DNA from: a virus
Virus record (IMG/VR): IMGVR_UViG_3300047510_000385
Location: 1-36,623 of that record
Direction: 5' to 3' (one strand)
Length of the DNA: 36,623 bases
The position numbers were made by a program, and so were the translations under genes. The notes under the pieces are model-generated. The model had not been told where the DNA came from, did not search any database, and worked only from the letters and a program-made list of their open reading frames with translations. Within the stretch, counting starts at the first letter, position 1, and the number at the start of each line of letters is the position of its first letter. Positions 1 to 36,623 of the stretch are shown in pieces.

Positions 1-126
1 GTCAGAGCCCATCCGCCCTAAACCCTTGCGGCGCAAGGGATCTCACACGTCTTATCTAAGACGCGCCCTAAAACCGTTTAACACGGTTTAGTGGTATTTA
101 AACTAAACTCGGTTTCGTTTAACTGA
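1..126. other. Cos-like left end: palindromes and direct repeats
   Basis: This gene-free stretch sits directly upstream of the small terminase gene, where lambda carries cosB. It holds three inverted repeats: 23-39 (CCCTTGCG, one base, CGCAAGGG), 48-63 (CGTCTTA, two bases, TAAGACG) and 71-89 (AAACCG/CGGTTT). The nonamer CGCCCTAAA occurs directly repeated at 14-22 and 64-72, exactly 50 bases apart. Variants of GTTTAAC/GGTTT recur at 77-125. Such symmetric and repeated sites next to terS fit terminase-binding elements. The assignment is inference from position and symmetry; the cut site itself is not identified. Confidence 0.5.
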
Positions 127-669
127 GTGCTAGTCACGTTCGCTGAGTTTGCAGCGATCAGGGGTTGCAGCAAGGGGGCAGTGACCCATGCGACCAAGAG
201 CAGGATCGCTGCTGCTGTGGTGGTCAAAGACAACAAGCGGTGGCTGGATCGCGACCTAGCGCTGGAGCTGTGGAACAAGAACACGGTTGCCAATGCGCAG
301 AGCAAGGTGAGCCGCCCGGATCCTGTGGTTGAGGCGGTGCCACCACCACGCGACGCGGCTGAGCTGAAGAAGCGTGTGCAGGGTCTGCCGGATGATGCGA
401 TCCCGGATCTGAATGAGAGCAGGGCACGGCGTGAGCACTACCAAGCGGAGCTGGCGAAGCTGCAGGTGACGCAGCAGCGCGGAGAGCTGGTGCCTGCTGA
501 TGAGGTGAAGAAGGAGGCTTTTAAGGTTGGCCGCGGCGTGCGGGAAGCATTGGCGAATTTGGCGGATCGGTTGAGCCACCAGCTGGCTGGTGAGACGGAT
601 CCGACCGTGATCCATCAGGTGCTGACGCAGGAGCACCGTGCAGCGCTGGTGGAGCTGTGCAATGAATAG
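127..669 (+). CDS. Terminase small subunit (Nu1-like)
   Basis: This 180-aa protein is the likely DNA-recognition subunit of the packaging terminase. The N-terminus (about residues 3-50) looks like a winged helix-turn-helix of the Nu1/MerR type, with FAEFAAIRGCSKGAVTHA followed by a basic segment and DRDLALELW. The middle and C-terminus (about 75-180) are charged and helical, as expected for oligomerisation and contact with the large subunit. The start is GTG. The end overlaps the large terminase start by 8 bases, which suggests translational coupling. Lambda Nu1 is 181 aa and occupies the same place. Function rests on domain pattern plus gene order. Confidence 0.82.
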   Translation: MLVTFAEFAAIRGCSKGAVTHATKSRIAAAVVVKDNKRWLDRDLALELWNKNTVANAQSKVSRPDPVVEAVPPPRDAAELKKRVQGLPDDAIPDLNESRARREHYQAELAKLQVTQQRGELVPADEVKKEAFKVGRGVREALANLADRLSHQLAGETDPTVIHQVLTQEHRAALVELCNE

Positions 670-2521
670 CGCGTGGCGTGATGGCTTCATGGAGGGCCTG
701 CGCCCTGAGCAGCCGCTAACGGTGAGCGAGTGGGCCGATCGGTATCGGCGGCTGAGCAGTAAGGCAAGCGCGGAGCCGGGCCCGTGGCGCACCGATCGCA
801 CGCCGTACCTGCGCGAGCCGATGGACTGCCTGAGCAGCGAGAGCACGGTGCAGCGGGTGGTGATGATGTTCGCGGCGCAGACCGGCAAGACGGAAGCCGG
901 CAGCAACTGGCTGGGCTATGTGATCGACCATGCACCAGGCCCGATGCTGTGCGTGCAGCCGACAGTGGAGATGGCGAAGCGGCTGAGCAAGCAACGGCTG
1001 GAGAGCATGATCACGGAGACACCGTGTCTGGCGGAGAAGATCGCACCTGCTAGGGCGCGGGACTCCGGCAACACGATGTTCAGCAAGGAGTTCAGCGGCG
1101 GCATCATGCTGCTGACAGGGGCCAATAGCGCGACGGGTTTGCGATCAGCGCCGTGTCGGTACCTGTTCTGCGATGAGGTGGACGGCTTTCCCAGTGATGT
1201 GGACGGCGAGGGCGACCCGGTGGCGCTGGCGGAGCGCAGGACGACGACGTTTGCGCGGCGGAAGATCCTGCTGACCAGCACGCCAACCGTTAAGGATTTC
1301 AGCCGGATCGAGGCGGAGTATCTGCGCAGCGATCAGCGGCGGTTCTATGTGCCATGCCCGAAGTGCGGCGCGATGGAATGGTTGAAGTGGGGCCAGCTGA
1401 AATGGGATGACCGCAAGCCGGAGACGGTGCGCTATCAGTGCGAGCACTGTGGCGAGCGATTCGAGGAGCTGCACAAGCCGGCAATGCTGCGTGCTGGTGA
1501 GTGGCGTGCAACGGCACCGGCAGGCAATGGCCGAACGGCTGGCTTCCAGTTGAGCGGGCTCTACAGCCCACTGGGCTGGTGCAGTTGGGAGCAGCTGGTG
1601 GATGATTTCCTACGGGCTAAGGGCGATGCACCGGCGCTTAAGGCGTTCGTGAACACGCGACTGGCGGAGACATGGGAAGAGGACTATGCGGCGAAGATCA
1701 GCGCCGATGGATTGATGGAGCGCCGGCTCGCGTATCGCAGTGGGCTGTGCCCTGCTGGCGTGGTGCTGCTCACTGCTGGCGTCGACGTGCAGGACAACCG
1801 GCTAGCGGTGACGGTCTGGGGATGGGGTGAAGGCGAGACGGGCTGGATGATCTGGCATCAGGAGCTGATGGGTGACCCAACGCAGACGGAGGTATGGGGC
1901 CAGCTGGATCAGGTGCTGGCGACTGAGTGGGACACGGAGAACGGCAAGATGTTGAAGGTCGCGCAGATGGCTGTGGACTCTGGCGGCCACTGCACGCATG
2001 AGGTTTACCGGTATGTGCGCGACCGCGTGAGTCAGGGCGTGGTGGCGATCAAGGGCAGCAGTAGGCGCAACAGCCCAGCCGTTGGCAAGGGCAGCAAGGT
2101 TGATGTGAACTGGCGTGGCAAGGTGCTGAAGCGTGGCGTGACGCTGTATCAGCTGGGCACCGACACGATCAAGACGACGCTGTTCGGTCGGCTGCGCCAC
2201 AACCAACAGGCTGGCGGGTTGAACTTCGGCATGGCTGCTGATGATGAATACTTCAGGCAGGTGACCAGCGAACGGCAGGCATTGCGGTATCACCGCGGGT
2301 TCCCGATTCGTGAATGGGTAAAGAAGGCAGGCGATCGTAACGAGGCGCTGGATTGCATGGTCTATGCGTATGCGGCGATGTTGTTGTTTGGACGGCGGAT
2401 GAACCAGGCAACGATGTGGGATCAGTTAAGAGTGCAACTGGAGGAAGGCAAGAGAGCACCGCTAAGATCAAGGAAGAGAGCAGCACCTGCGGCTGCGCCA
2501 GCGTTCGTGAGCAACTGGTGA
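662..2521 (+). CDS. terL: Terminase large subunit, GpA family
   Basis: This is the ATPase-nuclease motor that cuts and pumps phage DNA into proheads. Numbered from the ATG at 662 (619 aa; lambda A is 641), the Walker A-like motif AAQTGKTE is at 71-78 and the Walker B CDEVDG at 170-175. A zinc-ribbon pair CPKC/CEHC lies at 232-235 and 260-263. The nuclease core opens with GVDVQDNRLAV at about 373-383, giving catalytic aspartates. The frame is open to a GTG at 638, but the ATG at 662 gives the usual short overlap with terS and follows a GGAGCTG ribosome site. GpA-family enzymes normally generate cohesive ends, consistent with a cos phage. Confidence 0.96.
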   Translation: MNSAWRDGFMEGLRPEQPLTVSEWADRYRRLSSKASAEPGPWRTDRTPYLREPMDCLSSESTVQRVVMMFAAQTGKTEAGSNWLGYVIDHAPGPMLCVQPTVEMAKRLSKQRLESMITETPCLAEKIAPARARDSGNTMFSKEFSGGIMLLTGANSATGLRSAPCRYLFCDEVDGFPSDVDGEGDPVALAERRTTTFARRKILLTSTPTVKDFSRIEAEYLRSDQRRFYVPCPKCGAMEWLKWGQLKWDDRKPETVRYQCEHCGERFEELHKPAMLRAGEWRATAPAGNGRTAGFQLSGLYSPLGWCSWEQLVDDFLRAKGDAPALKAFVNTRLAETWEEDYAAKISADGLMERRLAYRSGLCPAGVVLLTAGVDVQDNRLAVTVWGWGEGETGWMIWHQELMGDPTQTEVWGQLDQVLATEWDTENGKMLKVAQMAVDSGGHCTHEVYRYVRDRVSQGVVAIKGSSRRNSPAVGKGSKVDVNWRGKVLKRGVTLYQLGTDTIKTTLFGRLRHNQQAGGLNFGMAADDEYFRQVTSERQALRYHRGFPIREWVKKAGDRNEALDCMVYAYAAMLLFGRRMNQATMWDQLRVQLEEGKRAPLRSRKRAAPAAAPAFVSNW

Positions 2522-2525
2522 GGCC

Positions 2526-3095
2526 GTGAAGATCCCTGCATCAATCCGATCCGGCGACACGATCCAGTGGCGGGATGATGCTGGCGTCGACAACCTGGGC
2601 AACACCGTTGGCAGCGCGGACTACACGTTGACCTACTGGCTGCGCACCAACACGGCAAGCGAAGGCGCGAACGTAACTGGCACGGCATACGGCACGGGTT
2701 GGGAGTTCACGATCTCGGCGGCCACCAGCGGCGGATTCGATGCAGGCCAGTGGTATTGGCAGGCGATTGCGAGCAAGGCCGGCTCAGTGATCACGCTCGG
2801 TGCAGGGCAGCTGACAGTTGAGCGGGCGCTGAGCTATGCAGGCACACCCGGTGCGGTTGATGGCCGCACGCAGCTCGAGCAGGATCTGGCGGCTGTGCAG
2901 GCTGCAATCCGATCGCTGATCAGCGGTGGTGCAGTGCAGCAGTACAGCATCGGCAACCGCAGCCTGAGCCGTTACAGCTTGAATGATCTGATGGCGCTGG
3001 AATCTAAGCTGAAGGCTGAGGTGAAGCGAGAACAGATGGCGCAGCTGATGGCCAATGGTCTCGGCAATCCGCACAACCTATTCGTGAGGTTCTGA
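2526..3095 (+). CDS. gpW-like head-tail joining protein with extra N-terminal domain
   Basis: This 189-aa protein lies exactly between large terminase and portal, where lambda has W. The last ~70 residues resemble gpW: a beta-hairpin region (VQQYSIGNRSLSRYSL) followed by an amphipathic helix (NDLMALESKLKAEVKRE). gpW plugs the filled head and prepares it for tail attachment. Lambda W is only 68 aa. Here about 110 residues of beta-rich sequence (GDTIQWRDDAGV, YTLTYWLRTNT, GQWYWQAIASKAG) precede it, a fusion that may form an added virion domain. The start is GTG four bases after the terL stop, and the end overlaps the portal start (TGATG). The C-terminal call is fairly safe; the N-terminal role is unknown. 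Confidence 0.7.
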   Translation: MKIPASIRSGDTIQWRDDAGVDNLGNTVGSADYTLTYWLRTNTASEGANVTGTAYGTGWEFTISAATSGGFDAGQWYWQAIASKAGSVITLGAGQLTVERALSYAGTPGAVDGRTQLEQDLAAVQAAIRSLISGGAVQQYSIGNRSLSRYSLNDLMALESKLKAEVKREQMAQLMANGLGNPHNLFVRF

Positions 3096-4675
3096 TGGGA
3101 TTGCGCACGCGGCTGTTCAAGGCAATGGGGTTTGAGCCGGTACGACCCCAGCGGCGTGCGTATCAGGGTGCGCGTGTCAGCAGGTTGACGGCTGACTGGG
3201 TGACCAGTGGCACGAGTGCTGACAGCGAGATCAAGAGCAGCTTCAAGGCGCTGCGCAATCGTGCGCGTCAGCTGTGTCGCGATAACGACTATGCGCGGCA
3301 GGCATTACGGGCGATCCAGAACAACGTGATCGGTCATGGCATCCGCCATCAGGGGCAGGTGCGGATGCTCCGTGGTGGCCGATTGGATGAGGCGATCAAC
3401 GGCCAGATTCATGAGGCATGGGAGAAGTGGATGCACAAGAGCCGCTGTGATGTAAGCGGCATCCTTGGCTTCCATGACATCGAGCGCCTGCTGGTGCGCT
3501 CATTGGCCGAGAGCGGCGAGGTGTTCATCAGGATGATCCGCCGGCCGTTCGGCGACAGCAAGGTGCCGTTTGCGTTGCAGGTGCTCGAGGCTGATTACCT
3601 GATTGACGACGACATCCCGCAAGCTGCTGAAGGGAACACGGTGCGGATGGGCATCGAGGTGGATGGCTACCTGCGTCCGCAGGCTTACCACTTCTACGCG
3701 AACCATCCTGGCGATACCTACGCCGGCAACCCGCGCACCAATGGCCGCCGCGTGCGTGTTCCTGCTGATGAGGTGATCCATCTGTTCCTGCCCGAGCGGC
3801 CGGGGCAGACACGTGGCGTGACGTGGTTTGCATCGGCGCTGATGCGGCTGCACATGCTGCAGGGCTACGAGGAGGCTGAGGTGGTGCGCGCTCGTGCAAG
3901 TTCGGCGCTGATGGGCTTCATCAGCAGCCCTGAAGGTGAGTTGATCGGTGATGAGGTTTACGAGGGCGACCGGGTGAGCGAGTTCACTCCCGGTGTGTTC
4001 AAGTATCTGGCTCCTGGTGAGTCGGTATCGGTGCCGGATCTGAATGCACCTGATGGCCAGCTGGAACCGTTCACGCGTTCGATGCTGCGTGCTGTGGCAG
4101 CTGGCGTTGGCGTCAGCTTCGAGAGCATCAGCAAGAACTTCTCAGAGAGCAACTACAGCAGCAGCCGGTTGAGCCTGCTAGAGGAGCGCGACACGTACCG
4201 CGTGCTGCAGCGCTACATGGTGGAGAACTTCCACCAGCAGGTGTTTGAGGCATGGCTTGACATGGCCGTACTGAGCGGCACACTGAATTTGCCGGGGTAT
4301 GAGACCAACCCGGATCGCTACCGCGCCAGCCGGTGGGTGCCGCGCAGCTGGGAGTGGGTGGACCCGCAGCGTGAGGTGGATGCCTACAAGACCGCTGTGC
4401 GCTGTGGCTTCAAGACACTGGGCCAAGTGATCGCAGAGCAGGGTGGTGACCTTGAGGATGTGCTGGTGGCACGTCAGGCCGAGCTGGCCATGCTCGATGA
4501 GATGGACATCGTGACGGATACAGATCCGAGCGAGGTCACCGAAGGCGGCGCAGTCCAGGTGGCGAAGATGCCAGGCAGTGAGCCTGCATTTGACGAGACT
4601 GATGCGCCGATGGATGAAGAGGAATACGAAGAAGAATCCGTGCTTGAGGATCCAACTGAGGCGCCTGAGGACTGA
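3095..4675 (+). CDS. Portal protein, lambda gpB family
   Basis: This 526-aa protein is the dodecameric ring through which DNA enters the head. The N-terminal third carries the family pattern FKALRNRARQLCRDNDYARQ and NNVIGHGIRHQGQV. The middle contains GEVFIRM and VLEADYLIDDD, then DEVIHLFLPERPGQTRGVTW, hallmarks of lambda-type portals. The length matches lambda gpB (533 aa). The last ~60 residues are strongly acidic (EEEYEEESVLEDP), perhaps a flexible tail inside the prohead. It overlaps its upstream and downstream neighbours by one base each, placing it in one translationally coupled late operon. Confidence is high from motif pattern and context. Confidence 0.94.
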   Translation: MGLRTRLFKAMGFEPVRPQRRAYQGARVSRLTADWVTSGTSADSEIKSSFKALRNRARQLCRDNDYARQALRAIQNNVIGHGIRHQGQVRMLRGGRLDEAINGQIHEAWEKWMHKSRCDVSGILGFHDIERLLVRSLAESGEVFIRMIRRPFGDSKVPFALQVLEADYLIDDDIPQAAEGNTVRMGIEVDGYLRPQAYHFYANHPGDTYAGNPRTNGRRVRVPADEVIHLFLPERPGQTRGVTWFASALMRLHMLQGYEEAEVVRARASSALMGFISSPEGELIGDEVYEGDRVSEFTPGVFKYLAPGESVSVPDLNAPDGQLEPFTRSMLRAVAAGVGVSFESISKNFSESNYSSSRLSLLEERDTYRVLQRYMVENFHQQVFEAWLDMAVLSGTLNLPGYETNPDRYRASRWVPRSWEWVDPQREVDAYKTAVRCGFKTLGQVIAEQGGDLEDVLVARQAELAMLDEMDIVTDTDPSEVTEGGAVQVAKMPGSEPAFDETDAPMDEEEYEEESVLEDPTEAPED

Positions 4676-7041
4676 TGGCAATCGTTGCTGGCGAGCAGAT
4701 CGACCTGATGCCAACTGATGGCATGAGGGAAGAAGCGCAGCGCTATCGCGACTGGAAGGATGATGGCGAAGCTGGCGGCACTGAGGTGGCCGCGGCCAGA
4801 GCGCGTCAGATCCTCAGCGGTGATGAACTGAGCGCCGACACTGTGATCACGATGGCGGCATGGTTTGCGCGCCATGAGGTTGACAAGCAAGGCGAGGGCT
4901 TCAGCCCTGATGAGGATGGATACCCATCACCCGGCCGCGTTGCATGGGCGGCATGGGGCGGCGATCCCGGTCAGAGTTGGGCTAACGCAAAGGCCGATAG
5001 AATCAAGGCATTGCAGGATAGAAAGATGGAAGAGGCGCGGCCTTATCCAAATGAGCACGCTGCCCGTATGACTGACCCCGATCAGTACGACGAACTGCGT
5101 CGTGAGAACAACGCTGGTGGTGAAGGCGTTGATTTCATCTATGGCATCAAGGAAGGCGAGAGCGAGATTCAAGCAGTGCGGTTCGATGCGCAGCAGTTCA
5201 CGCCTGACGAGGCGCGCCAATGGCTGGCTGACAACGAGATGGATCCCATCATGTTTGAGGAGGCCACTGGCGAGGAGCGCACCATGCCCGGCATCGGTCG
5301 CCACCAGCGTGCAGAGCTCACCACCTTCGATGAGGTGGAGGATCGCACCTATGAATTCCCCTTCAGCTCTGAGTTTCCTGTTGCCCGTTACTTCGGCAAC
5401 GAGATTCTGAGCCATGACATCAAGGCTGCTGATCTCAGCCGCTTGAACGATGGCGCACCGCTGCTGTTCAACCACAACCCGGATCGCGTGATCGGTGTTG
5501 TTGAACGCGCCTATATCGATGGCAAGAAACGACGCGGTTACGCTCGAGTGCGGTTCAGCCGCAACCCATTCGCTCAGGAAGTCTTGAGCGATGTCAAGGA
5601 TGGCGTTTTACGAAACGTCTCCTTTGGCTACTCCATTGACAAAATGGAGGAACGCGGCAGCGGCGACTTTGTTGCTACTGCCTGGTCTCCTTATGAGGTC
5701 TCGGTTGTGTCGGTGCCGGCTGATCCCGGCGTCGGCATTGGCCGAGCCCTTGAGGCCGAGTCCGCTGCTCCGGCAGCACCAACACCCGATCCCATTCCTT
5801 CAATGGAAAACACCACCACTGATCTGGCCGTGGTGCGGGCCGAAGCCGCTGAGGCTGAGCGCTCCCGCATCGCTGGCATTTCTGCACTGTGCGACAAGCA
5901 CAACATGACCGATCTCGGTCGCCAGCTGATCGAGTCTGGTCGTTCTATCGACGAGGCCCGCGCTGCTGTGCTCGACAAACTCGACATCAAACAGGAGCCT
6001 GTGACCATGAGCGCCGCTGAAATCGGCCTCACAGAGAAGGAGAGCCGCAGCTTCTCCTTCCTGCGTGCCATCAACTATCTCGCCAACCCCACCGATCGCT
6101 CGGCTCGTGATGCTGCTGCATTCGAGATCGAGGCATCTGATGCTGCTGCTGCAAAGCTCGGCCGCCAGTCCCGTGGCATCACCATCCCTCAGGATGTGCT
6201 GCGCCGTGACCTGACCGTTGGCGCCGCAACCGCTGGCGGCAACCTGGTGGCCACCGAGCTCGATGCCGGCAGCTTCATCGATCTGCTGCGCAATGCATCC
6301 GCTCTGGATCAAGCTGGCGCCACCGTGCTGACCGGCCTTACCGGTAACGTCGCCATCCCCCGCCAGTCCGGTGCTGGCACCGCTTACTGGGTGGCTGAAT
6401 CCGGCTCGCCCACCGAAAGCCAGCAGACCGTGGATCAGGTCAGCCTGACCCCCAAGACTGTTGCGGCCTTCACCGACTACAGCCGTCGCCTGATGATCCA
6501 GTCCTCCATTGATGTGGAGAACATGGTGCGTAGCGATCTGGCCCGTGTGCTGGCGCTCAAGATCGACCTGGCCGGTCTCTATGGCACTGGCTCCAACGGT
6601 GAGCCCCTCGGCCTGAAGCTGACCACCGGCATCGGCACCGAGAACTTCGCCGCCACTATCCCCACCTTCGCTGAGGTGGTGGCACTGGAGAGCGACGTGG
6701 CAACTGCCAACGCACTGCTCGGCAGCCCCGTCTACCTGATGAACGCTGCAATGCGCGGCGGTCTGAAGACCAAGGCCAAGGACGCAGGTTCCGGCCTGTT
6801 CGTCATGGAAGGCAACGAGGTGAACGGCTACCGCGGTGTGCTGTCCAATCAAGTTGAATCTGGTGATCTGTGGTTCGGCAACTTCGCTGATCTGATCATC
6901 GGCTACTTCTCTGGCCTGGATCTGATGGTTGACCCCTACACCCACAGCACCTCCGGCACCGTCCGCGTGGTTGCAATGCAGGATGTGGACATCGCCGTTC
7001 GCCATCCTGAATCCTTCAGCCGCGGCAACGACACCCTCTGA
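4675..7041 (+). CDS. Fused prohead protease, scaffold and HK97-fold major capsid protein
   Basis: This 788-aa polyprotein combines functions that are usually separate genes. Residues 1-115 and 130-205 are two N-terminal modules, the second with FIYGIKEGESEIQAV, recalling XkdF-type proteins. Residues about 215-350 form the U35-type prohead protease, with probable catalytic His267 (LLFNHNPDRVIG) and Ser316 (RNVSFGYSID). Residues about 377-440 are helical and charged, like a scaffold or delta domain. From about 445 to the end is an HK97-fold capsid protein (GNLVATELDAGSFIDLLRN, GTAYWVAESG, LYGTGSNGEPLGL). The protease must cut the chain to release capsid subunits. An internal ATG at 6007 with a good ribosome site could also make capsid alone. 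Base sequence is uniform across the junctions, so the fusion is not a sequencing frameshift. Confidence 0.92.
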   Translation: MAIVAGEQIDLMPTDGMREEAQRYRDWKDDGEAGGTEVAAARARQILSGDELSADTVITMAAWFARHEVDKQGEGFSPDEDGYPSPGRVAWAAWGGDPGQSWANAKADRIKALQDRKMEEARPYPNEHAARMTDPDQYDELRRENNAGGEGVDFIYGIKEGESEIQAVRFDAQQFTPDEARQWLADNEMDPIMFEEATGEERTMPGIGRHQRAELTTFDEVEDRTYEFPFSSEFPVARYFGNEILSHDIKAADLSRLNDGAPLLFNHNPDRVIGVVERAYIDGKKRRGYARVRFSRNPFAQEVLSDVKDGVLRNVSFGYSIDKMEERGSGDFVATAWSPYEVSVVSVPADPGVGIGRALEAESAAPAAPTPDPIPSMENTTTDLAVVRAEAAEAERSRIAGISALCDKHNMTDLGRQLIESGRSIDEARAAVLDKLDIKQEPVTMSAAEIGLTEKESRSFSFLRAINYLANPTDRSARDAAAFEIEASDAAAAKLGRQSRGITIPQDVLRRDLTVGAATAGGNLVATELDAGSFIDLLRNASALDQAGATVLTGLTGNVAIPRQSGAGTAYWVAESGSPTESQQTVDQVSLTPKTVAAFTDYSRRLMIQSSIDVENMVRSDLARVLALKIDLAGLYGTGSNGEPLGLKLTTGIGTENFAATIPTFAEVVALESDVATANALLGSPVYLMNAAMRGGLKTKAKDAGSGLFVMEGNEVNGYRGVLSNQVESGDLWFGNFADLIIGYFSGLDLMVDPYTHSTSGTVRVVAMQDVDIAVRHPESFSRGNDTL
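5993..6009 (+). promoter_or_regulatory. Internal ribosome-binding site and ATG for capsid-only product
   Basis: AGGAG at 5993-5997 lies nine bases before the in-frame ATG at 6007, inside the protease-capsid gene. The ATG falls at the boundary between the scaffold-like helices and the capsid domain (MSAAEIGLTEKES). Translation from it would give a 344-aa capsid protein without protease. Lambda uses a nested in-frame start in the same way to make Nu3 scaffold from gene C. Use of this start is inferred. Confidence 0.55.
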
Positions 7042-7043
7042 TC

Positions 7044-7250
7044 ATGTTGATCAAGGTCCTACGGCAAACGATGCTGGCGGGCCGGGTCGTCAGAGTTGGG
7101 GAAGTCCTAGAGGCTTCCTCCTCTGACGCCAAGCTTCTGATCGGTATCGGCAAAGCTGTGGAAGCCATCGCACTGGTGGCTGATGTGGTTCAGGAACAGC
7201 CTGAGCCGGTTCGCAAACCTTCTACCCCCAGACGGAGGGCTAAACAATGA
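7044..7250 (+). CDS. Small head-completion-region protein, unknown
   Basis: This 68-aa protein follows the capsid gene by two bases. It has a compact N-terminal fold (LIKVLRQTMLAGRVVRVGEVL, containing a short beta-strand pair) and a basic, proline-containing tail ending RRRAKQ. Small proteins of this shape occur between capsid and connector genes in many siphoviruses, but I do not recognise a named family. The end overlaps the next start by four bases (ATGA), so it is part of the coupled late operon. A role in capsid assembly or DNA contact is only guessed from position and the basic tail. Confidence 0.7.
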   Translation: MLIKVLRQTMLAGRVVRVGEVLEASSSDAKLLIGIGKAVEAIALVADVVQEQPEPVRKPSTPRRRAKQ

Positions 7251-7636
7251 CCATCCATAACCTCGGTTCCAAAACCGATCTGCTCGAGCTGCACAACAAC
7301 GCAGTGGTGGCATCCACCGGCGCTGGCACCCCTGCCAACGTTGATCTGGTGGACTATGAAGGTGACATCGCCTTCATCATCGATGCCGCTGCTGCCGGCT
7401 CTGGCGTCACCCTGACCGCCAAGATCCAGCACAGCAACACCACCACCTCTGGTGATTTCGTTGATGTGACCGGTGGCGGCTTCACTGCTGCTGCTGCTAA
7501 CACCGCGTTCCAAGAGAAGATCTACCTGAACAGCAACGACCTGCGTCGCTATGTTCGCGTGCTCTTCACTGTGACCGGCGGCACTGGCACCGGCGCTGTT
7601 TCGGTGGTGGCTCTCGGCTCTAAGAAGTACAGCTGA
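7247..7636 (+). CDS. Beta-rich virion protein, probable capsid decoration or head-associated
   Basis: This 129-aa protein is rich in Thr, Ala, Gly and Val and is predicted mostly beta (VDYEGDIAFIIDAAA, GVTLTAKIQHSN, RRYVRVLFTVTGG, VSVVALGSKKYS). Proteins with this pattern, alternating hydrophobic strands and a closing strand after an RYVR motif, are common in the head-gene region of tailed phages and are usually structural. Codon usage matches the strongly expressed capsid gene. ATGA overlaps the preceding gene, and a single-base overlap links it to the next. Decoration protein is a positional inference; a small tail component is the alternative. Confidence 0.68.
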   Translation: MTIHNLGSKTDLLELHNNAVVASTGAGTPANVDLVDYEGDIAFIIDAAAAGSGVTLTAKIQHSNTTTSGDFVDVTGGGFTAAAANTAFQEKIYLNSNDLRRYVRVLFTVTGGTGTGAVSVVALGSKKYS

Positions 7637-7914
7637 TGGCGTTCACAGAGAATCTGGATGGGTTCTTGGCTGATTTTGGCGTCACCTGTACGGCTGGCGC
7701 CATTACGGCTAAAGGCATCCTGGACATGCCAAGCCAGGTGATCAGCGATGGAATGGTGCTCACCACTGACTTCACGCTGACTGCCAGATTCTCCAACTTC
7801 GGCAGTCTCGTTCGCGGCGATTCAATCACCGTGGACGGGACTGCTTACACCGTGAGAGAGACGATGCTTGTCAGCGACGGCAAGTTTGTTGAAATCGCAC
7901 TGCAGAAGACATGA
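7636..7914 (+). CDS. Head-tail joining protein (lambda FII-like)
   Basis: This 92-aa protein has the size and strand pattern of the FII-type connector: a short N-terminal helix (ENLDGFLADFG), then strands including RFSNFGSLVRGDSITVDGTAYTV and a last strand EIALQKT. The phrase G-D-x-I-x-V-D-G-x-x-Y-x-V is typical of this small barrel family, which forms the tail-docking ring under the portal. It sits between capsid-proximal genes and the tail terminator, the expected position. It overlaps its neighbours at both ends. Confidence is moderate because such barrels are short and diverge quickly. Confidence 0.7.
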   Translation: MAFTENLDGFLADFGVTCTAGAITAKGILDMPSQVISDGMVLTTDFTLTARFSNFGSLVRGDSITVDGTAYTVRETMLVSDGKFVEIALQKT

Positions 7915-8549
7915 GCGGTCCTTTCAAGGTCAACACTCGCAGCCAGTGGACAGCGCTCAATCCAGTGCTGATGGCGGGAGAACCTGGCGTTGAAAGCGAC
8001 ACCAAGAATTTAAAGATTGGCGACGGCCGCACACCATGGGCGGTGTTGCCATATCACGGCTGCCCTGGGTACTGGGGCTCCTTCTGGGATGAAACCTCAC
8101 AGGTAGCAGCCCTAGCCAACACGGCCTACCCCATCAAGCTGCGGCAATCTGATGCGACAAGCCGCGGCGTGAAGATCATCTCAGACGGTCGCATCACAGT
8201 CGACCATCCAGGGATCTACAGCATCACCTTCTCAATTCAGTTCAGCAACAGCGACGCTCAGATTCACGACATTAACGTGTGGCTGCGCAAGAACAACGCC
8301 GGCAGCCTTGGTGATGTAGCGGCTAGTGACAGTCGGTTTAGCATCATCTCAAGCCATGGTGGCGTTGATGGCAACGTGATCGGCACCGTGAACTTCGTCA
8401 TGGGTTTGACCACGAACGACTACATCGAGCTGATGTGGTCAACCACGAACGTTGCTGCCTACATCCACGCAGAGCCGGCCGGTAGCAGCCCGACACACCC
8501 CAGCATTCCCGGCATTATCTGCACAGTGGTTCAGGTGGCATCAGCATGA
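7911..8549 (+). CDS. Head-fibre-like protein with C1q/TNF-like beta domain
   Basis: This 212-aa protein begins with a motif like that of phage hyaluronidases and fibres (WTALNPVLMAGEPGVESDT followed by KNLKIGDGRTPW, residues about 12-45). It continues with a beta-sandwich resembling C1q/TNF jelly rolls (VDHPGIYSITFSIQFSN, DINVWLRKNN, NDYIELMWST). Such proteins form trimeric fibres or surface knobs. The first motif recurs at the start of the tail fibre at 16705 (WTAANPVLLNNELGLETDT). Its place among head-tail connector genes, not fibre genes, suggests a head fibre or collar fibre that could bind carbohydrate or host surfaces. Coupled by ATGA overlaps on both sides. Confidence 0.66.
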   Translation: MSGPFKVNTRSQWTALNPVLMAGEPGVESDTKNLKIGDGRTPWAVLPYHGCPGYWGSFWDETSQVAALANTAYPIKLRQSDATSRGVKIISDGRITVDHPGIYSITFSIQFSNSDAQIHDINVWLRKNNAGSLGDVAASDSRFSIISSHGGVDGNVIGTVNFVMGLTTNDYIELMWSTTNVAAYIHAEPAGSSPTHPSIPGIICTVVQVASA

Positions 8550-8971
8550 CAACCAAGCGCGAGCAGGTTCTGGCAGCAATCCGCACGGCGTTGACCGGCA
8601 CCACCGGCGTAAGCACCCGGATCTATCGCAGCAGGGTTGAACCTCTTGCGCGTGGCGAGACCCCCGCGATTGTGGTGGAGCCAATCAGCGATACAGCGCA
8701 ACAGAACACAAGCCTGCCCACCTTGGACTGGAGCCTGACGGTACGGGTCGCCGTGATCGTGCGCGGCAACATCCCGGATCAGGTTGCGGATCCGATCGTG
8801 CAAGACATGCACGCCAAGCTGATGGCTGACCTAACGCTTGGCGGCTATGCGATCGACATCCAGCCACAGGGCGTGACGTTTGATCTTGCCGAAGCTGATC
8901 AACCTAGTGGTGTGATCGCCTGTGATTACGTCGTCCGCTACCGCACAAGCGTCACGAATCTGGCTGGGTAG
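8546..8971 (+). CDS. Tail terminator / tail completion protein (gpU-like)
   Basis: This 141-aa protein resembles tail terminators that cap the growing tail tube and dock it to the head. It opens with a helix (TTKREQVLAAIRTALTG), followed by VSTRIYRSRVEPLARGETPAIVVEP, a pattern common in gpU/minor tail U-type proteins, then strands and a closing CDYVVRYRTS. It lies immediately before the major tail protein, the usual location (lambda U then V). Length is close to lambda gpU (131 aa). It overlaps the upstream gene by four bases, while a 24-base gap with AAAAGGG ribosome site precedes the next gene. Confidence 0.78.
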   Translation: MTTKREQVLAAIRTALTGTTGVSTRIYRSRVEPLARGETPAIVVEPISDTAQQNTSLPTLDWSLTVRVAVIVRGNIPDQVADPIVQDMHAKLMADLTLGGYAIDIQPQGVTFDLAEADQPSGVIACDYVVRYRTSVTNLAG

Positions 8972-8995
8972 ACTGTTGCTAAAAGGGCTTGACCG

Positions 8996-10159
8996 ATGCC
9001 GTTACTCAGCCGTAAGCGTCTGATCCTGACGAAGATCGAAGGGACGTATGGCACGGATTCAAGCCCGGCCGGAACTGATGCGCTGCTGGTGCGCAATCTT
9101 GAGGTGACGCCGATTGAGGCCGAGACCGTTAGCCGCGATCTGATCCGTCCGTATCTGGGCAACAGCGCTCAAATCCTGAGCCAGACGCGGGTGGTGTTGA
9201 CCTTTGAGGTTGAGCTTGCAGGCTCCGGCACCTCCGGCACCGCCAGCAAGATGGATTCACTGCTGCGTGCCTGCGGTCTTGCTGCAACCACGACGGCATC
9301 GGATGTCACCGGCACGGCACAGGCTGGATCTGCTGGCAGCATCACGCTCGCTTCTGGTGCAAGCGCTACTGATGACTACTACAACGGCATGGTGATCAGC
9401 ATCACCGGCGGTACCGGTAGCGGTAGCAAGGGCATCATCACTGATTATGTTGGCAGCAGCAAGGTTGCAACGGTTCAGAAGTCCACTGCAGCGTTCACGC
9501 CTGCAACATCCAGCACCTACAGCATCGAGGCCAATGTCGGCTACAAGCCGGTCAGCAGCAGCTTTGAAAGCGCGACCATCTACTTCAACAACGATGGTGT
9601 GCTGCACAAGGCAACTGGCTGCCGCGGCACCTTCAGCCTGAACCTTGAAGTGGGTCAGCTGCCCGTGGTGAATTTCACCATGACCGGCATCTACAACGCA
9701 CCGACTGACACCGCTGCGCCTTCCACCACCTACAGCGATCAGGCAACACCCCTGATCTTCAAGGCTGGCAACACCTCGGCCGTCTCGGTACTCGGCTATG
9801 CCGATGCCTGCCTGCAGATGGTAAGCCTTGATGTGGCCAATGAGATCGTCTACCGCGAGCTGGTGGGTTGCACCAAGCAAGTGCTGATCACCAACCGCGC
9901 ACCTGCTGGTGAAGTGATGATCGAGGCGCCGACCATCGCGGCGAAGGATTATTTCACCATCGCCAACGACGACACCACCGGCATCCTGAGCCTTCTGCAT
10001 GGCACCACTGCCGGCAATCAGGTGTCGCTGCTGGCGCCCATTGTGGACATCGGCAACCCGTCCTACTCTGATCAGGACGGCATCCAGATGTTGACGCTGC
10101 CCTATGTGGCTATCCCGTCATCGTCTGGCAACGACGAGCTGGTGCTCACCTTCTCCTGA
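8996..10159 (+). CDS. Major tail tube protein with inserted beta domain
   Basis: This 387-aa protein is the probable tail tube subunit. The N-terminus (KRLILTKIEGTYGTDSSPAG and ALLVRNLEVTPIEAETVSRDL) and the ending (NDELVLTFS) match a tube-protein family seen in siphoviruses. Residues about 114-163 form an inserted Gly/Ser/Thr-rich domain (GSITLASGASATDDYYNGM, GTGSGSKGIITDYVGS) of a kind that recurs as a mobile surface module in virion proteins. At 387 aa it is longer than lambda V (246 aa), the excess being this insertion plus loops. AAAAGGG upstream of ATG gives a strong ribosome site, as expected for a high-copy product. Next gene begins at its last base. Confidence 0.86.
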   Translation: MPLLSRKRLILTKIEGTYGTDSSPAGTDALLVRNLEVTPIEAETVSRDLIRPYLGNSAQILSQTRVVLTFEVELAGSGTSGTASKMDSLLRACGLAATTTASDVTGTAQAGSAGSITLASGASATDDYYNGMVISITGGTGSGSKGIITDYVGSSKVATVQKSTAAFTPATSSTYSIEANVGYKPVSSSFESATIYFNNDGVLHKATGCRGTFSLNLEVGQLPVVNFTMTGIYNAPTDTAAPSTTYSDQATPLIFKAGNTSAVSVLGYADACLQMVSLDVANEIVYRELVGCTKQVLITNRAPAGEVMIEAPTIAAKDYFTIANDDTTGILSLLHGTTAGNQVSLLAPIVDIGNPSYSDQDGIQMLTLPYVAIPSSSGNDELVLTFS

Positions 10160-10539
10160 TGGCTTTTGTTCTCAAGCAGTCTGCCTCCTATAAGTGGCCT
10201 GTCACCTGCAGGCTGCCGGTTGACGGGGGCAGATTTGAGAAGCAGACCTTTGAAGCTGTATTCAAGCGGCTGCCGCAAGCGCGGATCAATGAGATCCGCA
10301 CTGAAGCGCAGCGCATGGTGAAGGCAGCAGAGCGCAGCGAGGCGATAGAGGATGGCATCACCGATCAGTCGATTGCGCACGAGGTGCTGATCGGCTGGTC
10401 TGGCATCCTTGATGACGATGGCGATGAGGTGCCATTCAGCGCAACCGCCTGCGAGCAGCTGTTGAACGTGCCGATGGTGGCGTCCGCTGTGATTGAGGCC
10501 TACTTCGACAGCGTGACGGGCAATAAAACAAAAAACTGA
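10159..10539 (+). CDS. Tail assembly chaperone G-like (upstream frame)
   Basis: This 126-aa protein lies between tail tube and tape measure, the place of lambda G. It is a small charged helical protein (FKRLPQARINEIRTEAQRMVK, FSATACEQLLNVPMVASAV) thought to hold the tape measure while the tube assembles around it. The last sense codons are ACA AAA AAC before TGA, providing the slippery heptamer A AAA AAC at 10530-10536. Most ribosomes should stop here, and a minority should shift to the -1 frame and add the T-like domain. Function is inferred from position, size and the frameshift signal together. Confidence 0.85.
   Translation: MAFVLKQSASYKWPVTCRLPVDGGRFEKQTFEAVFKRLPQARINEIRTEAQRMVKAAERSEAIEDGITDQSIAHEVLIGWSGILDDDGDEVPFSATACEQLLNVPMVASAVIEAYFDSVTGNKTKN
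10530..10536 (+). promoter_or_regulatory. Programmed -1 frameshift slippery site A AAA AAC
   Basis: In the frame of the upstream chaperone the bases read aca|aaa|aac|tga, so the heptamer fits X XXY YYZ exactly. The -1 frame is open from here to 10859 and encodes a conserved-looking T-type domain. Lambda G/GT uses GGGAAAG in the same spot; A AAA AAC is another well-known slippery class. No obvious strong stem-loop was seen just downstream. Confidence 0.85.
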
Positions 10540-10859
10540 TCGGGGCTGCGCATCATTGGGCGAAGGTTAAGGTCATCGACCAAACCGCCGATGATGCTGC
10601 AGCCTTCGGCCTTGAGATCGACATCACGCCTGAGGTGGATGATTTCGAGGTCGAACCTGATGCCTGGCCTGCTATTGAGATGTTCCTGCGATGCCAGACG
10701 CAATGGCGCAGCGGTGGCAATGGCTTGATCGGCTTGGATTATGGCGCCCTTGAGTGGGCCTTTAGACTGTATGGAGCAGACGACCCCGCCGCCATGCTGG
10801 AGGACATCCAGATCATCGAGGCGGAAGTGCTCACGATCATGCACGAGAGGGCAGACTGA
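10536..10859 (+). CDS. T-like domain of GT tail chaperone, reached by -1 frameshift
   Basis: This frame is read only after slippage. It adds 107 residues to the 126-aa upstream product, giving a 233-aa fusion spanning 10159-10859. The added part starts LIGAAHHWAKVKV and contains FLRCQTQWRSGGNGLIGLD followed by YGALEWAFRLYG, a pattern typical of T-type tape-measure chaperones. No stop interrupts it. An in-frame ATG at 10635 exists but lies mid-domain and lacks a convincing ribosome site, so independent translation is unlikely. The stop TGA overlaps the tape-measure ATG. Confidence 0.85.
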   Translation: MIGAAHHWAKVKVIDQTADDAAAFGLEIDITPEVDDFEVEPDAWPAIEMFLRCQTQWRSGGNGLIGLDYGALEWAFRLYGADDPAAMLEDIQIIEAEVLTIMHERAD

Positions 10860-12664
10860 TGGCCATGAACATGACCGCTGCGGTCAATATCAAGGCCAGT
10901 GTTGACGGTCTGGCTCAGGTCCAAGGGCTCGAGAAGGCGCTCAACAAAGCAGACAAGCAAGCAAGCGGGCTAAGCGCAAGCTTCTCCAAGTTGGGCGCTA
11001 TGGCTGGCAAAGCTAGTCAAGCAATGCTTGCGCTAGGTGCTGCTGCTATTGGTGGCGTAGCAGTGTTCGGCAAGCAAGCCATTGATGCGGCTGACAACAT
11101 CAATGACTTAAGCCAGCGCACTGGTGTCGGCGTTGAGGCGCTAAGCAAGTTTGGCGCCGCAGCTGAAGACAGCGGCAGCAGCCTCGAGGAAATCGGCAAA
11201 GCAATGGGCAGGCTGGCCAGAGGAATAGCGGACTCATCATCTGCCACAAGCGAGGCGCTCCAGTCGATTGGGGTGAGCACGGTCGATTCAACCGGCAAGC
11301 TGCGTGGCGTTGATGCTGTGATGCTCGACATTGCTGACAAGTTCAGCAAGCTGCCAGAAGGGGCAGAAAAGACAGCCCTAGCAATGGAGATCTTCGGCAA
11401 GGCTGGCGCCAACCTGATCCCAATGCTGAATGGTGGTAGCGCTGCAATCAGCGAATATTCAGCGACCATCACAACCGAAATGGCGCAGGCGGCTGATGCG
11501 TTCAATGATGCGATCAATGCAATCATGCGTGAGCTTGCGGGGCCATTCAACGAAGCGGTAACAGCAGCGTTGCCATACATCACGCAGTTGGCGCAGCAGC
11601 TTGGTGAGTTCCTGCCAGTTGCCATCCAATCGCTGATCCCTGTGCTGCAAGGAATGTTGCAGGTACTGGCGCAGATCGGGCAGTGGTTCACATCGCTCAG
11701 CCCGGAGGTTCAGACCTTTGTAGTTGTGACTGCTGCATTGACGGCAGCATTCATCGCACTTGCGCCAGCGATCACGGCTCTGATCTCAGTGGCAACTGCC
11801 TTGGGTCCCATCATCGCCAGCGTGGCGGCCGCCATTGCTGCAGCACCTGCCGTCATCGCAGGATTCGTCGGTGCGCTTGCCCCTCTTGGTGCAGCGTTAC
11901 TGACGCTGGGCAAGATTCTGATTGGTGTGTTCACCGGTCCGGTCGGCTGGGTGGCGCTTGCTGTTGCTGCTGGTGTTGCCATCTACGCCTTCCGCGACAA
12001 GATCGCAGCTGCGTTCGGTGTGATCGGCAAGATCCTTGCAGATGCTGCTGGTGCCTTCAAGCGCACGTTCGTGGATCCTGTGGTCAAACTCGCCGGTGAC
12101 GTAGTAAAGGGCATTGCAAATGCCTTCCGTGGATTGGCCGATGCGCTGCGTTCGCCCTTCGATGCGGTAACGCGCTTCATCCGCAACATCTTCAACGGCT
12201 ACCTATCGCTGGTTGAGAAGTTCATCAATAGCGCTGTAAACGGCATCAACAAGCTGATCTCTGCTGCTAATCGTGCGCTGGCAGCCCTGAAGCTGCCGAA
12301 CATTCCGCTGGCGCCTACCGTCACCATTCCACGCTTTGCGCAGGGCGGCACCGTTGATCGGCCCACTCTGGCGATGGTGGGTGAAGGCGGCCAGCGTGAA
12401 TACATCATCCCTGAGTCGAAGATGGCGCGGGCATCCGCCAACTACCTGATGGGCGCCCGTGGTGCTGGCGTGGTGCCGGGTGCCGCAAGCAGCGCCAGCC
12501 AAGGCAACACCACTGTGCAGATCACAACCGGTCCGGTGCTGCAGCAGGGCGGCCAGCGGTACGTCACGATTGAGGATCTCGAGCGTTCGCTCAACTCTCT
12601 TGCCGCCAACCTGTTGGGCAACAACCGCAGCTTCGCTGGCCGTCGCTTCCAAGGTGCGATCTGA
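10859..12664 (+). CDS. Tail tape measure protein
   Basis: This 601-aa protein sets tail length and is probably injected ahead of DNA. The N-terminal part is Ala/Ser/Lys-rich and helical (LEKALNKADKQASGLSASFSKLG; ALGAAAIGGVAVFGKQAID), followed by AANLxxPM-like segments of tape measures. Residues about 280-380 are strongly hydrophobic with several membrane-type stretches (VVVTAALTAAFIALAPAIT; GWVALAVAAGVAIYAF). The C-terminus has the common ending motif FAQGGTVDRPTLAMVGEGG and YIIPESK. At roughly 1.5 angstrom per residue the length would predict a tail near 90 nm, which is an estimate from family behaviour. It follows the chaperone pair directly. Confidence 0.93.
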   Translation: MAMNMTAAVNIKASVDGLAQVQGLEKALNKADKQASGLSASFSKLGAMAGKASQAMLALGAAAIGGVAVFGKQAIDAADNINDLSQRTGVGVEALSKFGAAAEDSGSSLEEIGKAMGRLARGIADSSSATSEALQSIGVSTVDSTGKLRGVDAVMLDIADKFSKLPEGAEKTALAMEIFGKAGANLIPMLNGGSAAISEYSATITTEMAQAADAFNDAINAIMRELAGPFNEAVTAALPYITQLAQQLGEFLPVAIQSLIPVLQGMLQVLAQIGQWFTSLSPEVQTFVVVTAALTAAFIALAPAITALISVATALGPIIASVAAAIAAAPAVIAGFVGALAPLGAALLTLGKILIGVFTGPVGWVALAVAAGVAIYAFRDKIAAAFGVIGKILADAAGAFKRTFVDPVVKLAGDVVKGIANAFRGLADALRSPFDAVTRFIRNIFNGYLSLVEKFINSAVNGINKLISAANRALAALKLPNIPLAPTVTIPRFAQGGTVDRPTLAMVGEGGQREYIIPESKMARASANYLMGARGAGVVPGAASSASQGNTTVQITTGPVLQQGGQRYVTIEDLERSLNSLAANLLGNNRSFAGRRFQGAI

Positions 12665-13128
12665 TGAGCAATCGCGGCCAAGCGCAATACCTGCGGATCT
12701 ACGAAGGCACCACCACCTACCAGCGTTGGCAGGGCTACTACGTCAACACCACCGTCACGTGGGACAGCGCCAGCTGGGTTTATCGCCCGTTTGCCGTCAA
12801 CGGTCTGATCGGCGGCACACCTGGCACTGACGTTGGCATCACGATCGAGGCGCCTGCCACAGAGTCGATCCTGCAGGCCTTCAAGGATGCGTTGAACTTC
12901 AATCGGCTGATCGAGATCAAGCTGTATGAGTTCGACACGCGGCTCACGAATGCGGCGCCGCAGGCTGGCCAGCTGCTGATCGGCACTTACGTTGGTGAGG
13001 CCGTCAGCATGGGTGGATCGTTCTCGTTGATCGAGCTCCGCCTAGGCTCTACGCTGGCCCCAGTAGGTGCGCAGATCCCGCCGCGCAAGTACACCAATCG
13101 ACTGATCGGCGCACCGATTCGGATGTAA
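12664..13128 (+). CDS. Minor tail protein, tip-proximal (lambda M/L region)
   Basis: This 154-aa protein follows the tape measure with a TGATG overlap. It has a beta-rich pattern (YLRIYEGTTTYQRWQGYYV, WVYRPFAVNGLIGG, ALNFNRLIEIKLYEF, FSLIELRLGSTLAPV) and ends with RKYTNRLIGAPIRM. The phrase 'L-G-S-x-L-A-P-V-x-A-Q-I-P-P' resembles DUF1833/L-type minor tail proteins that sit at the distal tube and join it to the tip hub. I cannot assign it firmly to lambda M or L. It is separated by only three bases from the tail-tip gene. Confidence 0.7.
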   Translation: MSNRGQAQYLRIYEGTTTYQRWQGYYVNTTVTWDSASWVYRPFAVNGLIGGTPGTDVGITIEAPATESILQAFKDALNFNRLIEIKLYEFDTRLTNAAPQAGQLLIGTYVGEAVSMGGSFSLIELRLGSTLAPVGAQIPPRKYTNRLIGAPIRM

Positions 13129-13131
13129 GGC

Positions 13132-15516
13132 ATGGCCAGCACAAGCATCACGATCAGCGCACCACTGACCCTTCTGCCTGAGCAGAGCGCACCAGCTAGC
13201 GAAGGCGCAGCGGAAGGTTACAGCGCACTGGATAGCCGCCAGCGCAGCATCGTGATCGGTGAGACGGTGCCGATTGTGTTCGGCAAGCGTGTAACACGCA
13301 CCACCTACAAGTGGAATCTCGACGTCTCGACAGCGATTGTCTACGAAGTGGGCGGCGTGTTCGTGAGCCCCGGCGCGACGGAGGGACGTTTTCAAAACAA
13401 TGGCACCACCAATGAGTTGGCGGTGAAGCTGCACCTCGTGCTTAGCCAAGGCGATATGCCGCAGCTGCAGGTGCGTGATGTGTTTCAGCGCGCCTGCAGG
13501 GTTGGCACATGGGCGCAAACCTATGACCAGCGTGCTGGCACCTGGACACCTGGCAACTTCATCACGCCAGTGACTGGTTTCGATCTATGGCCCTGCCCTG
13601 CGTTCTGTGGCACCAGCGGCTATTACGACGATCTGACAACACTGAGCTATGAGAACAGCCATGCCGATGGCGACGACACATGGGACCGGCAGGTGCATTG
13701 CTTTGTGCGCCAAGGCATCATCGTTGATCGGCTGATTGAAGGCACAACAGGATCAAGCAACAATGTCTGTGATCTGGCGATCTATCTGATCAATCAGTCC
13801 AGCCGGTTCCCTGATGCGCTGATCGATACGGCCACGTTCACAGCCGCGGCCAACTTCACCGAGACCCAACAGCTCTACTACAACGGCATCGTCGAATCGT
13901 CGCAGAACCTAGAAGACTGGCTGCAATCAAAAAGCCTGTACTTCCTGCTGCGCGTCAGCGACAAGAACGGCAAGAAAGCATTTAGGCCGCGACTGCCCTA
14001 TACCGATGCCTATGCCATCGACACCACTGCTATCGAGTGGGTGTTCGGCTTCACTGAGGATCATGTGCTGCCGGATGGATTCGAGATTGAGTTCATCCCA
14101 TACGCTGATCGTCGGCCGACAGCGATGCAGATGCTGTGGCGGCAGCAGCCCGATGATGACATCGGCATCATCCGCACCACCGTTGTACGGCTGCCTGGCA
14201 CCGGCGTTGATGCACCGATTGAGCAGCATGATTTAAGCGAGTTCTGTACGTCAGAGCTTCACGCCGCAAAGGTGGGCGCTTACCTAGCAGCACGGCGGAT
14301 CTTCATCACGCACACGTTGCGCATCCGTGTGCGGCCAGATGCGTTCAACAGCACGCTTACGCTGGGCGATGTAGTGCGTGTTCGGTTGCGGCGCGAAACG
14401 GATCTCGATGCCGTCACATACCACGACTACTTGTATGAGGTGGAGCGGATCAACAAAAGCCTAAGCGGTGCGGTTGAGCTTGATCTGATTCACTACCCAA
14501 TTGATGCCAACGGCCGCAGCATCGTGGCGCTTTATGTGGCCGGCACCACGATCAACGGCTTTGAATATCCCACCGGTCGCGGTGACTTCACCTGTGATGT
14601 GAACGATCCTGAGGATGAGGATCCGATTCCTGATGAAGGCGGCACACCTGGCGGCTTGCCGGATGATTTCCCGGACGACGTGGAGCCCGATCCTGACAGC
14701 CCAGAATGGCCAGCCAACGTGCCAGATCCCGAGTTTCCTGCTGGCACCGAGAACCCTGACGATGCGGATGCGGAAGGCGGCCGTGATGCTGCGCCTGGTG
14801 GCGGCGGCACTGGTGGGATTGACAATCCAGAGGATCCGATCGACAGCGTGCCAGATAGCGCAGCCGGCGGCGGTGGCACCATCAGGGGCATCCCGACAGA
14901 TCGCCCGCTGCTGCCGGGTGATGAGATCACCTACACACCGCCGTGCTGCCCGGCTGAGGTGAAGATGTATGCCATCGACTATGACACTGGCGTCAGGCTA
15001 CAAGAGGCGCCGGTTGCGGTTGGCACGGCGATTGTGGGCGACTGCGAGGTCAGGTTTGAACTGTTTAACGAATACTTGTTCGACACTGCAACAGCGTTTG
15101 AGTTTACGCATCGCTGCGTGGATCCTGGCTCGCCTGATGGGTATGGCGCTGAGTTGGCAGGCGGGGCGACCCCGGCAATAGGCGGTGAAGATGGCGCGGA
15201 AGCAGCTATTACAGCTGATCCGCCTGCGGCAACTCAGTTTGAAGTCTTCATGCCTTTAGAGGTTTATAGCCAGTATAGGTATATAACGTCAATTACCGGC
15301 CCACTTTTTTATCTAGAGGAGGGAACATTTGTGTTAAGCGGCACTACGTACAATCGCCGTATCCGCCTTCGTTGGACGGATACAAACGGCATCGTTCAAG
15401 ATGTTGTCCCGAGTTTCTTCGGCGTAAGACAAAGCCCTGGAACCGCTGACAATAAACCTTGGGGATGCTCTTTGCAGGTTGCTGCTACAGGTCAACCTTG
15501 GCCTTTTATCAACTAA
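13132..15516 (+). CDS. Tail tip / host-specificity protein (gpJ-like hub)
   Basis: This 794-aa protein is the probable tail hub. Residues 1-480 carry the hub-type pattern: QRSIVIGETVPIVFGKRV near the start, WLQSKSLYFLLRVSDKNGK, GFEIEFIPYADRRPTAMQ, and TLTLGDVVRVRLRRETD near the end of the domain. Residues about 488-590 are an acidic Pro/Gly/Asp-rich linker. Residues about 600-794 form a separate distal part with paired cysteines (PPCCPAEVKMYAIDYDTGV). The last ~100 codons (15225-15516) are visibly more AT-rich than the rest, which suggests exchange of the receptor-facing end. The stop overlaps the next ATG (TAATG). Role in host recognition is inferred from position and architecture. Confidence 0.82.
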   Translation: MASTSITISAPLTLLPEQSAPASEGAAEGYSALDSRQRSIVIGETVPIVFGKRVTRTTYKWNLDVSTAIVYEVGGVFVSPGATEGRFQNNGTTNELAVKLHLVLSQGDMPQLQVRDVFQRACRVGTWAQTYDQRAGTWTPGNFITPVTGFDLWPCPAFCGTSGYYDDLTTLSYENSHADGDDTWDRQVHCFVRQGIIVDRLIEGTTGSSNNVCDLAIYLINQSSRFPDALIDTATFTAAANFTETQQLYYNGIVESSQNLEDWLQSKSLYFLLRVSDKNGKKAFRPRLPYTDAYAIDTTAIEWVFGFTEDHVLPDGFEIEFIPYADRRPTAMQMLWRQQPDDDIGIIRTTVVRLPGTGVDAPIEQHDLSEFCTSELHAAKVGAYLAARRIFITHTLRIRVRPDAFNSTLTLGDVVRVRLRRETDLDAVTYHDYLYEVERINKSLSGAVELDLIHYPIDANGRSIVALYVAGTTINGFEYPTGRGDFTCDVNDPEDEDPIPDEGGTPGGLPDDFPDDVEPDPDSPEWPANVPDPEFPAGTENPDDADAEGGRDAAPGGGGTGGIDNPEDPIDSVPDSAAGGGGTIRGIPTDRPLLPGDEITYTPPCCPAEVKMYAIDYDTGVRLQEAPVAVGTAIVGDCEVRFELFNEYLFDTATAFEFTHRCVDPGSPDGYGAELAGGATPAIGGEDGAEAAITADPPAATQFEVFMPLEVYSQYRYITSITGPLFYLEEGTFVLSGTTYNRRIRLRWTDTNGIVQDVVPSFFGVRQSPGTADNKPWGCSLQVAATGQPWPFIN

Positions 15517-16178
15517 TGGCCACCTTCCCCGCGCTAAACCCAAGCACCCGCACCTACACGCCGGCCAGCAGCCCGAACACTGCGCTGCGTGTGCTCACCG
15601 GCTACGAGTCTTCCGTGCGCCATAGCAGCAGCAGTGTTGGCCATCGCTTGCGCATGACGTTCAATCTTCTTAGCCGCGCTGATCATTACAGCCTGATCAG
15701 TCACTACGCGCTGCATGGTCGGTTCGAGGCGTTTGATCTGGACAGCGCCACGCTGGTCGGGTCCGGCCTCACCTTCCCTAGTGGCTATCAGTGGATCTAT
15801 GTCTCGCCGCCAGAGACTGAGGAGGTCTGCGATCAGATCTACACCACAGTGGAGCTGGAGCTGATTCCGCCAACCTTTGAGACCGCCGACATTTCAACCT
15901 GCCCGACAGCAGACAATGCCAACTCAGGCGGTGCCGGCACCTACACCAAGACAATCGACATCGGTAGCGGCGCTGGATCATTCCAGCTCACCTACAATTT
16001 CTTCACCGTGGCAGATCGCATTCTGATCACAGGTGCTGCAAGCTACGACAGCGGCATTGTGTCAGGCTCGCACACTGTGACCGTTACCAAGACCAGCACC
16101 AGCCGCTACATCACCGTGACGATCTTTGCGCCGACGGCTGGGACAGCATGGGAGTACACCGTCGGATGCACTAGCTAG
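15516..16178 (+). CDS. Minor tail protein A of a related pair
   Basis: This 220-aa protein starts at the ATG sharing a base with the upstream stop; the frame extends further upstream only within the tail-tip gene. It opens MATFPALNPSTRTYTPA, a signature I associate with phage minor tail proteins from cyanobacterial settings, then GYESSVRHSSSSVGHRLRM and LISHYALHGRFEAFDL. The second half (about 140-220) is a separate beta domain (FQLTYNFFTVADRILITGA, VTVTKTSTSRYITVT). The first half is a distant relative of the next protein, with the shared scheme of strand, helix 'LISHY/IRDHW', turn and 'F-x-V/D-L'. Likely part of the tail tip or a fibre adaptor. Confidence 0.72.
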   Translation: MATFPALNPSTRTYTPASSPNTALRVLTGYESSVRHSSSSVGHRLRMTFNLLSRADHYSLISHYALHGRFEAFDLDSATLVGSGLTFPSGYQWIYVSPPETEEVCDQIYTTVELELIPPTFETADISTCPTADNANSGGAGTYTKTIDIGSGAGSFQLTYNFFTVADRILITGAASYDSGIVSGSHTVTVTKTSTSRYITVTIFAPTAGTAWEYTVGCTS

Positions 16179-16180
16179 CC

Positions 16181-16708
16181 ATGGCTGACTTCCCCTCGCT
16201 CTACGCTGACGCCATCAGCTATGACATCGGTGCGCTGAACATCAGCGAGGAGCCGACCATCGGCGCTGGCCCGATCCGGTTCCGCCATTCGCTCCGAACC
16301 ACCGGCGGCATTGTGCGGCTCAGCTACGCGAACCTGACGCAGGCGCAGATGCAGCAGATCCGCGACCACTGGACTGATAGCGATGGCACGCACCGTTACT
16401 TCGCAGTGCCAACCGCAATCTGGGGTGGTGCGCCAGTAGGCGAGGCAACCTCCGTCTTTAGGTATGACGAACCGCCAGAGGAAGAACAGCTCGGTGTGTT
16501 CTTCAATGTCACCGTCAGCCTGCGGATGCTGTTCGGTATCAACCTGCTCTACATCTTGGCTGGCGGCACTGCTGCTGCACGCACGGTTGCGGCATTCCAA
16601 TCGTTTGCCTTCACAGGAAACGCGCCGTTTATCCTGAACGGAGGCCACGCTGATCGCACTGATCCTGCGGCCACACTCATTCTCAAAGGCGGAGGCGCTA
16701 GCCGGTGA
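16181..16708 (+). CDS. Minor tail protein B of a related pair
   Basis: This 175-aa protein begins two bases after the previous stop. It reads RFRHSLRTTGGIVRLSYANL followed by TQAQMQQIRDHWTDSDGTHRY, which parallels the corresponding region of the upstream neighbour and suggests an old duplication. Residues 110-150 are hydrophobic (VFFNVTVSLRMLFGINLLYIL). The C-terminal part repeats a short scheme (FTGNAPFILNGG; TDPAATLILKGG), likely small strands. Context, between tail tip and tail fibre, implies a tail-tip adaptor. The stop overlaps the GTG start of the tail fibre. Confidence 0.7.
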   Translation: MADFPSLYADAISYDIGALNISEEPTIGAGPIRFRHSLRTTGGIVRLSYANLTQAQMQQIRDHWTDSDGTHRYFAVPTAIWGGAPVGEATSVFRYDEPPEEEQLGVFFNVTVSLRMLFGINLLYILAGGTAAARTVAAFQSFAFTGNAPFILNGGHADRTDPAATLILKGGGASR

Positions 16709-19086
16709 CCACACCTACCACTGTTCAGGTACAGATCCAGCTTCGTGGTGATACCGCATCGAATTGGACAGCAGCTAATCCAGTCCTGCTGAACAATGAG
16801 CTGGGACTGGAGACTGACACCAAAAAGCTGAAGGTAGGCAATGGCAGCACCGCTTGGAACAGCCTCGCTTACTTTCCGTCCATCGTCACCGGTGGCACGG
16901 TTCTCGGCAACCTTGAGATTGGCACCACCGGCACGCTGACTTTTGAGGGCAGCAGCGCCGATAACTTTGAAACCACGCTTGGGGTGATCAACCCTACGGC
17001 TGATCGCACGATCAACCTGCCCAATCAGAGCGGCACCGTGGTGGTGAGCGGTAACGCCACCATCGTTGATGCGGACATTGCCGCCAATGCTGAAATCGCC
17101 GTCAGCAAGCTGGCCGATGGTGCTGCCCGCCAACTGCTGCAGACCGACGCTGCCGGTACCGGCGTTGAGTGGACCAGCAACGTAGACGTGCCTGGCACGC
17201 TGGACGTAACAGGTGCCGCCACATTCGATGCAGCGGTCACGATCGCTGGTGATCTGACCGTCAACGGTACAACCACCAACATCAACACGCAGAACCTTGT
17301 CGTCGAAGACAAGAACATCATCCTCGCGGATGTTGCCAGCCCTACTGATGTCACAGCAGACGGCGGCGGCATCACGCTGAAAGGCGCTACTGACAAGACG
17401 ATCACCTGGAGCGACACCACCGACGCATGGACTAGCAATCAGGTGCTCGATGTGCCTGCGGGCAGTGCTGCAACGCCATCGCTGATCTTCGGTGCGGACG
17501 TTAATACCGGCATCTACTCCCCCGGCGCAGATCAAGTAGCCATCTCGACTAATGGCACTGGGCGGTTGTTTGTTGATGCGAGTGGGAATGTTGGAATCAA
17601 TGTTGCCTCTCCAGGTAGTTTTGAACCTGGCGCTAGAAATCTTGTTGTTGGCAGCGGTTCTGGCGATAACGGATTGAGTATTTATTCAGCCACCACTGGT
17701 CAAGGGATTATCTATTTTGCTGATGGAACTACAGGAGCGCAAAAATATACAGGATTTATTGCCTATGACCATAGTACAAATGCGCTCAGATTCGGTGCTA
17801 ATGACGGCAATGAACGAATGCGCCTGGACTCCAGTGGCCGCTTAGGTCTGGGGACTAGTAGCCCTACAACAACATTTGATTGCCGGGGAGTCATTTCGAC
17901 TAACGATGCGCTTTACTGTTACAACAGCGCAAGGGACGGACTGGGTATTTGGTACAACCCTGGTGGAGCTGGGGTCAACCAATTAACAGCGCGCGTTAAT
18001 GGCGGAGACAGGCTCACAATTGACTCCTCAGGCAACGTAGGGATTGGCACTACTTCGCCTGGAAGTTATAGCTCTGCCGCAAATCAATTAGTTGTTGGCA
18101 GCGCTTCTGGCAATCAAGGCATCACTATTGCAGCAGGTTCTAGTTCGTATTCAGCGGTTTATTTTGCAGACGGAACAGCCGGGACGGAGCCATACCGAGG
18201 TATTGTCGGCTATAACCACGCTTCTGATGGATTAGAGTTTTATACTGCCGGACTTTTGCGGTCCACTATTGACTCGTCGGGACGCCTGTTAGTTGGCACG
18301 TCTTCTGGGTCTTTCTCAACAACAGTTAAGCTTCAAGGAAATAGCGGAGCATCTACAGGCGAATCTCGCATTAGGTTTTGCCGTGGTCAAGCAACTCCTG
18401 CAGATGGTGCTGCTCTTGGAATTATCGGGTTTTCCGACAATACCGAAACTCCTAGTGCGGAGATTGTTGCTCAACGCGATGGAGGCACCTGGAGTGCATC
18501 TTCTGTTCCAGGTAGATTAGTGTTCTCCGTTACAAGTGATAACAGCGCATCACCAACGGAAGCAATGCGGATTGGATCAGATCAGTCAATACGAACTTAC
18601 GCATCTGGAACAGCACTTGCCTTAAGCACTGCTGCAGCGGCTGGAACTACATCAGCACTAATTTGGGGTCGTTATTCGGCCACAGCAGTCAACACTGGCA
18701 CAACCTCCTTTTATGTTTGGTCAAACGGCAACGTCCAAAACACCAACAACTCCTACGGCGCCATCTCTGACATTAAGCTGAAAGAGAACATTATTGACGC
18801 TGGCTCGCAGTGGGATGACCTAAAAGCCCTGCAGGTCCGCAAGTACAACTTCAAGGAAGGCCAGACCCACACTCAAATCGGCTTGATCGCACAAGAAGTC
18901 GAGCTAGTCTCCCCTGGCCTCGTGAGCGAAAGCCCTGACCGCGACGCAGATGGCAACGACCTCGGCACCGTCACCAAGAGCGTCAACTATTCGGTGCTTT
19001 ACATAAAGGCAGTCAAGGCGCTGCAGGAAGCGATGGAGCGCATCGAAACCCTTGAGGCCAAAGTTGCAGCCCTTGAGGCCGCGTAG
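16705..19086 (+). CDS. Tail fibre with C-terminal S74 intramolecular chaperone
   Basis: This 793-aa protein is the probable receptor-binding fibre. Residues about 8-52 carry the fibre/hyaluronidase-like start (WTAANPVLLNNELGLETDT). The middle holds two ~149-residue-spaced repeats, near 285-395 and 434-545 (NLVVGSGSGDNG versus QLVVGSASGNQG; IYFADGTTGAQ versus VYFADGTAGTE). The C-terminal ~106 residues match the self-cleaving S74 chaperone: SDIKLKENI places Ser688 and Lys693 as the expected dyad, and QIGLIAQEVE and the final coiled coil are typical. The chaperone should trimerise the fibre and cut itself off. Bases 17580-18720 are more AT-rich than flanks, suggesting module exchange. The start is GTG. 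Confidence 0.93.
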   Translation: MTTPTTVQVQIQLRGDTASNWTAANPVLLNNELGLETDTKKLKVGNGSTAWNSLAYFPSIVTGGTVLGNLEIGTTGTLTFEGSSADNFETTLGVINPTADRTINLPNQSGTVVVSGNATIVDADIAANAEIAVSKLADGAARQLLQTDAAGTGVEWTSNVDVPGTLDVTGAATFDAAVTIAGDLTVNGTTTNINTQNLVVEDKNIILADVASPTDVTADGGGITLKGATDKTITWSDTTDAWTSNQVLDVPAGSAATPSLIFGADVNTGIYSPGADQVAISTNGTGRLFVDASGNVGINVASPGSFEPGARNLVVGSGSGDNGLSIYSATTGQGIIYFADGTTGAQKYTGFIAYDHSTNALRFGANDGNERMRLDSSGRLGLGTSSPTTTFDCRGVISTNDALYCYNSARDGLGIWYNPGGAGVNQLTARVNGGDRLTIDSSGNVGIGTTSPGSYSSAANQLVVGSASGNQGITIAAGSSSYSAVYFADGTAGTEPYRGIVGYNHASDGLEFYTAGLLRSTIDSSGRLLVGTSSGSFSTTVKLQGNSGASTGESRIRFCRGQATPADGAALGIIGFSDNTETPSAEIVAQRDGGTWSASSVPGRLVFSVTSDNSASPTEAMRIGSDQSIRTYASGTALALSTAAAAGTTSALIWGRYSATAVNTGTTSFYVWSNGNVQNTNNSYGAISDIKLKENIIDAGSQWDDLKALQVRKYNFKEGQTHTQIGLIAQEVELVSPGLVSESPDRDADGNDLGTVTKSVNYSVLYIKAVKALQEAMERIETLEAKVAALEAA

Positions 19087-19350
19087 ACCTACTCTCCTCT
19101 GTGTCTGAGTTAGTTACAATCAAGCTGTCGCCGGTGCATGGACTGGAAATGTCTGGTTGCCGCATCGGCTCTAAGTCCTAGCTTCCTAGGCCGGGAGGGT
19201 TGATCTCCTCCCGCAGTATTTAGCAAAGCGTCGTAGTCACCTTCTCTAGTCAACTCCTAATTTGATTCAAATTTGAAGTTGGCCAGTCCACGTCGCTAGG
19301 CGGGCAACCGGCCTACTCCTACTAACCTGCTACTGAACACGGTTTTTACC
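19087..19350 (+). other. Structured intergenic region after tail fibre
   Basis: No ORF is evident in these 264 bases. Two consecutive hairpins occur at 19177-19190 (CCTAG, four-base loop, CTAGG) and 19192-19213 (CGGGAGG, eight-base loop, CCTCCCG). A perfect 12-base palindrome, TTCAAATTTGAA, lies at 19266-19277. TACAAT at 19115-19120 could be a -10 box, but no good -35 is visible. The hairpins lack a T-run. The region may combine late-operon termination with a long 5' leader for the 102-aa gene. I compared it with cobalamin and glutamine riboswitch cores from memory and found no match. Confidence 0.45.
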
Positions 19351-19659
19351 ATGGCCACCACCTTTACGTGGGGTATCAACACCCTTGAACGCGAAACCGA
19401 CGACGGCTTTGTTTTTACCGCTCACTACACCGTCAACGCTGAAGACGGCACCTATTCGGCTGGTGCGTACGGCAGCATCGGCTTTCAGCGCCCCGACAAC
19501 CTGATCCCGTACAACCAACTCGACGAGCCAACTGTGATCGGCTGGGTCAAGGAAGCCCTAGGCGGTGACGAAAAGGTCGCCGAGATCGAGGCCGCACTCC
19601 AGCAGCAGCTGGATCAGCAGCGTCAGCCCGTCACCGGCCAAGGCCTGCCGTGGCAGTAA
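19351..19659 (+). CDS. Conserved phage protein, unknown function (cyanophage-type)
   Basis: This 102-aa protein reads MATTFTWGINTLERETDDGF then VFTAHYTVNAEDGTYSAGAY, with a C-terminal helix (VIGWVKEALGGDEKVAEIEA) ending GLPWQ. I recognise this pattern as a small protein common in cyanobacterial and other aquatic phages, but I know no function. The fold is probably a short beta-sheet with a terminal helix. It is preceded by a 264-base untranslated region with hairpins, and the next small gene overlaps it by ten bases. High or separately regulated expression is possible given the long leader. Confidence 0.78.
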   Translation: MATTFTWGINTLERETDDGFVFTAHYTVNAEDGTYSAGAYGSIGFQRPDNLIPYNQLDEPTVIGWVKEALGGDEKVAEIEAALQQQLDQQRQPVTGQGLPWQ

Positions 19660-19787
19660 AAGCCAAGACCGGCACCGCTCGCGTCGAGCATCATGTCGGG
19701 CCACCTAAGACCACACGGCAAGGCTATGGCCAGCGGTCACGGCCGCGACGTCGCGGTAAAAAGCCCTTGCGCGGACAAGGTCGGTAA
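19650..19787 (+). CDS. Small highly basic protein, 45 aa
   Basis: This short gene starts at a GTG overlapping the end of the 102-aa gene by ten bases. The product is MAVKAKTGTARVEHHVGPPK followed by TTRQGYGQRSRPRRRGKKP and LRGQGR, with about one third Lys/Arg and many Gly/Pro. It is probably disordered and nucleic-acid binding. Small basic proteins of this style accompany the preceding gene in other aquatic phages, as far as I recall. Support comes from the coupled start and the strongly biased composition. No function is known to me. Confidence 0.6.
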   Translation: MAVKAKTGTARVEHHVGPPKTTRQGYGQRSRPRRRGKKPLRGQGR

Positions 19788-19812
19788 GCTGAACAGGTAC
19801 CACCATGGCGCC

Positions 19813-20064
19813 ATGGTCGAAGTGATCGCCGCCATTGCTGGCGCTTCAATTTCAGTTGCAGCCATGGGTGCTGCTGGCTTCAGCCGCAAATCAGATGAAG
19901 CCCGTGAGGCAGTAATCAGACTCACCTCAGCTGTGGAGCACATTGCTACGCAGCTAGAGGTGCTGCATCAAGACATCAAGGAAGATCGGCGCGAGACATT
20001 TACCCGCATATCGACGGTGGAGCAGCGCGTCTCTAAGTTGGAAGCACGTCCGCCATCCTGCTAG
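19813..20064 (+). CDS. Membrane-anchored coiled-coil protein (holin-accessory-like)
   Basis: This 83-aa protein starts MVEVIAAIAGASISVAAMGA, a single membrane segment (about residues 2-23). It continues with a charged coiled coil (RLTSAVEHIATQLEVLHQDI; TRISTVEQRVSKLEAR). The arrangement resembles hemolysin XhlA-type or spanin-like proteins found in lysis cassettes, though with the anchor at the N-terminus. The open frame extends upstream to 19693, but that part overlaps the basic protein and looks non-coding. The next gene, another small membrane protein, and then the endolysin follow within 150 bases, so a lysis role is likely. Confidence 0.68.
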   Translation: MVEVIAAIAGASISVAAMGAAGFSRKSDEAREAVIRLTSAVEHIATQLEVLHQDIKEDRRETFTRISTVEQRVSKLEARPPSC

Positions 20065-20066
20065 CC

Positions 20067-20213
20067 ATGGATCATGCAAGCACCATTGCGGTGATCGCCA
20101 TCCTTGTAGCAGCAGGCTCTGAGGTTATCGCCGTATCACCGCTCAAATCCAACAGCTGGCTGCAGCTGATCTTCCAAGCGCTGCGCATTATGTTCCCAAA
20201 GCAGCGCCGCTGA
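20067..20213 (+). CDS. Small hydrophobic protein, holin candidate, 48 aa
   Basis: This 48-aa protein begins MDHASTIAVIAILVAAGSEV and continues IAVSPLKSNSWLQLIFQALR, ending IMFPKQRR. It has one membrane segment (residues 6-23), a second amphipathic or hydrophobic segment and a basic tail. It starts two bases after the previous stop and ends three bases before the endolysin. The 'SEV..L.P.KSNSWLQL' scheme recurs in tiny phage proteins encoded next to lysins. A holin that releases the endolysin is the best guess, with no direct proof. Confidence 0.66.
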   Translation: MDHASTIAVIAILVAAGSEVIAVSPLKSNSWLQLIFQALRIMFPKQRR

Positions 20214-20216
20214 ACC

Positions 20217-21302
20217 ATGGCGAACGATGCGCCGATCACACTCCAACAGCTGTTCAAGTACTACAAGGGCCAGCCGCACCAGGCTGCAGCAATCCAGCAG
20301 CTAGAGGCTGACCTGGCCGCCAATGCCTACGACGCCGTGATGCGGCGCGATCGGGACTGGTTCCAAACCTGGAGCCAAGACGGCAAGCAAACCGATCTGG
20401 CCGCAGCCATTGCACTGATCAAGGAGTTTGAGGGCTGCCATCTCAGCGCATACCCTGACCCGCTCAGTGGTGGTGAACCGTGGACGATCGGCTACGGCAC
20501 CACGCGCTACAGCAGCGGTACACCCGTGCAGCGCGGCGACAAGATCAATGTGATCGAGGCTGACATGCTGCTGCGCCTCGAGATTGACCGCATCACCGAC
20601 AAGCTGCGCACTAACGTGCCGCATTGGAATGTGATGGATGACGATCAGCGTTCTGCGCTGGTGAGCTTTGCCTACAACCTTGGTGCTGGCTTCTACGGCT
20701 CCGCTGGATTTGAGACGATCAGCAGGTGCCTGCGTGATCGTGATTGGGCAGCAGTGCCCGCAGCGTTTGAGTTGTACCGCAACCCTGGCACCAACGTTGA
20801 AGCTGGCCTGCTGCGGCGGCGCCGGGCAGAAGGCAAACTTTGGGGGCAGCATCAGGCCGCGGCCGAACCGGAAACCGCGAAGCTCCGGCCTGGAAGTTCA
20901 TTCACCGCACGCATCACGCCGCACATCAGGCTCGGGGAGTTTGCGCTCGATCAGGAGGCCAGGCGGTTTCAGCATCAGTACGAGCTGGACACAGCAGCGG
21001 AGTTGGCGGCATTTCTGGAGCGCGCTCGCACGGCATTCGGCGGGAAGCCGATCATCATCACCAGCGGCTTCAGGCCACCGGCTGTTAATCGCTCAGTTGG
21101 CGGCGCATCTGGATCGGAGCACCTTTACAACGCGCCAGGTGTCGGCGCTGTGGACTGGTACATCCAGGGAGTCGACATCTACAAGCTGCAGGAGTGGTGC
21201 ATAAAGAACTGGCCATACAGCACCGGCAAGGGAGCGCCTAAAGGATTCATCCATACCGGCATCCGGCAAGGGCGGCCTAAGGTCGTCTGGGATTACAACT
21301 GA
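20217..21302 (+). CDS. Two-domain endolysin: GH24 lysozyme plus M15-like peptidase
   Basis: This 361-aa enzyme should cut peptidoglycan in two ways. Residues about 60-210 are a T4/P22-type lysozyme (GH24): IKEFEGCHLSAYPD gives catalytic Glu72 and Asp81, followed by WTIGYGTT and SFAYNLGAGF. Residues about 235-361 resemble M15-type carboxypeptidases: IIITSGFRPPAVNRSVGGAS, then SEHLYNAPG and GFIHTGI, giving probable zinc ligands His302, Asp313 and His346. The spacing from His302 to the Asp is longer than usual. There is no signal peptide, so a holin is needed for export, consistent with the two small membrane genes upstream. Fusion of the two activities is known but not common. Confidence 0.9.
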   Translation: MANDAPITLQQLFKYYKGQPHQAAAIQQLEADLAANAYDAVMRRDRDWFQTWSQDGKQTDLAAAIALIKEFEGCHLSAYPDPLSGGEPWTIGYGTTRYSSGTPVQRGDKINVIEADMLLRLEIDRITDKLRTNVPHWNVMDDDQRSALVSFAYNLGAGFYGSAGFETISRCLRDRDWAAVPAAFELYRNPGTNVEAGLLRRRRAEGKLWGQHQAAAEPETAKLRPGSSFTARITPHIRLGEFALDQEARRFQHQYELDTAAELAAFLERARTAFGGKPIIITSGFRPPAVNRSVGGASGSEHLYNAPGVGAVDWYIQGVDIYKLQEWCIKNWPYSTGKGAPKGFIHTGIRQGRPKVVWDYN

Positions 21303-21306
21303 CCCT

Positions 21307-21822
21307 GTGCTGCTACCTGATCACGAGATCCGCCGGCTGTGCAAGCAGCATTCAATGCTGCAGCCATACAACGAAGAGCAGCTCAACCCAGCCAGCTATG
21401 ACGTGACGCTCGGCGGTCAGATCATGATGGAGGTGGCCAGCACACCAGAGCTGCAGAAGGTGCAGCTGCATGGCCACACGCAGCAGGATCCGTTCTGGAT
21501 TCAGCCTGGTGAGTTCTTCCTGGCTGAAACTCAGGAGATCTTCAATCTGCCCAATCACGTCGGCGCTCAGTTCGTGCTCAAGTCCAGCCGTGCACGTGAG
21601 GGATGGGACCATGCGGAAGCCGGATGGGCGGATCCAGGGTGGTTCGGCAGCAGGCTCACCATGGAGCTGCGCAATCAGCGGCGCCTGCATCCGCTACCGA
21701 TCTGGCCGGGCTTACGCATCGGGCAGATGAAGTTCCTGCTGGTGAGCGGCACCGTGGAACGCAGTTACGCCGAAACTGGCCGCTATAACGCAAATCTGGG
21801 TGTCACGGCATCCAAGGGGTAG
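21307..21822 (+). CDS. dcd: dCTP deaminase / dUTPase-family enzyme
   Basis: This 171-aa protein belongs to the Dcd/dUTPase fold. The N-terminal NPASYDVTLGG (residues 27-37), the phosphate-binding SSRAREG (93-99) and LTMELRN with Glu120 match dCTP deaminase signatures, where the glutamate is catalytic. It would convert dCTP to dUTP (or dUMP) and so supply thymidylate precursors during phage replication. The sequence is shorter than E. coli Dcd (193 aa). The start is GTG four bases after the lysin stop. Some phage relatives act as dUTPases, so substrate is uncertain. Confidence 0.84.
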   Translation: MLLPDHEIRRLCKQHSMLQPYNEEQLNPASYDVTLGGQIMMEVASTPELQKVQLHGHTQQDPFWIQPGEFFLAETQEIFNLPNHVGAQFVLKSSRAREGWDHAEAGWADPGWFGSRLTMELRNQRRLHPLPIWPGLRIGQMKFLLVSGTVERSYAETGRYNANLGVTASKG

Positions 21823-21991
21823 CAAGCGGCGCCATGCGCAGTCGATAGATCTTGCCGGGTGCCTCAGCTGGATCATCCATCGGGATCATGGTGTAATCGT
21901 CGCAGCCGTGCGATTCAGCAAAGTGGCTGGCGGACTGATGGGTGATAAATGGCCCGATGTGCCACGGGCCGATGCGGAGGATGTATTGCAT
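21803..21991 (-). CDS. Small conserved-looking protein on the opposite strand, 62 aa
   Basis: The product begins MQYILRIGPWHIGPFITHQS, continues ASHFAESHGCDDYTMIPMDD and PAEAPGK. The scheme 'Y-x-I/L-x-I/V-G-P-x-x-I-G-P-F...A..A' recurs in tiny phage proteins with an alpha/beta fold. It is convergent with the deaminase gene and overlaps its end by 20 bases, while neighbouring genes up to 22578 are on the + strand. The alternative + strand frame here (21800-22042) looks non-coding. Function unknown. Confidence 0.5.
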   Translation of the reverse strand: MQYILRIGPWHIGPFITHQSASHFAESHGCDDYTMIPMDDPAEAPGKIYRLRMAPLATPWMP

Positions 21992-22094
21992 TGCGGGACC
22001 GTAGCGCGAATCATGCCGCTCAATCCCATAGCAATTCTGTAATCCCGTGAGACTCAGTGGCGACCGCTACCGTGGCACCAGCGGCGGCCAGTCC

Positions 22095-22280
22095 ATGCCC
22101 GGTTACTACCTAGAGGTTTCCGCCAAGATCTTCATCCGATCAGACACGCCAGCCGATGACATACCTGGTGATGTCTACAGTCAAATCGCTGAGCATGTCC
22201 GATCCGATGAAGACATCATCGACATCGAAGTGAACTGCGTGCCGGTGCCTGAGGATCTCTGTGGATCGACACCGCATTGA
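22095..22280 (+). CDS. Small acidic protein, unknown, 61 aa
   Basis: From the ATG at 22095 the product reads MPGYYLEVSAKIFIRSDTPA followed by DDIPGDVYSQIAEHVRSDED and IIDIEVNCVPVPEDL. It is acidic, predicted as strand-helix-strand, and resembles small phage proteins of unknown role. A GTG at 22047 would add 16 less convincing residues. It overlaps the HNH gene start by 20 bases. I do not recognise a family. Confidence 0.58.
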   Translation: MPGYYLEVSAKIFIRSDTPADDIPGDVYSQIAEHVRSDEDIIDIEVNCVPVPEDLCGSTPH

Positions 22281-22578
22281 TGAGACCCGCCTGATCACCC
22301 GGCGATTAGCGCGTGATCAGATCCTCCTCGCCTGGAGCTACCGTTGCGCCTACTGCGGCGCGGATCTGGATCGCAGTCCAACGCTCGATCACATCATTCC
22401 CAAGGCGCATGGCGGGCTCACGGTGCCCAGCAACATGGTCGCCTGCTGCATGGGCTGCAACTGCTCCAAAGGCCACAAGCCTTGGGTGGACTGGTACCGC
22501 CAGCAGCCCTTTTGGTCAGCACTCGGCGAGTGGGCGATCGTGCAGTGGCTCACCAGCGGCGCTAATCTTGCGGCCTAG
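22261..22578 (+). CDS. HNH endonuclease
   Basis: This 105-aa protein has a zinc-stabilised HNH core: CAYCG (residues 30-34), LDHIIPKAHGG with the metal-binding His, then NMVACCMGCNCSKG supplying the second cysteine pair and the central Asn. The start is GTG with GAGGA about six bases upstream. Stand-alone HNH proteins in phages can be homing nucleases or help the terminase cut at cos. Here the gene is far from terminase and at the end of the rightward operon, so homing or an accessory nuclease role is more likely. Ends just before the convergent terminator zone. Confidence 0.88.
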   Translation: MDRHRIDETRLITRRLARDQILLAWSYRCAYCGADLDRSPTLDHIIPKAHGGLTVPSNMVACCMGCNCSKGHKPWVDWYRQQPFWSALGEWAIVQWLTSGANLAA

Positions 22579-22623
22579 ACCTTTCCTGAGGATCTAGGCG
22601 ATCCCGTAGCGGCCGGCTGCGGG
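22573..22623. terminator. Tandem hairpins between convergent operons
   Basis: Two inverted repeats follow the HNH gene. The first pairs GCCTAGA (22573-22579) with TCTAGGC (22593-22599). The second pairs CCCGTAGC (22603-22610) with GCTGCGGG (22616-22623), eight pairs with one T-G wobble and a five-base loop. Neither has a T-run. Their place between the ends of the rightward (HNH) and leftward (22788) operons suggests bidirectional termination. Confidence 0.5.
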
Positions 22624-22676
22624 CACCAGGCTGGCACCGCGTGAGGACCATCCACCGGCCACATCATTAAGAGATG

Positions 22677-22750
22677 CACCCAGTCGGGAATCGAACCCGC
22701 ATCGCCCCGCAGCGGCGGTGGCCGTCCTATCCATTGGCTCGGACTGGGTG
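22677..22750 (-). tRNA. Degenerate tRNA-Arg(CCG)-like element
   Basis: On the minus strand a 74-base element has a perfect seven-pair acceptor stem (CACCCAG/CTGGGTG), T at position 8, a D-loop with AATGGATA as in many tRNA-Arg, a five-base variable loop ending in T, and a consensus T-arm (GGGTTCGAATCCC). Placing the arms by length puts CCG at the anticodon. However, position 33 is G, not T, the anticodon stem has mismatches at 27-43 and 30-40, the D-stem pairs poorly in standard register, and no CCA is encoded. It is probably a decayed or tRNA-mimicking gene, not a standard tRNA. Confidence 0.5.
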
Positions 22751-22787
22751 AGCCCGATGCACAAGGCAGAGCGGGAACACGATCACG

Positions 22788-22874
22788 CTACGGCAGAATC
22801 CTGCTGCACACCCACAGCGCGATCAGGCACGTCGCCCAATACTCCACCACCAAGATCAGCACGTCGCGGAGCAT
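22788..22874 (-). CDS. Tiny membrane peptide, 28 aa
   Basis: The product is MLRDVLILVVEYWATCLIAL followed by WVCSRILP, a single membrane-spanning segment with two cysteines. The ATG shares a base with the upstream stop (TGATG), the coupling used throughout this leftward operon. It would be the last gene of that operon, close to the terminator zone. Short length makes chance possible, but hydrophobicity and coupling support it. Function unknown. Confidence 0.45.
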   Translation of the reverse strand: MLRDVLILVVEYWATCLIALWVCSRILP

Positions 22875-23044
22875 CAGCGGCCGAGCAGGTAGTCAAGGTA
22901 AAGCTCCGCCTGCCACAGGTCGCTTGAATAGCGGCAGGTGCCACCGACACAGCTGCGGTAATACACCTCACCCTTCACGGGCATGATCGTTTCGATGCTG
23001 CCGCCGTCTCGATCAGTGCGGCTGATGACTTCCGGGCCGAACAT
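22874..23044 (-). CDS. Small protein, unknown, 56 aa
   Basis: The product begins MFGPEVISRTDRDGGSIETI, continues MPVKGEVYYRSCVGGTCRYS and SDLWQAELYLDYLLGR. It shows two beta strands, a CxxxxC pair and a C-terminal helix, and its charge pattern is protein-like. The gene overlaps the previous reading frame by 32 bases and the next by one base. I do not recognise a family; it belongs to the leftward operon of small genes. Confidence 0.55.
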   Translation of the reverse strand: MFGPEVISRTDRDGGSIETIMPVKGEVYYRSCVGGTCRYSSDLWQAELYLDYLLGR

Positions 23045-23354
23045 ACAGCTCACACCTGGCCGCGAAACGGCCGCCGCTTCTCTTTGATTCTGGCAACTCC
23101 AATCCGCAGCGCTGATGGCGCATCTGCCAATGCTGGCAATCCCAGCACATCAGCGGCTCACCGGCAGGACGCAACCGGGCGCGCGCAGCTTGGTAGATGT
23201 GTTGCGCTTTGATCAGTGCGGCCTGCAGCTGCACCGTGCCGGTATCCATCTCGATCTGATGTTCAGGCTTTGGGCCAAGCACCACGCGCGCGTGCCATGT
23301 TTGGTCGGATCGGCTGCACAGCAGCAGTAGACGGCCGCCGTGCAGGCTGATCAC
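23013..23354 (-). CDS. Cysteine-cluster protein of leftward operon, 113 aa
   Basis: The GTG start overlaps the previous stop (GTGA). The N-terminal half is helical (TVQLQAALIKAQHIYQAARA), the C-terminal half has CWDCQHW, then CGLELPESKRSGGRFAARCE, a four-cysteine set likely to bind zinc. Similar Cys clusters with the 'C-x-x-C-x-x-W...C-x-x...F-A-x-x-C' spacing occur in small aquatic-phage proteins. Nucleic-acid binding is possible but unproven. The end overlaps the next gene by 32 bases. Confidence 0.66.
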   Translation of the reverse strand: MISLHGGRLLLLCSRSDQTWHARVVLGPKPEHQIEMDTGTVQLQAALIKAQHIYQAARARLRPAGEPLMCWDCQHWQMRHQRCGLELPESKRSGGRFAARCELYVRPGSHQPH

Positions 23355-23581
23355 TCCTCTTCTCCGTGACTCGGCAGGTGGAAGAGACGCTCGAGCGTCA
23401 TGCTGGCCGGCTCGGGCTCACCGCTGGTGACGTGTGCCGCCACTGGATCGGCTGGGTTGGCCGCCACAAACACGGTCGGCCAGTGCAATTCCTTCACCAC
23501 CACCAGACTGGTGCGGGGACTGCGCACCAGTACCCACAGCGCAGCGCGCTCGAGCAGGTTCAGGCCGGGCAGGTGCATCAT
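23351..23581 (-). CDS. Small protein, unknown, 76 aa
   Basis: From the ATG at 23581 (or the adjacent one at 23578) the product reads MMHLPGLNLLERAALWVLVR, then SPRTSLVVVKELHWPTVFVA and an acidic, proline-containing tail ending SHGEEE. The N-terminal half is helical and partly hydrophobic. The start overlaps the DUF3310 stop by four bases. Several aquatic phages encode similar short 'LWVLxR..VVVV...' proteins, as far as I recall. Membrane association is possible. The frame upstream to 23656 lies inside the DUF3310 gene and is not needed. Confidence 0.6.
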   Translation of the reverse strand: MMHLPGLNLLERAALWVLVRSPRTSLVVVKELHWPTVFVAANPADPVAAHVTSGEPEPASMTLERLFHLPSHGEEE

Positions 23582-23799
23582 GCCTCCAGTTTGGCGATCA
23601 ATCGATCGAGATACCACCGGCACTTGCGCGCATCCTGCAGGGCATTGCCCTTGCACCAGATGCGCAGCAGATACTTGAGCGCCTGGCCGTGCAGGTAGGC
23701 GGGCACCATGTGCGGCGCGTCCGCGATGGCGGCCTCGATCACGTCGATGGCCTCAACCGGACCGCGCTTGTAGTGATCCGGGTTGATCTGGTCAGTCAT
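23578..23799 (-). CDS. DUF3310 family protein
   Basis: This 73-aa protein matches DUF3310 (SaV-like): INPDHYKRGPVEAIDVIEAA, then AYLHGQALKYLLRIWCKGN, then DARKCRWYLDRLIAKLE. The family is small, helical and very common in phages; a nucleotide-kinase-like role has been proposed from annotation names but is not established. It overlaps the HTH-like gene upstream by eight bases and the next gene by four. It is the best-recognised member of the leftward operon. Confidence 0.9.
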   Translation of the reverse strand: MTDQINPDHYKRGPVEAIDVIEAAIADAPHMVPAYLHGQALKYLLRIWCKGNALQDARKCRWYLDRLIAKLEA

Positions 23800-23980
23800 C
23801 GAGCCAGCTCCATGCGATGCGTTTGCAGATGCGCCATGCGTGTTTCTCGTCTACATCGAATTCAGCCGCCAGCTGGCGGTAGCTCCACCCCTCGGTGCGG
23901 AGCCGGCGCAGCTTGCGCACCAGCTCCGGCGTGAGGATCGCGGCGATGTTCTCCTCGCCAGCCTTGAATGGCCGGCTCAT
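23792..23980 (-). CDS. Small helix-turn-helix protein, 62 aa
   Basis: From the ATG at 23980 (ATGA overlap with the upstream gene) the product starts MSRPFKAGEENIAAILTPEL. Its core VRKLRRLRTEGWSYRQLAAE followed by FDVDEKHAWRICKRIAW is a Hin/homeodomain-type helix-turn-helix, with the recognition helix near DEKHAWRICK. It is likely a DNA-binding regulator or a recombinase-derived domain. A GTG six bases upstream is a weaker start. Coupled on both sides, it may regulate its own operon. Confidence 0.72.
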   Translation of the reverse strand: MSRPFKAGEENIAAILTPELVRKLRRLRTEGWSYRQLAAEFDVDEKHAWRICKRIAWSWLDD

Positions 23981-24243
23981 CGCCACTTCTCCCCCAGCAG
24001 CTGCTGCCGGCAGATCTCGATCGCCTGCTGCGCCTGCTTTTGGCTGAACACCGACTCGGTGGCATCCATGGCACGCACCACGCGGGCAAGCAGCTCGGGG
24101 TAGCTGGTGTCGCGGAAGTTGGCGGCGATGTCAGCGCAGAACTCCTGCCACAGGCCGGTGTAAGTGCAGCAGGTGCGGCCGCTGCGTTCATAGAGCGCGT
24201 CCATCATGTCGGCGCGCTGCTGGTCGAGCTGTTGTGCGTTCAT
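23977..24243 (-). CDS. Helical protein, unknown, 88 aa
   Basis: The product begins MNAQQLDQQRADMMDALYER, continues SGRTCCTYTGLWQEFCADIA and ends QAIEICRQQLLGEKWR. It is mostly helical with three cysteines in the middle and a Gln-rich start. The phrase 'Y-x-x-S-G-R-x-x-C-T-Y-T-G-L' suggests a conserved site. I do not recognise the family. Starts with a four-base overlap with the upstream gene, and its stop overlaps the HTH gene. Confidence 0.62.
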   Translation of the reverse strand: MNAQQLDQQRADMMDALYERSGRTCCTYTGLWQEFCADIAANFRDTSYPELLARVVRAMDATESVFSQKQAQQAIEICRQQLLGEKWR

Positions 24244-24437
24244 GGTTCGAGGTGTTGGCGGATGCGGAGCAGCTCAGCGCAGAGCTGCTGGCGGTTGCAG
24301 ATCCCAACGGTGCTGCACAGCTGGTCGATGCGGATGTCGATCAGCTGGCGGATGCGCTGGCGCTCCTCAGTCTGACCAGCGGTGAAGGCGCTGGTGTCGC
24401 TGAGCAGCTGCTCGATGCGGTGGCGGATGTCGCTCAT
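24240..24437 (-). CDS. Small helical protein, unknown, 65 aa
   Basis: The product is MSDIRHRIEQLLSDTSAFTA then GQTEERQRIRQLIDIRIDQL and CSTVGICNRQQLCAELLRIR. It is charged and almost wholly helical, probably a coiled-coil dimer, with two short cysteine-containing turns. It overlaps the RlpA-like gene by four bases and the next gene by four. No family recognised. Confidence 0.6.
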   Translation of the reverse strand: MSDIRHRIEQLLSDTSAFTAGQTEERQRIRQLIDIRIDQLCSTVGICNRQQLCAELLRIRQHLEP

Positions 24438-24757
24438 GGATGGTCGATGGTGACGGTGGCGATGCCATCCAGCGGCACACCAAGGCGATGAGCAGCACCG
24501 GCGCTCAAGTCCAAGCTGGAGCAGTCACACCGATCGGTGACGCGCACGGTGAGCACACGGCCGCGGTGGCTGACGCGCACCGGCGTGCCGCAAGGCAACC
24601 ATGGATGTGCGGCGCTGATGCCCCAGTGCTCGTAGGTGCCGCCGCATGCGGTCTGGCGGCCGTGGTACCAGCCGTCGTATACCGTGGCCGTCACCGAGCG
24701 CGCGTGGGCTGGCATGGCAGCCAGCAGCAGCGCTGCAGTCAGCAGGTGGCGCATCAT
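24434..24757 (-). CDS. Secreted RlpA-like double-psi beta-barrel protein
   Basis: This 107-aa protein has a clear signal peptide (MMRHLLTAALLLAAMPAHA, cleavage likely after residue 19). The rest matches RlpA/expansin-type double-psi barrels: VTATVYDGWYHGRQTACGG, then WGISAAHPWLPCGTPVRV, then VRVTDRC with the key Asp75, and LDLSAGAAHRLG. RlpA proteins cut denuded glycan strands or bind peptidoglycan in the periplasm. In a phage this may modify the wall late in infection or during entry exclusion. It lacks the C-terminal SPOR domain. It lies in the leftward operon of small genes, on the opposite strand and about 3 kb from the endolysin cassette, so it is likely expressed at a different time. 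Confidence 0.85.
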   Translation of the reverse strand: MMRHLLTAALLLAAMPAHARSVTATVYDGWYHGRQTACGGTYEHWGISAAHPWLPCGTPVRVSHRGRVLTVRVTDRCDCSSLDLSAGAAHRLGVPLDGIATVTIDHP

Positions 24758-24990
24758 CAGGCCACCTCCACTGCGGCGCCCGGCCAGCGGTTCTGTGCGT
24801 AGCGGACTGCGTGGCTCTTGCTCTCAGCACGTGTGATCCACGTCATCGGACGTGCGCCTTGCGGATAGACGATCAGCCGGAACTGACGCGTGCGTGCCTT
24901 GGCTGCTGGCCGGCTGATGCCTTCGCCATAGCAGCCGCCATCATGTTCATCATTGCGCCATTGGAAGAGGGCGCCTTTTACATCAGCCAT
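24757..24990 (-). CDS. Small protein, unknown, 77 aa
   Basis: From the ATG at 24990 the product starts MADVKGALFQWRNDEHDGGC, then YGEGISRPAAKARTRQFRLI and VYPQGARPMTWITRAESKSH. The latter part (strand, loop, helix 'SKSHAVRYAQNRWPG') resembles small nucleic-acid-associated phage proteins, but I know no family. The frame is open further upstream, inside the preceding gene. It overlaps the preceding gene by eight bases and shares one base with the RlpA-like start. Confidence 0.6.
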   Translation of the reverse strand: MADVKGALFQWRNDEHDGGCYGEGISRPAAKARTRQFRLIVYPQGARPMTWITRAESKSHAVRYAQNRWPGAAVEVA

Positions 24991-25156
24991 AGGTGATCGA
25001 CTCGGTGACGGTATCGGTGTTGATCCATTCGAGATCAGGCCATTGATGGCCGTATTCCTCAAACACTTTTGCCTTGGCGTCCGTGATGCTGACTGCCATC
25101 ACGCAGTCGATCACGTTCGCGCTCTGAATGCGGAAGTAGTAGCGGCGCTCAGTCAT
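24983..25156 (-). CDS. Small alpha/beta protein, unknown, 57 aa
   Basis: From the ATG at 25156 the product reads MTERRYYFRIQSANVIDCVM followed by AVSITDAKAKVFEEYGHQWP and DLEWINTD. The scheme of strand, 'A-x-S-I-T-D-A-K-A-K-V', helix and 'E-W-I-N' looks like a conserved single-domain protein, and I recall similar tiny proteins in aquatic phages. The upstream extension to 25204 lies inside the preceding gene. Overlaps both neighbours by eight bases. Confidence 0.62.
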   Translation of the reverse strand: MTERRYYFRIQSANVIDCVMAVSITDAKAKVFEEYGHQWPDLEWINTDTVTESITYG

Positions 25157-25280
25157 GCCGCACCACCTGCTGCGTGCCGGAGTGTGTGGGCTGGTGGTGG
25201 GCACCGGACTCGATGCCGATCATGGCGAACACGCTCGCGGCGATCAGACAGCAGATGGCGTTATTGATGTGGTTGATCAT
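25149..25280 (-). CDS. Small membrane protein, 43 aa
   Basis: The product is MINHINNAICCLIAASVFAM followed by IGIESGAHHQPTHSGTQQVV and RHD. Residues 6-23 form one membrane segment with two cysteines, followed by a His-rich polar tail. The ATG overlaps the TGA of the membrane-HTH gene (ATGA) and the end overlaps the next start by eight bases, so coupling supports it. Function unknown. Confidence 0.5.
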   Translation of the reverse strand: MINHINNAICCLIAASVFAMIGIESGAHHQPTHSGTQQVVRHD

Positions 25281-25471
25281 GATGCGAGCGCCTTGCGGAC
25301 GCGGTAGCGGGACAGGTTGAGGCGATCAGCGATCTGCTGCTGTGTGAGGCCAGTGCGCCGCAGGATGCGAACGCGGCGATCGTCGCTGGCAGTGAGCCAG
25401 TCGATCACTGCGACCACAAGCAGCAGCGGTAGGAACAGCTTCCAGATCACCAAGAAAGTGGCGGTAAGCAT
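25277..25471 (-). CDS. Membrane-anchored helix-turn-helix protein, 64 aa
   Basis: From the ATG at 25471, residues 4-25 form a membrane segment (ATFLVIWKLFLPLLLVVAVI). They are followed directly by a helix-turn-helix: DDRRVRILRRTGLTQQQIAD then RLNLSRYRVRKALAS, with the recognition helix at SRYRVRKAL. A DNA-binding domain tethered to the membrane by so short a linker is unusual. It could hold phage DNA near the membrane or act as a membrane-responsive regulator. The long upstream extension of the frame to 25624 has a different composition and overlaps an intercistronic hairpin, so the internal start is preferred. Confidence 0.7.
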   Translation of the reverse strand: MLTATFLVIWKLFLPLLLVVAVIDWLTASDDRRVRILRRTGLTQQQIADRLNLSRYRVRKALAS

Positions 25472-25593
25472 GGCTGGAGTGGATAGGTGTGCCCCTGCGA
25501 TCGCAGCTCGCTGGGGCGGTAGTGGCTGGCTGCTCTCTTGTCCACAGCGGAGGATCCCGGGCGCGCTATCGGGCTTGTGGCCTAAATCCTTGT

Positions 25594-25607
25594 GCCCCCG
25601 AAGGGGC
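25594..25607 (-). terminator. UUCG-loop hairpin (attenuator candidate)
   Basis: On the minus strand GCCCC-TTCG-GGGGC forms a five-pair stem closed by a C(UUCG)G tetraloop, an extra-stable RNA hairpin. It begins about seven bases after the stop of the coiled-coil gene. No T-run follows. It may stabilise the first message, or partly terminate so that downstream genes are expressed less. This 143-base gap is the only long one inside the leftward operon. Confidence 0.5.
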
Positions 25608-25614
25608 GGTGCCC

Positions 25615-25812
25615 TTAGAACCACTCCTCAAGCGCGGCCTGGGCGTTGCCCAGATCGTGCTCGATCGAGTCAGCCAGCGCGATGGCCTCTTGGGTCACCG
25701 CGAGCAGCTGCTCGGTAGAGCGGCTCCACGCCTCGAAGGCCGCGTCCACCTCAGCGATTAACGCTGCGGTTTCGGCCTCGCGGGCGAGGGCGTTGCGGGT
25801 GATGTCGTCCAT
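25615..25812 (-). CDS. Small acidic coiled-coil protein, 65 aa
   Basis: The product starts MDDITRNALAREAETAALIA, continues EVDAAFEAWSRSTEQLLAVT and ends HDLGNAQAALEEWF. It is helical throughout, acidic, and shows heptad spacing, so a dimeric coiled coil is likely. GGAG five bases before ATG is a good ribosome site, and this is the first gene after the long leader of the leftward operon, likely its best-expressed member. Its acidic composition would suit a DNA-mimic or host-protein inhibitor, but that is speculation. Confidence 0.68.
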   Translation of the reverse strand: MDDITRNALAREAETAALIAEVDAAFEAWSRSTEQLLAVTQEAIALADSIEHDLGNAQAALEEWF

Positions 25813-26081
25813 GGGATCTCCGGTTGGTGGGTGAGCCCCCGGCGGGACTCATGGGTGCCGGGTGAAGGCCACCACCGGAGCGGGACGACGCCCGCGAGTA
25901 TTCGGTTTTCAAGGATCAATGTTGTGCCGGACCAACCGGCGGTGTGGGCTTACTTAGGCCGTGTTGGGCTCGTGGTGACGCGTCGTGTACCCGGTTCCGC
26001 GGGGGAGATTGTTTAGCGAGGGATCCCCGCCCCTCGTGTCACCACTATACACCGTAGGCCGTGCACCGTGCACCGCTGCTG
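25813..26081 (-). promoter_or_regulatory. Leftward promoter and long leader
   Basis: These 269 bases hold no convincing gene. On the minus strand TATAGT (26044-26049) is a plausible -10 box. The tandem heptamer repeats at 26061-26074 (GTGCACC twice on the + strand, each with a GTGCAC palindrome) cover the -35 position and look like an operator. The transcript would have a leader of about 220 bases containing a GCCGG/CCGGC hairpin and CCTTGAAAACC, which recalls antitermination boxA-like leaders. It would drive the genes from 25812 down to 22788. Confidence 0.45.
26061..26074. repeat. Tandem GTGCACC repeats, operator candidate
   Basis: GTGCACC occurs twice back to back (26061-26067 and 26068-26074). 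Each copy contains the six-base palindrome GTGCAC, so centres are seven bases apart. They lie over the predicted -35 region of the leftward promoter. Confidence 0.5.
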
Positions 26082-26363
26082 TCACACTTCGTTACGTCCC
26101 CAGCGGTCGCGCTCCTCCACCGCCTCCACACGCAGCTTGGTGTGCCCAGCGCTCAGCTCCAGCGGCACGCGCAGCACCGGCTTGTGCATGTGGGCAGCGC
26201 TCCAGCCCACCGCGTAATCAGGCACCGCAACCTCGACCGTAAACCACTTGTGGCCGCACTCCGCGCACTGGCGACGGCGCACAACTTGATCGCTCAGTCG
26301 ATTGTTTGTAATCGGCACGCGCAGGGTCGTGCTTGAGCACTTCGGACAGTCCAAGGGCAACAT
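26082..26363 (-). CDS. NrdR-like zinc-ribbon protein
   Basis: From the ATG at 26363 the 93-aa product has a zinc ribbon, CPKCSSTTLRV (first pair) and RRRQCAECGHKWFTVEV (second pair), matching the N-terminus of NrdR, the ribonucleotide reductase repressor. The ATP-cone that completes NrdR is missing; the rest (AVGWSAAHMHKPVLRVPLEL) is unfamiliar. Free-standing ribbons of this sort in phages usually regulate transcription. It lies just upstream of the leftward promoter region and is divergent from a small + strand gene, so it may be a regulator of one of these units. Function is inferred. Confidence 0.75.
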   Translation of the reverse strand: MLPLDCPKCSSTTLRVPITNNRLSDQVVRRRQCAECGHKWFTVEVAVPDYAVGWSAAHMHKPVLRVPLELSAGHTKLRVEAVEERDRWGRNEV

Positions 26364-26404
26364 GGGGGCACTGCGCCCCAAACGGAATGAATTTCGGTGA
26401 ATGG

Positions 26405-26590
26405 ATGGCAGTTCAGCTGACAGCTGAGCAGCAGTTTGAAATCGAAAAACAAGCCCGCACCCTGATTGCCAGTCCAGATGCAGGCGTGATGGCTGCGGCG
26501 CTCCTGAAGCAAGCCTGCTATCAGCAGCAGCTGCTGCAGCAGGCCGTCAACGAAATCGCCCGCCTTGAGTGCGAGCTGATGGGGCGTTAG
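26405..26590 (+). CDS. Small helical protein, counter-oriented, NblA-like in shape
   Basis: From the ATG at 26405 (GGTGA four bases upstream) the 61-aa product is MAVQLTAEQQFEIEKQARTL, then IASPDAGVMAAALLKQACYQ and QQLLQQAVNEIARLECELMG. It opens with an 'LTxEQQFEIE' segment and forms two helices, recalling NblA and related small phycobilisome-linked or phage proteins. The match is by eye and weak. The gene is on the + strand between two minus-strand genes, and its stop overlaps the end of the SSB-like gene. An ATG at 26387 is an alternative start. Confidence 0.55.
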   Translation: MAVQLTAEQQFEIEKQARTLIASPDAGVMAAALLKQACYQQQLLQQAVNEIARLECELMGR

Positions 26591-26916
26591 AAGAACGGCT
26601 CTTCCATCACCTCCGCCACCACGCCATCGGTGGCGGCAGCCAAGCTCTGAGCAGCAGCAGCAGCAGCAGCCTGCGGCGGCTCCCATCCCATTGGCGGTTG
26701 CGCCACAGCGCTCACATAGGCAAGCCCCTTGCTGCTGGTTTTCTTCCAGCCGCTGATCGGTACCTGCACGCTGCCGTATTGATCTGGCGTCTGGCTAAGC
26801 ACGAATGCGCAGAACGCATCGAGCTCCTCCACCTTCACGCTCATCATTCCGCTGAAATCCACCTTGCTCTCAGGCTTGGTGGATTTGAAAATTGCCAGGT
26901 TCAGCTTGAAGCTCAT
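26587..26916 (-). CDS. SSB-like protein with acidic-aromatic tail
   Basis: This 109-aa protein starts MSFKLNLAIFKSTKPESKVD and continues with FSGMMSVKVEELDAFCAFVL, QVPISGWKKTSSKGLAYVSA, a strand pattern that would suit an OB-fold. An Ala-rich linker (PPQAAAAAAAQSLAAA) leads to an acidic, aromatic end, EVMEEPFF. This resembles SSB and T7 gp2.5 tails, which recruit partners through acidic residues and a terminal Phe. It is the last gene of the exonuclease-RecT operon. I propose single-stranded DNA binding from architecture and context; sequence identity to a named SSB family is not evident. Confidence 0.6.
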   Translation of the reverse strand: MSFKLNLAIFKSTKPESKVDFSGMMSVKVEELDAFCAFVLSQTPDQYGSVQVPISGWKKTSSKGLAYVSAVAQPPMGWEPPQAAAAAAAQSLAAATDGVVAEVMEEPFF

Positions 26917-27110
26917 TGCTCTCCGGGGTTGATGGTGTTGGCCTGTTCGTATTGCTCCACCTCGGCCAAGGGGTAGAGCACGAAACCGGGCGTGCGGAAG
27001 TATGCAGGCCCCTTACCGGTCTTGCGCCATCGCAGCAGCGTGTCACGACTGACACCCCACCGCTCGCATAACTGCGTGGCGGTTAAGTAGTCAGAAGATC
27101 TCATCGTCAT
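26913..27110 (-). CDS. MerR/excisionase-type HTH protein
   Basis: From the ATG at 27110 the 65-aa product has a winged helix of the excisionase/MerR class: DYLTATQLCERWGVSRDTLL followed by RWRKTGKGPAYFRTPGFVLY and PLAEVEQYEQ. The pattern 'LTxxQLxxRWGVSRxTLxRWxxxGxGPxx...Y' is the common HTH_17 signature. It may regulate the recombination operon or serve as a DNA-bending cofactor. No integrase was found, so excisionase function is unlikely. The ATG at 27104 is a near-equal start. Overlaps RecT by 20 bases and the SSB-like gene by four. Confidence 0.8.
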   Translation of the reverse strand: MTMRSSDYLTATQLCERWGVSRDTLLRWRKTGKGPAYFRTPGFVLYPLAEVEQYEQANTINPGEQ

Positions 27111-27759
27111 CCGTTGCAGCGGCTGCTGTTTCGGGCTGCAGCTTGGCATTCAGATCGGCCACGCTTGTGGTTGCAGGTGCTGCGCTCACCGTTACCGGCT
27201 GCACGTCCAACACCTCCTCCTGGCTCTGCATACCGAGCAGCATGTCACTCGCATACAGACGGCCCCAGAAGGCCGCGGCGCGGTAGCGAATCATCAACTC
27301 CGGCATGGTCTGCCACTTACTGCCGCTCTTGGTGGCCCATCCTTCCTTCTTCGCCATTGCCATGGTGACCGTTGGGCCTTTCAGCTCTTGGCTGCTGGCC
27401 AGATCGGTGGCGACCGCATAGCAGGCCAGGCCATCGCCTTCACCGCTCATCTCAAACCGCAACGGACTGAAGCGGCCGCAGCCGTTCACCATCGCAATGA
27501 TGAAACTGCTGCTCCACGATGGGCGACCGTGGATCACGTGCAGATGCTGCATGGCAAGGAATGGACTGATGCCCATCCGGCCTGCGATCTCGAGCGCCAC
27601 CAGGCAGTTGGCAAAACCCTGCTGCCCTTGGAACTGCGGCGGGATCAGTGTGCTGCTAGCCAGTGCCTTGGCGATCCGCTGCGCATCCTCGAAAGCCTGG
27701 ATGCCCGAGAAGACTGAGCCTCCGGGTTGCGTGGTGGTGAGTGCTGTGGATTCAGTCAT
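27091..27759 (-). CDS. recT: RecT-family single-strand annealing recombinase
   Basis: From the ATG at 27759 (TGATG overlap with the exonuclease) this 222-aa protein shows the RecT pattern: FSGIQAFEDAQRIAKALASS followed by TLIPPQFQGQQGFANCLVAL, then GISPFLAMQHLHVIHGRPSW and ELMIRYRAAAFWGRLYASDM. It anneals single strands produced by the partner exonuclease. The C-terminus ends ATDDDEIF, an acidic stretch plus Phe much like the bacterial SSB tail. The frame is open upstream to 27864 inside the exonuclease gene, but those residues are not RecT-like. Length is close to RecT (269 aa). Confidence 0.9.
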   Translation of the reverse strand: MTESTALTTTQPGGSVFSGIQAFEDAQRIAKALASSTLIPPQFQGQQGFANCLVALEIAGRMGISPFLAMQHLHVIHGRPSWSSSFIIAMVNGCGRFSPLRFEMSGEGDGLACYAVATDLASSQELKGPTVTMAMAKKEGWATKSGSKWQTMPELMIRYRAAAFWGRLYASDMLLGMQSQEEVLDVQPVTVSAAPATTSVADLNAKLQPETAAAATDDDEIF

Positions 27760-28595
27760 CAGTACGTCTCGATCTCGGTGATCTGTTGCTGCGCGCCACT
27801 GGCGCCCGTCATCCAACCCGGCAGGCTGATGGTCTCGATCTGATCGCTGTAGCTCGGCCAGCAATCAGCAGCACGGCAAACGGCCAGCTTGCCTAGATCC
27901 TTCATGGCCTGTTCGTAGCCGCGATCAGTCATCACTTCATCAGCGGCATAAACCGCCACGGCGTATGGCGCGGTCGATTCCACACAGATGAAGATGAACT
28001 GATCCGGGCGCTTGCCGGTGGCCTGCTCAACCCCGTTCAGATACCAAGCTGCCTGCACGTGGTAGCGGTAATCAGCGATGCTGCGCATGAAGCCCCGCGG
28101 GCTGGCGTCTCTGGTGGTCTTGAGATCCACCATGATGCTGCCGTCATCAGTCAGCCAATCCGGCCGGCACTTGCACTCCACCCCATAGGTGGCGTCCGTC
28201 CACATGTGCGTGGTCTCAGCCTTGCCCGGCAGGCCCAGCAGCATTGCTGCACCGGGATGGCGCATGATGCTGCGCCCCATGGCCATCACCACCTCGGCAT
28301 CGTCGGCGGTGATCACGGTCTTGCCAGCAGCAGCAGCTTCGAATGCTGCATAAGACTCCTTGCCTGCCTTGGTGCGGCGATCCATGGCAGGCGCTACGGC
28401 GATCTCTTCATCCCACCTGCTCAGCTCGAGCACGTGCGTGTGAAGCGCAGTGCCAAGGCGCATGGCAGCAGATGGTTCCGGCGTGATGCGGTTCGGATCC
28501 AAGTAGCGCGACCAATAGTGCAGCCCTGATCGCGCGATGAGATCCAGGTGAGACTTTGAGACGGCCGGATGCGCGTGATACGCGGTGTTGTCCAT
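27759..28595 (-). CDS. RecE/RecB-like exonuclease (PD-(D/E)XK)
   Basis: This 278-aa protein is probably the 5'-3' exonuclease partner of RecT. The N-terminus has YHAHPAVSKSHLDLIARSGL and MRLGTALHTHVLE, typical of RecE C-terminal/DUF3799 nucleases. The active site reads CKCRPDWL (Asp146), IMVDLKTTRDA (Asp157, Lys159) and YRYHVQAAWYLNG (Gln181). The ATG is preceded within 40 bases by AGTTGCGG repeats, so transcription is likely controlled there. It is first in a four-gene operon with RecT, an HTH protein and the SSB-like protein. Confidence is high from the ordered nuclease motifs. Confidence 0.9.
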   Translation of the reverse strand: MDNTAYHAHPAVSKSHLDLIARSGLHYWSRYLDPNRITPEPSAAMRLGTALHTHVLELSRWDEEIAVAPAMDRRTKAGKESYAAFEAAAAGKTVITADDAEVVMAMGRSIMRHPGAAMLLGLPGKAETTHMWTDATYGVECKCRPDWLTDDGSIMVDLKTTRDASPRGFMRSIADYRYHVQAAWYLNGVEQATGKRPDQFIFICVESTAPYAVAVYAADEVMTDRGYEQAMKDLGKLAVCRAADCWPSYSDQIETISLPGWMTGASGAQQQITEIETY

Positions 28596-28643
28596 AGTTG
28601 CGGGCAGTTGCGGCCAAATACTAGCAGTTGCGGCGAGATGCGC
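28596..28643. repeat. Helically phased AGTTGCGG repeats in divergent promoter region
   Basis: AGTTGCGG occurs in the same orientation at 28596-28603, 28606-28613 and 28626-28633, with a weaker AGATGCGC at 28636-28643. Starts are 10, 20 and 10 bases apart, so all copies face the same side of the helix. They fill the 90-base gap between the divergent exonuclease and helicase-methyltransferase genes. This looks like an operator for cooperative binding that could control both operons. Confidence 0.6.
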
Positions 28644-28685
28644 TACTGTGCCGAGCGCTGGGACACCCAGCCCGATCCTCCGCCT

Positions 28686-30953
28686 ATGACCTACTCAGAC
28701 TTTCTGGCTTCAAAGTCCACAGCCTGCCCACCAGCAGGATTTGATCCGGCATCCTTCACCGCGCCGCTGTTCCCCTTTCAGCGGGACATCGTGACCATGG
28801 CTTGCCGTGTTGGCAGGTTCTGCATCTGGGCTGACTGCGGCATGGGCAAAACCGCCATGCAGCTCGAATGGGCATCACAGGTCTGCCAACACACCAAAGG
28901 CAACGTGCTGGTGCTGGCACCGCTTGCCGTCGCACATCAGACCGTGCGCGAGGGCAACAAGTTCGGCATCCCATGCTCGTTCGCTGCCACGCAAGCTGAG
29001 GTCAAGCCCGGCATCACGATCACCAACTACGAGAAGCTGAGCCACTTCGATCCATCCGCCTTCGATGGCGTGGTGCTCGATGAGAGCAGCATCCTCAAGG
29101 CATACACCGGCAAGATCCGCAATCAGATCATCGAGTCCTTCGCGCAGACCTCATTCCGTCTGGCTTGCTCAGCCACACCAGCACCGAACGACCACATGGA
29201 GCTGGGCAACCATGCCGAGTTCATCGGCGTGATGACCCGCACCGAAATGCTGGCCATGTTCTTCGTGCATGACGGCGGCGACACCGCTAAGTGGCGGCTC
29301 AAGGGTCACGCACAATCCAAGTTCTGGGAGTGGGTCTGCAGTTGGGCGGTCACCATCCGCAAGCCGTCAGACCTTGGCTACGACGACGGCAGCTTCATCC
29401 TGCCGGCGTTGCAGATCAGTGACTGCACCGTTGAGACGCCACGTGATGCCGCAACTGATGATGCTGGCCAAATGGCGCTGTTCGCCATGGAGGCCCGCAC
29501 GCTGAGCGATCAGCGGCAGGTGCGCAAGGCATCGCTCGATCTGCGCGTTGCAGCAGCAGCCACCCTGGCCAACAACAGCACCGAACAATGGTTGATCTGG
29601 TGTGACCTGAACGATGAATCCAAGGCGCTCACTGCTGCCATCCATGGCGCAGTCGAGGTCAGTGGTTCCGATTCAGATGATCACAAGCAGCAAGCCGCCA
29701 TCGACTTCCAAGATGGCAACATCCGCGTGCTGGTCAGCAAGCCGAGCATCTTTGGCTTTGGCTTGAACTTCCAGGGCTGCCACAACGTTGCCTTCGTTGG
29801 TCTGTCCCACAGCTACGAGGCGTTCTACCAAGCTATCCGCCGCTGCTGGCGCTTCGGGCAACAGCAACCCGTCAACGCTCACATCATCTACGACGTGGCA
29901 GAAGGTCGCGTGATCGACAACATCCGTCGCAAAGAAGCGGACAGCATCGCCATGGCCGAATCAATGGTCACCATCATGAAGCAATCCACAATGGAACAAC
30001 TCAAGAAGATTCAGCGCCAGGTCGCTCCACACATCACTGAGCACAAGACCGGCGACAGCTGGGATCTGTACATGGGCGACTGCGTTGAGAGCATCCGCCA
30101 GCTGGACTCTGATTCGATCCACTACAGCATTTTCAGCCCGCCGTTCGCGTCGCTCTACACCTACTCCAACAGCGACCGCGATATGGGCAACAGCCGCACC
30201 GAGCAGGAGTTTTTCGATCACTTTGCATTCCTCGCCAGCGAGCTGCACCGCGTGATGATGCCCGGCCGGCTGATCAGCTTCCATTGCATGAATCTGCCCA
30301 GCAGCAAAGAACGCGATGGCTTCATCGGCGTGAAAGACTTCCGCGGTGACATGCTGCGCATTTTCCAGGCTGCTGGTTTCGTGTTCCATAGCGAGGTGTG
30401 CATCTGGAAGGATCCCGTCACCGCAATGCAGCGCACCAAGGCAATCGGTCTGCTGCACAAACAAGTGCGCAAGGATTCAGCACTCAGCCGCCAAGGCATC
30501 CCTGACTACCTGGTGACCGTGCGCAAGCTGGGCGACAACACGGAGCCAGTGGCCGGCCCGTTCACTGAGTTTGCTGGTGAGAACCCACCAGCCAAGACCG
30601 GTGATGCGATCAAAGACTCGATCAACATCTGGCAGCGCTACGCCAGCCCCGTATGGATGGACATCAATCCATCAGACACGCTGCAATATCGCAGCGCTCG
30701 CGCCAATGAGGATGAGCGCCACATCTGCCCGCTGCAGCTAGAGGTGATACGCCGCGGCCTGCAGTTGTGGAGCAATCCTGGCGACGTGGTGCTGTCGCCG
30801 TTTGCCGGCATCGGCAGCGAGGGTTACGTCAGCCTTGAGATGGATCGCCGCTTCGTTGGCTTTGAACTGAAGCCCAGCTACTTCAACTGCGCTGTCAAGA
30901 ATCTGACCAATGCACAAGCGGCAAAGCAGGCGGAGCTGCTGCCATGCAGCTGA
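28686..30953 (+). CDS. SNF2-like helicase fused to DNA methyltransferase
   Basis: From the ATG at 28686 this 755-aa protein joins two enzymes. Residues 25-420 are a superfamily 2 ATPase: FPFQRDIVTMA, Walker A ADCGMGKT (49-56), LDESS (131-135), CSATPAP (161-167), and YQAIRRCWRFGQ (381-392) as motif VI. Residues 455-745 are a DNA methyltransferase with motif IV SPPF (484-487) and, later, motif I SPFAGIGSEG (704-713), the beta-class order; SPPF suits N4-cytosine or N6-adenine methylation. The frame is open further upstream to 28569, but that part reads poorly and contains the operator. Both halves have intact motifs, so both may be active. The stop overlaps the next helicase. Confidence 0.9.
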   Translation: MTYSDFLASKSTACPPAGFDPASFTAPLFPFQRDIVTMACRVGRFCIWADCGMGKTAMQLEWASQVCQHTKGNVLVLAPLAVAHQTVREGNKFGIPCSFAATQAEVKPGITITNYEKLSHFDPSAFDGVVLDESSILKAYTGKIRNQIIESFAQTSFRLACSATPAPNDHMELGNHAEFIGVMTRTEMLAMFFVHDGGDTAKWRLKGHAQSKFWEWVCSWAVTIRKPSDLGYDDGSFILPALQISDCTVETPRDAATDDAGQMALFAMEARTLSDQRQVRKASLDLRVAAAATLANNSTEQWLIWCDLNDESKALTAAIHGAVEVSGSDSDDHKQQAAIDFQDGNIRVLVSKPSIFGFGLNFQGCHNVAFVGLSHSYEAFYQAIRRCWRFGQQQPVNAHIIYDVAEGRVIDNIRRKEADSIAMAESMVTIMKQSTMEQLKKIQRQVAPHITEHKTGDSWDLYMGDCVESIRQLDSDSIHYSIFSPPFASLYTYSNSDRDMGNSRTEQEFFDHFAFLASELHRVMMPGRLISFHCMNLPSSKERDGFIGVKDFRGDMLRIFQAAGFVFHSEVCIWKDPVTAMQRTKAIGLLHKQVRKDSALSRQGIPDYLVTVRKLGDNTEPVAGPFTEFAGENPPAKTGDAIKDSINIWQRYASPVWMDINPSDTLQYRSARANEDERHICPLQLEVIRRGLQLWSNPGDVVLSPFAGIGSEGYVSLEMDRRFVGFELKPSYFNCAVKNLTNAQAAKQAELLPCS

Positions 30954-32302
30954 GGTCTTACCAAGACCGCGCTATTGATGATCTGCGCTCGGCTTATCAG
31001 TCGGGCGCCCATGCACCGCTGATGGTCTTACCAACCGGCGGCGGCAAAACCTGCATCATTGCCGCGATCTCAGCCAATGCCGCAGCACGTGGCCGCCACG
31101 TCCTGATCCTGGTGCATCGCCGTGAGCTGATCCACCAGACCAGCAGCAAGCTCGCATGGGTCGGACTCGAGCACGGCATCATCGCCGCAGGCATTCCGCC
31201 ATCAGATCACGCGGTACAGATCGCATCCGTCCAAACACTCGCTCGCCGGCTCAGCCGGCTGGACTGGCGGCCGACGCTGATCATCATCGATGAGGCCCAC
31301 CACGCCACTGCGGGGCAGTGGGCGCGCATCCTCGATCATTGGCCCGATGCCTACCGCCTTGGTGTCACCGCCACGCCATGCCGTCTCGATGGTTGCGGAC
31401 TGCGCGGCACTTTTGACACCATGGTCCTCGGCCCATCAGTGGCCGATCTGATCTTCACTGGCTACCTCTCGCCCGCACGGATCTACGCACCACCAGTGGT
31501 CGCTGATCTGCAGGGCATCCGCAGCCGTGGTGGTGACTACGCCAACGATCAGGCCGCGGCCGCTATGGATCGGCCAACAGTCACCGGTGACGCCATCAGC
31601 CATTACCAGCGCCTTGCAGCAGGCCAGCAGGCCATCGCCTTTTGCTGCAATGTCGCCCATGCCGTCTCAGTGTGCGACGCATTTAAGACGGCAGGTATTG
31701 GCGCTGAACTGTTGCTAGGCAATACTCCAGACCGCGAGCAGGTGGTAGCCGCCTTCGCCGCGCATCGCCTCCGCGTGCTCGTGACCGTGGATGTGGTCAG
31801 CGAAGGATTCGATGTCCCAGCCGCCAGCTGCGCCATCCTGCTCAGACCCACGCAATCACTAGGCCTTTACCTGCAGCAGGTCGGTCGTGTGCTGCGGCCA
31901 GCGCCTGGCAAGGAACACGCCGTCATCCTCGATCACGTCGGTAACGTCACCCGCCACGGATTCCCCGATGATCCGCGCGACTGGTCACTTGATGACCGTA
32001 TGCGCCGCAGCAAGGGCACACCAGCGCCATCTGTACGTACATGCCCCGAATGCTTCGCAGCATTCAAGCCCGCGCCGATCTGTCCGGTGTGTGGGGCAGG
32101 CTGTGTGCCGATTAGATCGCGGGTCATACGCGAGATGGCTGGCGAGCTGCGTGAGCTCAAGCGCGAGGAAGTGCGCCAACGCACTGATGAGCGCCGGCAA
32201 GCACGCACCCTGCAACAACTCATTGCTGTCGGGCAAGCCAGAGGCATGAAGAATCCAGTTGGATGGGCGAAGCACGTTTACTTCGCCCGTGGCCAACGCT
32301 GA
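30944..32302 (+). CDS. DEAH-box superfamily 2 helicase
   Basis: This 452-aa protein begins MQLRSYQDRAIDDLRSAYQS and has the full motif set: Walker A PTGGGKT (30-36), DEAHH (116-120), GVTATP, VVSEGFDVP, and QQVGRVLRP for motif VI. A C-terminal CPECFAAFKPAPICPVCG is a zinc ribbon. It resembles type III restriction/UvsW-like phage helicases that remodel forks or recombination intermediates. The ATG overlaps the methyltransferase stop by ten bases, and the VRR-NUC gene overlaps its end by 14, making helicase-methylase, helicase and nuclease one translational unit. Confidence 0.92.
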   Translation: MQLRSYQDRAIDDLRSAYQSGAHAPLMVLPTGGGKTCIIAAISANAAARGRHVLILVHRRELIHQTSSKLAWVGLEHGIIAAGIPPSDHAVQIASVQTLARRLSRLDWRPTLIIIDEAHHATAGQWARILDHWPDAYRLGVTATPCRLDGCGLRGTFDTMVLGPSVADLIFTGYLSPARIYAPPVVADLQGIRSRGGDYANDQAAAAMDRPTVTGDAISHYQRLAAGQQAIAFCCNVAHAVSVCDAFKTAGIGAELLLGNTPDREQVVAAFAAHRLRVLVTVDVVSEGFDVPAASCAILLRPTQSLGLYLQQVGRVLRPAPGKEHAVILDHVGNVTRHGFPDDPRDWSLDDRMRRSKGTPAPSVRTCPECFAAFKPAPICPVCGAGCVPIRSRVIREMAGELRELKREEVRQRTDERRQARTLQQLIAVGQARGMKNPVGWAKHVYFARGQR

Positions 32303-32639
32303 GACCACCCTTCAACAGCAAATCCGCCTAGCCGTTGGCACGCGATCTGATCTGAGATTGTTCCGCAATCAGGTCGGATCGCTCCCCGATCCACGCACCG
32401 GCCGTCTCGTCACCTTCGGCCTCGCCAAGGGCTCCGCTGACCTCATCGGCTGGCGCACCGTCACGGTCACCCCCGAGATGGTGGGCCAGCGCATCGCCGT
32501 GTTTACCAGCATCGAAATCAAGCTGCCTAATGGTCGCGTCAGACCCGAGCAACACGCCTGGCAGCGCACCGTATCGGCCGCCGGTGGCATCGCAGGCATC
32601 GCCCGCTCAGTGCAAGACGCAAACGAATTACTGAGATAA
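32289..32639 (+). CDS. VRR-NUC domain nuclease
   Basis: From the GTG at 32289 this 116-aa protein is a minimal VRR-NUC enzyme: RLFRNQVGSL, GLAKGSADLIGW with Asp51, SIEIKLPNG with Glu76 and Lys78, and RPEQHAWQRTVSAAGG. Single-domain VRR-NUC proteins in phages are thought to cut branched structures such as Holliday junctions or flaps. Overlap with the helicase gene suggests the two act together. A TTG at 32259 would extend it, but the added residues do not look conserved. The primase gene follows after about 50 bases. Confidence 0.9.
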   Translation: MANAETTLQQQIRLAVGTRSDLRLFRNQVGSLPDPRTGRLVTFGLAKGSADLIGWRTVTVTPEMVGQRIAVFTSIEIKLPNGRVRPEQHAWQRTVSAAGGIAGIARSVQDANELLR

Positions 32640-32642
32640 CCT

Positions 32643-32660
32643 CCCAACCGTCCAAACCTT
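32643..32660 (-). repeat. Iteron copy upstream of the primase gene
   Basis: The minus strand reads GTTTGGACGG then TTGGG here (32643-32657). It closely matches the block at 34955-34971 downstream of the primase (GGTTAGACGGTTGGG), in the opposite orientation. It sits about 35 bases before the primase start and may let the initiator control its own gene. Confidence 0.55.
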
Positions 32661-32692
32661 CTGGCAAGATCTGGCGGCATTGCATCTGTCGG

Positions 32693-34795
32693 TTGTCATC
32701 ACTACTCGATCAGCTCTCACGCCTCCCAGATGGCTGGGGCTATGTCGCCGTAGGCCAAGGCAAGCGTCCCTATCAGCCCGGCTGGCAGAAGAACCCTCTC
32801 ACCAAGCAGCAGCTCACCGCCGAGATCACTGCAGGCCGTGCCGTCGCCATCGGCGTGATCGCCGGGCCGCAGTCCGGTGGTCTCCTCTTCGTCGATCATG
32901 ACGGCATCTCAGCCGGTGAGATCCTCGACAAGCTCGGTGTACCGCTTCGCGACCTGCCGAAGTCCTGGGCAGTCACATCAGGCCGCAACGGCCGCCTGCA
33001 GATCATCTACCGCGTCCCCGAGCAGTTCTGGTCGGACATCTCAACCCGGAAGTTCAAGACCGGGAAATTTGATGAGGAGGGCAAGCCCGAACAGCTCGAG
33101 CTCCGATGGTCCGGTTGCCAGTCCGTCGTCGCAGGTGCTCATCCCATCACCGGCGCCTACCGCTGGCTGAAGGGCCGCGAACCGGGCCGCCTACCGCTGG
33201 CTGAGGCACCCCTTGCGCTGATCGAGCAGATGCTGCCCCAGCAGCCGCCAGAGCCGCAGCCGATCCTGCCGCCTCCTCCACCACGGCAAACGGATCGCAC
33301 CGATGAAGACTGGGCGCGCATCTGGCTCGATGCTCTCAGCCCCTCGCGCGCTGAGGACTACGACTACTGGATCGAAGTCGGGCAGTGCCTGCAGAGCGTC
33401 GGCGATCACATGCTTGCCGACTGGGATGCCTGGTCTCGGCAATCCGCCAAATGGGAGGCAGGCGCCTGCGACTACCACTGGCGCACCTTCTCCCCTGACG
33501 GCAAGCGCGACATCCGCCACCTCTGCAACCTCGCCAAGGAGGACGGCTGGCAACCGAAGCAACGCCAGCTGCCGCCAGTGCCCACCACCAAGGCCGCACC
33601 GCCTGCAAGGCAGCAGCAGCAACCCCAGCAGGCCGCTCCGATCGTGGACAAGCCCCACAAGCTCGAGGCCAAGGAGCTTCTCAACATGCTCCGCGTGCCA
33701 GACAAGAACAAGCTGCCGCGCTTTCGCTACAACGTCTTCACGCAGCAGATCGAGATCTACGGCAACGTCGCAGAAGGTGCCGAACGCTTTTACCTTCAGC
33801 TCTCAGAAGAGGGTTACAAAGTATCGAAGGAAATGGCACTGGACTGCCTCGTTCAGGTAGCCCGCGAAAACCCATACGATCCCGTCAAGCTCTACCTCGA
33901 GCACGTCGCCGCACAGGTGCAACCGACCTACATCGACCGGCTCGCATCAACCTACCTGCGGCCGATTGATGCCGATCTGAATGAGCCAACCCTTTACGAT
34001 GCGATGATCAAGAAGACGCTGATCGGTGCAGTTCGGCGCATCTTTGAACCCGGATGCAAGCACGATTACGCCTGCGTCCTGATGGGTGATCAAGGCGCTC
34101 GAAAGTCATCCTTCTGGGCCGCCTTGGGTGGTCCGTTCTTCTCTGATGCACTGCGTGACATCAGCTCAAAAGATGACCTGATGGTGCTGCACCGCAGCTG
34201 GCTGATGGAGTGGGCCGAGCTCGATCACATCACCAACAAGAAGCACGCAGGGCAGGTGAAGGCTTTCCTTTCGCAGTCCACCGACATGTTCCGCGTGCCC
34301 TACGGCAAGGCCACAGAGGCCTTCCCGCGCCGCTGCATCATCGTGGGCTCCACCAACCGCGACAGCGGCTTTTTGGTCGATGAGACCGGCAACAGGCGCT
34401 TCTGGGTGATCCCGGTCACCTGCACACTCGCCAAGCCGATCGACGTGCCGAACCTCCTGCTCGAGCGGGACGCCATCTGGAGCGCCGCTGTGGCCGCTTA
34501 CAAAGCCGGCGAGGGCAATGACCTCAAGGCTGAGCAGCACGCAGCCGTGGAGGCCGAGAACGAGACCTATCTGGTCAGCAACCCGTGGCTCAACGCCGTG
34601 GAGCAATACCTGGCACGTCGGCCATCCGTCGATCAGCTCACCTCGGAGGAGATCCTGCTGCAGGCCATCCAGAAGCCGCTGGAGCGCCAGACCCGCGCAG
34701 ACCAGATGCAGGTGGCCTCGATTCTCAAGGATCTCGGATGGGTCAAGAAACGAGAGCCGAAAGGCCGCCGCAGGTGGTTCTACACACTGCCTTAG
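32693..34795 (+). CDS. Primase-polymerase / VapE-type replication initiator ATPase
   Basis: This 700-aa protein probably starts replication. Residues about 10-180 resemble a primase-polymerase domain, with LLFVDHDG (64-71) as the metal site and GRNGRLQIIYRVP. Residues about 205-290 match a PriCT-like linker (EDYDYWIEVGQCLQSVGDHM). A Gln/Pro-rich hinge follows (300-325). Residues about 420-620 are a VapE/SF3-like ATPase: MGDQGARKSSFW (Walker A, 464-475), WLMEWAELDH and CIIVGSTNRDSGFL, ending NRRFWVIPV. The Walker loop reads GARKSS where GxGKS is usual. The only plausible start is TTG at 32693. Iterons flank the gene on both sides. Confidence 0.88.
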   Translation: MSSLLDQLSRLPDGWGYVAVGQGKRPYQPGWQKNPLTKQQLTAEITAGRAVAIGVIAGPQSGGLLFVDHDGISAGEILDKLGVPLRDLPKSWAVTSGRNGRLQIIYRVPEQFWSDISTRKFKTGKFDEEGKPEQLELRWSGCQSVVAGAHPITGAYRWLKGREPGRLPLAEAPLALIEQMLPQQPPEPQPILPPPPPRQTDRTDEDWARIWLDALSPSRAEDYDYWIEVGQCLQSVGDHMLADWDAWSRQSAKWEAGACDYHWRTFSPDGKRDIRHLCNLAKEDGWQPKQRQLPPVPTTKAAPPARQQQQPQQAAPIVDKPHKLEAKELLNMLRVPDKNKLPRFRYNVFTQQIEIYGNVAEGAERFYLQLSEEGYKVSKEMALDCLVQVARENPYDPVKLYLEHVAAQVQPTYIDRLASTYLRPIDADLNEPTLYDAMIKKTLIGAVRRIFEPGCKHDYACVLMGDQGARKSSFWAALGGPFFSDALRDISSKDDLMVLHRSWLMEWAELDHITNKKHAGQVKAFLSQSTDMFRVPYGKATEAFPRRCIIVGSTNRDSGFLVDETGNRRFWVIPVTCTLAKPIDVPNLLLERDAIWSAAVAAYKAGEGNDLKAEQHAAVEAENETYLVSNPWLNAVEQYLARRPSVDQLTSEEILLQAIQKPLERQTRADQMQVASILKDLGWVKKREPKGRRRWFYTLP

Positions 34796-35050
34796 GGCAG
34801 GTTGGACGGGTCAGACGGCGAAACCCATTGCAAACACTAGATTTTGTGCTCGTCCAACCCGTCTGACGTCCGACTTCGCCTATAGGAGTTACCCGCGTGT
34901 CCCTGCCCTCCCCCTTACCTACCTATTTATTTATACTCTTTTAGAGAGGTTAGGAGGTTAGACGGTTGGGAAAATCCTTGTGCTGCAGTGGGTCTCCCGT
35001 CCTAACGGGGTAAATTGAGGTTGGACGGGCTGAAAACAGGCGCAAGGCGC
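34796..35050. other. Candidate replication origin: iterons around an AT-rich stretch
   Basis: Copies of a nonamer close to GTYRGACGG occur at 34801-34809 and 34810-34818 (+, adjacent), 34859-34867, 34850-34858 and 34866-34874 (minus), 34957-34965 (+) and 35020-35028 (+). Looser copies are at 34949-34957 and, with one extra base, 34997-35006 (minus). Between them lies an AT-rich tract, about 34918-34945 (CTATTTATTTATACTCTTTT). Iterons, AT-rich unwinding tract and an adjacent initiator gene are the standard parts of an iteron origin. No gene was found here. Confidence 0.62.
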
Positions 35051-35071
35051 TGGAAGTGCTACGGTCACACC

Positions 35072-35147
35072 GAGTTCACCGCTCCGGGGAGCCCCTGCTG
35101 CTGACGCGGTAGGGGCTTTCTGCTGTAGCCTCGTGGCCGGTGAACTC
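35072..35147 (+). ncRNA. Nested hairpin element, terminator-like or small RNA
   Basis: A perfect ten-base inverted repeat (GAGTTCACCG at 35072-35081, CGGTGAACTC at 35138-35147) encloses an inner stem (AGCCCCT at 35090-35096, AGGGGCT at 35111-35117) followed by TTTC. The inner hairpin could terminate transcription from the replication operon. The outer stem ends just before the nuclease gene and could hide its start. The whole 76-base element could equally be a structured small RNA. Confidence 0.4.
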
Positions 35148-35155
35148 AAGCAACC

Positions 35156-35740
35156 ATGCACCTAGCAGCAGCCGGCGCTGAAGCGCTACTGGCCGAACGC
35201 ACGCTCACAGAGCTGTCGTCTCACTACCTCATCACCGAGCAGGTGATCGGAACACACCCCACAGGCAAGCGCCTGCGCATCGACGCAATCCTTCGGCCGC
35301 TTGATCCTTCGCCTTGGTCCCGTGCAGACATTGCGCTCGGCATTGAGTTCAAGGCGCCCACCGATCGGGATCAAGGTCGTCGCGATCGAAAGGAGAACGC
35401 CAAGATCATCAGCCAGTGCATCGACTACTCGCTCGTTGAGTGGGAGGGCTTCGGCAATGTGCCGATCTTCTTCTGCCCCGGCTTTGCAGAGATCAGAAAC
35501 CATGTAGACCAGTTCGATCCGCTTGGTCTTGATGAACAGGACTACCGGACCGGCTTCACCAACGGGATCGGTTTTCTGATGGCCGCCGTGATGGGGCAGA
35601 ACAACGTCGGCGAGATGGTGCACTCCGATCACCTCGGCTGGGCATTTCTCATCAACGGCAGCCACCGCATCTGGTCGCAGCGCTACGGCATCGGCGAAGG
35701 CAAGCGCAACAAGCTGATCAGGCAGGTCGGCTCCCGCTAG
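35156..35740 (+). CDS. Putative PD-(D/E)XK nuclease
   Basis: This 194-aa protein contains a nuclease-like core: KRLRIDAILRP with Asp43, then DIALGIEFKAPTDRDQGR with Glu64 and Lys66, then KIISQCIDYSLVEW with Gln87, the spacing expected for PD-(D/E)XK folds. It begins with a helix (HLAAAGAEALLAERTLTELS). The C-terminal part (TGFTNGIGFLMAAVMGQNNV; GWAFLINGSHRIW) is beta-rich and unfamiliar. It might act in recombination, host DNA breakdown or restriction. It stands after the candidate origin, apart from the main replication genes. The nuclease fold is inferred from motif spacing only. Confidence 0.7.
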   Translation: MHLAAAGAEALLAERTLTELSSHYLITEQVIGTHPTGKRLRIDAILRPLDPSPWSRADIALGIEFKAPTDRDQGRRDRKENAKIISQCIDYSLVEWEGFGNVPIFFCPGFAEIRNHVDQFDPLGLDEQDYRTGFTNGIGFLMAAVMGQNNVGEMVHSDHLGWAFLINGSHRIWSQRYGIGEGKRNKLIRQVGSR

Positions 35741-35790
35741 CTCACCGCTTCTCGCTGGATGGGGCGGGCTGCCGCCCCTACCCTTGGCAC

Positions 35791-36471
35791 ATGGCAGGCC
35801 TCTCCATCGCGATCAACAGCAACCTGGACAAGGCCAGCAGCTGGGCCGGTGCCATGACCAAACAGATGCGCTTCGCTGCATCCGTCGCACTCAACGACAC
35901 AGCCTTCGACGCACGCGGCTCCATCAACAACGCCACACGCCAATACCTGGATCAGCCCGTTAAGTTCACCCAGACCGCCTACCGCGTACAGAAGGCCACT
36001 AAGGCCACCCTTGAAGCCGTCGTCCTACCTGAAGCCCTCAGGCGCCGTTACCTGCGCTTTGCGGTGCATGGTGGCACTAGACCCCAAAAGGGATTCGAGA
36101 AGCGCTTCCTGGGCGACGTGGTGGCCTCTGGTGGCGTTCCGCCTAACGCACAGCTGGTGCCCACCTCACTGGTCAAGCTCACAGCACAAGGCAACGTCTC
36201 CCTATCAACCATCCGGTCCATACAGAAAGGCCTCTCCACTACCAACAAGAGGGGGGGCTTCTTCTATGGCACCCCCCGGGGTGGTGATCGCCCCCCCGGT
36301 ATCTATCGCCGCTCTCGCCTCCAGCTGTTCCCCTACTTCATCGCGACCACCGACGAAGGCAGCTACACGCCACGCTTCCCCATCGACGACATCGCAGCCA
36401 AGGTGGTGCAGCGCCGTTACAGCACCTACTTCGAGACCGCACTGCAACGCGCCATCGCGACCGCAAGGTGA
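35791..36471 (+). CDS. Tail-tube/neck protein, gpZ-like minor tail protein
   Basis: This 226-aa protein is basic and reads MRFAASVALNDTAFDARGSI, then QYLDQPVKFTQTAYRVQKAT, and GGTRPQKGFEKRFLG. The scheme 'A-x-A-L-N-x-T-A-x-x-x-R' followed by a TKxxL helix and R-x-x-x-G-G-x-R-P is the pattern of prophage minor tail protein Z. gpZ helps join tail to head. In lambda Z lies between FII and U; here it is away from that site, close to the right end and directly upstream of terminase if the genome is circular or cos-joined. Basic stretches near 150-175 (KRGGFFYGTPRGGDRPP) are glycine-rich loops. Confidence 0.68.
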   Translation: MAGLSIAINSNLDKASSWAGAMTKQMRFAASVALNDTAFDARGSINNATRQYLDQPVKFTQTAYRVQKATKATLEAVVLPEALRRRYLRFAVHGGTRPQKGFEKRFLGDVVASGGVPPNAQLVPTSLVKLTAQGNVSLSTIRSIQKGLSTTNKRGGFFYGTPRGGDRPPGIYRRSRLQLFPYFIATTDEGSYTPRFPIDDIAAKVVQRRYSTYFETALQRAIATAR

Positions 36472-36623
36472 TCAGCGAATTGATTTCATTCGCATCGCAT
36501 CGCACCAGCTGGCACGGCAAGGCGTCACGTCATCGCGTCGCTTCAATCGTCTGGCGCCCCCGCTCCCCCCGTCCGGTTGACCGCTTGCCGTCGTTGCGCG
36601 CGACAAAATGGGTCCTCCCCCGC
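36472..36623. other. Gene-free right end
   Basis: No ORF with support is seen in the last 152 bases. The stretch has short repeats (CGCATCGCATCGCA near 36501-36514), C-rich tracts (CCCCCGCTCCCCCC near 36555) and GTTGCGCGCGAC near 36593. If the window is the linear genome or was opened near cos, this end plus 1-126 would form the cos region. Confidence 0.35.

Follow-up and report, generated by a model that had tools for sequence, protein, structure and literature searches.

The window, i.e. the whole stretch of DNA analyzed here, comprises 36,623 nucleotides of the viral record IMGVR_UViG_3300047510_000385. At positions 32693-34795 (plus strand) it contains an initiator gene whose 700-aa product consists, according to domain matches and structure models, of a PrimPol domain (aa 14-173), a PriCT-2 domain (aa 210-281), a VapE SF3 helicase (aa 428-626) and a C-terminal winged helix. 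In the PDB, 7pds (PriRep1 with dsDNA) ranks first for this protein in both the sequence and the fold comparison. The predicted winged helix (aa 631-698, encoded at 34583-34786, plus strand) is proposed to read the repeats that follow the gene, based on the models, on an association between repeat word and C-terminus, and on weak winged-helix matches. In the structure predicted for this region, helices and strands follow one another as in a winged helix. Foldseek gave weak matches throughout, none with an E-value of 0.001 or better, and many of them are winged-helix regulators (PerR, Fur, MarR-type). Further downstream, a noncoding inverted repeat (GAGTTCACCG...CGGTGAACTC, 35068-35150), also present in the related loci L010 and L015 and without a match in Rfam, precedes a 194-aa ORF (35156-35740). 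This ORF has no Pfam or PHROG match, and by eye it contains D...EFK, a pattern known from some nucleases. Upstream, a single ORF (28569-30953) combines helicase and N6/N4 DNA methylase domains, which are encoded by separate genes in the Synechococcus phage S-LBS1.

A preliminary description had placed a cluster of the nonamer GTYRGACGG at 34796-35050, and the copies are indeed found there, five exact ones within 260 bp. The window contains only six exact copies altogether; hence, the motif is not common throughout the genome. Five of them lie inside 34801-35028, at 34801(+), 34810(+), 34859(-), 34957(+) and 35020(+), accompanied by near copies at 34850(-) and 34866(-), and the sole exact copy elsewhere is at 15371. 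With one mismatch allowed, 32 copies compare with 26.8 expected window-wide, which is no enrichment; the signal is therefore the cluster, not the total count. In 300 genomes simulated with an order-1 Markov model, the mean total was 0.92, the largest cluster of exact copies was 1, and none (0/300) had two exact copies inside 260 bp. Likewise, seven words with at most two mismatches to GGTTGGACG occur in 34796-35050 as against 0.7 per 255 bp elsewhere, and the maximum in any other 255-bp segment tested is three. A motif-free repeat score does not rank the array region first genome-wide (6; maximum elsewhere 8), while it exceeds that of shuffles of the same region (p = 0.005).

The repeat unit is better described as an 8/9-bp word, GGTYRGAC(G), than as the nonamer. 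Read in this way, the array begins directly past the stop codon with two tandem iterons (34800-34818, plus strand), followed by about three units on the other strand (34851-34875). Beyond these lie three tandem 8-bp units, GGTTAGGA, GGTTAGAC and GGTTGGGA (34948-34971, plus strand), and single iterons GTTAGGACG (34998-35006, minus strand) and GGTTGGACG (35019-35027, plus strand); the triplet and GTTAGGACG are the units added by the new reading. The opposed sets sit either side of an AT-rich tract (34914-34943), which had also been noticed beforehand and is real: with 23% GC it is the window's minimum over 30 bp, though over 50 bp only joint second, and it is proposed as the melting site. Between the first set and this tract are a conserved core element, GACTTCGCCTATAGGAGTTACC (34872-34893), which occurs in both orientations among relatives, and an adjoining C-rich tract (34900-34914, plus strand).

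This arrangement is similar to the pri-rep-ori module of SaPI/PICI elements, in which a Rep helicase is combined with a primase and the initiator gene is immediately followed by the origin, with two iteron sets around an AT-rich region (PMC6092414, PMC7581432). SaPI Rep uses its C-terminal domain to recognize iterons that immediately follow rep (PMC7581432). The window shares the Rep-type helicase and primase (PrimPol and VapE domains, PriRep1 match; self-loading is putative), a distance of 5 bp from the stop codon to the first iteron, and the two sets flanking an AT-rich region. In contrast to SaPI/PICI elements, the proposed replicon is part of a full-size cos phage that carries virion genes of its own, and the replicon has lineage-specific 8/9-bp words and a conserved non-repeat core found in both orientations. 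Whereas a PICI as a whole is a helper-packaged satellite with an incomplete set of virion genes, the window possesses terminase, portal, capsid and tail genes, in accordance with the earlier notion of a satellite-style replicon in a full-size phage. A full-size phage with a comparable layout is the Streptococcus phage Sfi21, whose record annotates 302 bp of noncoding DNA, located 3' of a putative primase, as origin of replication; by eye, and unscored, an AGTAAC-type word is repeated there around a long AT tract. Sfi21 differs in repeat word, in host, and in the arrangement of its helicase and primase genes. Hence, the layout implied to be unusual is present, but other VapE phages share it, and the proposed origin in the window is a further case of an already known type, represented by the SaPI/PICI origins and the annotated origin of phage Sfi21.

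How widespread such arrays are was assessed by scoring the 3' regions of 20 VapE-type genes. These regions were chosen by hand from hit lists for diversity and are thus not a random sample. In 14 of them, the best word scores higher than any of 200 shuffles (p = 0.005), namely in the window, in S-LBS1 and in 12 other elements – 11 full-size phages and one satellite (Javan429) – each of which has an array with its own word. The array of Haddon is weak (p = 0.02), and none was detected in the five scored regions of S-2L, BK745P1, Leuconostoc phage phiLNTR3, Murka and a Nostoc plasmid; in phiLNTR3, Murka and Haddon, another gene follows the VapE gene directly. The own-word arrays in 11 full-size VapE phages run counter to a claim in the literature that only PICIs have this layout. 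Furthermore, a blind search with a 20-base GGGC-word iteron pattern gave 28 matches in 24 viral stretches, and in 18 of these stretches (19 of the matches) the array lies at most 200 bp 3' of a VapE gene. A 16-base GGCA-word pattern was unspecific in viral contigs, 73 of its 80 matches lying in stretches without a VapE gene. The 18-base word of the window occurs in four contigs; one of them, L178, has a different repeat, GTTGGACG (1019-1070 of that contig), adjoining a gene that the profile used does not classify as VapE-like. A DNA pattern alone also led to distant VapE phages with the word GGTTRGGCA (L179-L202), which extend the material for a recognition code. A recurring order of VapE gene, noncoding gap, VRR-NUC or endonuclease, and helicase was observed in L085, L087, L089, L090, L091 and L098, which are phages of unrelated hosts.

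For a closer comparison, 80 relatives were fetched from IMG/VR. In those examined, the array is conserved directly 3' of the primase gene: in about 40, inspection of the 3' sequence by eye reveals tandem repeats past the stop codon, together with one AT-rich tract and another rich in C or G, and the core word GT[ACT][AG]G exceeds the locus's own rate in 80/80, with a modest excess in some (5 versus 3 to 4 expected). The closest cultured relative found is S-LBS1, whose initiator is 67% identical over 78% of the query. Like the window, it has iterons 3' of the initiator gene; unlike the window, its word is GGTTGGGCA, its core is inverted and no upstream repeat pair was detected. The passages of the S-LBS1 paper that were consulted mention no origin. 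The S-LBS1 record (L084) ends with 124 bases (34518-34641) that duplicate its positions 34268-34391, possibly an assembly artefact.

The repeat word differs by lineage. Loci with REx.G(R/K)RRW wings mostly have a GGAC word, those with RRQ..G.QKW wings a GGCA word, and the remaining wings go with GGGC, GGAA or mixed words; the words were assigned by simple regular expressions, and clade A and the divergent loci include some mixed cases. This covariation of word and C-terminal domain among relatives is the strongest indirect support for binding of the repeats by the initiator. It also bears on the idea that a stem-loop downstream of the gene serves as the assembly site of the initiator, with the iterons being secondary. 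Such a model has a precedent in plasmid pRN1, whose ORF904 has the same PrimPol-SF3-winged-helix architecture and whose origin, just downstream of the gene, is a 100-bp stem-loop rather than an iteron array (PMC4234260); in the window, opposed iterons could pair. However, the fact that lineage-specific words go with the winged helix points to a reading of sequence, and we regard the structure-based origin as very unlikely. A search of Rfam gave no match within the window.

The initiator itself is a mosaic. Residues 1-630 are nearest to clade B (L005-L027, GGCA word), but residues 661-700 to clade A (L036-L080, GGAC word). In the tree of the C-terminus, clade A and the window group (the window, L001, L003 and L004) are joined at a support of 99/99. 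AU tests reject a grouping with clade B for the C-terminus (p = 0.019) and with clade A for the body (p = 0.0004); for the body, a single clade of the window group is rejected as well (p = 0.016), because L004 does not branch with the window, L001 and L003. Since the groups were named after the alignment had been seen, all these p-values err to some extent on the generous side. The rejection of a single clade for the body suggests two swaps. The pattern looks like natural swaps of winged helix and origin, probably two.

The orientation of the core follows the same division. When the non-iteron core of the window (34872-34947) was aligned to 37 loci, it lay on the window's strand in all 15 loci with a GGAC word and was inverted in 20 of the 22 loci with other words. 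The exceptions are L017, with nearly equal scores (33 versus 31), and the GGGC-word locus L034 (38 versus 28); calls for L031, L032, L038, L049 and L082 rest on weak scores, and counts of orientation change left out L017, L031, L032 and L082. Core orientation thus tracks the repeat word in 35/37 loci, which represent only three independent contrasts of wing type against core orientation, too few for significance.

A further copy of the repeat had been described 5' of the gene at 32643-32657. It is present, but it is not a single copy: it is a tandem pair at 32641-32657 (minus strand), a proposed autoregulatory operator. By eye in the printed sequences, a same-word pair is found in the window, L001, L003, L004 and most clade B loci, on the other strand in L023; the regular expression had missed several pairs including the window's own, for which the printed sequence was used. 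No pair was found in L014, L015, clade A, S-LBS1 and several divergent loci. Where present, the pair shares the repeat word of the origin, and the window group has a pair with the GGAC word despite its clade B-like gene body, as expected if the pair must match the C-terminus. Origin word, core orientation and upstream pair all go with the C-terminus of the initiator. On balance we favor the view, with some reservation, that the winged-helix C-terminus and the iteron origin form a swappable specificity cassette, which would have moved at least two times onto a different primase-helicase body, with the upstream operator coming to match the incoming word and the core carried in either orientation.

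A pair of the same word upstream of the gene is also what one would expect if the repeats served purely as operators for transcription control, to which the initiator or a different regulator binds, with the origin elsewhere. Yet the main array follows the gene and surrounds the AT minimum in two opposed sets, a position also occupied by the origins of Sfi21 and the PICIs. Moreover, no sigma-70-like promoter was found in 32500-35300, an observation of limited value in cyanobacteria. We consider a purely regulatory role of the repeats improbable.

The right end of the genome has to be considered too, because the array lies about 1.8 kb from it. Fourteen related contigs share a GGGTCC motif and terminate at precisely 39 bases from its start, 870-3337 bp past the primase stop; two contigs, L027 and L031, run into Illumina adapter at the same end point, and further contigs read through it to the terminase side. 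The shared end point and the adapter run-ins indicate a cos end near 36610-36623. The window is hence a nearly complete linear genome without roughly the last 25 bases at the cos end. The iteron repeats as the cos site itself were rejected, since the 14 contigs share one end point further right. Terminases of the gpA family use repeated binding sites near cos, as in phage lambda, and the repeats might accordingly be cosB-like packaging sites bound by the terminase. But the contig ends place the cut elsewhere, at a variable distance from the primase, the repeat word tracks the C-terminus of the initiator, and similar arrays are found 3' of VapE genes in unrelated phages. Taken together, this makes a role in packaging extremely unlikely.

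Layout, conservation, protein domains, the association between word and C-terminus, and the mosaic pattern are the basis of the model we propose, namely that 34796-35050 is most probably (at roughly 0.86) the replication origin of the phage, with iterons recognized by the winged helix at the C-terminus of the PrimPol-VapE protein. According to this model, opposed 8/9-bp iteron sets (34800-34875 and 34948-35027) flank the AT-rich tract and the conserved non-repeat core. The initiator, encoded just upstream, would bind the iterons via its winged helix, assemble helicase rings on the flanking arrays and melt the AT-rich tract, whereupon its N-terminal PrimPol domain would prime synthesis; the pair at 32641-32657 probably lets the initiator limit its own expression. 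GC skew, proposed earlier as a check, supports an origin at the array weakly: in S-LBS1 the cumulative minimum (34063) is near the array, but in the window it falls about 1.5-1.8 kb away, where the two ends of the record meet (the cos junction).

Because the closest cultured phage infects Synechococcus and one relative was found in a Cyanobium bin, we infer that the hosts are cyanobacteria. The locus thus provides a concrete candidate origin for an uncultured cyanophage group, and the natural initiator chimeras represent a set for working out the code of recognition between protein and iteron.
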